Part shown: positions 1 to 64,000 of the stretch, in pieces
How the letters are laid out: every line of letters begins with the position of its first letter
How positions within the stretch are numbered: the stretch's first letter is position 1
Assembly (NCBI GenBank): GCA_021806045.1
Contig: JAJZDI010000002.1
Coordinates: 62,001 to 126,000, forward strand
Length of the DNA stretch: 64,000 nucleotides
Source of the DNA: Actinomycetes bacterium
GTDB taxonomy: Bacteria > Actinomycetota > Acidimicrobiia > Acidimicrobiales > RAAP-2
Reading direction: 5' to 3'
The notes under the pieces: model-generated
Seen by the model: the letters and a program-made list of their open reading frames with translations, nothing else
Database searches by the model: none
Told to the model about the DNA's origin: nothing
Translations under genes and position numbers: made by a program

Positions 1-1737
1 ATGCTGGCGGCCGACGGCGTGCTGCCCTCCAACGAGGGCCGGGGCTACGTGCTCCGCCGGATCATCCGGCGGGCCGTGCGCCGTGCACGGCAGCTGGGGG
101 TCAACGGCCCGGTGGTGGGGTCGCTGGTCGATGCGGCGGTGGACGTGCTCGGCGGCGCCTACCCGGAGCTGGCCGCCAGCCATGGTCTGGTGCGCGACGT
201 GGTCAGCCGGGAGGAGGAGGGCTTCCTGCGCACGCTGGCCACCGGGTCGGCCATCCTGGAGGAGCAGCTGGCCAGCGGCGCCACGACCGTCCCGGGCGAC
301 ATCGCCTTCCGGCTGCACGACACCTACGGCTTCCCGGTGGAGCTCACGGTGGAGATCGCCGAGGAGGCCGGGGTCCAGGTCGACCTGGCCGGCTTCGAAG
401 CGGCCATGGAGGAGCAGCGCACCCAGGCCAGGGCCCGGGCCAAGGCCTCCCGTGCGCCGGCCGGCGAGTCGGCCTACCGGGATGTGCTCGATGCCAACGG
501 CACCACCCTCTTCGTCGGGCGTGAGCCGGCCTCGTACTCGGTCCCGGCCCAGGTGGTGGCGGTTCTCGCCGATCCCGACCAGCCCGACCAGGCGGAGATC
601 TTCCTCGACCGCACCCCCTTCTACGCGGAGAGCGGCGGCCAGATGGGCGACACCGGCACCATCGTCACCGAGACGGGGACCGCCCTCGTCTACGACACGG
701 TGGTGGCCGTCGCCGGGCTGAGCGCCCACCGGGCCCGGATCGAAGGCGACGTGTTCGCCGGGCAGGACGCGCTGGCCACCATCGACGGGACACGCCGCGA
801 GGCGCTCCGCCGCAATCACACCGGCACCCATCTGCTGCACGGTGCCCTGCGTGCCGTGCTCGGCGACCATGTGCGCCAGCAGGGATCGCTGGTGGCGCCG
901 GACCGCCTCCGGTTCGACTTCTCGCACCACGGCGGCGTCGCCCCCGAGGAGCTCCGGGCCGTCGTCTCCATGGCCAACGGCGACGTGCTGACCGACACCG
1001 CGGTGACGACGGAGGAGACGTCCAAGCGGGAGGCCGAGGCGATGGGTGCGCTGGCCTTCTTCGGTGACAAGTACGGCGACGTGGTCCGGGTGGTCCGGGC
1101 CGGCCCGCACTCGGTCGAGCTGTGCGGTGGGACGCACGTGGACGCGTTGGGGCAGATCGGTCTCATCACCGTGGTCACCGAGACGTCGATCGGGTCGAAC
1201 ACCCGGCGCATCGAAGCGCTGACCGGGACGGGCTCCCTGGCCCGGGTGGAGGAGCGCGATGCCATCCTCGACGAGGCGGCGGCCCGCTTGCGCACCGAAC
1301 CGTCCAACCTGCTCGACGCGCTGGACCGTCTCAACGATCGGGCCCGTACGGCCGAGAAGGAGCTCGAGGCACTCCGCGGCCGCCAGCTGCAGGCGGAGGT
1401 GGCCGAGCTCGCCGGCCAGGCCGACGGCGGCGTGGTGGTGGCCCGTCGCGACGGCCGTACGCCCGATGCCCTCCGGGAGATGGCCCAGGGGGCGCTGCGC
1501 GCCCGTGGCCTGCGGGCGGTGGCCATCGGGGGATCGCCGGACGGGGTGAAGGCATCGATCGCGGTGGCAGTGGATACGTCCTCGGGGCTCGACGCCGGCG
1601 CGGTGGTGAAGGCGGTGGCGCCACGCCTGGGTGGCGGAGGTGGAGGTTCGCCCGCCCTGGCCGTCGCCGGCGGGAAGGACCCCGCCGGGGTGGATGCCGC
1701 CCTGGACGAAGCGCGCCGGCTCCTCGGCGCCGGATGA
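1..1737 (+). CDS. alaS: Alanyl-tRNA synthetase, C-terminal part (5' cut by window)
   Basis: Alanyl-tRNA synthetase charges tRNA-Ala and edits mischarged tRNA in the cytoplasm. Only the last 578 residues are present. Family members are about 870-880 residues, and the segment after base 1 (SNEGRGYVLRRIIRRAVR) is normally mid-protein, so the ATG at base 1 is an internal Met and the true start lies upstream. The editing-domain zinc site is visible as H273-TGT-H277 and C375-GGT-H379. A Gly-rich C-Ala/DHHA1 tail closes the protein. The stop overlaps the next start as ATGA, which indicates translational coupling to ruvX. Confidence 0.97.
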   Translation: MLAADGVLPSNEGRGYVLRRIIRRAVRRARQLGVNGPVVGSLVDAAVDVLGGAYPELAASHGLVRDVVSREEEGFLRTLATGSAILEEQLASGATTVPGDIAFRLHDTYGFPVELTVEIAEEAGVQVDLAGFEAAMEEQRTQARARAKASRAPAGESAYRDVLDANGTTLFVGREPASYSVPAQVVAVLADPDQPDQAEIFLDRTPFYAESGGQMGDTGTIVTETGTALVYDTVVAVAGLSAHRARIEGDVFAGQDALATIDGTRREALRRNHTGTHLLHGALRAVLGDHVRQQGSLVAPDRLRFDFSHHGGVAPEELRAVVSMANGDVLTDTAVTTEETSKREAEAMGALAFFGDKYGDVVRVVRAGPHSVELCGGTHVDALGQIGLITVVTETSIGSNTRRIEALTGTGSLARVEERDAILDEAAARLRTEPSNLLDALDRLNDRARTAEKELEALRGRQLQAEVAELAGQADGGVVVARRDGRTPDALREMAQGALRARGLRAVAIGGSPDGVKASIAVAVDTSSGLDAGAVVKAVAPRLGGGGGGSPALAVAGGKDPAGVDAALDEARRLLGAG

Positions 1738-2210
1738 ACCCGCCGGCCGCCGGCCGGGTGGTCGCCCTCGACCTGGGGACCCGCCGGATCGGCGTGGCCG
1801 TGACCGATTCGGCCCGCACGGTGGCCCTGGCCAGGGAGGCGTTCCGCCGCACGGGTGATGCGGTCCGTGACCGGCGGCTGCTGGCCGAGCTGGTGGTGGA
1901 GGCGGAGGCCACCGTCGTGGTCGTGGGCCTGCCCCTCTCGCTCGACGGCTCGCGAGGTCCCGCGGCCCGGGCGGCGGCGGACGAGGCGGCCCTGCTTGCT
2001 GACGCCCTCGCTGCGCTGGCCGGGGACGGCGCTCCACCGGTGGAGCTGTTCGACGAGCGCCTGACCACGGTGAGCGCCGCTGGCGAGCTGGCTGCAGCCG
2101 GGCGGGGAAGCCGGGAACGGCGTGCCCTGGTCGACAGCGCGGCGGCCGCCGTGCTGCTCGAAGCGTGGCTGGACGGCCGGCGTTCCACCGGCACCGCTGG
2201 CGGGCACTAG
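1734..2210 (+). CDS. ruvX: Putative pre-16S rRNA nuclease / Holliday junction resolvase-like YqgF
   Basis: 158-residue RNase H-fold nuclease of the YqgF/RuvX family, whose members mature the 5' end of 16S rRNA and have also been linked to recombination. The N-terminal ALDLGTRRIGVAVTD carries the first catalytic Asp, GLPLSLDG follows, DERLTT holds the catalytic Glu, and VDSAAAAVLLEAWL holds the last Asp. Length is typical. The ATG overlaps the alaS stop (ATGA). The alaS-ruvX-mltG-aroE order is common in bacteria with this operon type, which supports the call. Confidence 0.93.
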   Translation: MNPPAAGRVVALDLGTRRIGVAVTDSARTVALAREAFRRTGDAVRDRRLLAELVVEAEATVVVVGLPLSLDGSRGPAARAAADEAALLADALAALAGDGAPPVELFDERLTTVSAAGELAAAGRGSRERRALVDSAAAAVLLEAWLDGRRSTGTAGGH

Positions 2211-2216
2211 CGTTCC

Positions 2217-3485
2217 ATGGTCGTGGACGAGGTCGAGCCCACCGGGGCCATGCCCCCCGAGCACGCGCCCATCCCCAAGGGACTCGGTGCGTCCGCAGGA
2301 CCCACCGAAGGGTCGACGGTCCCCACCGACGGCTTCGTGGCCGACCCGGACGGGCCCGCCAATGACGGCGGTAGCGGCAGCGGCGGCAGTGGTGGCGGCA
2401 GCCGGCCGGGCCGGGGAGGTCCGGGTCGGGGACGGCCGGGCCGGGGGGGCCTGCCCCGCGCCGCCCGGCGCTGGCTGGTGGTGGCGGTGGCCGCGGTCAT
2501 CGTGGTCCTCGCCGGCCTGCTCGCCTGGGTGGAGTCGGAAGCAGGTGCCGCCGCCCATCCGGGGCCGGCGGTGGTCATCGACGTCCACCCGGGGGACTCG
2601 CTCGGATCGGTGGCCGCCCAGCTGGCTTCGCACGGGGTGATCTCCGATGCCTTCGCCTACCGCATCTGGCTGCAGTTCCACTCGGCCCCCAACGTGCAGC
2701 CGGGGCGCTACGCGCTGGACCGGGGGGCAGGCTTCGGCACGGCCACCGCCGTGCTCGCCGGCGGGCCGAACGTGTTCGACCTCGCCCTCCCGGCCGGGTT
2801 CACCGTGGCCGAGGTGGCCCAGCGGGTGGGTCAGCTCCCCGGTTACGACGGAGCGACGTTCGAGCATGTCGCCACCGACGGCAGCGTCCGGTCCCCCTAC
2901 CAGCCGGCCGGGTCAACCAACCTGGACGGGCTGCTCGGGACGGGGACGTACCGGATCATGCCCCCGCCGCCCCATGTCGGCCAGGCCACCCTGGACCGGC
3001 AGCTCCTGACCCGGATGGTCGACCGGTTCGACACCATGGCGGCGGGTGCCGGGTTGGTGCCGGGGTCGGCCGCCCTCGGCCGGAGCCCGTACGAGGTCGT
3101 CACCGTCGGGTCCATCGTCCAGAAGGAGGGCGTCTACCAGAAGAACCTGGGACCGGTCGCCCGGGTGATCTACAACCGGCTGGCCAGGGGCATGCCACTT
3201 CAGATGGACTCGACGGTCCTCTACGCACTCCACCAGGACGGCGGAACGGTGACCCCGGCCGACCTGCAGACGCCCACGCCCTACAACACGTACCTCAACA
3301 CCGGCCTCACCCCCACGCCGATCGGTCTGGTGTCACCCCAGGCCCTCCAGGCGGCCCTGCACCCACCTGCGGGGAACTGGCTGTTCTTTGTGGTGGTGCA
3401 GCGGGACGGGACCGAGGCGTTCTCCTCCACCTACGCCGGGCAGCTGGCCAACGAGGCCCTGGCCCGCCAGCGGGGGCTCGGATGA
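2217..3485 (+). CDS. mltG: Endolytic peptidoglycan transglycosylase MltG (YceG-like)
   Basis: 422-residue single-pass membrane lytic transglycosylase that cuts nascent glycan strands. A cytosolic N-tail of about 80 residues is rich in Gly/Ser/Arg. It is followed by one membrane helix (about residues 83-105, WLVVAVAAVIVVLAGLLAWV), a LysM-like segment and the YceG domain. The catalytic Glu is in VGSIVQKEGVY. A TAGCGT hexamer at 2208-2213 lies just upstream. If it is a -10 element with a leaderless start, GTG 2223 fits the usual spacing better than ATG 2217, so the start is uncertain by two codons. The gene overlaps aroE by 4 nt. Confidence 0.93.
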   Translation: MVVDEVEPTGAMPPEHAPIPKGLGASAGPTEGSTVPTDGFVADPDGPANDGGSGSGGSGGGSRPGRGGPGRGRPGRGGLPRAARRWLVVAVAAVIVVLAGLLAWVESEAGAAAHPGPAVVIDVHPGDSLGSVAAQLASHGVISDAFAYRIWLQFHSAPNVQPGRYALDRGAGFGTATAVLAGGPNVFDLALPAGFTVAEVAQRVGQLPGYDGATFEHVATDGSVRSPYQPAGSTNLDGLLGTGTYRIMPPPPHVGQATLDRQLLTRMVDRFDTMAAGAGLVPGSAALGRSPYEVVTVGSIVQKEGVYQKNLGPVARVIYNRLARGMPLQMDSTVLYALHQDGGTVTPADLQTPTPYNTYLNTGLTPTPIGLVSPQALQAALHPPAGNWLFFVVVQRDGTEAFSSTYAGQLANEALARQRGLG

Positions 3486-4327
3486 CCGCCGGCCCCAGCG
3501 CGGCCACCGCGGTGGTCGGGGTGATCGGGGACCCCGTCGCCCACTCGTTGTCCCCCCGGCTGCACAACGCCGCCTTCCGCGCCCTCGGGATCGACTGGGT
3601 GTCGGTGGGCTTCCCGGTGGCGGCCGGGTCATTGGCGCCGGCGCTGTCGGGGATGGCCGCCCTCGGCATCCGGGGGCTGTCGGTGACGATGCCCCACAAG
3701 TCGGAGGCGGCCCGCCTGGTGTCGGCCCGCACGCCCATCGCCGAGCTGCTCGGCGCGGTGAACTGCGTCTGGCCCGACGGGGGCGGCATCCGCGGCGACA
3801 ACACCGACGGTGCCGGCCTGCTGGCCGCGCTCGCCCGCCAGGCGGGCTTCGACCCAGCCGGCCGTCGCTGCCTGGTGGTCGGTGCCGGCGGGGCCGCCCG
3901 CGCCGTGGTCGCCGCCCTGGCCGGCGAGGGGGCGGAGGTGGTGGTGGTGAACCGGTCGCCCGAACCGGCGGCACGGGCGGCGGCCCTGGCCGGTGCTGAC
4001 GGGCGGGTCGGGGTTCCCGGCGACGCGGCCACCGCCGACCTGGTGGTGAACGCCACCCCCCTCGGCATGCGGCCCGGCGACGCCCTACCTCTGGAGCCGG
4101 GGCTGGTGCCGGATGGCGCGCTCGCCGTCGACCTCATCTACCACCCGTCCCCCACGCCGTGGCTGGGTGCGCTGCGCTCCCGTGGCGTGGAGGCACTGGA
4201 CGGCCTGGGGATGCTCGTCCACCAGGCCGCCCTCCAGATCGAGCGGTGGACCGGCCTGGCCGCGCCGGTCGACGCCATGTGGCGTGCGGTGGTGGACGCG
4301 CCCGGTCCGGGGCCGGGGCGCCACTAG
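3482..4327 (+). CDS. aroE: Shikimate dehydrogenase
   Basis: 281-residue NADP-dependent shikimate dehydrogenase of the aromatic amino-acid pathway (3-dehydroshikimate to shikimate). The substrate-binding SLSPRLHNAAF, the catalytic Lys in SVTMPHKSEA and the Asp in RGDNTDGAGL are present, with a Rossmann VVGAGGAARAVV and an NRS dinucleotide loop. The C-terminal GLGMLVHQAALQ is characteristic. The ATG overlaps the mltG stop. The gene ends at the TAG of 4325-4327, which is also the beginning of a TAGGCT -10-like hexamer before rodA. Confidence 0.95.
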   Translation: MTAGPSAATAVVGVIGDPVAHSLSPRLHNAAFRALGIDWVSVGFPVAAGSLAPALSGMAALGIRGLSVTMPHKSEAARLVSARTPIAELLGAVNCVWPDGGGIRGDNTDGAGLLAALARQAGFDPAGRRCLVVGAGGAARAVVAALAGEGAEVVVVNRSPEPAARAAALAGADGRVGVPGDAATADLVVNATPLGMRPGDALPLEPGLVPDGALAVDLIYHPSPTPWLGALRSRGVEALDGLGMLVHQAALQIERWTGLAAPVDAMWRAVVDAPGPGPGRH

Positions 4328-4331
4328 GCTC

Positions 4332-5480
4332 GTGGCGATTCCCGTGGTGAGCATCGCTTCTGAACCGACGCTGCATCGGACCCGTCACCTCGTCGCCCGC
4401 GTCGACGTGGCCCTGATGGGGACCGCCACCCTGCTGGCACTGACCGGGGTCGTGGTCATCTACTCCGCGACCAGGGACAAGCTGGCCATCCAGGGTCTCA
4501 ACCCCCACTACTACCTGGAGCGCCAGGCGTTGTTCGTGGTGCTCGGCATGGGCGTGATGGTGGCCCTGTCCCTGATCGACTACCGGCGGCTCGAGCACCT
4601 GTCCACCGTCGTCTACCTGGGGATCGTCCTGGCCCTGGTCGGCGTGCTGGCCATCGGGACCAGCTCGAACGGGTCGACCCGGTGGTTCTCGCTCGGGTTC
4701 ATCCAGGTCCAGCCGTCGGAGTTCGCCACGCTGGCCCTCATCCTTGTGGCGGCGACGTACACGGCCCGCCGGCCGGAGGGCATCGACTTCCGGGACATGG
4801 TGCGCCTGCTGCTCCTGGCCGCGCTCCCCATCCTCCTCGTGATCAAGCAGCCGGACCTCGGCACGGGGATCGTCCTCACGGTGATCCTGTTCGTGCTGCT
4901 GGCCGCGGCGGGGCTGCCCGGCCGGTACCTGGTGCTGCTGGTGATCGCCGGGGTGCTGGGCGTCATCGGCGCGTTGAAGTTCGGCCTGCTCCACCAGTAC
5001 CAATTGGACCGGCTGATCAGCTTCATCCACCCCAACCACTCCAATGCTGCCCTCGTCTACAACGTCACGCAGGCGAAGAACGCCATCGGTTCGGGGGGCC
5101 TGTTCGGCACCGGCCTGTTCCACGGTGCGCAGACCAACCTGGCCTACGTCCCCTCGCAGCAGACGGACTTCATCTTCTCCGCCATCGGCGAACAGCTGGG
5201 CTTCGTGGGCGCGGGGGCCATCCTGGTCCTCTTCGGGTTCCTCGCCTGGCGCATGCTGCGGACGGCGCAGCTGACCCGGGAGCCCTTCGGTCGCATGCTG
5301 GCGGCCGGGTGCTTCACGCTGGTGGTGTTCTCCGTGTTCGAGAACGTGGGGATGAACATCGGCCTCATGCCGGTGGCAGGCATCCCGCTGCCGTTCTTCT
5401 CCTACGGCGGGTCGGCCGCCCTCACGTTCTTCGCTGCCGTCGGCGTGGTCGCCGGCATCAACGGCAGGGGAGCGCATTGA
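4332..5480 (+). CDS. rodA: SEDS-family peptidoglycan polymerase, RodA type
   Basis: About 382 residues with ten predicted membrane helices. SEDS proteins polymerise lipid II into glycan strands with a class B PBP partner. The family signatures STRWFSLGFIQVQPSEF and the C-terminal GIPLPFFSYGGSA are clear. The size fits RodA better than FtsW. Start is uncertain: in-frame GTG codons lie at 4332, 4344 and 4347, none with a Shine-Dalgarno. The TAGGCT at 4325-4330 would put transcription near 4337, which favours 4344 or 4347 if that promoter is used. The last codon overlaps the next gene (ATTGA). Confidence 0.9.
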   Translation: MAIPVVSIASEPTLHRTRHLVARVDVALMGTATLLALTGVVVIYSATRDKLAIQGLNPHYYLERQALFVVLGMGVMVALSLIDYRRLEHLSTVVYLGIVLALVGVLAIGTSSNGSTRWFSLGFIQVQPSEFATLALILVAATYTARRPEGIDFRDMVRLLLLAALPILLVIKQPDLGTGIVLTVILFVLLAAAGLPGRYLVLLVIAGVLGVIGALKFGLLHQYQLDRLISFIHPNHSNAALVYNVTQAKNAIGSGGLFGTGLFHGAQTNLAYVPSQQTDFIFSAIGEQLGFVGAGAILVLFGFLAWRMLRTAQLTREPFGRMLAAGCFTLVVFSVFENVGMNIGLMPVAGIPLPFFSYGGSAALTFFAAVGVVAGINGRGAH

Positions 5481-6097
5481 CCGGCACGGGCGGGGCCGGT
5501 ACCGAGGCCGTGGACGGGACCGAGGCCGAGGCCGTGGACGGGACCGAGGCCGAGGCCGAGGCCGAGGCAGCCGCGGTGGCAGCGCCTGCCGTCGACGAGG
5601 CGCCCGACAACGGCGCCGACGAGGCGCAGGGCTCGCCGGGCGAGGTCACCGATGCCGACATGGGCGAGCCCGGCCCCGAGCTCCACATGGCGGTGGTGGC
5701 CTCCGTCGCCGTGGACCTGCCGGCCGCCCACCCGGTCGTCGTCGTGCGGGAGCTGGAGCCCCCCGGCCGCCAGCTGTCCTTCCCGGTGGCGCCGGCCGAC
5801 GGGGCCGCCTTGGCCCACGCCCTGCGGCGGGTGCCCACCGCCCGGCCGCTGACTCACGACCTCTTCGTCGACGTGCTGACGTCGTTCGACATCGACCTGG
5901 TCGCCGTCCGCCTGGTGGGCCGCCAGGGCGGGACCTACTTCGCCGAGGTGGATCTCCAGGGGCCCCGCCAGCGGACCGTCCTGTCGTGCCGCCCTTCCGA
6001 CGCGCTCGGCCTGGCCCTGCGGGCGTCGGTGCCCGTGCCCATCCTCGTCGACGTCCGCCTGTTCGAGGGTGGGGGAGACCTCCTGCCCGGCACCTGA
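5477..6097 (+). CDS. Bifunctional nuclease (BFN, DUF151) domain protein
   Basis: 206 residues if read from TTG 5477, which overlaps the rodA stop. The last ~140 residues are the BFN/DUF151 domain (AVVASVAVDLPAAHPVVVV through SVPVPILVD), a fold described as a nuclease in plants and found widely in actinobacteria. The first ~60 residues are an acidic Ala/Glu linker built from a 21-bp direct repeat (5504-5524 and 5528-5548). A shorter product from ATG 5660 would contain only the domain. The physiological substrate is unknown. Confidence 0.8.
   Translation: MTGTGGAGTEAVDGTEAEAVDGTEAEAEAEAAAVAAPAVDEAPDNGADEAQGSPGEVTDADMGEPGPELHMAVVASVAVDLPAAHPVVVVRELEPPGRQLSFPVAPADGAALAHALRRVPTARPLTHDLFVDVLTSFDIDLVAVRLVGRQGGTYFAEVDLQGPRQRTVLSCRPSDALGLALRASVPVPILVDVRLFEGGGDLLPGT
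5504..5569 (+). repeat. Short in-frame tandem repeat in BFN gene
   Basis: A 21-bp unit beginning GAGGCCGTGGAC occurs perfectly at 5504-5524 and 5528-5548 (24-bp period) and runs on into GAGGCC hexamers. It encodes (EAVDGTEA)2 followed by EAEAEA. The repeat stays in frame, so it changes linker length only. Confidence 0.85.
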
Positions 6098-6142
6098 GCG
6101 GAGCCGGCAATGGTCAGTGGGGGCGGCGGCGGGCCGGCACGG

Positions 6143-7552
6143 TCAGCGGAACTGGGTGACGGGCACGGTGGTCGTGCCGGTGGCCGCCATCCGCTTGGTG
6201 CGTTCCTCCGCCTCCAGCGCCGCCGTCCCCTCGTCGGAGATGCGCATGAGGATGGCGATGAGGGCGTAGTTGGCGATCAGCGCGGAGCCGCCGTAGGAGA
6301 CGAACGGCAGGGTGATGCCGGTCAGGGGCAGCAGGCGCAGGATGCCGGCCATGATGAAGAACGCCTGGAAGCCGACGATGAGGGTGAGTCCGGTGGCGGC
6401 GAGCTTGGCGAACTCGGACCGCGCCGCCTGGGCGATGCGGAGCCCGGCGCCCACCAGCACGAGGAAGGCGACGACGATCATGGTGGAGCCGAGGAGCCCC
6501 ATCTCCTCGCCGATGGCGGCGAAGATGAAGTCGGCCTGGACGACGGGGATGTCCCACGGCTGGCCGAGACCGAGACCGGTCCCGCCGATGCCGCCGCTGC
6601 CCAGCGCGTACCAGGCCTGGACCAGTTGCTCGCCATGACCGGTGGGGGTCTTCCACGGGTCGAGCCACGTCTCCACCCGGACGTGGACCTGCCCGAAGTA
6701 CTTGCTGGAGATGTAGGCACCCGCGAGGAAGATCACCAACCCGAACACGAGGTAACCCGTCCGCCCGGTGGTGATCCACAACAGGGCGATGAACACGGTG
6801 AAGAGCAGGGCGGAGAACCCGATGTCGTGCTCGAGGCTCATGATGCCGATGGCGAACAGCCAGGCGGCGGTGATGGGCAGCAGGGGCCGGGGGTCGACCA
6901 CCAGCCGGTTGCCCAGGCGCATGGTGGGGATGGTGAGGAGCTCCCGGCGCTCGACGAAGTACGAGGCGAAGAAGATGCACAGCAGGATCTTCGCCACCTC
7001 CACCGGCTGGAACTCGGTGGTCCCGATGTGAATCCACAGTCGTGCCCCGTAGACGGACACGCCGAGCCCCGGCACGAGCGGGCTGAGGAGGAGAGCGATG
7101 GCGACGGCCAGCAGCAGGTAGCGGTAGCGGTCGAGGTCCCGGGAGCGCCGGATGACGATCAGGGTCACCACGTAGACGCCGACTCCGAACGCCGTCCATC
7201 CCGCCTGGAGGGGGGCGAAATCGTAGCCGTGGCCGTAGCCGAGGTCGATGCGGGTCAGCATCACGTACCCGAGTCCGTTCAGGAGGAAGACCACGGGGAG
7301 GATGACGGGATGGGCGTCACGGGCGAAGATGCGGGTGGCGATGTGGGCGGTCAATCCGAGTGCGAGCATGGCGCCGAGGAGCGGACCCACGTCGGAGGGA
7401 ACCTTCGACGTGTTGCCCACGATCATCAGCACATACGCGCCGGTGACGATCAGCGAGGCCGCGACGAGGAGGCCCAGCTCGGTCCGCCTCCGGGGGAGCG
7501 GGCTGGGCGGGCGCCGGAGCGCCTCGGGCCTGCGCAGCATTAGCGACGGCAC
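6143..7552 (-). CDS. Second SEDS-family protein (FtsW/RodA-like)
   Basis: 469-residue polytopic SEDS protein, about 12 predicted helices, longer than the RodA at 4332. The C-terminal signature ITLPFVSYGGSALIANY and the internal GTTEFQPVEVAKILL are intact. Size and N-terminal extension resemble the actinobacterial RodA found near PknAB (469 residues in Mycobacterium), but no PBP, kinase or phosphatase gene is adjacent. The GTG start at 7552 is chosen because a TAGGCT -10 element lies exactly 6 nt upstream, a leaderless arrangement. It is divergent from ppk1. Confidence 0.88.
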   Translation of the reverse strand: MPSLMLRRPEALRRPPSPLPRRRTELGLLVAASLIVTGAYVLMIVGNTSKVPSDVGPLLGAMLALGLTAHIATRIFARDAHPVILPVVFLLNGLGYVMLTRIDLGYGHGYDFAPLQAGWTAFGVGVYVVTLIVIRRSRDLDRYRYLLLAVAIALLLSPLVPGLGVSVYGARLWIHIGTTEFQPVEVAKILLCIFFASYFVERRELLTIPTMRLGNRLVVDPRPLLPITAAWLFAIGIMSLEHDIGFSALLFTVFIALLWITTGRTGYLVFGLVIFLAGAYISSKYFGQVHVRVETWLDPWKTPTGHGEQLVQAWYALGSGGIGGTGLGLGQPWDIPVVQADFIFAAIGEEMGLLGSTMIVVAFLVLVGAGLRIAQAARSEFAKLAATGLTLIVGFQAFFIMAGILRLLPLTGITLPFVSYGGSALIANYALIAILMRISDEGTAALEAEERTKRMAATGTTTVPVTQFR

Positions 7553-7558
7553 GTGAGG

Positions 7559-7564
7559 AGCCTA
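7559..7564 (-). promoter_or_regulatory. -10 element for SEDS gene (leaderless)
   Basis: TAGGCT read on the minus strand, 6 nt before GTG 7552, so the transcript should begin at or next to the start codon. No convincing -35. Confidence 0.6.
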
Positions 7565-7586
7565 CCGGGGGCGTTCCGGCCACCGG

Positions 7587-7592
7587 TAGCAT
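7587..7592 (+). promoter_or_regulatory. -10 element for ppk1 (leaderless)
   Basis: TAGCAT 8 nt before ATG 7601. It lies 22 bp from the opposing -10 of the SEDS gene, so the two polymerases would occlude each other. Confidence 0.6.
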
Positions 7593-7600
7593 GCGCCCGT

Positions 7601-9793
7601 ATGCAGCATGCCGGCCGCCCCGAGCTCCCGGCCGACCGGTATGCCGACCGCGAGCTGTCGTGGCTGGACTACGCCGAGCGGATCCTGGAGCTGGCCGAGG
7701 ACGACCGGGTGGCGGTAGCCGAGCGGATCCGCTATGTCGTGCTGCTGTCCGAGGGGCTCGACGAGTTCTACCAGGTGCGGGTGGCCGGGCTGGAGGAGCA
7801 GCTGGCCAGCGGGATGCGCCCCGCCGGGGCCGATGGGCGGGGCCTGACCGGGCGGCTGGAGGAGATCGGCAGCCGGGTGGCGTCCATCGCGGCCAGGCAG
7901 GCGGCCGTGTACTCGGCGCTGGCGGCCGGCCGGACGGTGATCGGGTGGGGGCAGTGCAGTGACGTCGAGCGCTCGGCGCTGACGCGGGTCTTCAGCCGCC
8001 GCATCTTCCCCGTGCTCACGCCCCTGGTGGTGGACGCCGCCCATCCGTTCCCCTACATCTCGAACCTGTCACTGAACCTGCTGGTGGTGGTGCGCGAGCC
8101 CGACGGGGGGACCCGGCGCTTCGCCCGGATCAAGGTCCCTCCCGTGCTCGACCGGCTGGTGCGCGCCGGCGACCGGGACGTGGCCGTCCCCCTGGAGGAC
8201 GTGATCGCCGCCCACCTGGGCACCCTCTTCCCCGGGATGGCCATCGAGGCGTGCCACCGGTTCCGGGTGACCCGGAACGCCGACCTGTCGGTGGAGGAGT
8301 ACGAGGAGCGGGACGCGCTGTCGGCCGTGCAGGAGGAGCTGAAGCGCCGCCGCCTGGGCCGGGTCGTCCGGCTCGAGGTCGAGGCGGGCATCCCCGACGA
8401 CCACCTGGACGTGCTGGCCCGGGCGATGGCCGTCCCCGGGCGCAGCATCATCCGGGTCGACGGGCTGCTCGACCTGACCGCGCTGGCGCCCCTCATGGCG
8501 GCCCCGCCGCCGCCGTCGCCGGCTGTCGGGCCGTTCGCCGACCGGGATCCCTTCACCGTCCTGTCCGCCGGGGAGGTCCTCGTCCACCATCCCTACGACG
8601 CGTATGGCGCGTCCGTGGGCACGTTCCTCGAGGCGGCCGCCACCGACCCGGACGTGCTGGCCATCAAACAGATCCTCTACCGGACGTCGGGGGACGCGCC
8701 GGTGGCCGACACCCTGGTGGCGGCGGCCCGGTCGGGCAAGCAGGTGACGGCGGTGGTGGAGATCACTGCGCTGTTCGACGAGCAGGCCAACATCGAGCGG
8801 GCCCGGGCCCTCGACCGGGCGGGGGCCCACGTCTCCTACGGGATCATCGGGCGGAAGACCCACGCCAAGGCGACCCTGGTGGTGCGCCAGGAGGACGGGG
8901 TGCCGCGGCGCTACTGCCATGTGGGCACGGGGAACTACAACCCGGCGACGGCTCTTGCCACCGAAGACGTCGGCATCCTGTCGGCCGATCCCGAGCTGAC
9001 CGGGGACGTGGCCAACCTCTTCAACCACCTGACCGGTCAGGGATCGCCGGCCCCGTTCCGGCGCCTGGTGGTGGCCCCGTGGGACCTCCGGCGCCGCCTG
9101 CTGGAGGAGATCGACGCCGAGGCGGCAGCCGGCAAGGGCGGCCGCATCGTGGTGAAGGTGAGCGGCATCACCGATCCCGGCATCATCGACGCCCTCTACC
9201 GGGCCTCGATGGCCGGTGCCACCGTGGAGGTGGTGGTACGCAGCTGGTGCTGCATCCGGCCCGGGGTGCCGGGCTTGTCGGAACGGGTGCGGGTGCGCTC
9301 GGTCGCCGGGCCCGTGCTGGAGCACTCCCGCATCTTCCGGTTCGGCGGGGGGAGCCGCCCGGCCCGGACCTTCGTCGGCTCGGCCGATCTGATGGAGCGG
9401 AACCTCGACCGCCGGGTGGAGGCGCTGGTGGAGGTGGTCGAAGCCGCCGGTCGTGCGCGGCTCGACCAGGTGATCGCCGCCCTGCTGGGCCCGGACGTCA
9501 ACGCCTGGGAGCTCGACGCGTCGGGGCGGTGGTCCCGGGTGGGCCCGAGCGGGATCAGGGAAGGTTCCCGTCACCGGCAACCGGACGAGCGGCGTCCCGA
9601 TGGCGGCGGAGCCAGCGTGCCCGTGGGGGAACGTGGGCCTGGGGAGTCGGGACCGCCGCCGGGTGGTCCACCGGCGGGGTCGGCTGGCCGGCGCCGTCCG
9701 GATCGGCCGGCCTGGTGGCGCCGGTGGGCGGGGCGGTGGGTGCGGGTGGCGCAGCGGGTCGCTCGCCGTCCGGGGACGGCTCCCCGGCGCTGA
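7601..9793 (+). CDS. ppk1: Polyphosphate kinase 1
   Basis: 730-residue polyphosphate kinase, which reversibly polymerises the ATP gamma-phosphate into inorganic polyphosphate. The N-domain begins DRELSWLDYAERILELA. The catalytic phosphohistidine is H421 in GRKTHAKATL, followed by HVGTGNYNPATA, and the second conserved His is H575 in VLEHSRIFRF. ATG 7601 is preferred over the in-frame ATG 7553 because it has a leaderless promoter and matches family N-termini. The last ~75 residues (Gly/Pro/Arg-rich) go beyond the usual domain end and overlap the convergent gene by 239 bp. Confidence 0.95.
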   Translation: MQHAGRPELPADRYADRELSWLDYAERILELAEDDRVAVAERIRYVVLLSEGLDEFYQVRVAGLEEQLASGMRPAGADGRGLTGRLEEIGSRVASIAARQAAVYSALAAGRTVIGWGQCSDVERSALTRVFSRRIFPVLTPLVVDAAHPFPYISNLSLNLLVVVREPDGGTRRFARIKVPPVLDRLVRAGDRDVAVPLEDVIAAHLGTLFPGMAIEACHRFRVTRNADLSVEEYEERDALSAVQEELKRRRLGRVVRLEVEAGIPDDHLDVLARAMAVPGRSIIRVDGLLDLTALAPLMAAPPPPSPAVGPFADRDPFTVLSAGEVLVHHPYDAYGASVGTFLEAAATDPDVLAIKQILYRTSGDAPVADTLVAAARSGKQVTAVVEITALFDEQANIERARALDRAGAHVSYGIIGRKTHAKATLVVRQEDGVPRRYCHVGTGNYNPATALATEDVGILSADPELTGDVANLFNHLTGQGSPAPFRRLVVAPWDLRRRLLEEIDAEAAAGKGGRIVVKVSGITDPGIIDALYRASMAGATVEVVVRSWCCIRPGVPGLSERVRVRSVAGPVLEHSRIFRFGGGSRPARTFVGSADLMERNLDRRVEALVEVVEAAGRARLDQVIAALLGPDVNAWELDASGRWSRVGPSGIREGSRHRQPDERRPDGGGASVPVGERGPGESGPPPGGPPAGSAGRRRPDRPAWWRRWAGRWVRVAQRVARRPGTAPRR

Positions 9794-10949
9794 CCACCTG
9801 CCCGTTCGGGGCCCCGTCCCCCCGGCGCCGTTCGTAGCGGCGGAGGAAGAACAGGTGGAGCCGCCGGTAGAGAGCGCCGCGCTGGAGGCGGAGCGATGCG
9901 TAGGCCATGCCGCCCACGGGGATCGGGAGCCAGAAGTTCACCGCCCGGTAGGCGAGCACGCCCGAGAGGGCCTCGCCGGCTGACGGTCCGAACCCGGTGA
10001 TCATCGAGACGAGGACGAACTCGACGACCCCGAGCCCGGAGGGCGTCAGCGGGATCACGGCCAGGATGTTGGCCAGCCCGTAGGCGACCAGCAGGTCGAT
10101 GGGGGAGATGAAGTGGCTGAAGGCGGCGACGAACACCCACAGCGACGCCGCGTCGAGCAGCCAGTTCACCGCGGCCCAGCCGGCCGCCCGCCACAGCAGC
10201 GGACGGTCCTCCAGGAGGACGGAGAACCGTTCGGCCAGGTGCTCCACCATGGCCGCGGTGCGATCGGGATCGAGGAACCGGATGCGTGACGAGATGCGCC
10301 GTAGGAGGTCGCCTGCCCACTGCTGGCCCCGGGTGAGGAGGGCGAAGATCCCGCCGAAGGCCCCGAGGAGGACGACGCCGATGCTGGCGGCCACCATGAC
10401 CAGGATGGTGACCGACGTCGACGCGCCGGGGCCGTGGCTCGCCGGGGCGTGGAGCCCGTGGGAGGCCAGGAACCCGACGAGGGCCAACCAGAAGATGACG
10501 TTCAGGACGACCGCCGATCCGATGCCCTGGGTGCCGAGGGCGAAACCGGTGTCGGCGCCGCTCACCCCGGCCTGGGTGTAGAGGCGGTACCCGAGCGCCG
10601 CGCCGGGGGCCGTCCCTCCCGGCGAGACGTGGCTGAGGGCGAGCGTGGACAGGTTGATGCGGAAGATGGTGGCCCGCCTCGGGCCGGGGTGGGGCAGTAC
10701 CGCCCGGGTGAGCTCGGTGTAGGCGGCGAGGGCGCCGATCTCGAGGAGCATGCCGAGAGCCAGGTAGAGGGGGTGGATGTGGCCGAGGGACTCGACCTCG
10801 GCCCGGTGGGTGGCCAGGAGGGGGATGGCCACGTAGAAGGCGAAGAGGAAGACGAGCACCACCCCCACGGAGATGCGGACCTCGCGGCGGGCGAACGGAC
10901 CCCGGTGCCACCAGCGCCTCGTCGTACCCCGGTGGTGGGCAGCGACCAT
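9555..10949 (-). CDS. YbhN/UPF0104 family membrane protein (lysylphosphatidylglycerol synthase TM-like)
   Basis: 464-residue integral membrane protein with about eight helices, related to the transmembrane flippase half of MprF (UPF0104/YbhN). SHVSPGGTAPGAALGYRLY and TPSGLGVVEFVLVSMI are family-typical. There is no C-terminal synthase domain, so it is a membrane component of unknown substrate. The final ~100 residues are a low-complexity Pro/Ala/Arg tail that overlaps the 3' end of ppk1 in antisense. Start ATG 10949 follows no clear TAnnnT box. Confidence 0.8.
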   Translation of the reverse strand: MVAAHHRGTTRRWWHRGPFARREVRISVGVVLVFLFAFYVAIPLLATHRAEVESLGHIHPLYLALGMLLEIGALAAYTELTRAVLPHPGPRRATIFRINLSTLALSHVSPGGTAPGAALGYRLYTQAGVSGADTGFALGTQGIGSAVVLNVIFWLALVGFLASHGLHAPASHGPGASTSVTILVMVAASIGVVLLGAFGGIFALLTRGQQWAGDLLRRISSRIRFLDPDRTAAMVEHLAERFSVLLEDRPLLWRAAGWAAVNWLLDAASLWVFVAAFSHFISPIDLLVAYGLANILAVIPLTPSGLGVVEFVLVSMITGFGPSAGEALSGVLAYRAVNFWLPIPVGGMAYASLRLQRGALYRRLHLFFLRRYERRRGDGAPNGQVVSAGEPSPDGERPAAPPAPTAPPTGATRPADPDGAGQPTPPVDHPAAVPTPQAHVPPRARWLRRHRDAARPVAGDGNLP

Positions 10950-10999
10950 CGCCGTTATGTTGGCACGCCGCGCCCCGCCCGACCTGCAATGCTGACCGG

Positions 11000-12220
11000 A
11001 TGGACCGGATCGGCGAGGAGGGTGGGGCGACCGACCCCGGTGCCGGAGGGTCCGGGGAGACGGGTGGGGTGGGACCGGACCGGACCCGCAGGAGCCGGCT
11101 GTTCGCCGCGGCGGACGCCCGGGGTGTGCCGCTGCGGACCATCCTCGCCGTCGACGCGGTGGTCATCGCCACGTGGGTCGCGTACCGGCTGATCGGCCGG
11201 CTGCGTGAGGTGATCCTGTGGGCCCTCATCGCCGCGTTCGTGGCCGTGGTGCTCGATCCCGCCGTCGTCTTCCTCGAGCGCCACCGGTTCCGCCGGGGCC
11301 CCGCCGTCGGGATGGTGTTCGTGGCCGCCCTCCTCGCCGTGGCCGGCCTGCTCGTCCTCTTCGGCTACCCGTTGATCAACTCCGTCACCCACGTGGCCGA
11401 GCAGCTGCCGGCGATGACGCGCCAGGTCGAGAAGGGCCACGGGCACGTCGCCGACCTCCTCCAGCGGGTACACCTGCTCAGCTGGGTCCAGCGCAACGCA
11501 CCGAAGCTCCAGACCGCGGCGAAGAACCTCGGCACCCCCGCGCTCAACCTGGGGAAGAACCTGGGCAAGGCGGTGCTCTCCACCATCCTCGCCCTCACGA
11601 CCATCGTGTTCCTGACCCTCTTCATGCTCCTCGAGGCCCCGGTCATGCGGGCCGGGCTGCTGCGGTCGCTGCGTCCGGAGCTGCGGGAGCGGGTGGAGGA
11701 GGTGTCGCGCACGGTGTCGCGGTCGGTGAGCGCCTACATCCTGGGAACGGCGGCACTGTCGCTGCTGTTCGGGCTGGTCATCTTCGTCGTTCTCGTCATC
11801 CTCGGCGTCCCCTTCGCGCTCCTGCTCGGCCTGTGGGTGGCCCTGGTGGCGATGATCCCCCTGGTGGGAGGGCTCATCGCCGGGGTGCCGACGGTGATCA
11901 TCGCCGTGCTCAACTCGCCCGTGGACGGGATCGTGGTGCTGGTCGTGTTCGTCGCCTTCCAACTGGTCGAGAACCACTTCCTCACGCCGCTGGTACTGGG
12001 CCGGACGGTGCGGATGAACCCGCTGTGGGTGCTCGTTGCCGTACTGGTCGGTGCCAACCTGGGGGGAGTCTTCGGTTCCGGGCTGGGGGCGCTGGCGGGT
12101 GCGGTGGTGGCCATCCCGGTCGGGGGCGCCATCCAGGTCGTCTTCCGGGAGGTGTGGTCCACGACGGCCACCGCTCGGGAGGGCGATGAGCGCCCAGGCC
12201 TGGACGGACCGGTGCCGTAA
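11000..12220 (+). CDS. AI-2E family transporter (PerM/TqsA-like)
   Basis: 406-residue polytopic membrane protein with about eight helices and a soluble loop between helices 3 and 4. The C-terminal half contains the family hallmark GLWVALVAMIPLVGGLIAG, and ENHFLTPLVLGRTVRMNPLWV follows. Members export AI-2 or act as Na+/H+ antiporters or general permeases, so the substrate here cannot be stated. The N-tail of about 35 residues is Gly-rich. Its TAA stop (12218-12220) forms part of the -10 hexamer of the next gene. Confidence 0.88.
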   Translation: MDRIGEEGGATDPGAGGSGETGGVGPDRTRRSRLFAAADARGVPLRTILAVDAVVIATWVAYRLIGRLREVILWALIAAFVAVVLDPAVVFLERHRFRRGPAVGMVFVAALLAVAGLLVLFGYPLINSVTHVAEQLPAMTRQVEKGHGHVADLLQRVHLLSWVQRNAPKLQTAAKNLGTPALNLGKNLGKAVLSTILALTTIVFLTLFMLLEAPVMRAGLLRSLRPELRERVEEVSRTVSRSVSAYILGTAALSLLFGLVIFVVLVILGVPFALLLGLWVALVAMIPLVGGLIAGVPTVIIAVLNSPVDGIVVLVVFVAFQLVENHFLTPLVLGRTVRMNPLWVLVAVLVGANLGGVFGSGLGALAGAVVAIPVGGAIQVVFREVWSTTATAREGDERPGLDGPVP

Positions 12221-12223
12221 GCT
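12218..12223 (+). promoter_or_regulatory. -10 element for mannosyltransferase gene (leaderless)
   Basis: TAAGCT, beginning with the stop codon of the upstream gene, 7 nt before ATG 12231. Confidence 0.55.
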
Positions 12224-12230
12224 CGCCGGG

Positions 12231-12986
12231 ATGGAAACACTGGTGGTGTTGCCCACGTACAACGAGGCGGAGAACATCGAAGTGGTGCTGGCGAAGGTCC
12301 GGGACGCCCTGCCCGACGCCTCGATCCTGGTCGTGGACGACGGGAGCCCCGACGGCACCGCCGATCTGGCCGAGCGGACGGGCAAGGAGCTCGGGAACGT
12401 GGACGTGCTCCGCCGCACGGGGAAGGCGGGGCTGGGGAGCGCCTACCGTGCCGGCTTCCGGTGGGGGCTGGAGCGGGGCTTCGACGCCTGCGTGGAGATG
12501 GACTCGGACCTGTCGCATGACCCGGCGGCACTGCCGTCACTGGTGGCGCCCCTGGCCGAGGGGCGGGCGGAGCTGGCCATCGGCTCCCGCTACGTGCCCG
12601 GCGGCACCATCCCCAACTGGGCGTGGCACCGCCGCCTCCTGTCGCGGGGAGGGAACGTCTACGCGTCGGCGGTGCTGAGCCTCGGGGTCCGGGACTCGAC
12701 GGCCGGCTTCCGGGCTTACGCGGCGACCCTCCTGCGCCGCATCGACCTCGACGCGGTGCGTGCCGACGGCTACGGCTTCCAGATCGAGATGACCGCCCGG
12801 GCCAAGGCGGCCGGTGCACCCATCGTCGAGGTGCCCATCCGCTTTGTGGACCGGGTGGAGGGCGAGTCGAAGATGTCGTCCCACATCGTCGTCGAGGCCT
12901 TCCTCCTCGTCGCCTGGTGGGGCGTGCGGCGCCTGCTCGGGCGCCCGATGTTCCCCCGCCAGGTGGCTCAGGGCGCGGCCCGCTGA
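12231..12986 (+). CDS. Polyprenol-phosphate mannosyltransferase (DPM1/Ppm1-like GT2)
   Basis: 251-residue family 2 glycosyltransferase that transfers mannose from GDP-mannose to polyprenyl phosphate, the donor for actinobacterial lipoglycans and protein mannosylation. VVLPTYNEAENI, VVDDGSPDGT and the DXD in MDSDLSHDP are visible, as are GSRYVPGGTI and RVEGESKMS. There is no C-terminal membrane domain and no fused Lnt domain. ATG 12231 is set by the leaderless promoter and by the conserved N-terminus. Confidence 0.9.
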   Translation: METLVVLPTYNEAENIEVVLAKVRDALPDASILVVDDGSPDGTADLAERTGKELGNVDVLRRTGKAGLGSAYRAGFRWGLERGFDACVEMDSDLSHDPAALPSLVAPLAEGRAELAIGSRYVPGGTIPNWAWHRRLLSRGGNVYASAVLSLGVRDSTAGFRAYAATLLRRIDLDAVRADGYGFQIEMTARAKAAGAPIVEVPIRFVDRVEGESKMSSHIVVEAFLLVAWWGVRRLLGRPMFPRQVAQGAAR

Positions 12987-13002
12987 CCCGGGTCGTCATC
13001 CG

Positions 13003-13794
13003 GTGATCGTCGATGAGGGAGCGGGGCCCGCCGTCGTGCTCCTCCACGGCCAGCCGGGATCGGGCGCGTCGTGGCGACCGGTGGTCGACCTCCTGCGTGA
13101 CGACCACCGGGTGCTGGCGCCCGACCGCCCCGGTTACGGCGGCAACCGTGCGCCGGCCATGGGGTTCCCGGGCAACGCGAGCGCCATCGTCTCCCTGATG
13201 GAGGAGGCGGGCGCCTCACCGGCGGTGGTGGTCGGTCACAGTTGGGGCGGGGGCGTTGCCATCGCCATGGCCCGCGACCACCCGGACGCGGTCCGGGGCC
13301 TCGTGCTGGTCGGCTCGGTCGGCGTGCCGACCAGCATCAGCTGGCTGGACGCCATGCTGGCCGCGCCGGTGGTGGGGGAGGCGATGACGGCGGTGGGGAT
13401 GGCCGTCATGGGCTCGGTGCTCCCCTGGGCCCGCCGGCGGGTGTCGGGCCTGCCATGGCGGTGGGCGTCGTGGTGCCGCACCACGCTGCCGGACCAGTCG
13501 GTGGCCGGCGGTGTCAGCGAGGCGCTCGGGCGGGCACGACGCTCCTTCGTCGTCGAGCAGCGCGCCCTGGTCGACGAGCTCGAGGACCTGGCCGCCTCCC
13601 TCCCCGACCTCGACCTGCCGGTGGCCGTGCTGGCCGGGTCGGCCGACGTGGTGGTGCCGCCGGCCGCCTCCGCTGCGCTGGCCCACGCCATTCCGGGAGC
13701 GAGCCTCGAGGTGATCGACGGGGTCGGCCACTTCGTGCCCCGCGACGCCCCGGCGACCGTGGCGGCCGCCGTGCGCCGGGTGGCCCGGACCTGA
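13003..13794 (+). CDS. Alpha/beta hydrolase
   Basis: 263-residue alpha/beta-hydrolase-fold enzyme. The oxyanion segment LLHGQPGSG, the nucleophile elbow GHSWGG, the acid in GSADVVVPP and the catalytic His in GVGHFVP make a complete triad. A cap region lies between about residues 110 and 190. The substrate cannot be predicted. GTG 13003 is chosen because it starts just before the first strand; an ATG at 13013 is out of frame. It follows the mannosyltransferase by 16 nt and is probably cotranscribed. Confidence 0.85.
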   Translation: MIVDEGAGPAVVLLHGQPGSGASWRPVVDLLRDDHRVLAPDRPGYGGNRAPAMGFPGNASAIVSLMEEAGASPAVVVGHSWGGGVAIAMARDHPDAVRGLVLVGSVGVPTSISWLDAMLAAPVVGEAMTAVGMAVMGSVLPWARRRVSGLPWRWASWCRTTLPDQSVAGGVSEALGRARRSFVVEQRALVDELEDLAASLPDLDLPVAVLAGSADVVVPPAASAALAHAIPGASLEVIDGVGHFVPRDAPATVAAAVRRVART

Positions 13795-13796
13795 CG

Positions 13797-13866
13797 GCGT
13801 GCCGGGCCGGGTGGGCGTGCCGCGCCGGGTGGGCCCGCCGGCCCCGGTCCCGCCGGCCCGGCACGC
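13797..13866. terminator. Inverted repeat between convergent genes (possible bidirectional terminator)
   Basis: A perfect 14-bp inverted repeat (13797-13810 and 13853-13866) fills the 72-bp gap between the hydrolase stop and the menF stop. The 42-nt loop holds a second, imperfect copy of the left arm. There is no T-run on either side, so an intrinsic terminator is not certain. Confidence 0.5.
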
Positions 13867-15183
13867 TCAGCCGGCGTGCGACAGGCCGGCCGGCTCGATG
13901 GGGAAGAGGGCCCGCCGGATCGAGTCCAGCTTCAGCTCCGTCTCGGCCAGTTCCGCCTGGGGATCGGAGCCGGCCACGATCCCGACACCGGCGGTGAGCT
14001 CGGCACGACGGTAGTGGCCGGGGAGGTCGGGCTCGCTCAGCAGGGCGGCACGGATGCCGATCACCCAGTCGCCGTCGCCCCGGGCGTCCACCCAGCCGAC
14101 GGGTCCGGCGTAGCGGCCCCTCGGCGCTCCCTCCAGGCGGGCCAGGAGCTCGAGGGCGGTGTAGCGAGGCGCCCCGCCGACCGCGGGGGTCGGGTGGAGC
14201 AGCGCAGCCAGTTCCAGCGCGGTGGGTGGCGGGTCCCCGGGGCGGAGGGATCCGGTCACCGTCGTGGCCAGGTGGCTCACCCCGTTGGTCTCGATGACCG
14301 AAGGGCGGTCGGGCACCTGGAGTTCGTCGCACCACGAGCTCAGGACGTCCCGGACGGCGTCGACGACGATGCGATGCTCGACCGCGTCCTTGGCCGAGTG
14401 ACGGAGCACCTCTGCCTGGTGCCGGGGGTCGGTACCCCGTGGTGCTGTCCCGGCCAGTGGCCTCGTCGCCACCCGTGACCCCCGGCGCGCCACCAGGAGC
14501 TCGGGGCTGGCGCCGGCGAACACGGTGCCGTTCCCGCTGTCGGGAACGGCGAACACGGTGGCTGCCGGGTCGAGTGCGTGCCAACGGTGCACGGTTGTGG
14601 CCAGGTCGACGGGCGGGTCGGCCTCGATCACCTGGGACCGGGACAGGACGACCTTGGCCAGGTCGGTGCGGGCGATCGCCCCCAGTGCCTCGGCCACCAT
14701 GGCGGTGAACCGGTCGCCGCTCTCCCCCCGGGGAGCGGTGGCGTGCGGCCGGGCCGGCAGGCGTCCGAAGGCGGGGGCGGTCGGGCGCCGGGCGCGCAGC
14801 CGCGCCAGCTCGGCGGCGGTGTCGATCGGCTCGCCATCCTCGGCCACGACCGTGAGCCACGCCCGGCCGTCCCCGTCGCGGCCGAGGACGAGCCGGGGAA
14901 CGACCAGCCGGGCCGGCCCCGGCTCGAAGGGTAGTGCGCCGAGCGCCACCGGCCCGGTGCCCGGTCCGGTGACGTCACCGGTGACGTCGTAGGCGCCCAG
15001 GGCACGTGCGACCAGCGGACCCGCCCCCGGGGTCGGGCCGCCGGGAAGGGAGAGCTCGGCCGCCGTCCCCACCCCGAGGAGGGCGAGGGACGGCCCGGCC
15101 ACCAGCACGTCGCCGGGCCGGAAGCAGGTGAGCGGATCGAGGGCCTGCCCCCCGGCGTCGACGGTGACGGCGCGCCGCGTCAT
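13867..15183 (-). CDS. menF: Isochorismate synthase (menaquinone pathway)
   Basis: 438-residue chorismate-binding enzyme converting chorismate to isochorismate. The C-terminal catalytic domain shows AKVVLSR, FAGASPELLV, PLAGTAPRG, KDAVEHRIVVDAV, HPTPAVGGAPR and AGVGIVAGSDPQAE in order. EntC-type siderophore synthases look alike, but its ATG overlaps the stop of menG (ATGA), so menaquinone synthesis is the likely role. The frame stays open upstream on this strand, but that part only mirrors menG, and ATG 15183 is the sensible start. Confidence 0.9.
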   Translation of the reverse strand: MTRRAVTVDAGGQALDPLTCFRPGDVLVAGPSLALLGVGTAAELSLPGGPTPGAGPLVARALGAYDVTGDVTGPGTGPVALGALPFEPGPARLVVPRLVLGRDGDGRAWLTVVAEDGEPIDTAAELARLRARRPTAPAFGRLPARPHATAPRGESGDRFTAMVAEALGAIARTDLAKVVLSRSQVIEADPPVDLATTVHRWHALDPAATVFAVPDSGNGTVFAGASPELLVARRGSRVATRPLAGTAPRGTDPRHQAEVLRHSAKDAVEHRIVVDAVRDVLSSWCDELQVPDRPSVIETNGVSHLATTVTGSLRPGDPPPTALELAALLHPTPAVGGAPRYTALELLARLEGAPRGRYAGPVGWVDARGDGDWVIGIRAALLSEPDLPGHYRRAELTAGVGIVAGSDPQAELAETELKLDSIRRALFPIEPAGLSHAG

Positions 15184-15908
15184 GCGTCGCCGGCCGCCCG
15201 GGTGGCGGTGATGAGCTGGCTGAGGCCGCCGGTGAGGGGGCGGACGTTCACGCCGGAGAAGCCGGCCCCGACGAGCATCGCCCGCAGCTCGGCCTCGGGT
15301 GGGAGGTAGGCGGTGGAGCGGGGGAGGTAGCGGTAGGCCCGCCGGTCGGACAGGAGGCCCCCGATGAGGGGGACCAGATGGCGGAACCACAGCCGGTACC
15401 CGGCCAGCAGCACGGGGCTGGCCGGCTCGGCCACCTCCACCAGGGCGATGCGGCCGCCGGGGCGGACGACCCGGGCCACCTCGGCCAGGGCCCCGGGCAG
15501 ATCGGTGAAGTTGCGCAGGGCGTAGCCGCACGTGACCCCGTCCACCACCGCCGTCCCGACGGGCAGGGCGGCGGCGTCGGCCTGCACGCGTGGGGAGCCG
15601 TCCGCGTCGGCGGCCAGCATGCCCCACGAGAGGTCGGCGCCGAACGGCCGCAGCCCGGCCTCGCGGAGGATGCGCAGGAAGTCGCCCGTGCCCGACGCCA
15701 GGTCGAGGACGGCCGCGCCGGGTGGCAGGGCGAGGGACCGGACGGCCATCCGACGCCAGCGCAGGTCGAGCCCGAGGCTCATGATCCGGTTCACCATGTC
15801 GTAGCGGGGCGCGATGGCGTCGAACATGTCGCGGACCTGCCGGGTCTTGTCGGCCCCGGCGGGCAGGACGGTCCCGTCGAAGGCACGGGTGGCCTCGCCC
15901 GGGGTCAT
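15180..15908 (-). CDS. menG: Demethylmenaquinone methyltransferase (UbiE/MenG)
   Basis: 242-residue SAM-dependent methyltransferase for the last step of menaquinone synthesis. FDAIAPRYDMVNRIMSLGLD, the SAM loop VLDLASGTGDFLR and CGYALRNFTDLPGAL are diagnostic of the UbiE family. Both ends overlap neighbours by 4 nt (merR upstream, menF downstream), so the three genes are one transcript. No ubiquinone genes are present, consistent with menaquinone as the quinone of an actinobacterium. Confidence 0.93.
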   Translation of the reverse strand: MTPGEATRAFDGTVLPAGADKTRQVRDMFDAIAPRYDMVNRIMSLGLDLRWRRMAVRSLALPPGAAVLDLASGTGDFLRILREAGLRPFGADLSWGMLAADADGSPRVQADAAALPVGTAVVDGVTCGYALRNFTDLPGALAEVARVVRPGGRIALVEVAEPASPVLLAGYRLWFRHLVPLIGGLLSDRRAYRYLPRSTAYLPPEAELRAMLVGAGFSGVNVRPLTGGLSQLITATRAAGDA

Positions 15909-16666
15909 CCCGCCCTCCCCCGAGCCGCGGCCAGCTCGTCGGTGGCCGCGGCGTGCTCGATCTGATCGAGTGCGGCCCGCTGGAGGGTGCGGGTGAAGTG
16001 GTGGGTCACCAGGGTGGTGACCGCGCCCAGCATGGCTGTGTAGGCGTCGGCCAGGCGGGTGGCCGGGTTCTCGGCACCGCCGCCGCCGTCCCGTTGGGGG
16101 GCTCGGACGTGGTCGGCGAACAGCTCGACGGCACGGCGGGCAACCGTCTCGGTGGCGGCATGGTGGAGCCGGGCCACGTCGAGGAGGTCGGACAGGGGGA
16201 CACCGTGCTCCAGGAGCACCAGGCCCGCCGCCACCACGCCGATGTCGTCGTCGGTGTAGCGCTCGTCCGCGCCGATCCGCTGGGGCACGAGGAGGTGCTC
16301 GCGCTCGAGGGACCGGAGGAGGGCGACGGGCACGCCGGTCCGCTCGGCGAGGACCTCGAGGTCGAACGTCCCTGCCGGCGGGGCGCCTTGCGGGGCGGCC
16401 GGCGCCGGGCGGGCCGAGAGGGCGTCGACCAGCGCCTCGTCCGCCTCGTCGAGCTCGCCCTCGAGGACCCGGACGATGGTGGCCAGGGTGAAGCCCCGCC
16501 GCTGGAGGTCACGGATCCGTACCAGGCGGGTCAGATGGTCGTCGTCGTACCAGGCCACCCGGCCGACCCGGCGGGGCGGGTGCAGCAGGCCGCGGCCCTG
16601 GTAGAAGCGGACGGTGTCCACCGAGAGCCCTGCTTCGGTGGCCAGTTGCTCGACCCGGTACTCCAT
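15905..16666 (-). CDS. MerR-family regulator with two tandem HTH-like domains
   Basis: 253-residue regulator heading the menG-menF operon. Residues ~3-70 are a MerR winged HTH (YRVEQLATEAGLSVDTVRFY). A second, MerR-like stretch follows at ~120-190 (FDLEVLAERTGVPVALLRSL, then ERYTDDDIGVVAAGL). The C-terminus is helical, with no effector-binding motif recognised and no Cys cluster. The ATG is 6 nt from a TAGAGT -10 and the promoter spacer contains an operator-like repeat, so autoregulation of the menaquinone operon is likely. The signal sensed is unknown. Confidence 0.85.
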   Translation of the reverse strand: MEYRVEQLATEAGLSVDTVRFYQGRGLLHPPRRVGRVAWYDDDHLTRLVRIRDLQRRGFTLATIVRVLEGELDEADEALVDALSARPAPAAPQGAPPAGTFDLEVLAERTGVPVALLRSLEREHLLVPQRIGADERYTDDDIGVVAAGLVLLEHGVPLSDLLDVARLHHAATETVARRAVELFADHVRAPQRDGGGGAENPATRLADAYTAMLGAVTTLVTHHFTRTLQRAALDQIEHAAATDELAAARGRAG

Positions 16667-16672
16667 GCCACC

Positions 16673-16702
16673 ACTCTAGGAGTTCACACTCCAATGGTCG
16701 AA
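16673..16702 (-). promoter_or_regulatory. merR-men promoter with operator in the -35/-10 spacer
   Basis: On the minus strand: TTCGAC (16702-16697), an 18-bp spacer, TAGAGT (16678-16673), then 6 nt to the ATG. The spacer holds an inverted repeat (16679-16692, arms GGAGT/ACTCC around 4 nt), which is where MerR-family proteins bind and twist the promoter. Confidence 0.6.
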
Positions 16703-16777
16703 GTGGCGGGGGACCCGCCGCCGACGGTCCCCAGAGCGGGTCGGTGCGCCCGGCGGGGTGGGAACGCCGGCGGTGTC

Positions 16778-17233
16778 TCAGACGTAGTAGCGGTAGACGA
16801 CCTGGGCCACGCAGCTGGGCTTGGCCGCTCCCTCGACGGTGATGGCCAGGTCGACCACAGCCTGGACCCCACCCTCCACGTCGGTCACCTCGGCGATGGT
16901 CGCGCCCAGGCGGACACGGCTGCCGACGGGGACGGGAGCGGGGAAGCGGACCTTGTTGCATCCGTAATTCACGCCCATGGAGAACCCCTCGACCCGCAGC
17001 ACGTCGCCGAGGAGCACGGGGGCCAGGGACAGGGTCAGGTAGCCGTGGGCGATGGTGTGGCCGAAGGGGCCGTCCTTTGCCCGCTCGGGGTCGACGTGGA
17101 TCCACTGGTGGTCACCGGTGGCGTCGGCGAAGCGGTCGACCGTCTGCTGGTCGACCTCGTGCCAGGCGCCCGTGCCCAGATCGGTGCCGACGAGGGAGCG
17201 GAGGCCTTCGATGCCGCTGACAGTGGTGGTCAT
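16778..17233 (-). CDS. MaoC-family (R)-specific enoyl-CoA hydratase/dehydratase
   Basis: 151-residue hot-dog-fold protein. The hydratase-2 motif is clear: the Asp in DATGDHQWIHVDPERA and the His in PFGHTIAHGYLTLSL. Homologues hydrate enoyl-CoA in beta-oxidation or fatty-acid-related pathways. The acyl substrate is not predictable from context. A TAACCT box 6 nt before ATG 17233 marks a leaderless transcript. It stands alone between the merR and VIT genes. Confidence 0.88.
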   Translation of the reverse strand: MTTTVSGIEGLRSLVGTDLGTGAWHEVDQQTVDRFADATGDHQWIHVDPERAKDGPFGHTIAHGYLTLSLAPVLLGDVLRVEGFSMGVNYGCNKVRFPAPVPVGSRVRLGATIAEVTDVEGGVQAVVDLAITVEGAAKPSCVAQVVYRYYV

Positions 17234-17239
17234 GGCGTG

Positions 17240-17245
17240 AGGTTA
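17240..17245 (-). promoter_or_regulatory. -10 element for MaoC gene (leaderless)
   Basis: TAACCT on the minus strand, 6 nt upstream of ATG 17233. Confidence 0.55.
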
Positions 17246-17382
17246 GCCGGACGGGTCGCGCCCGCCCCCTGCGGCGGCCGCGAGCAAGGCCCGCCGACAG
17301 ACCGGGGATCGGGCGACCTTCGACGTCCCGCTCGGCCCGCCGACGGCGGAGCCCCTCGTGCACCTCACGGGCGCCCGGTCAC

Positions 17383-17388
17383 TACGCT
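17383..17388 (+). promoter_or_regulatory. -10 element for VIT-family gene (leaderless)
   Basis: TACGCT, 7 nt upstream of GTG 17396; it settles the GTG as the start in a long open frame. Confidence 0.55.
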
Positions 17389-17395
17389 GCCGGGC

Positions 17396-18166
17396 GTGGA
17401 CGAGCGACCGCCCGATGAGGCCCCCCCGACGGACGCTGGCGACGACGGCTACACGTCCGACGGCCCCGTCGGCGGGCATCCGTCCGAGCCCCACCACCGC
17501 AACCTCCAGGGCGGCTGGGCGCGGGCCGCCGTCTTCGGCGTCAGCGACGGGCTGGTGTCGAACACGGCGCTCGTCCTCGGCCTCGCCGGTGCCCACGCAG
17601 CTGCGGCCACCGTGCGGTTGGCCGGCCTGGCCGGCCTCATCGGCGGGGCGTTCTCCATGGCGGCGGGGGAGTACGTGTCGATGCGGGCCCAACGGGAACT
17701 GCTGGAGCGCGAGCTCGAGGTCGAACGGCTGGCGCTGCGGCACGAGCCGGCAGCCGAGCGCCGGGAGCTGGCCAAGCTCTACGAGTCGAGGGGGGTGGAG
17801 CCGGACGTGGCCCACGAGCTGGCGGGGAGGATGATGGCCGACCCCGAGGTGGCGCTGGAGATCCACGCCCGGGAGGAGCTGGGCGTCGACCCCCGGGAAC
17901 TGGGCAATCCGATGCAGACGGCGGTTTCCTCGTTCATCACCTTCGCACTGGGTGCCGTGCTCCCCCTGCTCCCGTGGCTCGTCACCGGCGGTACCGGCGC
18001 CACCATGATCTCCGTCGCGGTGGCGGCCGTGGTGTCCCTGGTGGTGGGCGGCGTGCTGTCGATCTTCACCGGCCGGTCCTGGCATTGGTCGTCCGTCCGG
18101 CAGCTCCTCATCTCGGGCGCGGCGGCCGCCGTCACCTACTCCATCGGGGTGGTGATCGGCGCCTGA
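17396..18166 (+). CDS. VIT1/CCC1-family metal (Fe2+/Mn2+) transporter
   Basis: 256-residue membrane protein of the VIT1/CCC1 family, which moves Fe2+ or Mn2+ out of the cytosol. Helix 1 contains FGVSDGLVSNTALVLG, helix 2 FSMAAGEYVSMRAQ with conserved Gly/Glu/Met. An acidic cytosolic helical domain (~95-160, EELGVDPRELGNPMQTA at its end) precedes three more helices. The first ~35 residues are acidic and disordered. Reading further upstream stays open but lies antisense to MaoC and MerR. It converges on mshD with 10 nt between stops. Confidence 0.88.
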   Translation: MDERPPDEAPPTDAGDDGYTSDGPVGGHPSEPHHRNLQGGWARAAVFGVSDGLVSNTALVLGLAGAHAAAATVRLAGLAGLIGGAFSMAAGEYVSMRAQRELLERELEVERLALRHEPAAERRELAKLYESRGVEPDVAHELAGRMMADPEVALEIHAREELGVDPRELGNPMQTAVSSFITFALGAVLPLLPWLVTGGTGATMISVAVAAVVSLVVGGVLSIFTGRSWHWSSVRQLLISGAAAAVTYSIGVVIGA

Positions 18167-18176
18167 GACCGGGCGC

Positions 18177-19139
18177 CTAAGACCGCGCGGTGGTGGCTCG
18201 CTGCCCGTCCTCGCCCACCACGTCCATCAGGTAGCAGCGGTCACGCCGGTGCTCCACGAAGCCCAGCGACGCGTAGAGGGCGAGCGCGGCGGCGTTGGAC
18301 GCATCCACGTAGAGGAGGCCCTCGGTGGCTCCCCGGTCGACCAGGTGGGCCAGGCCGGCGACGGTCAGCCCCCGGCCCAGCCCCCGGCCCTGGGCGCTGG
18401 GATCGACACCGATCACGTAGATCTCACCGGCTACCGGGGGACCGGGGTGGAGCTTCGTCCAGCAGGACCCGATGATGCGCCCGCCCTCTTCGGCGACCAG
18501 GAGGTCGCCGGGGTCGAACCAGGAGGCTGCCCGGCGGCGGGCGAAGGTCGCTTCGTCCCACCCACCCTGCTCGGGGTGCCCGGCGAAGGCCCGGTTGTTG
18601 CACGCCAACCACCCCGGAACGTCACGATCCGGGTCGAACGGGCGTGTCGCCGGCACCGGTCCGCTCCCTGCCGTGCCGGCCGGGAGCGGGAGGGGGCAGC
18701 GGAGTTGCAGCAGGGTGCGCTCCGCGGTCATGCCCGCGGCGGCGGCAAGGCGGTCGCTGTCCCCGGTGGCGCCGGCCACCCACCACCGCATCGGGCCGCC
18801 GCCCCGGGCTGCAGCCGCCCCGGCGAGGGCGGCGAGGATGTCGGCAGCGGCAGCGGCGCCGGTGGGAACCACGGCCACCTCCCAGCCGGCGGGCGTCCGG
18901 ACGAGCTGGCCGTAGGCGGTGAGGGGGTCGGCCCCGACCAGGCAGGCGACAGCCCCGTCCCGGCCGGCACGGAGGTCCTCGAGGGCGTCGGCGTGCCCGT
19001 CGTTGACGGTGGGCACGCCGGCGGCACGCAGGCCGGACAGCAGTGCGGTGACCGCGGCCGCCCGGTCGGCGTCCAGGTGGTCGACGACCTCGATCCCGCC
19101 TGGCAACGCGCGTCCGGACGCTGCGGGGGGTGGCGCCAT
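18177..19139 (-). CDS. mshD: Mycothiol synthase (mycothiol acetyltransferase)
   Basis: 320 residues with two GNAT domains. It acetylates Cys-GlcN-Ins with acetyl-CoA in the last step of mycothiol synthesis. The substrate motif NNRAFAGHPEQGGWD is highly specific for MshD, and the C-terminal domain has the acetyl-CoA loop GVDPSAQGRGLGRGL; the N-terminal GNAT is degenerate, as usual in the family. ATG 19139 is chosen over an upstream frame because it is 7 nt from a TAGCCT -10 and gives the family length (about 315). It indicates an actinobacterial host. Confidence 0.94.
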   Translation of the reverse strand: MAPPPAASGRALPGGIEVVDHLDADRAAAVTALLSGLRAAGVPTVNDGHADALEDLRAGRDGAVACLVGADPLTAYGQLVRTPAGWEVAVVPTGAAAAADILAALAGAAAARGGGPMRWWVAGATGDSDRLAAAAGMTAERTLLQLRCPLPLPAGTAGSGPVPATRPFDPDRDVPGWLACNNRAFAGHPEQGGWDEATFARRRAASWFDPGDLLVAEEGGRIIGSCWTKLHPGPPVAGEIYVIGVDPSAQGRGLGRGLTVAGLAHLVDRGATEGLLYVDASNAAALALYASLGFVEHRRDRCYLMDVVGEDGQRATTARS

Positions 19140-19145
19140 CGCCCC

Positions 19146-19185
19146 GAGGCTACCGGCCACCACGCCGGCCACCACCGGTAGCCTC
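19146..19185. promoter_or_regulatory. Mirror-symmetric divergent promoters of mshD and nth
   Basis: The two -10 boxes, TAGCCT on the minus strand (19152-19147) and TAGCCT on the plus strand (19179-19184), sit in an exact 11-bp inverted repeat (19146-19156 and 19175-19185). Each is 7 nt from its start codon, so both mRNAs would be leaderless. Confidence 0.65.
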
Positions 19186-19191
19186 ACCGGG

Positions 19192-19884
19192 ATGACGCGA
19201 CCGACGACGCCACGGGGGCGGGCACGGGCGGTGGCCCGGCGGCTGGCCGACGAGTTCCCCGGCTCCGCCCGGGAGCTGTGCGCCCTCCGGCACGAGAGCC
19301 CCTTCGAGCTGCTGGTGGCGACGATCCTCTCGGCCCAGTGCACCGACGCTCGCGTGAACCAGGTGCTGCCCGGGTTGCTGGCCCGCTACCCCGATCCGCC
19401 GGCGCTGGCCGCCGCCCCCGTCGACGACGTGGCCGAACTGGTCCGCTCGACGGGCTTCTACCGGGCCAAGGCGACCAACCTGGTGGGCATGGCCCAGGGG
19501 CTGGTGGGCAGCTTCGGGGGTGAGGTGCCCGAGCGGCTCGAGGACCTGGTGACCCTGCCGGGGGTCGGCCGTAAGACGGCGAACGTGGTCCGGAGCGTCG
19601 CCTTCGACCTGCCGGGCCTCCCGGTCGACACCCACGTGGGACGGCTGGCGCGACGGCTCGGCCTGACCGACGCGACCGATCCGGTCCGGGCCGAGGCCGA
19701 CCTCGACCGGCTGATCCCACCGGCGGAGCGAGGGGCGTTCAGCCTCCGGCTGATCCTCCACGGCCGGCGGACCTGTGTCGCACGCCGGCCCCGGTGCGGC
19801 CAGTGCATCCTGGCCGACCTGTGCCCCTCTGCAGGGACGGCCGGACCTGCCGGCCAGGAGCGGTCGCTCCCCGTATCGTCCTGA
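19192..19884 (+). CDS. nth: Endonuclease III (base-excision repair glycosylase/AP lyase)
   Basis: 230-residue DNA glycosylase removing oxidised pyrimidines. The helix-hairpin-helix LPGVGRKTANVV carries catalytic K128, and D146 sits in PVDTHVGR. The four [4Fe-4S] cysteines have the canonical C-X6-C-X2-C-X5-C spacing at the C-terminus. ATG 19192 is fixed by the leaderless promoter. It is divergent from mshD, an unusual pairing of thiol synthesis with oxidative DNA repair. Confidence 0.95.
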   Translation: MTRPTTPRGRARAVARRLADEFPGSARELCALRHESPFELLVATILSAQCTDARVNQVLPGLLARYPDPPALAAAPVDDVAELVRSTGFYRAKATNLVGMAQGLVGSFGGEVPERLEDLVTLPGVGRKTANVVRSVAFDLPGLPVDTHVGRLARRLGLTDATDPVRAEADLDRLIPPAERGAFSLRLILHGRRTCVARRPRCGQCILADLCPSAGTAGPAGQERSLPVSS

Positions 19885-20131
19885 TAGGACGAGGTAAGAG
19901 CGCCAGAGGACGAACACGCGAACGGTGCTGGCGGCGAACGTGTGTTCCGGGGACATCGAGACTGAACGAAAAGGCGCCACCGGGCACGCGAGCGGGAGCA
20001 CGTTTCTAAGAAGTTGCTGAACTGGTTGGCATTCGCCGTCCAAACGTGGTGAAGTTGCACCTGTCGGAACCGGTTCCCGCCACCTGGTTCCGAAAGAGCG
20101 GTTTCCGGGATCCGCCGCCCGGCCCGCTCGC

Positions 20132-20159
20132 GCGAAGGCGCCCTTCGGGGCGCCTTCGC
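20132..20159. terminator. Perfect 12-bp stem with UUCG tetraloop
   Basis: GCGAAGGCGCCC-TTCG-GGGCGCCTTCGC: a 12-bp perfect stem closed by a C(UUCG)G loop, about 250 nt after nth. There is no T-run, so it is either a factor-assisted terminator or a structured RNA element. Confidence 0.55.
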
Positions 20160-20320
20160 CGCGTCCGGTGGTCGTTCACGCGCCGGGAGGGGCGGTCGGC
20201 GGGCCGCATCTGCCGCTGATTGGGTCCGAATCTGCCGCGGATTGTGAGTCCATTGTGCAGATGCGCGCGCACGGATCCCGGCCCGGTGTGACGGCCGGTC
20301 GACCCCGTTCCGGTGTCGAT

Positions 20321-20339
20321 GGTGGCCACCGGGTACGGT
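20321..20339 (+). promoter_or_regulatory. Palindrome and -10 box of the antitoxin gene
   Basis: Perfect palindrome GGTGGCCACC (20321-20330), then TACGGT (20334-20339) and 6 nt to ATG 20346. A palindrome next to the -10 fits autorepression by a ribbon-helix-helix protein. Confidence 0.5.
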
Positions 20340-20345
20340 ACGAAC

Positions 20346-20651
20346 ATGGTCACCAAGCGGTCGGTGTCGCTCGATTCGTCGGTCGCCGAGGCGGTGGAGC
20401 AGGCGGCCGTGGAGGACGGCGTGTCCTTCAGCGCGTGGTTGTCCGCCGCCGCCGAGCGCCAGCTGGCGGTGCGAGCCGGATTGCGGGGGGTGGCTGCCTG
20501 GGAGGAGCGTGCCGGCCCGCTGTCCGACGAGGAGATCGCCGAGGGCGACGCCCTGCTGGCCCGGTTGCTGTCGGGTGTCGCCGCCCGGGTCCGCCCGGGG
20601 GTGGCCGCCATGGTGCGCCAGGGGACGGGCGCCAAGTCGCGCCGACGGTGA
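20346..20651 (+). CDS. Ribbon-helix-helix (CopG-like) antitoxin-type protein
   Basis: 101 residues. The N-terminal KRSVSLDSSVAEAVEQAA then GVSFSAWLSAAAERQ is a ribbon-helix-helix DNA-binding pattern. The C-terminal half (LSDEEIAEGDALLARLL) resembles the toxin-neutralising tail of VapB-type antitoxins. ATG 20346 is preferred over in-frame ATG 20313 because it has a leaderless promoter and sits just after an operator-like palindrome. Its TGA overlaps the GTG of the next gene, the coupling expected of a toxin-antitoxin pair. Confidence 0.75.
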   Translation: MVTKRSVSLDSSVAEAVEQAAVEDGVSFSAWLSAAAERQLAVRAGLRGVAAWEERAGPLSDEEIAEGDALLARLLSGVAARVRPGVAAMVRQGTGAKSRRR

Positions 20652-21058
20652 GCCGGACGGAACGACACCCGGCGCGCGTGGGCCTGGCCTACGGAGCGGC
20701 CGCCATCGTGGGACTGGCCCGGGGCGACCGGCGCCTGTGGGCCCTCCACCGGGCCGCACTGGTGCGGGGGCTCATCCCGGCGACGACGGCCGAAGCGGTC
20801 GCCGATGCGGCTCGGACCCTACGCGACGGCGAGCCGCTCGGTGAGGTGCTGGCCGGCGTGGAGGTGGAGGCGCTGGACCTGGAGCGTGCCGTGGTGGTGG
20901 GAACGGTGGCGGCCGCCGTCGGGACCGACGACCTGGCCGGCGCGGCGTTGGTGGAACTGGCCGCCCGGAGGAACGTCGCCGCGGTGTCGGATCGGAGCCA
21001 CCGGCTGGCCGAGGTGGCATCCCAGCTCGGGCACGATCTCGTCCTCCACGTCCCCTGA
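20648..21058 (+). CDS. PIN-domain-like protein, apparently lacking catalytic Asp residues
   Basis: 136 residues, GTG start overlapping the antitoxin stop. The layout GLARGDRRLWALHRAAL, VEALDLERA, GTDDLAGAALVELA and AAVSD follows a VapC-like PIN family. However, the first catalytic Asp normally in a YDAGAL-type motif appears as G16 (LAYGAAAI), and the second Asp of the central acidic pair is Gly (TDDLAGA). The Asp in VSD remains. It is probably a nuclease-dead or decaying toxin, or a regulator that kept only the fold. The family assignment is by pattern only. Confidence 0.65.
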   Translation: MSRTERHPARVGLAYGAAAIVGLARGDRRLWALHRAALVRGLIPATTAEAVADAARTLRDGEPLGEVLAGVEVEALDLERAVVVGTVAAAVGTDDLAGAALVELAARRNVAAVSDRSHRLAEVASQLGHDLVLHVP

Positions 21059-21100
21059 CCCCGGCCGGCTGCGGCGACCCGTGGCCCCGCCAGGGTGGTC

Positions 21101-21295
21101 TCAGGTGCGAGCCGCCGACACGGCCCTGGCCAGCCGGCGGCGGGCGCCGGTGAGGGCCCGCTCCACGGCGAACAGTTCGGTCGCCATGTCGTCGTCGCCG
21201 GCGGTGGCCGCGTGCTCGGCGTGCTCGGTGACGCGTGCAGTGAGCTCGGCCAGGGCGGTGGCGAGCGACGAGAGGTCTGCGGGGGAGGGGCGCAC
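21101..21295 (-). CDS. Small helical protein of unknown function
   Basis: 64 residues from GTG 21295, almost entirely alpha-helical with heptad-like Ala/Leu spacing (LSSLATALAELTARVTEHAE, then FAVERALTGARRRLARAV). It lies between the PIN-like gene and hisD, opposite to both. No domain is recognised. Amphipathic repeats and third-position GC support coding, but the short length makes it uncertain. Confidence 0.5.
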   Translation of the reverse strand: MRPSPADLSSLATALAELTARVTEHAEHAATAGDDDMATELFAVERALTGARRRLARAVSAART

Positions 21296-21373
21296 CGCCT
21301 GATGTTCCCACGGTTGGGCGGCTGGGGTGGCGGGCCCGTCACCCGGCCCGCCGGGAGGGCCGGGGGCGCCGGG

Positions 21374-21379
21374 TACGAT
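21374..21379 (+). promoter_or_regulatory. -10 element for the his operon (leaderless)
   Basis: TACGAT, 8 nt upstream of ATG 21388. It supports the ATG rather than GTG 21382 as the hisD start and leaves no room for a his leader peptide or attenuator. Confidence 0.6.
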
Positions 21380-21387
21380 CGGTGCCC

Positions 21388-22680
21388 ATGCCCCTCACCC
21401 GTCTCGACCTGCGAGGATCGTCCGGTGACCTGGCCGCCCTGCTGCCGCCCCCCGTCGACGAGCAGGCCCGGTCGTCCGCGGCCGTGTCCGAGATCCTGGC
21501 CACGGTGCGGGCCGGGGGCGACGCCGCCCTGGTCGAGCTGACCGAGCGCTTCGACGGGGTGAGCCTCGACGCCCTGGCCGTCCCGGCCGACGTGGTGGCG
21601 GGTGCTGTCGATCGGGTGGCGCCCGAGCTGCGAGACGCGCTCGAGGTGGCCCACCGCCGCATCGCCGCCTATCACCGCCACGAGCTGGCCGCCTCGGACG
21701 TGTTCACCTCGGAGGGCGTCACCGTCCGCCCCCTGGTGCGCCCGGTGGCCCGGGCCGGCTGCTACGCGCCGGGCGGGCGGGCCCGCTATCCGTCGACGGT
21801 GCTCATGTGCGCCACCCCGGCCCGGGTGGCCGGGGTCGACGAGGTGATCCTGTGCGTCCCCCCCGCCCCCGACGGATCGGTGGACGACGCCACCCTGGCC
21901 GCGGCGGCCATCGCCGGCGTGGACGAGGTGTACCGGGTGGGCGGGGCCCAGGCGGTGGCGGCCATGGCCTACGGCACCGAGTCCATCGCGCCCGTCGACG
22001 TCATCGTGGGTCCCGGCAACCGCTACGTGGCCGAGGCCAAGCGGCAGGTCTCCGGAGTGGTGGGTGTCGCCTCCGCCTTCGCCGGCCCCTCCGAGGTGGT
22101 GGTGGTGGCCGCCCCGGGCACCCGGCCCGAGCTGGCCGCCGTCGACGTGGTCGTGCAGGCCGAGCACGGACCGGACGGCCAGGCGTGGCTGGTGACGTGG
22201 GACGAGGCGTTGGCCGGCGCGGTCGAGGCCGAGATCGACCGGATCGTGGCCGCCTCGAGCCGCCGAGGCGACCTCGAGGCCACCCTGTCGACCGGTGGCT
22301 ACAGCGTGCTGGTCGACGGTCCCGACGCAGCCATGGCCGTGGCCAACGTGGTGGCCCCCGAGCACCTGGAGTTGATGGTCCCTCCCGACCTGGCCGGGTC
22401 CATGGTCGACGCGGTGCGCTCCGCCGGTGCCGTGTTCGTGGGGGAGGACGCCCCCGCCAGCCTGGGCGACTACCTGGCCGGTCCCAACCACGTGCTCCCC
22501 ACCAACCGGACGGCCCGCTTCGCCAGCGCCCTGCGGGCCGACGACTTCGTCCGCCACATCCACGTGGTCACGGCCACCCCCTCGGCCATGGCCGACCTCG
22601 GTCCCCGGGTGGTGGCCCTGGCCGAGGCGGAGGGACTGGAGGCCCACGCCGCGTCGATCCGGGCCCGGTGGGACCGGTGA
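21388..22680 (+). CDS. hisD: Histidinol dehydrogenase
   Basis: 430-residue zinc enzyme performing the last two oxidations of histidine synthesis. GCYAPGGRARYPSTVLM, GPGNRYVAEAKRQV, AEHGPDGQAWL and VAPEHLELM are the expected signatures, including the Zn/catalytic His and Glu. It is first in a run of overlapping his genes. The final TGA overlaps the GTG of hisC. Confidence 0.96.
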   Translation: MPLTRLDLRGSSGDLAALLPPPVDEQARSSAAVSEILATVRAGGDAALVELTERFDGVSLDALAVPADVVAGAVDRVAPELRDALEVAHRRIAAYHRHELAASDVFTSEGVTVRPLVRPVARAGCYAPGGRARYPSTVLMCATPARVAGVDEVILCVPPAPDGSVDDATLAAAAIAGVDEVYRVGGAQAVAAMAYGTESIAPVDVIVGPGNRYVAEAKRQVSGVVGVASAFAGPSEVVVVAAPGTRPELAAVDVVVQAEHGPDGQAWLVTWDEALAGAVEAEIDRIVAASSRRGDLEATLSTGGYSVLVDGPDAAMAVANVVAPEHLELMVPPDLAGSMVDAVRSAGAVFVGEDAPASLGDYLAGPNHVLPTNRTARFASALRADDFVRHIHVVTATPSAMADLGPRVVALAEAEGLEAHAASIRARWDR

Positions 22681-23753
22681 CCGACCGGGCTCCCGTACCG
22701 CGCCGCGACGACCTGGTCGAGCTGACCGGCTACCACTCGCCCCAGGTGGAGGCGGCCGTGCGCCTCAACACCAACGAGTCGCCCGTGCCGCCACCGCCGG
22801 CCTGGTACGAGGAGATCGCCCGGCGGGTGGCCCGGGTCCCCTTCCACCGCTACCCGGACCGCACGGCCACCGACCTGCGGCGGGCCATCGGTGCGCTGCA
22901 CGGCGTGGGGCCCGAGCGGGTGTTCTGCGCCAACGGCTCCAACGAGGTCCTCCAGAGCCTGCTGCTCGCCTACGGCGGCCCCGGGCGGCGGGTCGGGCTG
23001 TTCGAGCCGACGTACACGCTCCACACCCACATCGCCATGGTCACGGGCACAGCCGTGGTGACCGGGCGGCGCGACGAGGAGTTCCTCGTCCCCGACGACG
23101 AGGCGGACCGGGTGGTGGCCGAGGACCCGGTCATCACCTTCCTGTGCTCGCCCAACAACCCGACCGGGCGGGCCGAGCCGGAGGCGACGGTCCGCCACCT
23201 GGCCGCGTCGGTGCCCGGCCTGCTGGTGGTGGACGAGGCCTACGGGCAGTTCGCCTCGTCCTCGGCGCTGGACCTGGTGGCCGACGGGGTGCCGGGTGCG
23301 GAGCGGATCGTGGTGGTGCGGACGTTCTCGAAGACGTGGGCCATGGCCGGCGCCCGGCTCGGCTACCTGGTGGGGCCGCCCGACGTGGTGGCGTCGTGCG
23401 AGGCGGTGGTCCTGCCCTACCACCTCGACGCCTTCACCCAGATGGCCGGGCTGGTGGCCCTGGAGTTCCGGGCCGAGATGGAGCAGCGGGTGGCCCTCCT
23501 GCGTGAGGAGCGGGGGAGGATCGCCGCCGGCCTTGCCGACCTCGACGTCGACACCTGGCCCTCGGACGCCAATTTCATCCTGTTCCGGCCGCGGCACGTG
23601 CCCGCCGTCGACGTGTGGCGACGGTTGCTGGACCGTTCCGTGCTCGTGCGAGACTGTTCGGCGTGGCCGGGGATCTCGGGCTGCCTGCGGGTGACCGTCG
23701 GCACCCCCGACGAGAACCTGGCCTTCCTGTCGGCCTTGAGGGAGAGCCTGTGA
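22677..23753 (+). CDS. hisC: Histidinol-phosphate aminotransferase
   Basis: 358-residue class I/II PLP aminotransferase. RLNTNESPVPPP at the N-terminus, CSPNNPTG, VVDEAYGQF and the Schiff-base K219 in TFSKTWAMAGARLGY are present, with the C-terminal Arg in CLRVTVGTPDENL. GTG 22677 overlaps the hisD stop. The start is fixed by the position of the conserved N-terminal LTGYHSP segment. Confidence 0.95.
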   Translation: MTDRAPVPRRDDLVELTGYHSPQVEAAVRLNTNESPVPPPPAWYEEIARRVARVPFHRYPDRTATDLRRAIGALHGVGPERVFCANGSNEVLQSLLLAYGGPGRRVGLFEPTYTLHTHIAMVTGTAVVTGRRDEEFLVPDDEADRVVAEDPVITFLCSPNNPTGRAEPEATVRHLAASVPGLLVVDEAYGQFASSSALDLVADGVPGAERIVVVRTFSKTWAMAGARLGYLVGPPDVVASCEAVVLPYHLDAFTQMAGLVALEFRAEMEQRVALLREERGRIAAGLADLDVDTWPSDANFILFRPRHVPAVDVWRRLLDRSVLVRDCSAWPGISGCLRVTVGTPDENLAFLSALRESL

Positions 23754-24385
23754 GCCAGGGCAATGAGACGGCCGGTCGCCGGGCTGCACGGTCCCGCCGG
23801 ACGAAGGAGACCGCCATCGAGGTCGTCCTCGACGTCGATGGCACCGGCGAGGCGACCATCGCCACCGGGATCCCCTTCTTCGACCACATGGTGTCCCAGC
23901 TCGGCCGGCACGGCGGCTTCGACCTGACGGTCACGGCCACCGGCGATCTCGAGGTCGACACCCACCACACGGTGGAGGACGTCGGCATCACCCTTGGCGC
24001 GGCGCTGGCCGAGGCGCTGGGCGACCGGGCCGGGATCCGCCGGTTCGCGTCGATCGCCCTACCCCTCGACGAGGCCCTCGTCGAGGTGGCCCTCGACGTG
24101 TCCGGCCGCCCGTACCTGGCCTTCGCGATCGAGTTCGCTCCCGACACGCCGCCCCTCGGCACCCCCGGCTTCGACCCCCAGCTGACCGAGGAGTTCTGGC
24201 GGGCCTTCGTCACCGCCGCCGGCATCACCCTCCACGTCCGCCTGGCGGCGGGGCGCAACACCCACCACATCGTCGAGGCGTGCTTCAAGGCGGTGGCCCG
24301 CGCCCTGCGCGACGCGGTGCGCGTCGACGGCGTGGGCGTCCCCTCCACCAAGGGCACCCTGACCGGCGCGCCCGCACCTGCATGA
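23750..24385 (+). CDS. hisB: Imidazoleglycerol-phosphate dehydratase
   Basis: 211-residue monofunctional dehydratase; no phosphatase domain is fused. The two manganese-binding His clusters are visible as DTHHTVEDVGI and NTHHIVEACFKA, and GIPFFDHM and STKGTL flank them. GTG 23750 overlaps the hisC stop. The N-terminal ~20 residues are a basic tail before the conserved core. Confidence 0.95.
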   Translation: MSQGNETAGRRAARSRRTKETAIEVVLDVDGTGEATIATGIPFFDHMVSQLGRHGGFDLTVTATGDLEVDTHHTVEDVGITLGAALAEALGDRAGIRRFASIALPLDEALVEVALDVSGRPYLAFAIEFAPDTPPLGTPGFDPQLTEEFWRAFVTAAGITLHVRLAAGRNTHHIVEACFKAVARALRDAVRVDGVGVPSTKGTLTGAPAPA

Positions 24386-25014
24386 TCGCCGTCCTCGACT
24401 ACGGCATCGGCAACCTCCGCTCGGCCCAGAAGGCGCTGGCCCGGGTGGGAGGCGACGCCCGCCTGGTGGCCGACCCCGACGAGGCCGCCGCGGCCAGCGC
24501 GCTCGTGCTGCCGGGCGTGGGTGCGTTCGGGCCGTGCGCCGCCGCCCTGGAGCGGACGGGGCTGGCGTCCGCCGCCCGCGACGCGCTGGCCCGGGGGGTG
24601 CCGTTCCTCGGCATCTGCATCGGCTACCAGATGCTCCACGAGGGGTCCGAGGAGGACCCCGGCACGCCGGGGCTGGGGGCGTTCCCCGGCGTGGTGCGCC
24701 GGCTCCCGGCCGGGGTGAAGCACCCCCAGATGCAGTGGAACCGTGTGGACGCCGTCCCCGGCCGCGCGTCGGGCCTGCTGGCCGGGCTCGGCACCGAGCC
24801 GTGGTTGTACTTCGTCCACTCCTTCGCCCCCGAGTCGGGCGACGACACCGTGGCCACGTGCGACTACGGCGGGCCGGTGGTGGCCGCCTCCGAGCGCGGC
24901 ACGCTGTGGGGCACCCAGTTCCACCCCGAGAAGTCGGGGACCACCGGTCTCGCCGTGCTGGCCAACTTCGTCCGGGCCGTGGCGGCCCGTACGGACGCGG
25001 GCGAGGTGGCGTGA
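24382..25014 (+). CDS. hisH: Imidazole glycerol phosphate synthase, glutaminase subunit
   Basis: 210-residue class I glutamine amidotransferase that feeds ammonia to HisF. The triad is C79 in FLGICIGYQML, H181 and E183 in QFHPEKSG. The oxyanion PGVG is at residues ~51-54. The nucleophile neighbourhood reads GICIGYQ rather than the commoner GICLGMQ. The ATG overlaps the hisB stop. Confidence 0.95.
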   Translation: MIAVLDYGIGNLRSAQKALARVGGDARLVADPDEAAAASALVLPGVGAFGPCAAALERTGLASAARDALARGVPFLGICIGYQMLHEGSEEDPGTPGLGAFPGVVRRLPAGVKHPQMQWNRVDAVPGRASGLLAGLGTEPWLYFVHSFAPESGDDTVATCDYGGPVVAASERGTLWGTQFHPEKSGTTGLAVLANFVRAVAARTDAGEVA

Positions 25015-25781
25015 TGGACCTGTTCCCGGCGGTGGACCTGCGGGGCGGGCGGGCCGTCCGCCTCGTCCAGGGCGACTTCGACCGCGAGACGGCCTACGGC
25101 GATCCGGTGGCCTTGGCCCGGTCGTTCGCGGCGGCCGGAGCCCCCTGGCTCCACGTGGTCGACCTCGACGCGGCCCGCACGGGCGAGCCGGTCCAGCGCG
25201 ACCTCGTCCTGGCCATCGCCGCGGCCGTGCCCGTCCCCGTCCAGACCGGTGGCGGGGTGCGGACCGACGCCGACGTCGACGCACTGCTGGCCGGGGGGGT
25301 GGCGCGTGTCGTGCTCGGCACCGCCGCCCTCGACGACCCCGACCTGGTCCGCCGGGCCGCCGCCCGCCACCCCGGCCGGGTGGCCGTCGGGCTCGACCAC
25401 CGCCGGGGCCCGTCGGGCCGCTCGGAGGTGGCTGTGCGCGGTTGGGAGGAGGGGAGCGGCCGTGACCTGGATGACGTGGTGGCCGGTTTGACCGGGAGCG
25501 GCGTGGCCGCCCTGGTGGTGACGGCCATCGACCGGGACGGGACCCTGGAGGGACCCGACCTGGCTGGTCTGGCTGCGGTGGTGGCGGCCACCGACGTGCC
25601 GGTGGTGGCCTCGGGCGGCGTGGGCTCGCCGGCCGACCTGGCCGAGCTGGCCGCCCTGGTGGTGGAGGTCCCCGGCGGGGGAGGGACCCGCACGCTCGCC
25701 GGTGCCATCACCGGGCGCGCCCTGGTGGACGGGCGCATGACCGTGGAGGAGGCGTTGGCCGCGTGCGCACCGTCCGTGTGA
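25014..25781 (+). CDS. hisA: ProFAR isomerase (1-(5-phosphoribosyl)-5-[...]imidazole-4-carboxamide isomerase)
   Basis: 255-residue TIM-barrel isomerase with the N-terminal catalytic Asp in [15 protein letters not shown], phosphate-binding QTGGGVR and ASGGVGS. In many actinobacteria this gene is the dual-specificity priA that also serves tryptophan synthesis. A dedicated trpF at 36824 makes a single role more likely here. ATG 25014 is preferred; GTG 25011 is also in frame. The 3' end overlaps hisF by 19 nt. Confidence 0.92.
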
Positions 25782-26545
25782 TCCCCTGCCTCGACGTCGA
25801 CCGGGGCCGGGTGGTGAAGGGCGTCCGCTTCGTCGACCTGGTCGACGCGGGCGACCCGGTGGAGCTGGCCGCCCGCTACGACGCCGAGGGCGCCGACGAG
25901 CTCGTCTTCCTCGACATCACCGCGTCGGCCGAGGACCGCGACACCATGGCAGACCTGGTGGCCCGGGTGGCCGAGGAGGTCTTCATCCCCTTCACCGTGG
26001 GCGGCGGGGTCCGCACCGTCGACGACGCCCGCCGGCTGCTGCGGGCCGGCGCGGAGAAGGTCGGTGTGAACTCGGCCGCGGTGGCCCGACCCGAGCTGGT
26101 CGCCGAGCTGTCGGCCGAGTTCGGGGCCCAGTGCGTGGTGGTGGCCATCGACGCCCGGGCCCACCCGGGCGGCGGCTTCCAGGTGACCACCCACGGCGGC
26201 CGCCAGGGCACCGACCTCGACGCGGTGGCGTGGGCCGAGCGGTGCGCGGCTCTCGGCTGCGGCGAGATCCTCCTCACGTCGATGGACCGGGACGGCACCC
26301 GGGACGGGTTCGACCTGGTGCTCACCCGCGCCGTCACCGACGCGGTGGACGTCCCGGTGATCGCGTCGGGCGGGGTGGGGACGCTCGAGCATCTGGTCGA
26401 GGGGGCGGTGGACGGCGGGGCCGACGCCGTCCTGGCAGCGTCGATCTTCCATCGGGGGGAGTACACCGTGGCCGAGGCGAAGGCCCATCTGGCGGCGGCC
26501 GGGCTGGCCGTCCGGCCGGCAGGGGGGCCGGTGGTGCCGCGGTAG
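25763..26545 (+). CDS. hisF: Imidazole glycerol phosphate synthase, cyclase subunit
   Basis: 260-residue TIM barrel that joins ammonia from HisH to PRFAR. Catalytic D11 ([15 protein letters not shown]) and D130 ([12 protein letters not shown]) are in place. GTG 25763 inside hisA gives the family N-terminus; GTG 25778 is an alternative that would remove five residues. The stop TAG is shared with the -10 box of the GroES-like gene. Confidence 0.95.
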
Positions 26546-26548
26546 CCT
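26543..26548 (+). promoter_or_regulatory. -10 element for GroES-like gene (leaderless)
   Basis: TAGCCT overlapping the hisF stop, 6 nt before GTG 26555: a separate start of transcription inside the his cluster. Confidence 0.55.
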
Positions 26549-26554
26549 GGGGCG

Positions 26555-26941
26555 GTGACGACGGCGTCCACCGAACCGGCTGCTGATATCCCACCCGTGC
26601 TGCACACGGGAAGCGGCGCGCCGGGGAACGGGACGCTCCCGATCACGGTGCTGGCCGACCGGGTGCTGGCCAGGGTGCCGCGGGGCGAGGGCGAGCGGCG
26701 CTCCCGGGCCGGGATCCTCATCCCGGCCACCGCCCAGCTGTCCAAGCGACTGGTGTGGGCCACCGCGGTGGCGGTGGGCCCCCACGTGCGGACGGTGAAG
26801 GTGGGCGACACCGTCCTCTTCGGCCCCGAGGACCGCCTGGAGGTGGAGGTTCAGGGCGAGGAGTACGTGATCCTCCGGGAGCGCGACATCCACGCCATCG
26901 CCTCCGAGCGGGTGGACGGCGGCACCGGCCTGTACCTGTGA
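26555..26941 (+). CDS. GroES-like (Cpn10-fold) protein
   Basis: 128 residues. The core from [15 protein letters not shown] to LRERDIHAI follows the Cpn10 fold, with a mobile-loop-like segment ([13 protein letters not shown]) and [13 protein letters not shown] for the second hairpin. A ~28-residue N-terminal tail is not found in GroES. No groEL is adjacent. It could be a divergent co-chaperonin or a Cpn10-fold protein with another role. It has its own leaderless promoter between hisF and hisI. Confidence 0.8.
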
Positions 26942-27023
26942 CGCACCGGCTCCGGCCGGTCGCACGGCGATCCCCGAGCACGACCGGCGGCCACCGCCGC
27001 CCGGTCCCGACCACGAGGCGACC

Positions 27024-27401
27024 ATGACCACCGAGACCCCGACCGCCACCCCCATCACCGCCACCGACGACGAGCTGGCCCTGGTGCGCTACGACGACCA
27101 CGGTCTGGTGCCGGCCATCGTCCAGGAGGCGGGGACGGGCCAGGTGCTCATGCTGGCCTACATGAACGAGGACGCCCTCCGGCGCACCCTGGAGACGGGC
27201 CGGACGTGGTTCTGGTCGCGCAGCCGCCAGGAGTACTGGTGCAAGGGCGAGACGTCGGGTGACCGGCAGTGGGTGCGCGACGTGGCCTACGACTGCGACG
27301 GCGACACCCTCCTCGTGACTGTCGTCCAGGAGGGTCGGGGCGCCTGCCACACGGGGGAGCGCTCCTGCTTCTACCGGTCGTTCGGCGCCGGCCAACCGTG
27401 A
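27024..27401 (+). CDS. hisI: Phosphoribosyl-AMP cyclohydrolase
   Basis: 125-residue zinc/magnesium hydrolase opening the adenine ring of [23 protein letters not shown], the acidic DCDGDTLL and the Zn ligands in [12 protein letters not shown] are intact. No HisE domain is fused. An 82-bp gap separates it from the GroES-like gene. Its stop overlaps the trpE GTG, so histidine and tryptophan genes share this transcript. Confidence 0.95.
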
Positions 27402-28975
27402 CACCGGCCGGGGGGCCGGCCGCCGGCCCGGGGGCGTGCACGCTGGAGCGCTTCACCGCCCTGGCCGCCGGCCACCGGATCGTCCCCGTGTGGCGGGAGC
27501 TGGTGGCCGACACCCTCACCCCCGTGGGGGTGTTCCTGGCCCTGGTGGGACCGGACGAGGACCACGGGTTCCTGCTGGAGTCGGTCGAGGGGGGCGAGCG
27601 GTGGGGGCGGTACTCGTTCGTCGGCCGCCACCCGCTGGCCCGCATGGTGTCGCAGGGCGGGCACGTCACCACCGAGGCGCTGGGTGGGCTCGATCTCGAT
27701 GGGGCCACCGCCGGCGCCCTGGGCGGCGCCGCCGGCGTGCTGGACGGGTTGCGGGCCGTGCTCGACGCCTTCCGCTCGCCCGACCTGCCCGGACTGCCCC
27801 CCCTGCACGCCGGGCTGGTGGGCTACCTCGGCTACGACGTGGTGCGGGAGGTGGAGCGCCTGCCCCACCCCCCGGCCGACGACCTGGGCCACCCCGACGC
27901 GGTGCTGTCGGTGATCGGTCAGCTGGCCGCCTTCGACCACTGGCGCCAGCGGGTGGTCCTCATCGACAACGTGGTGGTGGAGCCGGACGCCACCCCCGGG
28001 GAGCTGGCCGCCGTCCACCGCGAGGCGTCAGCGCGCCTGGACGAACTGGCCGAGGCGTGCGTCCGGGTGCCGGTCGAGGCGCCCCGGGAGCTGCCGGCCC
28101 GGGGGGAGCTGCCCGCCGACCGGGCCCGGACCATGACGAGCGAGACCTACCGGCGGGCCGTCGAGGTGGCGAAGGAGCACATCCGGGCCGGGGACATCTT
28201 CCAGGTGGTGCTGTCCCAGCGCTTCGACCTGCCCGACCTCGGGGTCGACCCGTTCGACGTCTACCGGGTGCTCCGCCTGGTCAACCCCAGCCCCTACCTG
28301 TACTTCCTACGGGACCCGGCGGTGACGGTGGTGGGCGCGTCGCCCGAGCCCATGGTGCGCCTGCGCGACGGCGTGGTCACGTCGCGGCCGATCGCCGGGT
28401 CGCGGCCACGGGGGGGCGACGAGGTGGAGGACCTGCGCCTGGAGGGGGAGCTGGTGGAGGACCCGAAGGAGGTTGCCGAGCACGTGATGCTGGTCGACCT
28501 GGCCCGCAACGACGTGGGCCGGGTGGTCACCTTCGGCACCGAGCACGTCGACGAGATGATGGTGGTCGAGCGCTACAGCCACATCATGCACCTCACCTCC
28601 CAGGTGTCGGGGCGCCTGCGTGAGGGCCTCGGGCCCATCGACGTGCTGGCCGCCACCCTGCCGGCCGGCACCCTGTCGGGGGCGCCGAAGGTACGGGCCA
28701 TGGAGATCATCGACGACCTCGAGCCGACGCGCCGGGGCGTGTACGGGGGGGTGGTGGGGTACTTCGACTTCTCGGGGAACCTGGACACCGCCATCGCCAT
28801 CCGGACCATGACGGTCAGCCCCGATGGCCGGGCCTCGGTCCAGTCGGGAGCGGGGATCGTGGCCGACAGCGACCCGGCCACCGAGGACGCCGAGTGCGGC
28901 CACAAGGCGGCGGCCATGCTCCATGCGGTGGCCATGGCCCGGGCCGCCGCCCGCCCCCGGGTGGGTGCCCCGTGA
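27398..28975 (+). CDS. trpE: Anthranilate synthase component I
   Basis: 525-residue chorismate-using enzyme for the first step of tryptophan synthesis. The C-terminal domain shows [69 protein letters not shown] and AGIVADSDP. The N-terminal domain has [16 protein letters not shown] near the usual Trp-feedback region. The GTG overlaps the hisI stop. The glutaminase trpG and trpD are not in the window. Confidence 0.96.
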
Positions 28976-29994
28976 CCGGCACGGCTACCGGGCCCGGCAC
29001 GCCGGCCAGGGTGGAACGGTCCCGCGACGCGGTCGTCGTCACCGGGCCCGACGCGGCGGGCTACCTGCAGGGGCAGTGCAGCCAGGACCTTGCCGACCTG
29101 GCCGAGGGAGCGACGGTGGAGACGCTGGTCCTGGCCCCCAACGGCAAGCTGGAGGCCTTCGCCCGCTGCACCCGGGTGGGGGGGCAGACGTTCGTCCTCG
29201 AGGTGGACGGGGGCCAGGGGCCCGCCCTGGCCGACCGGCTGCGGCGCTTTCTCCTGCGGACGAAGGCGACGGTGACGGAACTGCCGTGGCGGTGCGTGAC
29301 CACCTGGGCGGTGGGGGACGGGGTGGAGGTGCCGGCGGTTGGCGTGGCCGCCGTGCCGGACGGCCCGTGGGCCATCGCCTGGTCGTGGGGGGAGCTGTCT
29401 GGGGTGGACGTGGTGGGTACGCCCGAGGCCGTGTCCGAGGTGGTGGGTCCCGACCCGGTGGAGGAGGAGGATCCGGGGGCGTGGGAGGTGGCCCGCATCG
29501 AGGCGGGGGTGCCCGTGTGGGGGGCCGAGCTCGACGAGCGCACCATCCCCGCCGAGGTGGGGCTGGTGGACCGGGCGGTGTCATTCACCAAGGGGTGCTA
29601 CACCGGCCAGGAGCTGGTGGCCCGCATCGACGCCCGGGGATCGAACGTGGCCCGGCGGCTGTGCCGGATGGAGGTCCCCGGCGACGGCCGCCCCCCGGGG
29701 GACGGTCCGTGGCCGGGTGACGCGGTGGTGGCCGGCGGGGGAGGTGGGGTGGGCGGTGTCGCTGACGGTGGTGCCGAGGCCGCCAGGGACGGTGGTGGCG
29801 ACGGCGATGGTGGTAGTGAACGCCCCGGCCACCAGGGACGCGTCACATCGGCGGCGTGGTCCGACGCCCGTGGGGGGTGGGTGGTCCTCGCCCTCCTGCA
29901 CCGTTCGACGCTGGTTCCCGGCCCCGTCACCGTGGTCGGGGCAACGGGGCCGCTGGCCGGAACGGCCACCGCGGTGGTGGGCGACGGCGCCTGA
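28972..29994 (+). CDS. ygfZ: YgfZ/GcvT-like folate-binding protein
   Basis: 340 residues. The signature KGCYTGQELVARI identifies the YgfZ family, tetrahydrofolate-binding proteins that help iron-sulfur cluster assembly or repair. The N-domain starts with VVVTGPDAAGYLQGQCSQDL, as in GcvT relatives. A ~40-residue Gly/Asp-rich insert (about residues 250-288) interrupts the C-terminal barrel. The GTG overlaps the trpE stop. It is the last gene before the accessory block. Confidence 0.9.
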   Translation: MTGTATGPGTPARVERSRDAVVVTGPDAAGYLQGQCSQDLADLAEGATVETLVLAPNGKLEAFARCTRVGGQTFVLEVDGGQGPALADRLRRFLLRTKATVTELPWRCVTTWAVGDGVEVPAVGVAAVPDGPWAIAWSWGELSGVDVVGTPEAVSEVVGPDPVEEEDPGAWEVARIEAGVPVWGAELDERTIPAEVGLVDRAVSFTKGCYTGQELVARIDARGSNVARRLCRMEVPGDGRPPGDGPWPGDAVVAGGGGGVGGVADGGAEAARDGGGDGDGGSERPGHQGRVTSAAWSDARGGWVVLALLHRSTLVPGPVTVVGATGPLAGTATAVVGDGA

Positions 29995-30071
29995 CTCGCC
30001 GCCGCGCTCTGCTGACGCGTCAGCTCAGATCGGTCGAAGCGGGGGACCGGTGCGCGATCGACGCCGCCCGG

Positions 30072-30146
30072 TCATCCCCGTGGCAGGAGCTCGACGTCGT
30101 AGCTCGGGAACCGGCTGTCGACGCTGCCGAGGATCAGGTTGGCCAT
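30072..30146 (-). pseudogene. 24-codon frame after the antitoxin; possible toxin remnant
   Basis: Starts with ATG 30146, 3 nt after the antitoxin stop, where a VapC-type toxin gene would begin, and ends after 24 codons (MANLILGS to ELLPRG). It is far too short for a PIN domain and no homology can be claimed. It may be what is left of a deleted toxin gene. Confidence 0.25.
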
Positions 30147-30149
30147 GCC

Positions 30150-30371
30150 CTACCGTTCCCCGAAACCCTCGAGCAGCTCCTCGGTCCGGCGGGCGATCGG
30201 GTGACCTCTGGAGAACAGTCCGCCTCGCGGGCGGGGTCGGGAAGTGCCCACCACCTGGCGGATCGAGCGTCGGATCACCTCGGCTTCGGAGACGCCCTGC
30301 CGGGCCGCAGCGATCCTGACGGCAGCCTTGAGCTCCTCGGTGAGGTAGAGCGTCGTCTTCTCCACGGACAT
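30150..30371 (-). CDS. Orphan ribbon-helix-helix (VapB-like) antitoxin
   Basis: 73 residues. EKTTLYLTEELKAAVRIAA and GVSEAEVIRRSIRQVV form a ribbon-helix-helix domain, followed by a basic/Pro linker (RPRPRGGLFSRGHP) and a helical tail typical of VapB antitoxins. ATG 30371 is followed upstream by an 18-nt operator-like palindrome. The expected downstream toxin is absent. It sits at the edge of the block separating trpE from trpC. Confidence 0.8.
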   Translation of the reverse strand: MSVEKTTLYLTEELKAAVRIAAARQGVSEAEVIRRSIRQVVGTSRPRPRGGLFSRGHPIARRTEELLEGFGER

Positions 30372-30373
30372 AT

Positions 30374-30391
30374 GGTGCCACCGGTGGTACC
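30374..30391. promoter_or_regulatory. Operator-like palindrome before the orphan antitoxin
   Basis: 18-nt near-perfect palindrome (core CCACCGGTGG, one mismatched pair outside), 2 nt upstream of the start codon. It is suited to autorepression by a ribbon-helix-helix dimer. Confidence 0.55.
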
Positions 30392-30657
30392 AGTGCTGAT
30401 GGTGGCGCATCAGGGCCCCGAGTCGTGGATGCGTCGATCGGCCGGTGCGATGAGTCGACCAACCGGGGGCGGCATGGACACGCCCGCTCGGCCGGGCTGG
30501 CCACCTGGGGGCCGACCGCCGTCCACCTCGGACGTTCCGTACTGTGTGCGGATGCTGATGTCTGGCCAACGACCGTGTCCGCTGCCAGCAGGGTTCTTCC
30601 TCGGACGCGTCCCGCTCAGCTCGTGGGGCCTCGCGCATGGTCGGGCCCGAGCGCGCC
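30392..30657. other. 266-bp non-coding stretch before the glycosidase gene
   Basis: No coding region is supported. A TACTGT at 30539-30544 could be a -10 element for the glycosidase, leaving a leader of about 110 nt. No repeat or attachment site was seen. Confidence 0.35.
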
Positions 30658-32082
30658 ATGACGGGACGACGCGTGGCGAGCACTGACCGTCGCTCGTGGC
30701 GTGCTGTAGTCGTCGGCCTACTGACCTGCGTGATCGCCTCTGGGTGCGGAGCCGCACACCGTTCGGGTGCATCGCAGCTACACGTGAGCGACGGGACATC
30801 CCACCCGGTGACGGCGCCGTTCGAAGGGACCAACCTGGACTATTCCGGGGTGGCAGAACCATACGGAGAGACGTCGGTGGTGAACGCCGTTGCCTCGTTG
30901 GCACCGGGAACGATCCGGTACCCGGGCGGGGCCATCTCGAACTACTGGGACTGGCAGACCGGAAGTGTCAATCAACCACCGGCGACGACCACGACCACGT
31001 CCGGCAGCATCAAGGCCAAACAGGGCCGGAAGCGCACGTACGGGTTCACGCTGTCCACGCTCAAGCAACTCACCAACGCGACCGGCGCGGTCCCGATCTT
31101 CGACGTCAACGTGATGACGTCGACGTTGCAGGATCAGCTCCAGATGCTGCAGACGGCATCGCAGCTGGGGCTTCCGATTCGATACGTCGAGCTCGGCAAC
31201 GAGTTCTACCTGTCGGATTCCAACTATGTCCACGCCTTCCCGACAGCAGCTGCGTATGCAGACCTGGTCGCGTCATGGGCACCGGCGATACGTGCTGCGT
31301 TCCCGGACGTGCAGATCGCTGCGGTGGCGAGCGCGTTGACGACGACCCCCCGTGAAGCGGGTTGGAATGCGACCGTGCTCAGGATCGCCGGGAACGACAT
31401 CAACGCTGTGACCTTGCATGACTATCCCCGGACCGGTACCGCACCGAACGCCCCTCCCTCGCCGGCAGCTCTCCTGGCGGGAACGAGCACCGAGTGGCAA
31501 CCCGTCGACGACATCATCAATGCATTGCCGTCCCACCTGTCGGTGTGGGTGTCCGAGTACAACCTCGGCCCCGGCGGACGTTCTCTGGGTTCACCTGCGT
31601 TGGGAACCACGTGGGAGCACGGTCTGTACGTGGCCGGTCTCGACATGCAGGAGGTGGCATCACCCAGGATTGCCCTCACGGATTACTGGGATCTGTTCGG
31701 CACGACGCTCGACGCACAATTCTCGGCGGCAATACCGCCGGTCATCACGCCCGCGGGCAGCGCGAGCGAGCTGATCAATCAGGCGATGAAGGGTGCGACG
31801 GGCATCACGGTGCTCTCCATCGCACATGGCCCGGTGGTGGACGGATCCGTGCCGGCGGTGAGCGGGGTCAGGGTGACTGCGGCCGCTGGTGGCGGCAGGG
31901 TCATCCTCGTCAACCTCGGTTCGAGCTCTGTCACGCTTGCCACCGGCACGGTGATCCCGGCAGGTGCATCCGTGCAGCAGTTGAGCGGTCCATTGTCGTC
32001 GCAAGCGGTCACGGTGCGTTCGTCGCATGTCTCGAGTGGCCTGACATTGCCCGCGTACTCGGTGACGGTCGTCTCCGTGTAG
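30658..32082 (+). CDS. Secreted lipoprotein, clan GH-A-like glycoside hydrolase
   Basis: 474 residues from ATG 30658 (in-frame ATG 30637 adds seven). Basic n-region, hydrophobic AVVVGLLTCVIASG and Cys30 make a lipoprotein signal. The catalytic domain has TIRYPGGAISNYWDWQTG, acid/base E182 in YVELGNEFY and probable nucleophile E300 in VWVSEYNLGPGG, the Asn-Glu/Glu pairing of clan GH-A barrels (GH39, GH51 and GH79-like). A small beta domain ends the protein. The substrate is unknown. Codon use is visibly less GC-rich than in neighbouring genes, suggesting acquisition by transfer. Confidence 0.75.
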   Translation: MTGRRVASTDRRSWRAVVVGLLTCVIASGCGAAHRSGASQLHVSDGTSHPVTAPFEGTNLDYSGVAEPYGETSVVNAVASLAPGTIRYPGGAISNYWDWQTGSVNQPPATTTTTSGSIKAKQGRKRTYGFTLSTLKQLTNATGAVPIFDVNVMTSTLQDQLQMLQTASQLGLPIRYVELGNEFYLSDSNYVHAFPTAAAYADLVASWAPAIRAAFPDVQIAAVASALTTTPREAGWNATVLRIAGNDINAVTLHDYPRTGTAPNAPPSPAALLAGTSTEWQPVDDIINALPSHLSVWVSEYNLGPGGRSLGSPALGTTWEHGLYVAGLDMQEVASPRIALTDYWDLFGTTLDAQFSAAIPPVITPAGSASELINQAMKGATGITVLSIAHGPVVDGSVPAVSGVRVTAAAGGGRVILVNLGSSSVTLATGTVIPAGASVQQLSGPLSSQAVTVRSSHVSSGLTLPAYSVTVVSV

Positions 32083-32271
32083 ATCCGGGTGGGCACGTAG
32101 CCGGCGCCCTCGACGGATGCGACGAATGGTGGGCCAGTGCCACCGACGGAGCGGCCCTCGGGGCGGTGTGCCACCTGCGGTGGGTCCCGAGCGCTTCTGG
32201 CACGGTCGCGGCGCCCGACTGGGCCCGCCCCGGCGTGCACGCCGCCACCCCCCGGGTGGAGAATCGGACCG

Positions 32272-33765
32272 ATGACCACGGCACCGGTCCGACCGTCCCC
32301 GTCCGGCGTGGGGGCCACCCGTCCCGGCCTCGGGATCGTCGTCGTCATGATCGGCGTCCTCATCACCGCGGTGGACACCACCATCGTGGTTCTCGCCCTC
32401 CCCGAGATCGAGCACGGCCTCCACGTCGCCCTCGACTCGGTGGTGTGGGTGGTCATCGGCTACCTCCTGGTCATCACCCTCCTGGCCACCCAGGTGGGGC
32501 GGCTGGGGGACATGTACGGCCGGGTCCGCATGTACGAGGCCGGGTTCGTGATCTTCATCGTCGGCTCGGCCCTGTGCGCGCTGGCGTGGGACGAGGCCTC
32601 CATCGTCGGGTTCCGCGTCCTCCAGGGGATCGGCGGCGCGCTGGTCACGGCCAACAGCGGCGCCGTCATCGCCGACCTCTTCCCCCGGGAGCAGCGGGGC
32701 AAGGCCTACGGCTACAACGGCATCGGCTTCAGCCTGGGCGCCGTCCTCGGGATCCTCCTCGGTGGCGCCATCGTCACCTACGTGTCGTGGCGGTGGATCT
32801 TCTGGATCAACGTTCCCATCGGGCTGGTGGGGGTGGGGCTGGCCATGCGGGTCCTCCACGACCGGAGCGAGCGCCAGCGCCGCCGGCTCGACCTGTGGGG
32901 CATGGCCACCCTCGGGCTGGGGCTCTTCGGCGTGCTGTGGGCGGTGACGAAGCTGGCCACCGTGCCCCTCGACGCCACCCTGACCGGCTACCTCGTCGGC
33001 GGGCTCGTCCTCATCGTCGCCTTCGTGTGGATCGAGCGGAAGCAGGCCGAACCCATGCTCGACCTGTCGCTGTTCCGGGTGCCGACTATGACCCCGTCGC
33101 TGCTGGCCTCGCTGTTCCAGGGGCTGGCCAACTTCGCCGTCCTCTTCCTCGTGATCATGTACCTCCAGGGCCCCCGGGGCCTGACCCCCATCCACGCCTC
33201 GGTGCTCCTGGTGCCCGGCTACCTGGTGGGGGCCACCGTGGGACCGTTCGCCGGCCGCCTGGCCGACCGGTTCGGACCCGTCCTGCCGGCCACGGTGGGC
33301 CTCACCGTCCAGGTGGTCGCCCTCTTCATCTACGCCCACCTCTCGCTCACCTCGGGGCTGTGGCTGGTCATCGTGGCCAGTGTGGTGAACGGGATCGGAG
33401 CCAGCTGCTTCTTCCCGGCCAACAGCTCGGCGGTGATGAAGGCGTCGCCCCCCGAGGCGTTCGGCATCTCGTCAGGCATGCTGCGCACCTTCGCCAACAT
33501 CGGCATGGTGTTCTCGTTCTCGATGGCCATCCTCATCGCCTCCCGGTCGATCTCCCGCCGGCTGGCCTTCGCCATCTTCGTCGGCTCCGAGAGCCTGCAC
33601 GGCTCCCTGGCCCGGGCCTTCACCGACGGCCTGCACTCGGCCTTCTACGCGTCGATGGGGCTGATGGTGGTGGCCGCGCTGCTGTCGGCCACCCGGGTGC
33701 GCAGCGCGTCGCGCACGGCCATGGGCCGCCCGGCGACCGGGCGCGGCGCGCCCGATCGGGGCTGA
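32272..33765 (+). CDS. MFS exporter, DHA2 (EmrB/QacA) type
   Basis: 497 residues, about 14 helices. The motifs match drug:H+ antiporter-2: helix 1 VDTTIVVLALPEIEHGL, loop RLGDMYGRVRMY, RVLQGIGGALVTANSGA and the helix-5 motif C region LGAVLGILLGGAIVTY. The substrate is not predictable. ATG 32272 is preceded at 7 nt by GAGAAT, a weak -10. It lies in the block between trpE and trpC, with the two-component system on the other strand downstream. Confidence 0.88.
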   Translation: MTTAPVRPSPSGVGATRPGLGIVVVMIGVLITAVDTTIVVLALPEIEHGLHVALDSVVWVVIGYLLVITLLATQVGRLGDMYGRVRMYEAGFVIFIVGSALCALAWDEASIVGFRVLQGIGGALVTANSGAVIADLFPREQRGKAYGYNGIGFSLGAVLGILLGGAIVTYVSWRWIFWINVPIGLVGVGLAMRVLHDRSERQRRRLDLWGMATLGLGLFGVLWAVTKLATVPLDATLTGYLVGGLVLIVAFVWIERKQAEPMLDLSLFRVPTMTPSLLASLFQGLANFAVLFLVIMYLQGPRGLTPIHASVLLVPGYLVGATVGPFAGRLADRFGPVLPATVGLTVQVVALFIYAHLSLTSGLWLVIVASVVNGIGASCFFPANSSAVMKASPPEAFGISSGMLRTFANIGMVFSFSMAILIASRSISRRLAFAIFVGSESLHGSLARAFTDGLHSAFYASMGLMVVAALLSATRVRSASRTAMGRPATGRGAPDRG

Positions 33766-33807
33766 GGGGCGCTCCGGGGCGCGGTGGCCCGGACCGGGCC
33801 GGCCGGT

Positions 33808-35232
33808 TCAGCTCGGCCCGGGCCAGCCCGGGTCGGCAGCCGGCACGGTGGGCGGGGAGGCGAACCGCAGCTCCATGGCCGTGCCCCCGGCCGCGGTGAC
33901 CGGCGCCCGTGCCGTGACCGAGATCCCCATGGCCGCCCCCAGTTCGGCCACGATGGCCAGCCCCAGGCCGGTTCCGGCCCGGCGCTTGCGCTGCCGGTCG
34001 GAGGAGTAGTGGCGCTCGAACACGTGGGGGAGGTCGTCGGCCCCGATGCCGGGACCGTCGTCGACAACCGTGATGACCGGTGCCGGGCCGCCTGCCCACG
34101 TGACCGCCACCGACGAGGCGGCGAAGTCGAGGGCGTTGCCGACCAGGTTGGCCACCATCTGGGCCAGGCGGTCGGGATCGGCGACCACGTGGACGGGCGG
34201 GCCGCCCGGCGCTGGTCCGGTGACGGTGAGGGCGACCCCGGCGCCTGCTGCCGTGGGCCGCAGCCCGTCCACCGTGCGCGCCACCAGGGCACCCAGGTCG
34301 ACGGGGCGGGCGTCGATGCGGAAGCGGCGGGCGTCGATGCGGGCCAGCTCCAGCAGGTCGCCCACCAGGCGCTCCAGGCGGGCCGCCTCGTCGCGGATGA
34401 CTCCGACGGCCGACCGCTGGTCGGTGGCGGTGCCGTCGAGCACGGCCTCCGCGTAGCCGGAGATGGAGGTGAGGGGGGTCCGCAGCTCGTGGGAGACGGA
34501 CAGGAGGAACTGGCGCTCCTGGTCCCGCACCCGGGCCAGCTCGGCCCCCAGCCAGTTGACCGACCGGGCCAGGTCGGCCAGCTCGTCGCTGTCGCCGGCG
34601 TGCTCGGGAACCCGGGCGGTGAGGTCGCCGGCGGCCAACTTCCGGGTGGCGTCGGCCGCCGCCGCCACCGGCCGGGCGAACCGGCGGCCGAGCGCTGCGG
34701 CCAGGGCGGCGGCCACGGCCACCGCCCCCAGGCCGATGAGGACGAAGTAGCCGAGGCCGTTGGCCGGGCTGGGCACCCGCCGGGTCACCACCAGCACGGG
34801 CTCGCCGGCGGCGGCACGGGCACCGACGGCGGGCACCGCGCTGAAGATCTCGATGCTCCCGGTGGCGAGGAGGGTGCGGCCCACCCGCCCCGTCACCTGG
34901 TTGCCGGCGATGAGCGCGGGGACGTCGATGTCGGATGCCTGGACGCCGGCCGGGAGGGTGCCCCGCACCGTGCCGTCGGGCCGGATGACGACCAGGGTGG
35001 CACCGGCCAGGTGCCCGGCCCGGGCGAAGATGCGGACCTGCTGGGCCACGGTGGCCTTCTGGCTGAGCTCGCCGGTGGTGAGGATGCCGGCGATGGAGGC
35101 GGCCTGGCCCGAGAGCTCCTGCTCGCCCGTGTGCACCGCCGTGCTGCGCACCAGGACGAAGGTGCCGATGGTGCTGACGGCCACCGTGGCCAGCACGAGG
35201 AGGATGATGGCGACGGTCAGGCGGCGGCGCAC
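33808..35232 (-). CDS. Sensor histidine kinase with HAMP domain
   Basis: 474 residues: a membrane helix at ~6-28, an extracytoplasmic sensor domain of about 115 residues, a second helix, HAMP (RRFARPVAAAADATRKLAAGD), the H-box SVSHELRTPLTSISGY with H248, N-box NLVGNALDFA and G-boxes DDGPGIGADDL and GTGLGLAIV. The GTG start at 35232 has GGAGG at the right distance. It is encoded 31 nt after its response regulator and probably forms one transcript. The sensed signal is unknown. Confidence 0.92.
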   Translation of the reverse strand: MRRRLTVAIILLVLATVAVSTIGTFVLVRSTAVHTGEQELSGQAASIAGILTTGELSQKATVAQQVRIFARAGHLAGATLVVIRPDGTVRGTLPAGVQASDIDVPALIAGNQVTGRVGRTLLATGSIEIFSAVPAVGARAAAGEPVLVVTRRVPSPANGLGYFVLIGLGAVAVAAALAAALGRRFARPVAAAADATRKLAAGDLTARVPEHAGDSDELADLARSVNWLGAELARVRDQERQFLLSVSHELRTPLTSISGYAEAVLDGTATDQRSAVGVIRDEAARLERLVGDLLELARIDARRFRIDARPVDLGALVARTVDGLRPTAAGAGVALTVTGPAPGGPPVHVVADPDRLAQMVANLVGNALDFAASSVAVTWAGGPAPVITVVDDGPGIGADDLPHVFERHYSSDRQRKRRAGTGLGLAIVAELGAAMGISVTARAPVTAAGGTAMELRFASPPTVPAADPGWPGPS

Positions 35233-35263
35233 GCCGGCCTCCGGGGCCCGTAGCGAGGTGCGG

Positions 35264-35950
35264 TCATCCGAGGCGGTAGCCGACGCCCCACACGGTGGCG
35301 AGGGGGAGGGCGTCGCCCAGCTTCTTGCGCAGCTGGCGCACGTGGACGTCGACGGTGCGCTCGTCCCCGTACCAGTCGGCCCCCCACACCCCGTCGAGCA
35401 GCTGGCGGCGGGAGAGGGCCAGCCCGGTGTTGGCCACCAGGTAGGCGAGGAGGTCGAACTCGCGGGTGGTGAGGGGGACGACGTCGCCGTGGTGGCGCAC
35501 CTCCCGTCGCCGGGTGTCCACCTCGATGTCGCCCAGGGTGGTGACGGCGGCCGCCGGTTCGTCGGGTGGTGCCGCCCGGCCCGCCCGGCGCAGCACGGCC
35601 CGGGCCCGGGCCACCAGCTCCCGTGGGGAGAATGGTTTGGTGACGTAGTCGTCGGCCCCGAGCTCGAGGCCGAGGATGCGGTCGATCTCGTCGTCTCGTG
35701 CGGTGAGGAGGATGACGGCCACCCGGCCGCCCGAGACGAGCTTGCGGCACACGTCGAGGCCGTCGAGGTCGCCGGGGAGCCCGATGTCGACCACGGCCAG
35801 CACCGGTCGGACCCGCTCGACGGCGGCCAGCCCGGACTCGCCGTCGCCGGCGACGACGACCCGGAACCCGTCCTTGCGCAGGTACATCGCAACCAGGTCG
35901 GCGATGTGGGCGTCGTCCTCGATGACGACGACGGCGTCCTCGGTCGGCAT
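35264..35950 (-). CDS. OmpR/PhoB-family response regulator
   Basis: 228 residues. Receiver domain with phosphoacceptor D55 in LAVVDIGLPG, acidic pair EDD at 11-13, T in LLTARDD and K in DDYVTKPFSP. The C-terminal winged helix (LTTREFDLLAYLVAN to DVHVRQLRKKLGD, VWGVGYRLG) binds DNA. ATG 35950 gives the family N-terminus, and CAGGCT 6 nt upstream may be a degenerate leaderless -10. Its partner kinase is next. Confidence 0.93.
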   Translation of the reverse strand: MPTEDAVVVIEDDAHIADLVAMYLRKDGFRVVVAGDGESGLAAVERVRPVLAVVDIGLPGDLDGLDVCRKLVSGGRVAVILLTARDDEIDRILGLELGADDYVTKPFSPRELVARARAVLRRAGRAAPPDEPAAAVTTLGDIEVDTRRREVRHHGDVVPLTTREFDLLAYLVANTGLALSRRQLLDGVWGADWYGDERTVDVHVRQLRKKLGDALPLATVWGVGYRLG

Positions 35951-36014
35951 CCCCACAGCCTGCCATCCCGGCCGGTGCCGGCCAAGCAACACCGGCTCGG
36001 GGTGCCGGCACCGG

Positions 36015-36020
36015 TAGGAT
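36015..36020 (+). promoter_or_regulatory. -10 element for trpCFBA (leaderless)
   Basis: TAGGAT, 9 nt upstream of ATG 36030 and only 3 nt from GTG 36024, so the ATG is the likely start. A leaderless mRNA excludes a classical trp leader peptide here. Confidence 0.6.
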
Positions 36021-36029
36021 CAGGTGGTC

Positions 36030-36827
36030 ATGGCGACCTACCTCGACGAGATCGTGGCCGCCCACCGCGAGGCCGACCGGGCCGATGCGCGCCCTCTCGG
36101 GCCGCTGGTGGCGCAGGCGGAGGAGCACACGGCAGCCCACCCGGCCCGCGATGTCGCCGCCGCCCTGCGGGCCGCCCCCGGCATCGCCGTCATCGCCGAG
36201 ATCAAGCGCCGTTCCCCCTCCAAGGGGGACCTGGCACCCGACCTTGACCCGGCCTCGCTGGCCCGGCAGTACGAGGCGGGCGGCGCCGCCTGCCTGTCCG
36301 TCCTCACCGACACCCGCTTCTTCGGCGGGTCGGCCGACGACCTGCGGGCGGCCCGGGCCGCGGTCGAGTTGCCCGTGCTACGCAAGGACTTCACCGTCGG
36401 TCCCCGCGACGTGTGCGACGCCCGCCTGATGGGCGCTGACGCCGTGCTCCTCATCGCCGCCGTGCTCGACGACCCGCTGCTGGCCGAGCTGGTGGCCCTG
36501 GCCGGCCGGCTGGGCATGGCCGCACTGGTCGAGGTGCACGACGCCGCCGAGCTGGCCCGGGCCCTCGCCGCCGGGGCCACGCTGGTCGGCGTGAACCAGC
36601 GCGACCTGCGCACGTTCTCGGTGGACCGCGACCTGGCGGCGGCGCTGGCACCGTCGTTCCCGCCCGGGGTGATCGGTGTGGCCGAGTCGGGCATCCGCGA
36701 CGCGGCCGATGCGGCCCGCCTGGCCGCGGCCGGCTATCGGGCCCTGCTGGTGGGGGAGTCGCTGGTGACGGCGGCGGACCCGAGCGCGGCGGTGGCCGCG
36801 CTGGCCGGTGCGGCGGTGGCGGCATGA
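36030..36827 (+). CDS. trpC: Indole-3-glycerol phosphate synthase
   Basis: 265-residue TIM barrel converting CdRP to indole-3-glycerol phosphate. VIAEIKRRSPSKGDLA holds the catalytic Lys, and PVLRKDFTVGPRDV, ALVEVHDAAE, GVNQRDLRTF and GVAESGI follow. It is first of the overlapping trpCFBA genes, with its own leaderless promoter. Confidence 0.96.
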   Translation: MATYLDEIVAAHREADRADARPLGPLVAQAEEHTAAHPARDVAAALRAAPGIAVIAEIKRRSPSKGDLAPDLDPASLARQYEAGGAACLSVLTDTRFFGGSADDLRAARAAVELPVLRKDFTVGPRDVCDARLMGADAVLLIAAVLDDPLLAELVALAGRLGMAALVEVHDAAELARALAAGATLVGVNQRDLRTFSVDRDLAAALAPSFPPGVIGVAESGIRDAADAARLAAAGYRALLVGESLVTAADPSAAVAALAGAAVAA

Positions 36828-37573
36828 CCGTTGCCGACGGCGGGGGCGACGTCGGGGTCGACGGCGTCTTCATCAAGATCTGCGGCATCACCTCCGAGGC
36901 TGACGCCCTCCTGGCCGTGGCCATGGGCGCGTCGGCCGTCGGGTTCATCTTCGCCCCGTCCCCCCGGCAGATGTCGGTGACCGCCGTGTCCGACATCGTG
37001 AAGCGCCTGCCCCACGAGACGGTCACCGTCGGGGTGTTCCGCGACGAGGCCCCATCCCGCGTGGTGGAGATCGCCAACCAGGCCGGCCTGCGGGCCGTCC
37101 AGCTCCACGGCATGGAGTCGGTGGAGGACGTGCAGTTCGTGCGCCAGCGGGTGGGAGCGACCATCAAGGCCTACCCGGCAGGCCACCCGTCCATCGCCAA
37201 CTTCGAGCGCACCGGCGCCCAGTTCCTCCTCCTCGACGGGGCCAACCCCGGCTCGGGGGAGCTGTTCGACTGGCGGCTGGCCGAGGGCGTCGTCGACCCC
37301 AGCCGGCTCATCGTCTCGGGCGGGCTCCGCCCCGACAATGTGGGCCAGGCCATCATCCACCTGACCCCGTGGGGGGTCGACGTCGCCTCGGGCGTCGAGT
37401 CCTCCCCCGGAGTGAAGGACCCCGGCAAGCTGCGCGACTTCGTCGCCGCCGTCCGGCGGGCGGAGGAGGAGCTGGCCGCGGCCACCGGCCGGGTGGGCAC
37501 ACCCAAGCCCTACACGACGGTGCGTCGCCGGGCCCCGGACGAGCCGGAGCTCTACGACTGGCAGGACGAGTGA
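36824..37573 (+). CDS. trpF: Phosphoribosylanthranilate isomerase
   Basis: 249-residue TIM barrel isomerising PRA. The catalytic Cys is in [14 protein letters not shown] and the Asp in [26 protein letters not shown] binds phosphate. A ~40-residue hydrophilic C-terminal extension goes beyond the usual ~205-residue family length. The ATG overlaps the trpC stop. A separate TrpF is notable because many actinobacteria lack trpF and use PriA for this step. Confidence 0.94.
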
Positions 37574-38775
37574 CGGCGGCGGAGGGCGGGGCGGCGCCCG
37601 CCATCATGGGCGACCCGGGAGCGGCCGGGCGGTTCGGCGAGTTCGGCGGGCGGTTCGTCCCCGAGTCGCTGGTGCCCGCCTGCATGGAGCTCGAGGCCGC
37701 CTTCCGTGCCGCGTGGGCCGACCCGGCCTTCCGGGACGAGCTGTCGTCCACCCTCGCCTCCTACGGCGGACGCCCCACGCCCGTCACCGAGTGCCCCCGC
37801 CTGTCGGCCGAGCTGGGCGTGCGGGTGCTCCTGAAGCGGGAGGACCTGGCCCACACCGGCTCCCACAAGATCAACAACGTCGTCGGCCAGGCGCTGCTGG
37901 CGCGGCGCATGGGCAAGACCCGGCTGGTGGCGGAGACGGGCGCCGGCCAGCACGGGGTGGCCACCGCCACCGCCGCGGCCCGCTACGGCATGGCCTGCGT
38001 CGTCTACATGGGGGAGGTGGACACCGCCCGCCAGGCCCTCAACGTGTTCCGGATGGAGCTGCTCGGCGCCGAGGTGCGCCCGGTCACGAGCGGCAGCCGC
38101 ACCCTGAAGGACGCGGTGAACGAAGCCCTGCGGGACTGGGTGGCCACCGTGGAGGACACCCACTACTGCCTGGGCTCGGTCATGGGCCCCCACCCCTACC
38201 CGTGGATCGTCCGCGAGCTCCAGCGGGTGGTGGGGGACGAGGCTCGCGAGCAGTGCCGGGTCCTCCTGGGCGGCGCCGATCCCGACGTGGTGGTGGCCTG
38301 CGTGGGAGGCGGCTCCAACGCGGCGGGCACCTTCGCCGGCTTCGCCGACGCCACCACCAGCGCGCTGGTCGGCGTGGAGGCGGCCGGCGGCGCGGCCATG
38401 GCCAACGGCATCCCCGGCGTGCTGCACGGCATGCGCTCCAACCTCATGCAGGACGAGGCCGGGCAGATCCTCGAGGCGGAGTCGATCTCGGCCGGTCTCG
38501 ACTACCCGGGCATCGGCCCCGAGCACGCCCACCTGGCCGCCGTCGGCCGTGCCCGGTACGAGACGGCGACCGACGCCGAGGTGCTCGACGCCTTCCAGCT
38601 CCTGTCCCGCACCGAGGGGATCATCCCCGCCCTCGAGTCGGCCCACGCCCTGGCCTGGGTGGTGCGTGCCGCCCGTGCCGGCGACGACATGGTCCGACCG
38701 GGGGCCACCGTGCTGATCACGCTGTCAGGTCGGGGGGACAAGGACGTGGCCCAGGTGCGGGAGCTGCTGGCATGA
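37570..38775 (+). CDS. trpB: Tryptophan synthase beta chain
   Basis: 401-residue PLP enzyme joining indole and serine. The Schiff-base K100 lies in [31 protein letters not shown] carries the catalytic Glu, and the phosphate loop is GGGSNAAG. It is of the TrpB1 type with a TrpA partner encoded next. GTG 37570 overlaps the trpF stop. The N-terminal ~15 residues before the conserved [11 protein letters not shown] are variable. Confidence 0.97.
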
Positions 38776-39563
38776 CGATCGCCGCCGCGCCGGACCTGGC
38801 CACCACCCTGGCCGACCACCGGGCGCACGGGCGCAAGCTCCTCGTCCCCTACGTGACGGGGGGCATGGACGACCAGTGGCTGGTCACGGTGGAGGCGCTG
38901 GCCGGCGCCGGTGCGGACGCCATCGAGATCGGCCTGCCGTTCTCCGATCCGATGATCGACGGCCCCACCGTCCAGGCCGCCTCGCTGGCCGCCCTGGAGC
39001 GGGGCACCACGCCGGCCGGAGTCCTGGCCGACCTGGGGCGCATCAGCCCCGGGGTGCCGCTGGTGGTCATGACGTACTACAACCTGGTGATCCGCACCGG
39101 CCACCGCCGCATGGCGTCGTCGCTCGCCGCCTCCGGCGTGACCGGCGCCATCGTCCCCGACCTCCCGCTGGAGGAGGTGGGGCCGTGGGCCGACGCGGCC
39201 GACGCCGCCGGGGTGGCCACCGTCCTGCTGGTGGCGCCCTCCACCCCCGACGAGCGGATGGCGGCGATCGTCGAGCGGTGCCGGGGGTTCGTCTACACGG
39301 TGGGCCGGATGGGGGTGACCGGGGAACAGCGCCAGCTGGCCGGGACCGCCCTGGACGTGGCCGCCCGGGTGAAGGCGGCGACGTCGTTGCCGGTGTGCGT
39401 GGGCATCGGGATCTCCGATGCCGACCAGGCCCGCCAGGTGTGCGAGGTGGCCGACGGGGTCATCGTCGGCTCGGCCCTGGTCCGGCGCCTGCTCGAGGGG
39501 GGCGGGGTGGAGGCGGCCGTCGACTTCATCGGGGGCATCCGCCGGGCGATCGACGCCGGCTGA
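38772..39563 (+). CDS. trpA: Tryptophan synthase alpha chain
   Basis: 263-residue TIM barrel that cleaves indole-3-glycerol phosphate and channels indole to TrpB. Catalytic E52 ([11 protein letters not shown]) and D63 (MIDGPT) are present, with YYNLVIRTG and [10 protein letters not shown]. The ATG overlaps the trpB stop. It ends the trp operon 21 nt before the convergent pgl gene; no terminator is evident in that gap. Confidence 0.96.
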
Positions 39564-39584
39564 ACTGCACCGTCAGGCGACGGG

Positions 39585-40268
39585 TCAGCCGGCCGCGTCC
39601 CCGTCGACCAGCCACAGGACGCGCCGGGCCCGGACACGGGCGGCCGGCAGGTCCTCGCCGGCCCGCACCCGGGCAAGTGCGTCGTGCTTGGCCGTGCCGC
39701 TCACGGTGAAGACGACGAGGTCGGCCCGGGCGATGGCGGGGAGGGTGAGGGAGAGGCGCGGGTGGGGGTTGGTGCCGGTGGGGTCCACGGTGGCGACCAC
39801 CGGGCGACCGGGATCGGCGATGTCGAGCGCGGGGGCGCCGGGGAAGAGCGAGGCGCAGTGGCCGTCTGGCCCCATGCCCAGGTGGACCAGACCGAAGGTG
39901 GTGAGCCCGGACAGCTCGGCCGCGTAGGCAGCGGCGGCACCCTCGGGATCGCCGCCTTCGAACATGGGGTGGACCGAACGGAGGGGGCCGACCCGGTCGA
40001 GGAGGGCCGCCCTGGTGAGGGCGTGGTTGGAGTCGGGATCGTCGGGCGGGACGCAGCGCTCGTCACCCCAGTAGGCGTCGACCCGTTCCCACGGGACCGT
40101 GCGGGTCCCCCCCGGACCGGACGCGTCGGCCAGGTCCTCGTAGCAGGCCCGTGCCGTGGGACCGCCGGAGAAGAACACGGGCCCGCCGCCGGCGCGGGCC
40201 AGGTGGTCGGCCGCCACCGACGTGAACGCCTCGGGCACCGAGGCCACCACCTCGAGCTCGCCGTGCAC
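39585..40268 (-). CDS. pgl: 6-phosphogluconolactonase
   Basis: 227-residue DevB-type lactonase of the oxidative pentose phosphate pathway. VFFSGGPTARACYEDLA replaces the usual SGGSTP-like loop, and VDAYWGDERCVPPDDPDSN and HLGMGPDGHCASLFPG are diagnostic. It is the last gene of the tkt-tal-gnd-zwf-pgl run, 9 nt after the zwf stop. Confidence 0.92.
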   Translation of the reverse strand: MHGELEVVASVPEAFTSVAADHLARAGGGPVFFSGGPTARACYEDLADASGPGGTRTVPWERVDAYWGDERCVPPDDPDSNHALTRAALLDRVGPLRSVHPMFEGGDPEGAAAAYAAELSGLTTFGLVHLGMGPDGHCASLFPGAPALDIADPGRPVVATVDPTGTNPHPRLSLTLPAIARADLVVFTVSGTAKHDALARVRAGEDLPAARVRARRVLWLVDGDAAG

Positions 40269-40277
40269 GGCCCCGCC

Positions 40278-41795
40278 TCAGCCGAGGGGGCGGACGTCGA
40301 GGGCCGGGTTGCGCCAGGCGTCGCCCGTCCGCTCGACCAGGAGGTCGGCCATGTGGGGACCCCACGTACCCGCCGCGTACGGGTGCAGCCCGGTGGGGGA
40401 GTCGGCCCACGCCTCGAGGTAGGGATCGACGATCCGCCACGCCTGGCGGACCTCGTCGGACCGGATGAACAGGGTCGGGTCGCCGACCATGGCGTCGTGG
40501 AGGAGGCGCTCGTAGCCGTCGGCCGCCTCCACCCCGGCGAAGGCCTGCGAGTAGGCGAAGTCCATGGCCACCGACCGCACGCTGAACGCCTCGCCGGGGA
40601 GCTTGGCGCCGAACTCGAGGGTGATCCCCTCGTCGGGCTGGATGCGCAGGATGAGCGCGTTGGGACGGAGGTCGCGGCTGGCCTTCTTGTCGAAGAGGAG
40701 GAAGGGGACCTGGTGGAAGCGGAGGGCCACCTCGGTCACCCGGGCCGGCAGCCGCTTGCCGGTGCGGATGTAGATGGGGACGCCGGCCCACCGCCAGTTC
40801 TCCACCCGCAGCCGCAGGGCGACGAAGGTCTCGGTCATCGAGTCGGGGGCCACGTCGGGCTCCGACCGGTAGCCGACCACCGCCTCGCCGCCGATGGCGC
40901 CGGCCGTGTACTGGCCTCGCACCATCTTGTCGACGGCCTCGTCGGGCGTGGGGATGTCGACGGCCTGGAGGAGCTTGACCTTCTCGTCGCGGATCCGGTC
41001 GGCGTCCATCGAGGTGGGCGCTTCCATGAGGGTGAGGGCGAGGACCTGCATGACGTGGTTCTGGACGATGTCGCGCAGCGCGCCGGCCGTCTCGTAGAAG
41101 CCGCCCCGGTGTTCCACCCCGAGGCTCTCGGCCACTGTGATCTGGACCTCCTCGACGTAGCGGCGGTTCCAGATGGGCTCGAAGATGGCGTTGGCGAACC
41201 GGAGGGCGATGACGTTCTGGACCGTCTCCTTGCCCATGTAGTGGTCGATCCGGTAGACGTCCGACTCGTCGAAGGCGCTGTGGACCTGGTCGTCGAGCTC
41301 GAGGGCCGAGCGCAGGTCCCGGCCGTAGGGCTTCTCCACCACCAGGCGGGCGAAGCTGCCGCCGGGCCCCGGCTTGTTGCAGCCGTGGTCGGCCACGGCC
41401 TTCGCCACCAGGCCGAACATCGACGGGATGGTGGCCAGGTAGAAGAGGCGGTTGCCGGCGGTGCCGTCCTGGCGGTCGGCGTCGGCCAGCTTGGTGCGCA
41501 GGGCGTCGAACGTGTCGGGGTGGGTGTACTCGCCCGTCACGTAGGTGAAGCGGTCGACCAGGGAGTGCCACCTGGTGCCGGCGTCGGGGGTGGCCTGGTG
41601 GACGGCGGCCCGGAACTCGTCGTCCGTCCACTCGGTGCGGGCCACGCCCACCACGGTGAAGCCGTTGTCGAGCGTCCCCCGGTCGGCCAGCTTGGCCAGG
41701 GCGGGGAGGATCTTCCGGGCGGTGAGGTCGCCGGACGCGCCGAAGATGACGAGGGCGACGGGCGGCGCCTTGGTGAGGACCTCGGCCGCGCTCAT
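40278..41795 (-). CDS. zwf: Glucose-6-phosphate 1-dehydrogenase
   Basis: 505-residue NAD(P)-dependent enzyme opening the oxidative pentose phosphate pathway. The nucleotide-binding IFGASGDLTARKILPAL is at the N-terminus and the substrate site is RIDHYMGKETVQN. ATG 41795 overlaps the gnd stop (ATGA), which fixes the start even though the frame is open further upstream. Confidence 0.96.
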   Translation of the reverse strand: MSAAEVLTKAPPVALVIFGASGDLTARKILPALAKLADRGTLDNGFTVVGVARTEWTDDEFRAAVHQATPDAGTRWHSLVDRFTYVTGEYTHPDTFDALRTKLADADRQDGTAGNRLFYLATIPSMFGLVAKAVADHGCNKPGPGGSFARLVVEKPYGRDLRSALELDDQVHSAFDESDVYRIDHYMGKETVQNVIALRFANAIFEPIWNRRYVEEVQITVAESLGVEHRGGFYETAGALRDIVQNHVMQVLALTLMEAPTSMDADRIRDEKVKLLQAVDIPTPDEAVDKMVRGQYTAGAIGGEAVVGYRSEPDVAPDSMTETFVALRLRVENWRWAGVPIYIRTGKRLPARVTEVALRFHQVPFLLFDKKASRDLRPNALILRIQPDEGITLEFGAKLPGEAFSVRSVAMDFAYSQAFAGVEAADGYERLLHDAMVGDPTLFIRSDEVRQAWRIVDPYLEAWADSPTGLHPYAAGTWGPHMADLLVERTGDAWRNPALDVRPLG

Positions 41796-42727
41796 CGGGG
41801 GGTGGACGTCTCGCCGCCCGCCGCGCCCGACTCGGTGGTGTAGGCGTGCCCGCCGAACTGGTTCCGCAGCGCGGCCAGCAGCCGCAGGCTGAAGGCGTCG
41901 GTGTCCCGTGAGGCGAAGCGGGCGTAGAGCGCGGCGGAGATGACCGGCGCGGGGACGGCCCGGTTGACCGCCTCCTCCACCGTCCACCTGCCTTCGCCCG
42001 AGTCGGCCACCTGGGCCTCGATCTGGTCGAAGCCCGAGCCGGGTCGCAGCGCCCGCTCGGCCAGCTCCAGGAGCCAGCTGCGGACGACCGAGCCGTAGCG
42101 CCAGATGGACGCGATCTGGTGGAGGTCGAGGCCGAACTCGTCAGCCTTGCCCATGATCTCGAAGCCTTCGGCGTAGGCCTGCATGAGCCCGTACTCGATG
42201 CCGTTGTGGACCATCTTCACGAAGTGGCCGGCGCCCACCGGTCCCACGTGGGCGTAGCCGTCCTTCGGTGCCAGGGTGAGGAAGGCCGGTTCCGCCTTGG
42301 CCACGTCCTCCGGCGAGCCCCCGACCATCAGGCAGTAGCCCTCGGTCAGGCCCCAGATGCCCCCCGAGGTGCCGGCGTCGACGAAACCCACGCCCCGCTC
42401 GGCCAGCTTCGCCGCCGTGGGGCCGGCCTCCTTGTAGTTCGAGTTGCCCCCGTCGACGACGACGTCACCGGCGCCGAACAGCTCACCCAGGCGGGCGATG
42501 GTCTCGTCGGTGGGCTTCCCCGAGGGCACCATCACCCAGGCCACCCGGGGTGGATCGAGGGCGGCGGCCACGTCGTCGAGGGTGGCGACCGCGGTGGCGC
42601 CGGCGGCCGTGGCCCGCTCCCTCGCCTCCTCCGACAGGTCGAAGGCGACCACCTCGTGGCCGCCGGCGATCAGCCGCTCGGTCATGTTGGCGCCCATCTT
42701 CCCCAGGCCCACCATGGCGATCTTCAT
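41792..42727 (-). CDS. gnd: 6-phosphogluconate dehydrogenase, decarboxylating (short GntZ/YqeC type)
   Basis: 311 residues, the short form of the enzyme rather than the ~470-residue form. GLGKMGANMTERLI binds the cofactor, VVDGGNSNYKEAGP and the catalytic Lys in HFVKMVHNGIEYG are intact. It makes ribulose-5-phosphate, CO2 and a reduced nicotinamide cofactor. A strong GAGGAGG ribosome site precedes ATG 42727. It is coupled to zwf by overlap. Confidence 0.94.
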   Translation of the reverse strand: MKIAMVGLGKMGANMTERLIAGGHEVVAFDLSEEARERATAAGATAVATLDDVAAALDPPRVAWVMVPSGKPTDETIARLGELFGAGDVVVDGGNSNYKEAGPTAAKLAERGVGFVDAGTSGGIWGLTEGYCLMVGGSPEDVAKAEPAFLTLAPKDGYAHVGPVGAGHFVKMVHNGIEYGLMQAYAEGFEIMGKADEFGLDLHQIASIWRYGSVVRSWLLELAERALRPGSGFDQIEAQVADSGEGRWTVEEAVNRAVPAPVISAALYARFASRDTDAFSLRLLAALRNQFGGHAYTTESGAAGGETSTPR

Positions 42728-42758
42728 CGTGCCCTCCTCGCTCCGCCGTCTCCGGTCC

Positions 42759-43859
42759 TCACTGCGCACCCACCTTGGCCGCCAGCACGTCCATCAGGTC
42801 GTCGAACGACGACGCGAAGGAGGCGACGCCGGCCGCCTCCAGCGTGTCGGCCACGTCCTCCATCTCGATCCCGGCCGCGGCCAGCGCCTTGATCACGTCG
42901 TCGGCGTCGTCCGCGTCGATGGTGCGGGCCACCGTCCCGTGGTCGACGAAGGCGGCGATGGTGCCCTCGGGCATGGTGTTGACGGTGTCGGGCCCGATGA
43001 GGGTGTCGACGTAGGCGAGATCGGGGTAGGCCGGGTTCTTCGTCGACGTCGATGCCCACAGGGGCCGCTGCACCCGGGCGCCCCGGGCGGCCAGCGCCTC
43101 CCATCGGGGGCCGGCGAAGCGCTCGCGGAACAACCGGTAGGCCAGGCGGGCCTGGGCCACCGCCGCCCGCCCACGCAGCGACAGGAGGTCGCTCCCGGCG
43201 CCGCCCGCTGCCGCCTCGATGCGCTGGTCCACCTCGGTGTCCACGCGGCTGACGAAGAAGGACGCCACCGAGGCCACCGGGGACAGGTCCTCGACACCCG
43301 AGGCCACCAGGTCCTCGAGCCCCCCGAGGTAGGCCTCGATCACCTCGGCGTAGCGGGACAGCCCGAAGATGAGGGTGACGTTCACCGACCGGCCCTCACC
43401 GATCATGGTGCGGATGGCGGGGACCCCCTCCGCGGTGGCCGGGATCTTCACCAGGAGGTTGGGGCGGTCGATGCGCTGGTGGAGGTGGCGGGCCGCCTCG
43501 ATGGTGCCCGCCGTGTCGTGGGCGAGGGCGGGGGCCACCTCGACGGAGACGAAGCCGTCGGCGCCGTCGGCACGTTCGTGGACGGGTGCCAGCAACGCCA
43601 GGGCGGCCTGGATGTCGTCGACGACCAGGTCCCAGTAGATGTCCTCCACGCCGGCCTTCCCGGCCAGGGTGGCGATCTGCTCGTCGTAGGAGTCCTGACC
43701 CTCGATCGCCTTGGCGAAGATGGTCGGGTTGGAGGTGACGCCTCGGATGCCCTGGTCGACGAGGCCGGCGAGGGTGCCGTCGCGCAGCCAGTCCCGGCGC
43801 AGGTTGTCCAGCCAGGGGCTCTGGCCGGCGTCGTCGTGGAGCCGTTGCAGGATGGTCAT
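42759..43859 (-). CDS. tal: Transaldolase
   Basis: 366-residue class I aldolase of the actinobacterial/cyanobacterial type. GIRGVTSNPTIFAKAI is at the N-terminus, the Schiff-base Lys is in NLLVKIPATAEG, and LWASTSTKNPAYPD follows. An AAAGGAG lies about 12 nt before ATG 43859. It moves dihydroxyacetone units between sugar phosphates, working with transketolase encoded upstream. Confidence 0.95.
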   Translation of the reverse strand: MTILQRLHDDAGQSPWLDNLRRDWLRDGTLAGLVDQGIRGVTSNPTIFAKAIEGQDSYDEQIATLAGKAGVEDIYWDLVVDDIQAALALLAPVHERADGADGFVSVEVAPALAHDTAGTIEAARHLHQRIDRPNLLVKIPATAEGVPAIRTMIGEGRSVNVTLIFGLSRYAEVIEAYLGGLEDLVASGVEDLSPVASVASFFVSRVDTEVDQRIEAAAGGAGSDLLSLRGRAAVAQARLAYRLFRERFAGPRWEALAARGARVQRPLWASTSTKNPAYPDLAYVDTLIGPDTVNTMPEGTIAAFVDHGTVARTIDADDADDVIKALAAAGIEMEDVADTLEAAGVASFASSFDDLMDVLAAKVGAQ

Positions 43860-43977
43860 CGGTTCGTCGTGCTCCTTTCCGCCGGTGATGCCCGGCACTG
43901 TTCGCGTCCGTCCCTCCCGGCGGCCGTCCCCCGCCGTGGCCGGATGGCCGGGCGCGGTCCGTCTTGCCGCCGGCCGG

Positions 43978-45993
43978 TCAGCGGCTCGTTCCCTGCGCGT
44001 CCCCACTGCGGACGAGGGACCGGGCCCGCTCGGCGACGTGGTCCGGTGTGAAGCCGAGGTGGGCCATGACCTCGGGGCCCGGCGCCGAGGCACCGAAGCG
44101 GTCGATGGAGATCGAGTCGTCGGCGTACCGCTCCCAGCCGAACGAGGTCGCCGCCTCGACGGCCAGGCGTGGCACCCCGTCGGGGAGCACGGCGGCCCGG
44201 TAGTCCTCCGGCTGGGCGGCGAAGAGGTCCCAACTGGGGAAGGAGACCACCCGGGCGGCGATGCCGCCGGTCGCCAGCAGGTCCCGGGCGGCCATGCACA
44301 GGGCAACCTCGCTGCCCGTGCCGACGAGGACCACGTCGGGGGCGCCGTCGGTGCCGGCCAGCACGTAGGCGCCCCGGGGAACCCCCTCGGCGGCCAGGTC
44401 GGCCGTGCCGTCGAGCACGGGGAGCTTCTGGCGGGAGAGCACGAGGGCGACCGGTCCGTCCGACTGCACGGCGACGCGCCAGCACTGGGCGGTCTCGTTG
44501 GCGTCGGCCGGGCGCAGCAGCCGCAGGCCGGGCATGGCCCGCAGCGCGGCCAGGTGCTCGACGGGCTGGTGGGTGGGACCGTCCTCCCCCAGGCCGATGG
44601 AGTCGTGGGTCCACGAGTAGACGACGTGCACGCCCGACAGGGCGGCCACGCGCACGGCGCCCCGCATGTAGTCGCTGAAGACGAAGAAGGTGCCCCCGAC
44701 GGGAAGCACGCCGCCGTGTGCGGCCATGCCGGTCATCACCGCACCCATGGCGTGCTCGCGGATCCCGTAGTGCACCAGGGTGCCGCCGGGTGCGTCGGCT
44801 GCCTGGGCCACCGCGCCCTCGAGGGCCATCCCCGTGTTGCCGGTGAGGTCGGCGCTGCCGGCCACCAGCCCGGGGATGAGGGGGGCGGTGGCGTCCAGGC
44901 ACGCCTTGATGGCCGCTCGGGTGGCGATGGCCTCGCCGCCGGCCTCGAAGGTGGGCAGCTTGGCCTCCCACCCGGGGAGGGCACGGCCCGCCTGGGCCGC
45001 GTCCCACGCGGCCCGGTCGCCGCCGGCCGCCTCCCAGGCGCCGAGGCGCTCCTGCCATTCGGCCCGGGCCTGCTTGCCGGCCTCGGCCATGCGGGCGTAG
45101 TAGGCGGGGACCTCGTCGGGGACCCAGAAGGACGTGTCGGGCGGCAGGCCCAGGATCTCCTTCGTCAGGCGGATCTCGTCCGGCGGGAACGGGTCGCCGT
45201 GGGCGGCCGAGGTGTCGGTCATGTGGGGCGAGGGGAAGCCGATGTGGCTGCGCAGTACGACGAGGGTGGGGCGGCCCCGGTTGGCCATGGCCCGGCGCAG
45301 CCCGGCCTCGATGGCGTCGAGGTCGTCGGCGGACTCGCCCAGCTGCTCGATCGCCCACCCGTAGGCGGCGAACCGTGCGGGGACGTCGTCGGTGTAGGCC
45401 AGTTCCGTGGGGCCGTCGATGGTGATGTGGTTGTCGTCGTACACGCAGATGAGGCGGTCCAGGCCGAGGTGGCCGGCGAGGGAGGCGGCCTCGTGGGAGA
45501 TCCCCTCCTCGAAGCAGCCGTCGCCGGCGATGACGAACGTGTGGTGCGAGCACAGGTCGTCCCCGAAGTGGGAGCGGGTGACGCGCTCGGCGATGGCCAT
45601 GCCCACCGCGTTGGCGAACCCCTGGCCGAGGGGGCCGGTCGTCACCTCGACGCCGGGGGTGTGGCCGCGCTCGGGGTGACCGGGAGTGCGGCTGCCCCAC
45701 TGGCGGAAGGCGCGCAGGTCGTCCAGGCTCACGCCCGTCCCCGACAGGTGGAGCATGGAGTAGAGGAGGATCGAGGCGTGCCCGTTGGACAGCACGAACC
45801 GGTCGCGGTCCGGCCATGCCGGGTCGGCGGGGTCGTGGCGGAGGACCCGGGTGGCCAGCACGTGGGCAAGCGGGGCGAGCGCCATGGCCGTCCCTGGGTG
45901 ACCGGAGGACGCCGCCCGGGGGGCGTCCATTGCCAGTCCGCGGATGGTGGCGACGGAGAGGCGGTCCAGCTCCGGATCGGGGACGGCCGTCAT
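43978..45993 (-). CDS. tkt: Transketolase
   Basis: 671-residue thiamine diphosphate enzyme of the non-oxidative pentose phosphate pathway. HLSGTGVSLDDLRAFR, the TPP motif GDGCFEEGISHEAASLAG ending in an NH pair, THDSIGLGEDGPTHQP and GLRLLRPADANETA are present. ATG 45993 has no Shine-Dalgarno. It overlaps the stop of an 11-codon leaderless frame (46025-45990), so translation probably depends on coupling. It heads the tkt-tal-gnd-zwf-pgl cluster. Confidence 0.96.
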   Translation of the reverse strand: MTAVPDPELDRLSVATIRGLAMDAPRAASSGHPGTAMALAPLAHVLATRVLRHDPADPAWPDRDRFVLSNGHASILLYSMLHLSGTGVSLDDLRAFRQWGSRTPGHPERGHTPGVEVTTGPLGQGFANAVGMAIAERVTRSHFGDDLCSHHTFVIAGDGCFEEGISHEAASLAGHLGLDRLICVYDDNHITIDGPTELAYTDDVPARFAAYGWAIEQLGESADDLDAIEAGLRRAMANRGRPTLVVLRSHIGFPSPHMTDTSAAHGDPFPPDEIRLTKEILGLPPDTSFWVPDEVPAYYARMAEAGKQARAEWQERLGAWEAAGGDRAAWDAAQAGRALPGWEAKLPTFEAGGEAIATRAAIKACLDATAPLIPGLVAGSADLTGNTGMALEGAVAQAADAPGGTLVHYGIREHAMGAVMTGMAAHGGVLPVGGTFFVFSDYMRGAVRVAALSGVHVVYSWTHDSIGLGEDGPTHQPVEHLAALRAMPGLRLLRPADANETAQCWRVAVQSDGPVALVLSRQKLPVLDGTADLAAEGVPRGAYVLAGTDGAPDVVLVGTGSEVALCMAARDLLATGGIAARVVSFPSWDLFAAQPEDYRAAVLPDGVPRLAVEAATSFGWERYADDSISIDRFGASAPGPEVMAHLGFTPDHVAERARSLVRSGDAQGTSR

Positions 45994-46025
45994 CGAACCA
46001 GGGGGACGACGAGTGGGTGTGCCAT
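45990..46025 (-). CDS. 11-codon leaderless upstream ORF coupled to tkt
   Basis: Reads MAHPLVVPLVR from ATG 46025 and stops with a TGA that overlaps the tkt ATG (ATGA). A TAGGGT box ends exactly 7 nt before its ATG, so the tkt mRNA should begin at this frame. It is too short to show coding statistics; the evidence is the geometry. It may deliver ribosomes to tkt or regulate it. Confidence 0.55.
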   Translation of the reverse strand: MAHPLVVPLVR

Positions 46026-46032
46026 CGCGGTC

Positions 46033-46038
46033 ACCCTA
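46033..46038 (-). promoter_or_regulatory. -10 element for tkt operon
   Basis: TAGGGT on the minus strand, 7 nt before the 11-codon frame and about 40 nt before the tkt start. Confidence 0.6.
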
Positions 46039-46141
46039 CCGGGCCAGGGACGCCGCCGGGCACCCACCCCCGCTGCGGGGCGTTCGGCGGCGGCCGTCCG
46101 GGGTTCGATCGGGGGTCGAGTGGCGGCCCGGTGGGGGTGCG

Positions 46142-47275
46142 TCAACTGGCCCGCAGGCGGGCCACGGAGACGGCGTGGCGTTGGGCGTAGGTCGCGCCGC
46201 CTGCGGGGCCGAGCGTCCCGACGGTCACCATCCCCGCCACGGGTAGGTGGTCCAACAACTGCCCGACCACGGCGGCGTCGTCGTGGCCTCCGGGGGGGAG
46301 CGACCGGCGGGAGGCGTCAGCGAAGACGAGCGCGCCGAGGACGCCGTCGTTCCCGTCGACGGCGACGGCCTCCTCCAGGGCGGCCCGGGCACTGGCCGCG
46401 TCGCGGCCGTGGCACTGGACGGTGGCGCCTACGGGGACGGGACCGTCCAGGTCGATCGAGCCGGTGGCGCGGTCGACCGCCACCACGGTGCGGACCACCA
46501 CGTCGGTGGGCGGTGCCTGGCCGGGCCCCTCACGCACGGCCACGCCCAGGTGGACGCCGGCCGTGCCGAAGGAGCCGAGCCCCCCTGCCGTGGCCGCACG
46601 GACGAGGAAGTCGAGTGCGGTCCCCGCCGCGATCCGGGTGACCCGGGTGCCGTCCGCCCCGGTGACCGTGGCCGGAGGACCGAACGGCCGGGCGCCGTGG
46701 GAGCCGACGGCGTCGAGGACGCCCGGCCGGCCGAGCAGGAGGGCAACCGCCCCGCCGGGCACGGGACCGGCCGCGGTGGCGAGCACGGGACCGCCCGCGG
46801 CACCCGGCGCCACCATGCCGCCGGCCACCGCCGCACCGGGTGCCCACCGGTCGCATGCGGCGGCCAGGGCGGCGCCGTCCGCCGAGCGCACGTCGCCCAG
46901 GATCAGCGCACCCGCCACCCGGAAGGCGAGGTCGTCCGGCCACCCCCGGACCGTCCCCTGGGCCGGCGCGGTCAGGTGGACGGCCCTGGCGGGACCGACG
47001 GACCCGGCCCAACCGCTCACCACGGGGCCGTCGGCGACCGTACGGTCACCGGCGAAGATCCCGGGCGACTGGACGGCGACGACGGCGGCCGTCCCCAGCA
47101 CGGTGGCCACGGTGGCGGCCACGTCGGCCAGGTGGTCGCCGTGGTGCGGGCTGACGGCCACGACGGCTACGTCCGGCGGCGCCCCGATCGCCTCGAGGAG
47201 CGCGCCGGCCACCTCGCCGGTGGCGGCGGCGGCCATCGGATGGCGTGACGATGCGGACGCCGCCGGAGCAGGCAT
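46142..47275 (-). CDS. FIST-domain protein
   Basis: 377 residues matching FIST_N plus FIST_C organisation: PDVAVVAVSPHHGDHL, then AVVAVQSPGIFAGDRTV, ALFAD-like ALVFADASRRSLPP and the C-terminal GMVTVGTLGPAGGATYAQRH. FIST domains are thought to bind small ligands such as amino acids and often accompany signalling modules; here no kinase or cyclase is fused. ATG 47275 is the first reasonable start; upstream codons are low-complexity. Cytoplasmic, role unknown. Confidence 0.7.
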   Translation of the reverse strand: MPAPAASASSRHPMAAAATGEVAGALLEAIGAPPDVAVVAVSPHHGDHLADVAATVATVLGTAAVVAVQSPGIFAGDRTVADGPVVSGWAGSVGPARAVHLTAPAQGTVRGWPDDLAFRVAGALILGDVRSADGAALAAACDRWAPGAAVAGGMVAPGAAGGPVLATAAGPVPGGAVALLLGRPGVLDAVGSHGARPFGPPATVTGADGTRVTRIAAGTALDFLVRAATAGGLGSFGTAGVHLGVAVREGPGQAPPTDVVVRTVVAVDRATGSIDLDGPVPVGATVQCHGRDAASARAALEEAVAVDGNDGVLGALVFADASRRSLPPGGHDDAAVVGQLLDHLPVAGMVTVGTLGPAGGATYAQRHAVSVARLRAS

Positions 47276-47383
47276 GGGGCCAGTGTGCCGTGCGGGCGAC
47301 CCGGGCGTGTCCGGCAGGTGGGAGAGGGTCCGATCAGCAGGCGTGAGCGCACGTGGCACGGCCGGCCGGGGTAGGGGCGGCAC

Positions 47384-47389
47384 TAGCAT
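47384..47389 (+). promoter_or_regulatory. -10 element for PaaI-like thioesterase (leaderless)
   Basis: TAGCAT, 8 nt before ATG 47398. Confidence 0.55.
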
Positions 47390-47397
47390 CCAGTGCC

Positions 47398-47808
47398 ATG
47401 CCCAGCCGCTCCATCCAGGTCCCCCCGGCGTGCGAGCTGACACTCGGGGCCGTGTGCATGGACAAGTCCGAGCCGGGTCGGACGGTGTGGCGGATGGTGG
47501 CGGACGAGCGGTTCGCCAACCCGGCCGGGATCGTCCAGGGCGGTTTCGTCTCCGCGCTGGCCGACTCGGCCATGGGGTCGGCCGCCGTGACGGCGGCGCT
47601 GGCGGCCGGGCGCAAGGTGGTGGCGGCGAACGCCGAGATGAAGACCAGCTTCCTCGCCGCCGTGCCGGTGGGGACCGTGCTGACGGCCACGGCCACCGTG
47701 GTCCGGGCCGGGCGCCGGGTGGCCTTCGTCGAGGCGGACGTGGTCGACGCGTCCGGCGCCTCGGTGGCCCGGGCCAGCTCGACGTACCTGTACACCGACC
47801 GGGGCTGA
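47398..47808 (+). CDS. PaaI-family hot-dog thioesterase
   Basis: 136 residues, single hot-dog fold. ANPAGIVQGGFVSALADSAM is the family active-site region, with the Asp on the central helix; KTSFLAAVPVGTVLTA and ASSTYLYTDRG complete the fold. It probably hydrolyses an acyl-CoA thioester, acyl group unknown. The ATG is fixed by the leaderless promoter. A repeated CCGACCGGGGCTGA lies across its stop. Confidence 0.85.
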   Translation: MPSRSIQVPPACELTLGAVCMDKSEPGRTVWRMVADERFANPAGIVQGGFVSALADSAMGSAAVTAALAAGRKVVAANAEMKTSFLAAVPVGTVLTATATVVRAGRRVAFVEADVVDASGASVARASSTYLYTDRG

Positions 47809-47867
47809 GCGGGGTGGCCGACCGGGGCTGACCGGGGTGTTCGGGCCGGCGGTGGCGCCGGGCTGCC

Positions 47868-47873
47868 TATAGT
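47868..47873 (+). promoter_or_regulatory. -10 element for the small-protein/trmI operon
   Basis: TATAGT, leaving a leader of about 70 nt before GTG 47951. This is one of few non-leaderless transcripts in the window; GAGGAGG lies just before the start. Confidence 0.55.
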
Positions 47874-47950
47874 TGTCTCTCGCACGCAGGCGCCGGTCGA
47901 CATGGCCGGCGGACCGGCGCCTCCGGCGCCGGCTGGATCCGAGGAGGACC

Positions 47951-48358
47951 GTGGCCGGAAGGGGAGCGAACGATCGGCGGGGCCGCTTCTCGGCGTCCGG
48001 CAACGAGACGGTGCGGCTGGTCGTCGACTACGTCAAGCAGGAGACGCTCGATCCGCTGAAGGGGCTCGGCCGCTTCGTGGTGGCCGGCATCGCCGGTTCG
48101 GTGGCGTTGGCGGCCGGCCTCGTGGTTCTCAGTGTCGGCTTCCTGCGGTTGCTCCAGACCGAGACCGGGTCGGCCTTCACCGGCAACCTGTCGTGGCTTC
48201 CGTACGTGATCTGTGCCGTCGTGCTCATCGCCGTGGGCGCGGTGGCGGCCGTCGCCATCGGCCGGGGACCGGCGAAACGGATGACCGAACCGGGTCGCCC
48301 CGACCCGACGCACGGCGCTGCGACGGCTCCGCCGGCAGCCGAGGAGGAGGGACGATGA
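47951..48358 (+). CDS. Small membrane protein, holin-superfamily-like
   Basis: 135 residues: an amphipathic segment (SGNETVRLVVDYVKQETLDP) then two membrane helices (FVVAGIAGSVALAAGLVVLS and YVICAVVLIAVGAVAAVAIG) and a Pro/Ala-rich tail. The two-helix layout resembles the actinobacterial phage-holin-like superfamily found in chromosomes, but no lysis gene is nearby. The GTG start has a close upstream GAGGAGG. It is first of three short genes leading to trmI. Confidence 0.7.
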   Translation: MAGRGANDRRGRFSASGNETVRLVVDYVKQETLDPLKGLGRFVVAGIAGSVALAAGLVVLSVGFLRLLQTETGSAFTGNLSWLPYVICAVVLIAVGAVAAVAIGRGPAKRMTEPGRPDPTHGAATAPPAAEEEGR

Positions 48359-48567
48359 CGGCATCGAAGGACCGGATCACGCGTGAGGACATCGAGGCCC
48401 GGTTCCGCGAGCTGGCCGGCGAGGTCGACGAAGAGGTCGCCTCGGCCCGGTCCCAGCTGGTGACGGTCGGGCTGGCCGTGGCCGTGGCCGTCGTGGCCAT
48501 CGCCTACCTGGCCGGGCGTCGCCGGGGGCGCCGCCGCGGCGCGGTCATCGAGATCGTCCGGGTCTGA
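48355..48567 (+). CDS. Small single-helix membrane protein
   Basis: 70 residues: an acidic helical N-part (ITREDIEARFRELAGEVDEE), one membrane helix (VTVGLAVAVAVVAIAYLAG), then a basic RRRGRRRG stretch and IVEI-type ending (VIEIVRV). The ATG overlaps the previous stop, implying coordinated synthesis with the holin-like protein. No known domain. Confidence 0.75.
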   Translation: MTASKDRITREDIEARFRELAGEVDEEVASARSQLVTVGLAVAVAVVAIAYLAGRRRGRRRGAVIEIVRV

Positions 48568-48570
48568 CCG

Positions 48571-48771
48571 GTGGACTCCCTGCTGGCGTCGTTGGTGAGG
48601 AAGGCCATCGGGCGCGCCATGCGGGGCGCCCACCCGGCCTGGTTCGTGGTCGGAGCCGCCGCCTGGATGCTCCGGCGTGCCCGCAACGAGGAGCCGGTCC
48701 GCTACCGGGCGAAGCTGCGTTCCGGCGACCGGATCATGGTCAGCGCCGTCCCCCGCGGCCGGCGGGGATGA
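48571..48771 (+). CDS. Small conserved-context protein
   Basis: 66 residues from GTG 48571, 3 nt after the previous stop. It contains a short hydrophobic stretch (PAWFVVGAAAWML) and a basic C-terminus. Its TGA overlaps the trmI ATG. Gene coupling on both sides supports it being real; function unknown. Confidence 0.7.
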   Translation: MDSLLASLVRKAIGRAMRGAHPAWFVVGAAAWMLRRARNEEPVRYRAKLRSGDRIMVSAVPRGRRG

Positions 48772-49616
48772 CCGGGGACGCCGACGGTGGTCCCGGGGCG
48801 GTGGCCGGTGACCGGGCCCTCCTGCGCGCCGGCGAGCGGGTCCTGCTCATCGACGCCAAGGCCCGCCGCTACCTGATCACTCTCCGTCCGGGCACGGAGT
48901 TCCACACCCACGTCGGCATCGTCGCCCACGACGACCTCATCGGTGCGCCCGAGGGGGGCACCGTACTGGGCAGCACCGGGCGCCGGTTCGTCGTGCTGCG
49001 GCCGACGCTGGCGGACGTGGTGCTGAAGATGCCCCGCGGCGCCCAGGTCATCTACCCGAAGGACCTCGGTGCCATCCTGTTCGAGGCGGACATCGGTCCG
49101 GGCATGCGCGTCCTCGAGGCCGGGGTCGGCTCCGGCGCGTTGTCGATGACACTGGTGCGGGCCGGAGCGGACGTGGTGGGCTACGAGCTCCGCCCCGATT
49201 TCGCCCAGCGTGCCCGGTCCAACGTCGTGGCCGAACTGGGGGAGGCCGCCTCCTGGCGGGTCGAGCTCCGTGACGTCTACGAGGGGATCGACGAACGCCA
49301 GCTCGATCGGGTGGTGCTCGATCTCCCCGAGCCGTGGCGGGTGCTTCCGCACGCGGCGCTGGCCATGCGGCCCGGCGGGATCCTGTGCGCGTACCTGCCG
49401 ACCATCAACCAGACGGCGCAGCTGCGCTCCGCGCTGGGCGCCGGGCCGTTCGGCATGGCCCGGACCATCGAGGTGCTCCAGCGGAGCTGGCACATCGAGG
49501 ACCGTTCCGTCCGACCGGACCACCGGATGGTCGGACACACCGGTTTCATCACCACGGCACGGCTGCTCGTCCCCGAGGGCGGGCCCGACGCCGCTCCCGG
49601 GACTGGTGGCACCTGA
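48768..49616 (+). CDS. trmI: tRNA (adenine-58-N1)-methyltransferase
   Basis: 282-residue SAM methyltransferase placing m1A58 in the tRNA T-loop. The N-terminal beta domain (LRAGERVLLIDAKARRYLITL) is followed by TRM61-type motifs: PKDLGAILFEADIGPGM, the SAM loop VLEAGVGSGALSMTLV and VVLDLPEPWRVL. Actinobacterial trmI genes commonly lie next to the proteasome ATPase gene, as here, with only a ferredoxin gene between. Confidence 0.93.
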   Translation: MTGDADGGPGAVAGDRALLRAGERVLLIDAKARRYLITLRPGTEFHTHVGIVAHDDLIGAPEGGTVLGSTGRRFVVLRPTLADVVLKMPRGAQVIYPKDLGAILFEADIGPGMRVLEAGVGSGALSMTLVRAGADVVGYELRPDFAQRARSNVVAELGEAASWRVELRDVYEGIDERQLDRVVLDLPEPWRVLPHAALAMRPGGILCAYLPTINQTAQLRSALGAGPFGMARTIEVLQRSWHIEDRSVRPDHRMVGHTGFITTARLLVPEGGPDAAPGTGGT

Positions 49617-49689
49617 GTCCTCCGGGCTGCGCCGGCACCGCGGACGGTCGGGCCGGCATGCGGCGGACCGGAGGGGGCCGGCCCGGTGG

Positions 49690-49926
49690 TCAGTCGCGCT
49701 CGATGAAGATGCACTCCCCGGGGCACTCCTCCGAGGCCTCGACGGCGGCGTCCTCCAGTTCCGCGGGAACGGCCGCCATGCCGGCCGAGCCGCCGGGGTT
49801 GTTCTTGATGTCGTCGCCCTCCTTGACGTAGGCGAGGCCATCGTCGAGGAGCGTGAAGACCGCGGGGGCGATCTCCTCGCAGAGCCCGTCCCCCGTGCAG
49901 AGATCCTGATCGATCCAGACCTTCAT
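49690..49926 (-). CDS. Small 3Fe-4S/4Fe-4S-type ferredoxin
   Basis: 78 residues. Cysteines fall in [14 protein letters not shown] (C-X5-C) and [11 protein letters not shown], the pattern of actinobacterial 3Fe-4S ferredoxins that serve cytochromes P450 and other oxidoreductases. KVWIDQDLC at the N-terminus is typical. It is divergent from arc; ferredoxin genes beside arc are known in Streptomyces. A GGGAG lies upstream of ATG 49926. Its redox partner is not in the window. Confidence 0.88.
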
Positions 49927-50276
49927 CGCGTGCGTCGTCTCCCGGTGGTCCGAGCCGGCGCGCGCCGAAGGCGCACCGGCGAGCGGTAATCGGACCGGTG
50001 ACCGTCCGTCGGGACGGCTTCCCACCCGGGGCTACCGGTCGCGTCCGCATGATATCCCCTGGCGGCCACCCCCGGGATCGACCGGGGTGGACACCGGGGC
50101 GTCGTGTGCCGGCCCGGCATGTGCCTGCCGGTCGGGAGCACCGGTGTAGGGTCGGCCCCGGGTGGGACCGGGAGGTCCCTCCTGTGTCGGTGGCCGCCGA
50201 CGAGGGGCGCCGGCCGAGTCCCCGGGAGGGGCGGCCGGCCTGGTGGTCCTCGGCACCCGAGACTGGAGGAACGCAG
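49927..50276. other. 350-bp divergent regulatory region, ferredoxin and arc
   Basis: Contains the arc promoter and leader. An in-frame GTG 50184 with its own GGGAGG could give Arc a 31-residue longer N-terminus. No separate gene is supported. Confidence 0.45.
50148..50153 (+). promoter_or_regulatory. -10 element upstream of arc
   Basis: TAGGGT, followed by a leader of about 115 nt to ATG 50277. Confidence 0.5.
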
Positions 50277-52019
50277 ATGGGCCCCGATCGCGGAAACGAG
50301 GAGACGGAGTCGCTCCGGCTCCGCATCGCCGAAGCGGAGGAGGAGATCGCGCTCCTGCGGCGGCGGCTCTCGGAGGGACCTCGCCGGGTCCAGACGTTGG
50401 AGGAGCGCCTGCTCGAGGCGAAGGGCCAGCTGGCCCAGGCGGTGTCCCAGAACGAGAAGTTGACCTTCACCCTCCAGACGGCGAAGGAGCACATCGCCAA
50501 CCTCCGCGAGGAGGTGGAGAAGCTCACCCAGCCCCCGGCGGCCTACGGCACGTTCCTCGGCACCAACGACGACGGCACCGTCGACGTGTTCTCCGGAGGG
50601 CGGAAGATGCGCGTCGCCCTCCACCCCGACATCGAGACGGACACGCTCCGGCGGGGCAACGAGGTCGTCCTCAACGAGTCGCTCAACGTCGTCCTCGCCC
50701 GCCAGGGTGAGGGCGTCGGCGAGGTGGTGGTGGTGAAGGAGGTCCTGGAGGACGGGCGCCGCGCCCTCGTCTACGGCCGGGCCGACGAGGAGCGGGTCGC
50801 CGACCTCTCCGACGAGTTGGTCGGGGTCCGGCTGCGGGCGGGCGACACCGTGCTGATGGAGCCCCGCACCGGCCTCCTCATCGAGAAGCTGCCCCGTCCC
50901 GAGGTGGAGGAGCTGGTCCTCGAGGAGGTTCCCGACATCACCTACGCGGACGTGGGCGGCCTCGACGAGCAGATCGAGGCCATCACCGACGCCGTCGAGC
51001 TCCCGTACCTCCACCGGGAGCTCTACGCCGAGCACCGCCTGCCGGCCCCGAAGGGCATCCTCCTCTACGGCCCGCCGGGCTGCGGCAAGACCCTGATCGC
51101 CAAGGCGGTGGCGAACTCGCTGGCGAAGAAGGTGGCCGAGGTCACGGGCAACACCAACACGCGCAGCTACTTCCTCAACATCAAGGGCCCCGAGCTGCTC
51201 AACAAGTACGTGGGGGAGACGGAGCGCCAGATCCGGCTGGTCTTCCAACGGGCCCGTGAGAAGTCGGAGGAGGGGGTGCCGGTCATCGTCTTCTTCGACG
51301 AGATGGACTCCCTGTTCCGCACGCGCGGCACCGGCATCAGCTCGGACATGGAGTCGACCATCGTGCCGCAGCTGCTGGCCGAGATCGACGGGGTGGAAGC
51401 CCTCCGCGACGTGATCGTCATCGGGGCTTCCAACCGGGAGGACCTCATCGACCCGGCCATCCTGCGCCCGGGTCGGCTCGACGTGAAGATCCGGATCGAG
51501 CGGCCCGACCAGGCGGCGGCCGCGCAGATCTTCGCCCGGTACCTGACACCCGATCTCCCCCTCGACGCCGGCGAGGTGCAGACGCTGGGTGGCGGCGATC
51601 CGGCAAAGGCCACCGCGGCGATGATCGAGCAGACGGTGGCCGAGATGTACCGGGACGACGACGACAACCGCTTCCTCGAGGTGACGTACCAGAACGGGGA
51701 CAAGGAGGTCCTCTACTTCCGGGACTTCGCCTCGGGGGCGATGATCGAGAACATCGTCCGCCGGGCGAAGAAGCTGGCCATCAAGCGGGCCATCGCCGGC
51801 GACGGCCGGGGCATCCGCTCCGACGACCTGATCGAGTCGATCCGTCAGGAGTACAAGGAGAACGAGGATCTGCCCAACACGACGAACCCGGACGACTGGG
51901 CCAAGATCTCCGGGAAGAAGGGCGAGCGCATCGTCTACATCCGCACCCTCATCAGCGAGGACCGGGAGACGAAGGGCGGCCGCTCCATCGAGCGGGTGGG
52001 GACCGGGCAGTACCTCTGA
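50277..52019 (+). CDS. arc: Proteasomal AAA+ ATPase (ARC/Mpa)
   Basis: 580-residue hexameric unfoldase that captures pupylated proteins and feeds them to the 20S core. The N-terminal coiled coil (about residues 8-65) binds Pup; two OB folds follow; the AAA module has Walker A GPPGCGKT near 264, Walker [13 protein letters not shown] near 338 and an arginine finger region [15 protein letters not shown]. The C-terminus ends GQYL, a tail that docks into the alpha ring. GGAGGA sits 6 nt before the ATG. Followed by dop, pup, prcBA and pafA. Confidence 0.96.
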
Positions 52020-52063
52020 CGGGCGGGCGGGCCGGCCCGCCCGCAGCCCGTGCGTGGCCGGGA

Positions 52064-52069
52064 TAGGGT
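52064..52069 (+). promoter_or_regulatory. -10 element for dop (leaderless)
   Basis: TAGGGT, 6 nt upstream of ATG 52076. Confidence 0.6.
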
Positions 52070-52075
52070 CGGCTG

Positions 52076-53554
52076 ATGGCCATCCGCAAGATCTGCGGGA
52101 TCGAGACCGAGTACGGCATCCACGTGCTCGACGGCGACCAGAACCCGATCGCCGCTTCGTCGGTGCTGGTGAACGCCTACGCACAGCTGGTGGCCCGCCA
52201 GCAGACGGGCTGGGACTTCGAGGACGAGTCGCCGGGCACCGACGCCCGGGGGTTCACGCGGGAGGGGGCCATGCCCCCGCTGGTGGAGACCCACCTGGTC
52301 AACACCGTGCTCACCAACGGTGCCCGGTTCTACGTCGACCATGCCCACCCGGAGTACTCCAGCCCGGAGTGCGGCGATCCCCTGGAGTGCGTGCGCTACG
52401 ACCGGGCCGGCGAGGAGGTGCTGCGCCGGGCCATGGCGGCCGCCCGCGACCAGGGCCGTCACCTGGCCGTCTACAAGAACAACTCCGACGGCAAGGGCAA
52501 CTCGTACGGCACCCACGAGAACTACCTGATGGACCGGGAGGTCCCCTTCGCCCGGATCGTGGCCGGCATCACCCCCCACTTCGTGAGCCGCCAGATCTTC
52601 GCCGGCGCGGGCAAGGTGGGCACCGAGACCCCGGGGGCCGACGCCGTCCCCTTCCAGCTGTCGCAACGGGCGGAGTTCTTCGAGGAGCCGGTGGGCCTGG
52701 AGACGACCCTGAAGCGCCCCATCGTGAACACCCGCGACGAGCCCCACGCCGATCCCCACCGGTACCGCCGCCTGCACGTGATCGTGGGCGACGCCAACCT
52801 GGCCGACGTGGCCAACTTCTTGAAGGTGGGCACCACCGCGCTGGTGCTGGCCATGATCGAGGACGACGCCGGCCCGGCACGATCCCTGGAGCTGGCCGAT
52901 CCGGTGCGGGCCATCAGGCGGATCGCCCGCGACCCGTCGCTGGCGACGGCCGTCGAGCTGGCCGACGGCACCACCGCCACCGGTCTCGAGCTCCAGTGGG
53001 AGCTCCTCGAGGCCGGGCGCAAGTACGCGCAGGAGCGGGGGCTCGACTGCCTGGGGCCGGCCGTGGTGGGCGCCATGGTCCTCGACCGGTGGGAGTCGGT
53101 GCTGGCGGGGTTGGAGACGGACCCGGCCAGCCTGGCCGACCAGCTCGACTGGGTGGCGAAGCTGCGCCTCATCGAGGGCTACCGGGAGCGGCACGGGTGC
53201 GACTGGGACGACGAACGGCTGGCCGCGCTCGACCTGCAGTACCACGACCTGCGCCCGGAGCGCTCGCTGTTCGCCCGGCTCACGACGGAACGCCTGGTGG
53301 CCGAGGCGGACGTGGTGACGGCCGTGTCCGAGGCGCCCCGTGACACGCGGGCGTGGTTCCGGGGCGCGTGCCTCACCCGCTGGCCCGATGCCGTGGTCAG
53401 CGCCAATTGGGACTCGCTGGTCTTCGACCTCGGCACCGATCCCCTCCGGCGCGTCCCTATGATGGACCCGTTGCGGGGAACCGCAGACCATGTGGAGGAT
53501 TTGCTCCGGCAGAGCGCCGACGCCGCCGATCTGATCGAGCGGCTGGGGCGGTAG
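52076..53554 (+). CDS. dop: Pup deamidase/depupylase Dop
   Basis: 492-residue carboxylate-amine ligase-like enzyme. It removes Pup from substrates and, where Pup ends in Gln, deamidates it. ICGIETEYGIHV (nucleotide/Mg Glu), the catalytic D88 in FYVDHAHPEYSSPE, NNSDGKGNSYGTHENY and the [11 protein letters not shown]-type segment are all present, plus the Dop-specific loop around residues 45-65. Because the Pup here already ends in Glu, only the depupylase activity is needed. Confidence 0.95.
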   Translation: MAIRKICGIETEYGIHVLDGDQNPIAASSVLVNAYAQLVARQQTGWDFEDESPGTDARGFTREGAMPPLVETHLVNTVLTNGARFYVDHAHPEYSSPECGDPLECVRYDRAGEEVLRRAMAAARDQGRHLAVYKNNSDGKGNSYGTHENYLMDREVPFARIVAGITPHFVSRQIFAGAGKVGTETPGADAVPFQLSQRAEFFEEPVGLETTLKRPIVNTRDEPHADPHRYRRLHVIVGDANLADVANFLKVGTTALVLAMIEDDAGPARSLELADPVRAIRRIARDPSLATAVELADGTTATGLELQWELLEAGRKYAQERGLDCLGPAVVGAMVLDRWESVLAGLETDPASLADQLDWVAKLRLIEGYRERHGCDWDDERLAALDLQYHDLRPERSLFARLTTERLVAEADVVTAVSEAPRDTRAWFRGACLTRWPDAVVSANWDSLVFDLGTDPLRRVPMMDPLRGTADHVEDLLRQSADAADLIERLGR

Positions 53555-53575
53555 GGGCACGAGGAGAACCGGGCG

Positions 53576-53770
53576 ATGGCCGAGAGAGAACTGAAGAAGC
53601 GGACGACGACCGAGCGGACCGACGAGGCCGTCGAGGACGTCCCCGCCGCGTCGGCCAAGGCGGACAAGCTGAAGGCCGAACTGGACGACCTGCTCGACGA
53701 GATCGACGAGGTCCTGGAGGACAACGCCGAGGAGTTCGTCCGCAACTACGTCCAGAAGGGCGGGGAGTAG
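53576..53770 (+). CDS. pup: Prokaryotic ubiquitin-like protein Pup
   Basis: 64-residue intrinsically disordered tag. A basic N-part (RELKKRTTTERTDEA) is followed by the ARC-binding helix (KADKLKAELDDLLDEIDEVL) and the C-terminal FVRNYVQKGGE. The last residue is Glu rather than Gln, so PafA can use it without prior deamidation. GAGGAG lies 9 nt before the ATG. It sits between dop and prcB with gaps of 21 and 3 nt. Confidence 0.97.
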   Translation: MAERELKKRTTTERTDEAVEDVPAASAKADKLKAELDDLLDEIDEVLEDNAEEFVRNYVQKGGE

Positions 53771-53773
53771 CCC

Positions 53774-54574
53774 GTGAACCTCCCGCGCTTCGCCCCGGAG
53801 GACGATCCGGGGCCGGATTTCGTCGCGCTGCTCCGCCGTGCGCAGGCGCCTGCGACGGCGCCCCCGCCCGGTCCGGCCGGTGGCCTCGAGGTGCGGCACG
53901 GCACGACCGTGGTCGCACTGCGCTTCGCCGACGGCGTGGTGATGGCCGGGGACCGGCGGGCCACCGAGGGCCACTCGATCGCCCATCGCGCCATGGAGAA
54001 GGTGTTCCCGGCGGACCGGTACTCGGCCGTCGCCATCGCCGGTGCGGCCGGTCCGGCGGTGGAGATGGTGCGCCTCTTCCAGACCCAGCTCGAGCACTAC
54101 GAGAAGGTGGAGGGCGTCGTCCTCAGCCTCGAGGGCAAGGCCAACCAGCTGAGCCAGATGGTCCGCGGCCACTTCCCCATGGCCCTCCAGGGGCTGGCCG
54201 TCGTGCCCCTCTTCGCCGGCTACGACCTGCAGCGGGGCACGGGTCGGATCTTCACCTACGACGTGACCGGCGGCCACTACGAGGAGACCGAGCACAGCGC
54301 CACCGGCTCGGGCGGGCGCGACGCACGCACGACGATCAAGCTCGGGTACCGGGTGGGGCTGGCCCGGGACGAGGCCGTCGAACTGGCCATCGAGGCGCTC
54401 TACGAGGCGGCCGACGAGGATGCCGCCACCGGTGGGCCCGACCTGGTGCGGGGGATCTACCCGCTGGTGGCCACCGTGACCGCGGACGGGTTCGTCCCCG
54501 TCCCCGAGGACGAGGTGGCGACCCGCTTCGCCGCCCTCATCGACCGCCGGCGGGCCGAAGGGCGCCAGCCATGA
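53774..54574 (+). CDS. prcB: 20S proteasome beta subunit
   Basis: 266-residue precursor of the catalytic ring subunit. A 43-residue propeptide ends at HG just before the nucleophile T44 (TTVVALRFADGVVMAGDRRAT); autocleavage exposes Thr. The Asp and Lys partners lie in GDRRATEG and the K of MEKVFPADRYSAVAIAG. A GGGGAG inside the end of pup serves GTG 53774. It pairs with the alpha subunit encoded next. Confidence 0.96.
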   Translation: MNLPRFAPEDDPGPDFVALLRRAQAPATAPPPGPAGGLEVRHGTTVVALRFADGVVMAGDRRATEGHSIAHRAMEKVFPADRYSAVAIAGAAGPAVEMVRLFQTQLEHYEKVEGVVLSLEGKANQLSQMVRGHFPMALQGLAVVPLFAGYDLQRGTGRIFTYDVTGGHYEETEHSATGSGGRDARTTIKLGYRVGLARDEAVELAIEALYEAADEDAATGGPDLVRGIYPLVATVTADGFVPVPEDEVATRFAALIDRRRAEGRQP

Positions 54575-54611
54575 CCGGCGACCGCTGGACGGGCGAGGGA
54601 GGTGCGTGCCG

Positions 54612-55289
54612 GTGACGATGCCGTTCTACGTGGCACCGGAGCAGGTGATGAAGGACCGGGCGGAGTACGCCCAGAAGGGCATCGCCCGGGGCCGCTCCCT
54701 GGTGGCCACCACCTACGACGGGGGGATCCTCTTCGTCGCCGACAACCCGTCACGGTCGCTGCACAAGATCAGCGAGATCTACGACCGGATCGCCTTCGCC
54801 GGCGTGGGGAAGTACAACGAATTCGACCAGCTGCGGGTGTCCGGCGTCCGGCACGCCGACACGAAGGGCTACACGTTCAGCCGTGAGGACGTCGACGCCC
54901 GGTCGCTGGCCAACCTCTACGCCCAGTACCTGGGGCAGGTCTTCACCCATGAGATGAAGCCGCTCGAGGTGGAGATCCTGGTGGCCGAGCTCGGCACCTC
55001 CACCAGGCGGACCCAGCTCTTCCACATCGCCTACGAGGGGACCATCACCGACGAGGACCGCTTCGCGGTGCTCGGCGGTGAGACGGGCGCCATCGTCGAG
55101 GCGCTGGAGGGGTCGTGGCAGGAGGGATGGGGCCTGGCCGAAGCCCTGCGGGCGTCGGTCGCCGCGCTGGCCGGTCCCGACCGCACCCTCGGTCCCGACG
55201 ACCTCGAGGTCGCCGTGCTGGCGGAGGGGAACGGCCGCCGGGCGTTCCGCAGGTTGCACGACGAGGAGCTGGCCGAGCTGCTGGCCTGA
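54612..55289 (+). CDS. prcA: 20S proteasome alpha subunit
   Basis: 225 residues. The N-terminal [17 protein letters not shown] gate helix, [10 protein letters not shown] and [16 protein letters not shown] match PrcA. The alpha ring gates entry and receives the ARC C-termini. The start is not certain: GTG 54606, GTG 54612 and ATG 54618 are in frame. GGGAGG at 54597-54602 is best spaced (9 nt) for 54612, while homology would fit 54618. Confidence 0.95.
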
Positions 55290-55356
55290 CGGGCCTGCCG
55301 GCGGGTCCCGATCCGGCCATCGGAGAGGCGTCACACGGCCGGGGCTCCCCGGGCAG

Positions 55357-55362
55357 TACCGT
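55357..55362 (+). promoter_or_regulatory. -10 element for pafA (leaderless)
   Basis: TACCGT, 6 nt upstream of GTG 55369; it supports this GTG as the start. Confidence 0.55.
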
Positions 55363-55368
55363 GCAGAT

Positions 55369-56727
55369 GTGGACCGGCGCATCTTCGGCCTGGAGAACGA
55401 GTACGGGGTGACGTGCACCCTGCGCGGCCAGCGGCGCCTCAGCCCCGACGAGGTGGCCCGGTACCTGTTCCGGCGGGTGGTGAGCTGGGGGCGCTCCTCA
55501 AACGTCTTCCTCGAGAACGGCGCCCGTCTCTACCTCGACGTGGGGAGCCACCCCGAGTACGCCACGCCCGAGTGCGACGACATCCGCGAGCTGGTCGTCC
55601 ACGACAAGGCGGGGGAATGGATCCTCTCCCACCTGGTCGACGGGGCGGAGGACCGGCTGCGGGAGGAGGGGATCAAGGGCGACGTCTACCTCTTCAAGAA
55701 CAACACCGACTCCGCCGGCAACTCCTACGGCTGCCACGAGAACTACCTGACGTCCCGGCGCGACGAGTTCACCCGCTACACCGACGTCCTCATTCCGTTC
55801 CTGGTGAGCCGGCAGATCTACGCGGGGGCGGGCAAGGTGCTCCACACGGCACGAGGGGCCGTGTTCTGCCTCAGCCAACGGGCCGAGCACATCTGGGAGG
55901 GGGTGTCGTCGGCCACCACCCGGAGCCGGCCCATCATCAACACCCGGGACGAGCCCCACGCCGACGCCGAGCGCTACCGGCGGCTGCACGTGATCGTGGG
56001 CGACTCCAACATGAACGAGTACGCCACCTATCTGAAGATCGGGGCGACCAGCATCCTCCTGCGCATGCTGGAGGAGCCCTCCACCGTGCTCCGGGACCTC
56101 ACCCTGGAGAACCCCATCCGGGCCATCCGCGAGATCAGCCACGACATCACCTGCCGCCGCAAGGTCCGGCTGGCCAACGGGCGGGAGATGAGCGCGCTCG
56201 ACATCCAGATGGAGTACCTGGAGCGCGCCATGCGCTTCCGGGACCGGCAGGGCCTCTCGCCCCAGGAGGACCGGGCCCTCGACATGTGGTCCCACTGCCT
56301 GAAGGGCATCGAGGCCGACCCCCTGGAGCTCCACCGGGAGTGCGACTGGGTGGCGAAGTACCGCCTGATCGAGCGGTACCGGGCCCGCCACCACGTCGCC
56401 CTGAACAGCCCCCGGGTGTCGCTCCTCGACCTCCAGTACCACGACGTGGACCGGACGCGCGGCCTCTTCTACCGGCTCCAGCAACGCGGCCTGGTCGAGC
56501 GGGTATGCACCGACGAGGAGATCGCCACCGCGGTGTCCACACCGCCCCAGACGACCCGCGCCCGGTTGCGGGGCGAGTTCGTCCGCCGGGCCAAGGAGCG
56601 GCGGAGGGACTTCACCGTCGACTGGGTCCACCTCAAGCTGAACGACCAGGCCCAGCGGACCGTCCTCCTGAAGGACCCCTTCAAGGCGAAGGACGACCGG
56701 GTGGAGAAGCTCATCGCCGGACTGTGA
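55369..56727 (+). CDS. pafA: Pup-protein ligase PafA
   Basis: 452-residue ligase that phosphorylates the Pup C-terminal Glu and links it to substrate lysines. [15 protein letters not shown] binds ATP/Mg, the catalytic D57 is in [13 protein letters not shown], followed by [18 protein letters not shown] and [18 protein letters not shown]. The length equals the mycobacterial enzyme. GTG 55369 gives the conserved N-terminus. The usual downstream pafB-pafC pair is absent; lepB follows. Confidence 0.97.
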
Positions 56728-56774
56728 CGCCGAAGGCCTCGCCGGCCGTACCCCCGCACCGCGTTCGCGTCCAC

Positions 56775-56780
56775 TAGCCT
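56775..56780 (+). promoter_or_regulatory. -10 element for lepB (leaderless)
   Basis: TAGCCT, 9 nt upstream of ATG 56790. Confidence 0.55.
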
Positions 56781-56789
56781 GCCCTCTCG

Positions 56790-57539
56790 ATGAGCGTCGA
56801 CCCCACCAGCGACGTGCACGTGCGCGCCGTCGGGGACCAGGCACACGACGATGCGGAGCGGTCGGGCGGCGGGTGGCGGTGGTTCCTCGAATGGGTGGCC
56901 ATCCTGGTCATCGCCGTTGTCATCGCCGTCGTGCTGCGGCTGTTCGTCGTCCAGACGTTCTACATCCCCTCGGGCTCGATGCTGCCGACGCTCCAGATCG
57001 GCGATCGGATCCTCGTCAACAAGCTGAGCTACCGCATCCACGGGATCCACCGGGGCGACATCGTGGTCTTCACCCGCCCGCCGTTGGAGCCGCCCCAGTA
57101 CCAGGACCTGGTGAAGCGGGTCATCGGCCTGCCCGGCGAGACCATCCAGGCCGTCGGCGGGCGCATCACCATCGACGGCAAGCCGCTGGCCGAGCCGTGG
57201 CTGACCCCGGCGATGCAGCACAGCACGTACCCGACCCCGGACGGGCGGCCCTTCGACCTGGCCCAGCCGTTCACCATCCCGGCCGGCGAGATCTTCGTCA
57301 TGGGGGACAACCGGACCGACTCGGCGGACAGCCGGACGTTCGGGCCCATCCCCGAATCGACGATCGTGGGGAAGGTCGACCTCATCATCTGGCCCCCGTC
57401 CGGAGCCACCATCGCGTGGGCGGCGGGGATCGTGGCCGGCATCGTCGTGATCGCCGTCCTGTGGGCGTTCTTCGGCTCGTCAGCCGCCCGCAGGGCCCGG
57501 CGCCAGGGGCGGGCGCCGCCCCCTGCGAGCGCCGCCTGA
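56790..57539 (+). CDS. lepB: Signal peptidase I
   Basis: 249-residue membrane serine protease removing Sec/Tat signal peptides. A first membrane helix at ~27-50, catalytic S63 in YIPSGSMLPTLQIGDRI, catalytic K109 in LVKRVIGLPGETI, and GDNRTDSADSRTFGP. A second hydrophobic helix at the C-terminus (AAGIVAGIVVIAVLWAFFG) is beyond the standard fold and may re-anchor the protein. It stands between pafA and the tat genes, so protein export genes are grouped. Confidence 0.94.
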   Translation: MSVDPTSDVHVRAVGDQAHDDAERSGGGWRWFLEWVAILVIAVVIAVVLRLFVVQTFYIPSGSMLPTLQIGDRILVNKLSYRIHGIHRGDIVVFTRPPLEPPQYQDLVKRVIGLPGETIQAVGGRITIDGKPLAEPWLTPAMQHSTYPTPDGRPFDLAQPFTIPAGEIFVMGDNRTDSADSRTFGPIPESTIVGKVDLIIWPPSGATIAWAAGIVAGIVVIAVLWAFFGSSAARRARRQGRAPPPASAA

Positions 57540-57571
57540 CCGGGGGGACCGGCGGGAGCGGCGGGCGCCGG

Positions 57572-57577
57572 TAGCAT
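57572..57577 (+). promoter_or_regulatory. -10 element for tatB (leaderless)
   Basis: TAGCAT, 7 nt upstream of GTG 57585. Confidence 0.55.
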
Positions 57578-57584
57578 CTCGATC

Positions 57585-58082
57585 GTGCCGTTCCTCAGCC
57601 CGGCCAAGCTCCTGGTGATCCTGGTGGTGGCCCTCATCGTCCTCGGACCGGAGAAGCTCCCGCAGTTGGCCCGGCAATTGGGCGCCCTGTGGGGGGACTT
57701 CCGGGCGTTCCGCGACCGCCTGGAGAGCCAGGTGCGCGACACGTTCCCCGATCTCCCGTCGACCGACCGGATCACCCAGGCGGTGCGGTCGCCCATCACC
57801 TTCCTCGACGGGCTGGCGGACACCCACCAGGCGAACGCCGGTGGCGCCGGCATGCCGTCATCCGTGGACACCGGCCGCTCCGAAGCCCTCGTCGATGGGA
57901 CGGATCCTGCCAGTGGCGACAGTGCCGGCGGCGCCGGTGCGAACGGTGCCGGTACGGGCACCCCGGTCCCGGACCGTCGGGCCGTCGGCAGCGCCCGGGG
58001 CGGGCGACCGGGGACCGAGCGTGCCGTGCACACGCCGCTGCCGCCATGGAGCGACGCACTCGGCGACCCGGGCATGAATTGA
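57585..58082 (+). CDS. tatB: Twin-arginine translocase subunit TatB (TatA/B family)
   Basis: 165 residues: a membrane helix (LLVILVVALIVLGPEKLP) with the TatB-style GPEKLP hinge, an amphipathic helix (LPQLARQLGALWGDFRAF), and a long Gly/Ala/Pro-rich tail. TatB forms the Tat receptor with TatC. In mycobacteria the gene beside tatC is called tatA; the Glu-Lys-Leu-Pro hinge favours TatB here. Confidence 0.85.
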   Translation: MPFLSPAKLLVILVVALIVLGPEKLPQLARQLGALWGDFRAFRDRLESQVRDTFPDLPSTDRITQAVRSPITFLDGLADTHQANAGGAGMPSSVDTGRSEALVDGTDPASGDSAGGAGANGAGTGTPVPDRRAVGSARGGRPGTERAVHTPLPPWSDALGDPGMN

Positions 58083-58119
58083 CGGCGGGAGCGATGGGAC
58101 CCGACGGTCAGGGGCGACC

Positions 58120-58869
58120 GTGGCCACGATGATCCGGCGGCGGAAGGCAGCCCGCCCCGACCCCGACGTGATGACCCTGGCCGAGCACCTCCGGGAGCTG
58201 CGCCGCCGGGTGGTGGTGTGCGCCCTCGTGTTCGTGGTGACGGCGACGGTCGCGTTCGTGATCTACCCGTCGATCCTCGACTTCTTGAAGGAGCCCTACT
58301 GCCAGGCCAGTCACGGGCACTGCAGCCTGTACGTCACCGGGCCGCTCGACGGGCTGTCCATCCGGGTGAAGGTCGCCGCCTACGGCGGGCTGTTCCTGGC
58401 CGCGCCGGTGCTCCTGTGGGAGTTCTGGCGGTTCGTCACGCCCGGCCTCAAGCCCACGGAGAAGCGCTATGCCGTGCCGTTCGTCGCGGCATCGATCGTG
58501 CTGTTCTCGTTCGGGTGCGTCGTCGCCTACATCACGTTCCCCCACGCACTGTCCTTCCTCGGCAGCGTGGGGGGGCCGGGCCTGCGCCAGATCTACGATC
58601 CGGTCAAGTACCTCAACCTGGTCATGCTCCTCATGGCCGTGTTCGGCATCGCGTTCGAGTTCCCGGTGATCCTCGTATCGCTGGAGGCAGCCGGTATCGT
58701 GACGTGGCGGCAGCTGTCGTCGTGGCGGCGGTGGGCGATCATCCTGATCGTGGTGGCGGCCGGCGTGTTCACGCCGAGCTCGGACCCGTTCTCGATGCTG
58801 GCGCTCGCCGTTCCCCTCTACGTCTTCTACGAGCTGTCGATCCTCATCGGTTGGCTGTTGAAGCGGTGA
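58120..58869 (+). CDS. tatC: Twin-arginine translocase subunit TatC
   Basis: 249-residue, six-helix core of the Tat receptor. MTLAEHLRELRRRVVVC, EFWRFVTPGLKPTEKRYA and GIAFEFPVILV are the family signatures, and TPSSDPFSMLALAVPLYVFYE the final ones. GTG 58120 or ATG 58129 could be the start. The stop overlaps the helicase GTG. The tatB-tatC-helicase order matches mycobacteria. Confidence 0.94.
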   Translation: MATMIRRRKAARPDPDVMTLAEHLRELRRRVVVCALVFVVTATVAFVIYPSILDFLKEPYCQASHGHCSLYVTGPLDGLSIRVKVAAYGGLFLAAPVLLWEFWRFVTPGLKPTEKRYAVPFVAASIVLFSFGCVVAYITFPHALSFLGSVGGPGLRQIYDPVKYLNLVMLLMAVFGIAFEFPVILVSLEAAGIVTWRQLSSWRRWAIILIVVAAGVFTPSSDPFSMLALAVPLYVFYELSILIGWLLKR

Positions 58870-60896
58870 CGGGCGGGAACACGCTGCCGTCGGTGCGTGC
58901 CGAATTCGTCGCCTCCCACCCCTTCGACCTCGACCCGTTCCAGGTGGCCGCCATGGATGCCCTCGATGCCGGGCGCTCCGTGCTGGTGTCGGCCCCCACC
59001 GGGTCGGGCAAGACGGTGGTGGCCGACTACGCGGTGGCCCGCGCCCTGGCAGAGGGCGGCACGGCCGTCTACACGGCGCCCATCAAGGCCCTGTCGAACC
59101 AGAAGCACGGCGAGCTGAGCAGGCGGTTCGGCCCGGCCCGGGTGGGCCTCCTCACCGGCGACGTCTCCCACCTGCCCCACGCGCCGGTGGTGGTCATGAC
59201 CACCGAGGTGCTGCGGAACATGCTCTTCGCCGGCTCCGGAGTGCTGGACCGCCTGTCCGTGGTCGTCCTCGACGAGGTCCACTACCTCCAGGATCCCTAC
59301 CGCGGTCCCGTGTGGGAGGAGATCCTCGTCGTGGCGCCACCCGAGGTGACGTTCGTGTGCCTGTCGGCCACGGTGCACAACAGCGCCGACTTCGGGGCGT
59401 GGATCGCGTCCGTGCGGGGACCGACCGAGGTGGTGGTGGAGGCCCGCCGTCCCGTCGTCCTCGACCACCTGGTGGCGGTGGGGGAGCGCGGGCGGGACGG
59501 GGTCCGCCTGCTGCCCCTGCTGCGTGGCCCGGCGCCGCACCCCGACGCGCTGGCGCTCGACCGGCGGTCGCGAGGGGCACGGCGGTGGCGGGTGCCGCGG
59601 CGTTCCGAACTGGCCGAGCGCCTGGCTGCCGAGGACCTTCTGCCCGCCATCACCTTCATCTTCAGCCGGGCAGCGTGCGACGACGCCGCCCGGCAGTGCG
59701 TCGAGGACGGGATCCGCTTCACCGACGAGGACGAGCGCCGGGCCATCCGGGAGATCGTCGAGGAGAGCGTGGCACCTCTCGACGACGACGATCTGGCCAC
59801 TTTGGGCTACGGGACGTGGGCCCACGCACTGGAGATGGGCATCGCACCCCACCATGCCGGCCTGGTCCCCCCGTTCCGCCGGGCGGCGGAGCGGTGCTTC
59901 GAGGCGGGCCTGCTGCGGCTGGTGTTCGCCACCGAGACGCTGGCCCTCGGGATCAACATGCCGGCCCGGACGGTGGTGATCGAACGGTTCGCCAAGTTCC
60001 GGGGTGCCGAGCGCAGCCCCCTCCATGCCGGCGAGTACCAACAGCTCACCGGACGGGCCGGCCGGCGCGGCATCGACGCCGAGGGGACGGCCGTGGTGGC
60101 CTGGTCGCCGGGCACCAGCATGGCCACCGTCGCCAGGGTGGCCGCCGCCGACCCACCCGACCTGCGGTCGGCCTTCCAGCCCACCTACAACCTGGCCGTG
60201 AACCTGGTGCGGCGGGCGGGACGCCACGAGGCCCACCGCCTGCTGGCGTCGTCCTACGGCCAGTGGCAGGCGTCCGCCGGGTCGGTGTCCCTCCCGGTCC
60301 GCCTGGACCGCCGGCTGGCCGTGCTGGCCGGGCGCGGGTACGTGGACGGCTGGCGCCTCACCGCGGCGGGGGAGCGGCTGGCCGGCCTGTACCACGAGTG
60401 CGATCTCCTGGTGGCCGAGGCCATCGCCCACGGGCTCATCGACGGGCTGGCGCCGCCCCAGGTCGCCGCGGTGGTCTCCGCCGTGACCTACGAGGCGCGA
60501 GACACGGGCGAGCGGGCCCCGGTCCGGGACGCCCTCGTCCGGGACCGGCTGGCCGCGCTGGACGCTCTGGCATCGGACCTGCGGGCGGAGGAGCGACGGG
60601 TGGGGATCCCCCGTACCAGGCGTCCCGACGGCGGCCTGGCCCGGGCCATGGCAACCTGGGCCGGTGGGGCGTCGCTCGCCACCGCCCTCACCCATGCCGA
60701 CACCTCGCCCGGCGATTTCGTCCGCAACGCCCGCCAGCTCGCCGACCTCCTACGCCAGCTCGCCCTCGTCGCACCCGATCCGGCGACGGCGTCCACGTGC
60801 GCGGCCGCCGGGCGCAAGATCGTCCGGGGTGTCGTGGCCGCCGGGCTCGATGTGGTGGCGGACGAGACCGCAGGGGCGGACGAGACCGCAGGGTAG
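58866..60896 (+). CDS. helY: DEAD/DEAH-box helicase, Ski2/Mtr4 type (HelY)
   Basis: 676-residue superfamily 2 RNA helicase. Walker A SAPTGSGKTVVADYA, DEVH box VVVLDEVHYLQDP, motif III LSATVHN, APHHAGLVPPFR and motif VI QLTGRAGRRGID are intact, with a helical DSHCT-like C-part. It is shorter than mycobacterial HelY (about 900 residues). The C-terminus ends in an 18-bp tandem repeat coding (ADETAG)2. The GTG overlaps the tatC stop. Confidence 0.92.
   Translation: MTGGNTLPSVRAEFVASHPFDLDPFQVAAMDALDAGRSVLVSAPTGSGKTVVADYAVARALAEGGTAVYTAPIKALSNQKHGELSRRFGPARVGLLTGDVSHLPHAPVVVMTTEVLRNMLFAGSGVLDRLSVVVLDEVHYLQDPYRGPVWEEILVVAPPEVTFVCLSATVHNSADFGAWIASVRGPTEVVVEARRPVVLDHLVAVGERGRDGVRLLPLLRGPAPHPDALALDRRSRGARRWRVPRRSELAERLAAEDLLPAITFIFSRAACDDAARQCVEDGIRFTDEDERRAIREIVEESVAPLDDDDLATLGYGTWAHALEMGIAPHHAGLVPPFRRAAERCFEAGLLRLVFATETLALGINMPARTVVIERFAKFRGAERSPLHAGEYQQLTGRAGRRGIDAEGTAVVAWSPGTSMATVARVAAADPPDLRSAFQPTYNLAVNLVRRAGRHEAHRLLASSYGQWQASAGSVSLPVRLDRRLAVLAGRGYVDGWRLTAAGERLAGLYHECDLLVAEAIAHGLIDGLAPPQVAAVVSAVTYEARDTGERAPVRDALVRDRLAALDALASDLRAEERRVGIPRTRRPDGGLARAMATWAGGASLATALTHADTSPGDFVRNARQLADLLRQLALVAPDPATASTCAAAGRKIVRGVVAAGLDVVADETAGADETAG
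60858..60893 (+). repeat. 18-bp perfect tandem duplication at the helY 3' end
   Basis: GCGGACGAGACCGCAGGG occurs twice head to tail (60858-60875, 60876-60893), immediately before the stop codon. In frame; a recent slippage duplication is likely. Confidence 0.9.
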
Positions 60897-60979
60897 GAGG
60901 GGCCCGCAGGGGCGGGGGACGGGCCCGGGTAGGAGCCCGACCGACGCGGAGGCCCGGCACCGGCCGGGGTCCGCCACTG

Positions 60980-61002
60980 ACGACCACCGGCGGTCGTAGT
61001 GT
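60980..61002 (+). promoter_or_regulatory. Palindrome and -10 box of the ThyX-like gene
   Basis: An 18-nt near-palindrome (60980-60997, ACGACC...GGTCGT, one mismatched pair) overlaps the first base of TAGTGT (60997-61002), 9 nt before ATG 61012. A repressor bound here would block the promoter. Confidence 0.5.
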
Positions 61003-61011
61003 TGCCGGGGC

Positions 61012-62661
61012 ATGTTCCCCTACGCAGTCGAGCGCTTCACGGACGAGGAGTCCGACGTCCTCCGGCGGTACGTCACGAACCTGGACCAGCCGGTATTCGC
61101 CCTGGTCAACCTGCCAGAGGTGGTCAAAGGTGCGCTCTTCGCCCGCTACTCCCGATCGCCGAAGAGCCTGCGGCGGTTGTTCCTCGACGAATTCGTCGGC
61201 GAGCTCGACGTCCGGGGCGACGCCGGGGTCGACGCCACCATGGGCCTGGCGCGTGCCGAGCAGCTCTACGAACGGGTCTTCGGGGAGTACGGCGACGATT
61301 CGGTGGCCCAGTTGGGCGGTGTGCACCTGGCCTGCGAGCAGGCGTCGAACCTGCTCACCAAGGTGCTGGAGTGGGGCAGGCTCATGTCGTACCTGGAGCA
61401 GTCCACCCGCTACATCGCCTACGACGCCCGCCTGTCGACGGGCCACTACCGCTACTACCGCGACCCGGCCATCCTCGACTCGGCCCACGGCGCCCGGTAC
61501 GTGGGCGAGATGGACCGGGTTTTCGACACCTACGGGGAGCTCCTGGCCGCCACGCAGGCGCACGTGGCCGCCCGCTTCCCCCGCCAGCCGGGCGACTCGG
61601 ACTTCGTGCACCGCCAGGCCGTCCGGGCCAAGGCGCTCGATGCGCTCCGGGGCCTGCTCCCGGCAGCCTCGCTGTCGAACGTCGGGATCTACGGTACAGG
61701 CCAGGGCTACGAGCACCTCCTCCTGCGCATGCGGGGCCACCCCCTCCCCGAGGCCCGGCGCTACGCGGAGATGATGCTGGACGAGCTCCGCAAGGTCATC
61801 CCGTCGTTCCTCCAGCGAGTGGACCGGCCCGACCGTGGCGGGCGGTGGACGGACTACCTGTCCACCGCCGCGTCCGCCACCGAGCGGGTGGTGGCACGGC
61901 TCTTCCCCGACCTGGTGGCGCCGGAGGACGGCCCCGTCGCCGGACCGGGGGGCGCACCGTCAGTCGAGCTCGTCGATTTCGACCCCGAGGGCGAGGACAA
62001 GGTGCTGGCCGCCATCTGCTTCCCCGAGGTGGCGGTGCCCGACGCGGGGCTGCTCGACCGGGTGAGGCGCCTGGGGGCCGAGGACCGCCGTGCCCTGCTC
62101 GCCGCCTACGTGGGGGAGCGGGAGAACCGCCGGCACCGGCCAGGACGGGCCTTCGAGCGGACCGGCTACCGGTTCGACGTGGTCACCGACTACGGGGCGT
62201 TCCGTGACCTGCAGCGCCACCGCCTCCTCACCATCGAGTGGCAGCCCCTCTCGCCGGCGCTCGGTTACGACGTCCCCGACCTGGTCGCCGAAGCCGGGGT
62301 GGGGGACGCCTACGCCGCCTCCATGGACCGGTCACGGACCCTCTACGACGATCTGGTTGACGAGTTCCCCGACAGTGCCGGCTACGCCGTCGCTCTCGGC
62401 TTCCGCATCCGCTACGCCATGCAGATGAACGCCCGCGAGGCCATGCACGTCTGCGAGCTCCGCTCCAGCCCCCAGGGGCACCCCTCTTACCGGTGGGTCG
62501 CCCAGGAGATGCACCGGCTGATCGCCGAGCGCGCCGGCCACCGGCTGGTGGCCGAGGCCATGTCGCACGTCGACCGCGGTGCGGTCGGCCTCGAGCGGCT
62601 GGAGTCGGAGCGGCGTGCCGAAGCGAGGCGTCCGCGAGGCTCCGAGACGGCGCACGCCTGA
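61012..62661 (+). CDS. Double-domain ThyX-like protein (FAD-dependent thymidylate synthase family)
   Basis: 549 residues, more than twice the usual ThyX length (about 220-250), apparently two ThyX-like domains. The N-half has MSYLEQSTRYIAYD, matching the S-x3-QS-x-RY half of the ThyX motif, but the preceding RHR appears as WGR. The C-half has LQRHRLLTIEWQPLSP, keeping RHR but not the S-x-RY part. Both halves end in an LR-x(n)-ER/EIR-like helix. It could be an active ThyX variant, a flavoprotein with another substrate, or a regulator. A leaderless promoter precedes it. Confidence 0.75.
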   Translation: MFPYAVERFTDEESDVLRRYVTNLDQPVFALVNLPEVVKGALFARYSRSPKSLRRLFLDEFVGELDVRGDAGVDATMGLARAEQLYERVFGEYGDDSVAQLGGVHLACEQASNLLTKVLEWGRLMSYLEQSTRYIAYDARLSTGHYRYYRDPAILDSAHGARYVGEMDRVFDTYGELLAATQAHVAARFPRQPGDSDFVHRQAVRAKALDALRGLLPAASLSNVGIYGTGQGYEHLLLRMRGHPLPEARRYAEMMLDELRKVIPSFLQRVDRPDRGGRWTDYLSTAASATERVVARLFPDLVAPEDGPVAGPGGAPSVELVDFDPEGEDKVLAAICFPEVAVPDAGLLDRVRRLGAEDRRALLAAYVGERENRRHRPGRAFERTGYRFDVVTDYGAFRDLQRHRLLTIEWQPLSPALGYDVPDLVAEAGVGDAYAASMDRSRTLYDDLVDEFPDSAGYAVALGFRIRYAMQMNAREAMHVCELRSSPQGHPSYRWVAQEMHRLIAERAGHRLVAEAMSHVDRGAVGLERLESERRAEARRPRGSETAHA

Positions 62662-63047
62662 CCAGGTCTTCTCTGTATCGACCCAGGTCAGAGGGGTATT
62701 GTGCCGCTTGACGGACCCCTACCGCCATGGCCTATGGTGCCCGCAGTCCCAGACGCCCCGCACCGGGCCGCCGACGTCAGAGATGTGCCGGTGGTGCTGA
62801 CGGGGGGGATGCTGTGAGAGGCGGAGGAGCCCAGGGGTTCGAGTAGAGAACGTCCTTCCTTGCCGGTCGTCCTGGCCGGCAGCGGGGGGATGGTGCCAAA
62901 GGCCCCTGGGCCCGACCGCCGGTCGACCACGGCGGTCGGGGGTGGAGCCGAGCCCGGATCGGGCCGCTCCCGCTGGTGGCAGCCGCACGCGCGACGCGTC
63001 CCGGGCAGCGTCTATGCTCCCGGCGGACCGACGACGGAAAGGCGCGA
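62662..63047. other. 386-bp intergenic region before the DUF4193 gene
   Basis: No gene is supported. An AGGGGT/ACCCCT short inverted pair lies near 62690-62720, and GGTTCGAGT at 62836-62844 resembles a tRNA T-arm but no cloverleaf forms. The DUF4193 promoter is at its end. Confidence 0.45.
63013..63018 (+). promoter_or_regulatory. -10 element for the DUF4193 gene
   Basis: TATGCT, about 30 nt upstream of ATG 63048, leaving a short leader that includes GGAAAGG as ribosome site. Confidence 0.55.
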
Positions 63048-63506
63048 ATGCCACAGGAACTCGAAGACGTCCACGATCCCGATGAGTTGGCCGACGTCGA
63101 ACCGGACGAGCTCGACGAGGACGATGATCTCGACGTCGAGGACGAGCTCGACGACGTCGACGACGCCGGCGACGGCGACGACGACGCCGTCGACGAAGAG
63201 GATGCCGACGACGTCGATGTCGCACCGCGGCCACAACGCTCCGCGGACGAGGGCGAGGAAGACGACGACGAGGTCCCGGACGACGAGGATGTCGAGGCCA
63301 GCCTGGACATGATCCTGAAGGAACGTCTCGTCGTCGAGGAGGACGACGACGACGAGGAGGCGCCCGAGCCCGACGATCGGGGCGACGGCGTGGAACGGGT
63401 CCTCCCGAAGCAGCCAGACGAGTTCGTCTGCAGGAGCTGCTTCCTGGTCAAGCATCCGAGCCAGCTGGCCGACCCCGACCAGGTGCTCTGCCGGGACTGC
63501 GTGTGA
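63048..63506 (+). CDS. DUF4193 family acidic zinc-ribbon protein
   Basis: 152 residues. An extremely acidic stretch of Asp/Glu (residues ~3-110, coded by GAC/GAG runs) leads to a short helix (SLDMILKERLVVEED) and a zinc ribbon DEFVCRSCFLVKHPSQL...VLCRDC with two C-X2-C pairs. DUF4193 is an actinobacterial family of unknown function; the acidic tail could bind basic proteins or RNA polymerase, which is speculation. Its end overlaps the next start (GTGTGA). Confidence 0.88.
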   Translation: MPQELEDVHDPDELADVEPDELDEDDDLDVEDELDDVDDAGDGDDDAVDEEDADDVDVAPRPQRSADEGEEDDDEVPDDEDVEASLDMILKERLVVEEDDDDEEAPEPDDRGDGVERVLPKQPDEFVCRSCFLVKHPSQLADPDQVLCRDCV

Positions 63507-64000
63507 CCGGAGCGTCCGACGATCGCCACGGTCGGGGCCATCGCGGCGTCGACACGCTGTTGGACGTGGTGGTGTTCGCACCGGCCGGGCTCGTCATCGC
63601 CGCGGTCGAAGAGGTCCCCCGGCTGGCCGCCCGCGGTCGGGACGTGGTCGGATCCCGTCTCACCAACGCGCACGCAGTGGGGAGGATGGCGGTGGCGTTC
63701 GGTCGCAAGGAGGTCCAGCGCCGCATGGGTGGCGGTGGACGTCCGGCCAGCCCGCCTCCGGCGGCCCCGCCCGAGCCGGCCGCCCCGACGGGCACGACCG
63801 ACGGTGCACCGGGGAGCCGAACCCCAGCCGTGACGCCTGCCGCACCGGCACCTGCCGCTCCGCCGGCGGGGACGCTCGCCATCCCGGACTACGATGCACT
63901 GTCCGCGTCGCAGGTCGTGCACCGGCTGGAAGGGTTGAGCAACGGGGAGTTGGAGGCGGTGCGTACCTACGAAGGGGCTACGCGCGGCCGGCGGACTATC
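63503..64000 (+). CDS. Actinobacterial conserved protein, 3' end beyond window
   Basis: GTG 63503 overlaps the DUF4193 stop. 166 codons are visible and the frame is open to the edge. N-part: hydrophobic/amphipathic (LLDVVVFAPAGLVIAAVEEV) and helical; a Pro/Ala-rich linker; then IPDYDALSASQVVHRLEGLS and NGELEAVRTYEGATRGRRTI. That C-terminal helix pattern recurs in actinobacterial proteins proposed to associate with lipid surfaces. Function unknown. Confidence 0.75.
   Translation, partial: MTGASDDRHGRGHRGVDTLLDVVVFAPAGLVIAAVEEVPRLAARGRDVVGSRLTNAHAVGRMAVAFGRKEVQRRMGGGGRPASPPPAAPPEPAAPTGTTDGAPGSRTPAVTPAAPAPAAPPAGTLAIPDYDALSASQVVHRLEGLSNGELEAVRTYEGATRGRRTI

Follow-up and report, generated by a model that had tools for sequence, protein, structure and literature searches.

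A 549-amino-acid protein from an Actinomycetes bacterium raises the question of whether two ThyX-like domains, each lacking a different part of the catalytic motif, can together form one thymidylate synthase. Its gene lies in the 64,000-nucleotide stretch of contig JAJZDI010000002.1 that was analysed here (hereafter 'the window'). The ORF starts with ATG, remains open over 549 codons with no internal stops, and is preceded by an in-frame TAG located 12 bases 5' of the start codon (Table 1). A first-pass annotation, made from the DNA letters and their translations, described the product as a tandem ThyX-like protein, and profile comparisons bear this out. The Pfam Thy1 model (PF02511) matches the protein in two stretches with a total of 115.8 bits, which passes the gathering cut-off of 24.8, and no match to PF00303 (Thymidylat_synt, ThyA) was found in the protein. 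Each half, aligned independently by hhalign, matches canonical ThyX, with a probability of 97.1 and an E-value of 6.4e-11 for the N-half, and a probability of 98.1 and an E-value of 7.5e-14 for the C-half. Direct comparison of the N-half and C-half profiles yields only 7% probability, and the argument that the halves share an ancestor therefore depends on the match of each to canonical ThyX. A phmmer search of the PDB with the single tandem protein gave no match, and a profile search of the PDB found ThyX weakly, mostly via the C-half. Judged from these profile matches, the ORF is made up of two diverged ThyX (Thy1) domains.

Table 1. Coordinates of the tandem gene, its domains, key residues and upstream elements. 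Positions are those of the window; Tm, T. maritima ThyX; Mtb, M. tuberculosis ThyX.
Feature	Position	Strand	Evidence
Tandem two-domain ThyX-like gene, 549 aa	61012..62661	+	PF02511 in two stretches
N-half, residues 1-305, predicted ThyX-like domain with dUMP-side residues	61012..61926	+	hhalign to canonical ThyX
S97 = Tm T55 / Mtb S71, putative FAD contact from subunit B, N-half	61300..61302	+	134/134
W121-G122-R123, degenerate RHR (Tm R78/H79/R80 place), N-half	61372..61380	+	RHR in 0/134 relatives
E129-Q-S131-T-R133-Y134 = Tm E86/S88/R90/Y91, N-half	61396..61413	+	E/S/R/Y in 134/134
R213 = Tm R147, putative dUMP side, N-half	61648..61650	+	134/134
C-half, residues 306-549, predicted ThyX-like domain with FAD/RHR-side residues	61927..62658	+	hhalign and model versus T. 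maritima ThyX
R402-H403-R404 = Tm R78/H79/R80 (FAD, dUMP), C-half	62215..62223	+	134/134
R475 = Tm R165 (FAD contact), C-half	62434..62436	+	134/134
R484 = Tm R174 (activates dUMP N3), C-half	62461..62463	+	134/134
GGTCCGC, conserved -35-like element	60967..60973	+	upstream conservation in relatives
TAGTGT, conserved -10-like element, 15 bases before ATG	60997..61002	+	TAnnnT in relatives

Superposition of each half on ThyX, which the first-pass annotation had suggested as a check, succeeded for the C-half and gave no match for the N-half, whose model is of low confidence. The full-length AlphaFold model has a mean pLDDT of 73.7, and residues 311-525 are mostly confident. The C-half model superposes on T. 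maritima ThyX with a Z-score of 15.6 and an rmsd of 2.6-2.8 Å over 195-196 residues, other folds score far below, and its Foldseek match to ThyX has an E-value of 2.7e-6. As modelled, the C-half clearly has the fold of canonical ThyX (T. maritima TM0449, PDB 1o26; M. tuberculosis ThyX, 3gwc). The N-half modelled alone reaches a pLDDT of 62.7, values around its motif fall to 30-50 in the full model, and a fold search from this low-confidence model returned no ThyX match. This low confidence probably arises because only close relatives were present in the input alignment. The profile alignment supports homology of the N-half to ThyX.

The catalytic motif is divided between the two halves. The N-half reads W121-G-R123-LM-S126-Y-L-E129-Q-S131-T-R133-Y134, with WGR at the place of RHR and with S-x3-QS-x-RY retained, whereas the C-half reads L-Q-R402-H403-R404 followed by L-L-T-I-E-W-Q, without S-x-R. 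This is as the first-pass annotation had read the two halves, and realignment with hhalign does not restore the motif in either of them. In the hhalign alignment, the five C-half residues matching Tm 88-92 (SGRYS) are deleted (numbering follows T. maritima ThyX, with the ruler sequence checked against PDB 1kq4). Contiguous RHR-x(7)-S-x-R within one domain is thus absent, with S-x-R-Y present only in the N-half and RHR only in the C-half. The NCBIfam thyX equivalog model TIGR02170 scores the protein at 41.9 bits and tandem relatives at 70.8 and 60.8 bits, all below the cut-off of 87.9. Since both the equivalog cut-off and the contiguous motif fail, we regard the tandem protein as a ThyX variant rather than a plain member, and ThyX detection that relies on this cut-off or on contiguous RHR...SxR misses it.

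An alignment of 134 full-length tandem proteins, mostly from Acidimicrobiia but drawn from across the phylum, indicates that this split is not due to chance. All 134 carry the E, S, R and Y residues in the N-half and RHR in the C-half, and the N-half triplet at the RHR place is WGR, RGR, RPR, WSR or WHR, never RHR. The C-halves of these proteins lack the S-x-R loop, and their place of Tm R147 is variable (G457 here; Q, S, P, A or G in relatives). When the two halves are summed, the tandem protein holds the same catalytic residues as canonical ThyX, namely R78, H79, R80 and R174 in the C-half and E86, S88, R90, Y91, R147 and the T55-type Ser in the N-half. R147 we take, by established annotation, to belong to the dUMP side (subunit C). 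The N-half position matching R174 is assigned with less certainty than the rest of this residue map: an ungapped reading places M (106 sequences) or L (28) there, with M240 in the window's protein, and hhalign moves the region by one residue such that R239 pairs with R174 (R in 124, H in 7 and K in 3).

Crystal structures reveal that one canonical ThyX site is built from three subunits, wherein subunit A gives RHR and R199 (Mtb) = R174 (Tm), subunit B gives S71 = T55 and R190 = R165, and subunit C gives S105 = S88, R107 = R90 and Y108 = Y91 to dUMP and as a lid (PMC6514825). S88/Q89 of one monomer are located opposite R182 of another monomer (PMC3498832). The methylene-transfer step involves S88, R90 and Y91, and R174 activates N3 of dUMP (PMC8316439). 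The residues kept in the tandem protein match this published division, with the entire subunit A set in the C-half and the entire subunit C set in the N-half. The subunit B set is mostly in the N-half, where the T55-type Ser (S97) is invariant throughout and its GxxS motif is retained in phage and Bacillus tandems. Two other subunit B residues, H53 and R165, follow no single rule. All 134 Actinomycetota tandems have Asp95 at the H53 place and Gln231 at the R165 place of the N-half, and carry the Arg (R475) in the C-half instead, where N473-A-R475 aligns with Tm N163-A-R165. Unlike these, the Bacillus proteins and phage Tunturi_5 have both H53 and R165 in the N-half. An initial idea that all subunit B residues reside in the C-half was dropped because Bacillus and phage proteins carry three of them (T55-type Ser, H53 and R165) in the N-half.

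One rival explanation holds that one half alone makes complete homomeric sites and that the other is a structural or regulatory passenger. Both domains do belong to the ThyX superfamily, and enzymes with passenger copies are known in other families. However, neither half holds both residue sets in any of the 134 tandems or in the distant relatives, and both halves are strongly conserved (mean pairwise identity of 63% for the N-half and 55% for the C-half), at different catalytic positions, which makes a passenger half highly improbable. The division of residues and their invariance instead provide strong evidence, at the level of sequence, that selection maintains both partial sites for a single common function.

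We therefore consider it very likely that the tandem protein is a flavin-dependent thymidylate synthase in which two ThyX domains, fused and diverged since ancient times, have lost complementary residues and together form one composite site. The published division among subunits supports such a composite site, which the first-pass annotation had proposed as one possibility, at a pseudo-dimer interface. The C-half would act as subunit A, with RHR and R174 holding FAD and activating dUMP. The N-half would act as subunit C, with E86, S88, R90, Y91 and R147 holding dUMP and shaping the reactive site, and would additionally contribute the T55-type Ser, a subunit B residue. A pair of tandem chains would assemble into a pseudo-tetramer in which only two of the four active sites work, since each of the others would have one side without RHR and the opposite side without the S-x-R loop. 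Binding of FAD and dUMP, catalysis, dimeric assembly and the presence of two sites per dimer are all probable. In comparison, canonical ThyX is a homotetramer of one domain of ~220-250 amino acids, with the whole motif in each chain and four identical sites, whereas the tandem protein has two diverged fused domains, a split motif, and at most two of four sites that could be complete. Thermus thermophilus Thy1 (PDB 6j61) also has a ThyX core, is longer than usual and carries an extra C-terminal domain, but its chain of only 270 amino acids leaves no room for a second ThyX domain.

The distribution of thymidylate synthases among genomes agrees with this role. In the window's genome, which is 97.5% complete, searches found no other Thy1 match above the cut-off and no ThyA (PF00303), dihydrofolate reductase (DHFR, PF00186) or thymidine kinase (PF00265), and thus neither thyA nor a normal thyX, for which the first-pass annotation had advised looking. 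Among 149 genomes of the class, 120 have tandem-type Thy1 (nearly all with two Thy1 matches, a single ORF not being confirmed for each), 14 have canonical ThyX and 15 are without Thy1. Eleven of these 15 have ThyA, and the other four are 85-89% complete. A tandem together with full ThyA occurs in two genomes (G105 and G009, the ThyA being split in the latter). A profile of 17 tandems was then used to survey 296 evenly sampled genomes of the phylum, of which 95 have the tandem protein, 121 canonical ThyX and 43 ThyA; tandem and canonical ThyX never occur together, and tandem and ThyA do so once. Fisher p-values for this mutual exclusion are tiny but are inflated by the relatedness of the genomes, and therefore switching within families is the better argument. 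For example, in family f78 a tandem genus (G388) stands beside a genus with canonical ThyX (G248) and another with ThyA (G300), and the synthase also switches inside families f55, f72, f79 and f22. The tandem gene takes the place of both ThyA and canonical ThyX in genomes, just as canonical ThyX replaces ThyA.

The best explanation for these findings is that the tandem protein is the sole thymidylate synthase of the window's genome and would supply all newly made dTMP there. No DHFR would be needed for recycling, because ThyX-type synthases return tetrahydrofolate (PMC1971073; PMC9931769). Its absence from 116 of the 120 tandem genomes is as expected on this basis, and genomes with ThyA usually carry DHFR (9/13), often adjoining thyA. 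The absence of DHFR carries less weight, since PF00186 is missing from the majority of these genomes whichever synthase is present.

These surveys bear on two further rivals. The first-pass annotation had offered another function as the alternative to a composite site; the composite site is now clearly favoured by the match to the published subunit division, by its invariance in very distant relatives, and by the replacement of ThyA and canonical ThyX by this gene. One version of this alternative, that the protein makes a product other than dTMP, as a methylase of UMP or modified pyrimidines like Streptomyces cacaoi PolB or through some other flavin-dependent transfer, is improbable. PolB (a ThyX-fold UMP/dUMP methylase; 4p5a/4p5b) is among the structural matches of the C-half, and thymidylate synthases also occur in pathways for nucleoside antibiotics and modified phage nucleotides (PMC9931769). 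Yet no second recognisable thymidylate synthase is present in genomes with the tandem, individual families switch between this gene and ThyA or canonical ThyX, and, unlike genes of secondary metabolism, the tandem gene is near-universal in the class and has a conserved chromosomal setting, with a DSHCT/DEAD helicase gene upstream in the same direction at 69 of 80 loci. It would be more surprising still if the protein were a catalytically dead ThyX paralogue retained as a regulator that binds nucleotides or flavins. Neither half does have the intact contiguous motif, and the entry title of 3ge9 describes an atypical C. glutamicum ThyX as not required for thymidylate synthesis, but what one half has lost is precisely what the other keeps, invariant, and no other synthase is present to do the work.

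The tandem profile finds relatives throughout the phylum, consistent with the two-domain architecture for which an HMM search had been recommended, and others occur beyond it. Metagenome assemblies of Acidimicrobiales/Acidimicrobiia provide the nearest named relatives (65-91% identity), which makes that class the most likely source of the window, and NCBI names several relatives 'FAD-dependent thymidylate synthase'. One protein with this name, WP_009276148 of Parabacteroides distasonis (539 amino acids), belongs to another phylum, is 44% identical over its full length, has the same split, and is encoded ~3 kb upstream of a dihydrofolate reductase gene. Plasmid and phage collections yielded distant tandems from Miltoncostaea and Euzebya (both left out of the alignment), from ~200 kb plasmids of Bacillus and Paenibacillus (528-572 amino acids; that of Paenibacillus rhizovicinus also appears in IMG/VR as a viral contig), from phages, and from two further viral contigs. 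The phage proteins, from Microcystis phage Ma-LMM01 (gp020 'thymidylate synthase', PHROG_36506), Tunturi_5 and Vibrio phage vB_VmeM-Yong MS32, have 461-518 amino acids, are 22-29% identical mutually and to the window's protein, and exhibit the same split of S-x-R-Y/R147 versus RHR/R174. The division also holds in the Bacillus and Paenibacillus plasmid proteins. Eight divergent tandems (22-29% identity to the first aligned member) have 26 invariant columns, which include E86, S88, R90, Y91, R147 and the T55-type Ser of the N-half and R78, H79, R80 and R174 of the C-half. One genome (G186, family f51) has two tandem copies.

The open literature that was searched, subscription journals lying outside it, holds no description of the split site or of a tandem or fused ThyX. 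On balance we favour the broader view that these proteins form a thymidylate synthase class that is ancient, widespread and undescribed, in which two complementary degenerate ThyX domains give each polypeptide of a pseudo-heterotetramer one composite site, and which serves as sole synthase in large parts of Actinomycetota and is also present in Parabacteroides, Bacillota plasmids and large phages. If so, the thymidylate synthase that had been missing from most of a bacterial class can be assigned. An essential enzyme that began as a symmetric homotetramer would have become an obligate fused pseudo-heteromer through duplication, fusion and complementary loss, and the sequence would reveal the logic of the intermediate steps. 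With the FAD and dUMP sides in separate domains, either could be mutated without touching the other, which is impossible in a homotetramer. Such a protein would also suggest a half-of-sites architecture by design, which bears on long-standing questions of thymidylate synthase cooperativity.

The region upstream of the gene was also evaluated. The first-pass annotation had noted a palindromic, operator-like site and thought the gene to be regulated. The palindrome ACGACCACCGGCGGTCGT is present at 60980-60997, but ~0.6 inverted repeats of this quality are expected per 75 bp in this GC-rich window, and such repeats precede the gene at 7 of 44 related loci (shuffled mean 3.7, maximum 9). Being neither above chance nor conserved in relatives, the operator was rejected. 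Relatives do share two elements, namely TAnnnT, which begins 14-17 bases before the ATG (41/44 loci, against 1.6 expected from shuffles), and, ~28 bases further upstream, GTCC(C/G)C. This conserved pair resembles a promoter near the start codon, and suggests that the transcript is leaderless or near-leaderless. Genes for a signal peptidase, TatA, TatC and a DSHCT helicase lie upstream in the same direction (56790-60896), and it is the helicase gene that adjoins the tandem gene at 69 of 80 loci.

Several other thymidylate synthase arrangements were observed in these surveys. Four genomes of f33/g66 (G080, G122, G127 and G148) have ThyA and no PF00186 DHFR, and another dihydrofolate reductase is therefore expected in them. 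In families f45, f56, f58 and f62, genomes without full-length ThyA have frames of 220-300 amino acids that match PF00303 weakly (27-57 bits) and represent a putative divergent ThyA-like family. Six genomes (G195, G185, G157, G215, G289 and G398) encode circularly permuted ThyX-like proteins of ~300 amino acids (loci L175-L179 and L187). In the two that were checked (L175, a member of PHROG_85, and L176), canonical profile positions 63-195 come first and 20-62 last. Such a protein may be the only thymidylate synthase of G157, G195, G215 and G185, which show no tandem, canonical ThyX or ThyA. Finally, one genome has a 563-amino-acid ThyX open frame (G393:C1:3664056-3665600; L172, L182) whose matches to profile positions 2-79 and 78-190 lie ~900 bases apart, and this interruption, exactly at the RHR motif, looks like an intein.
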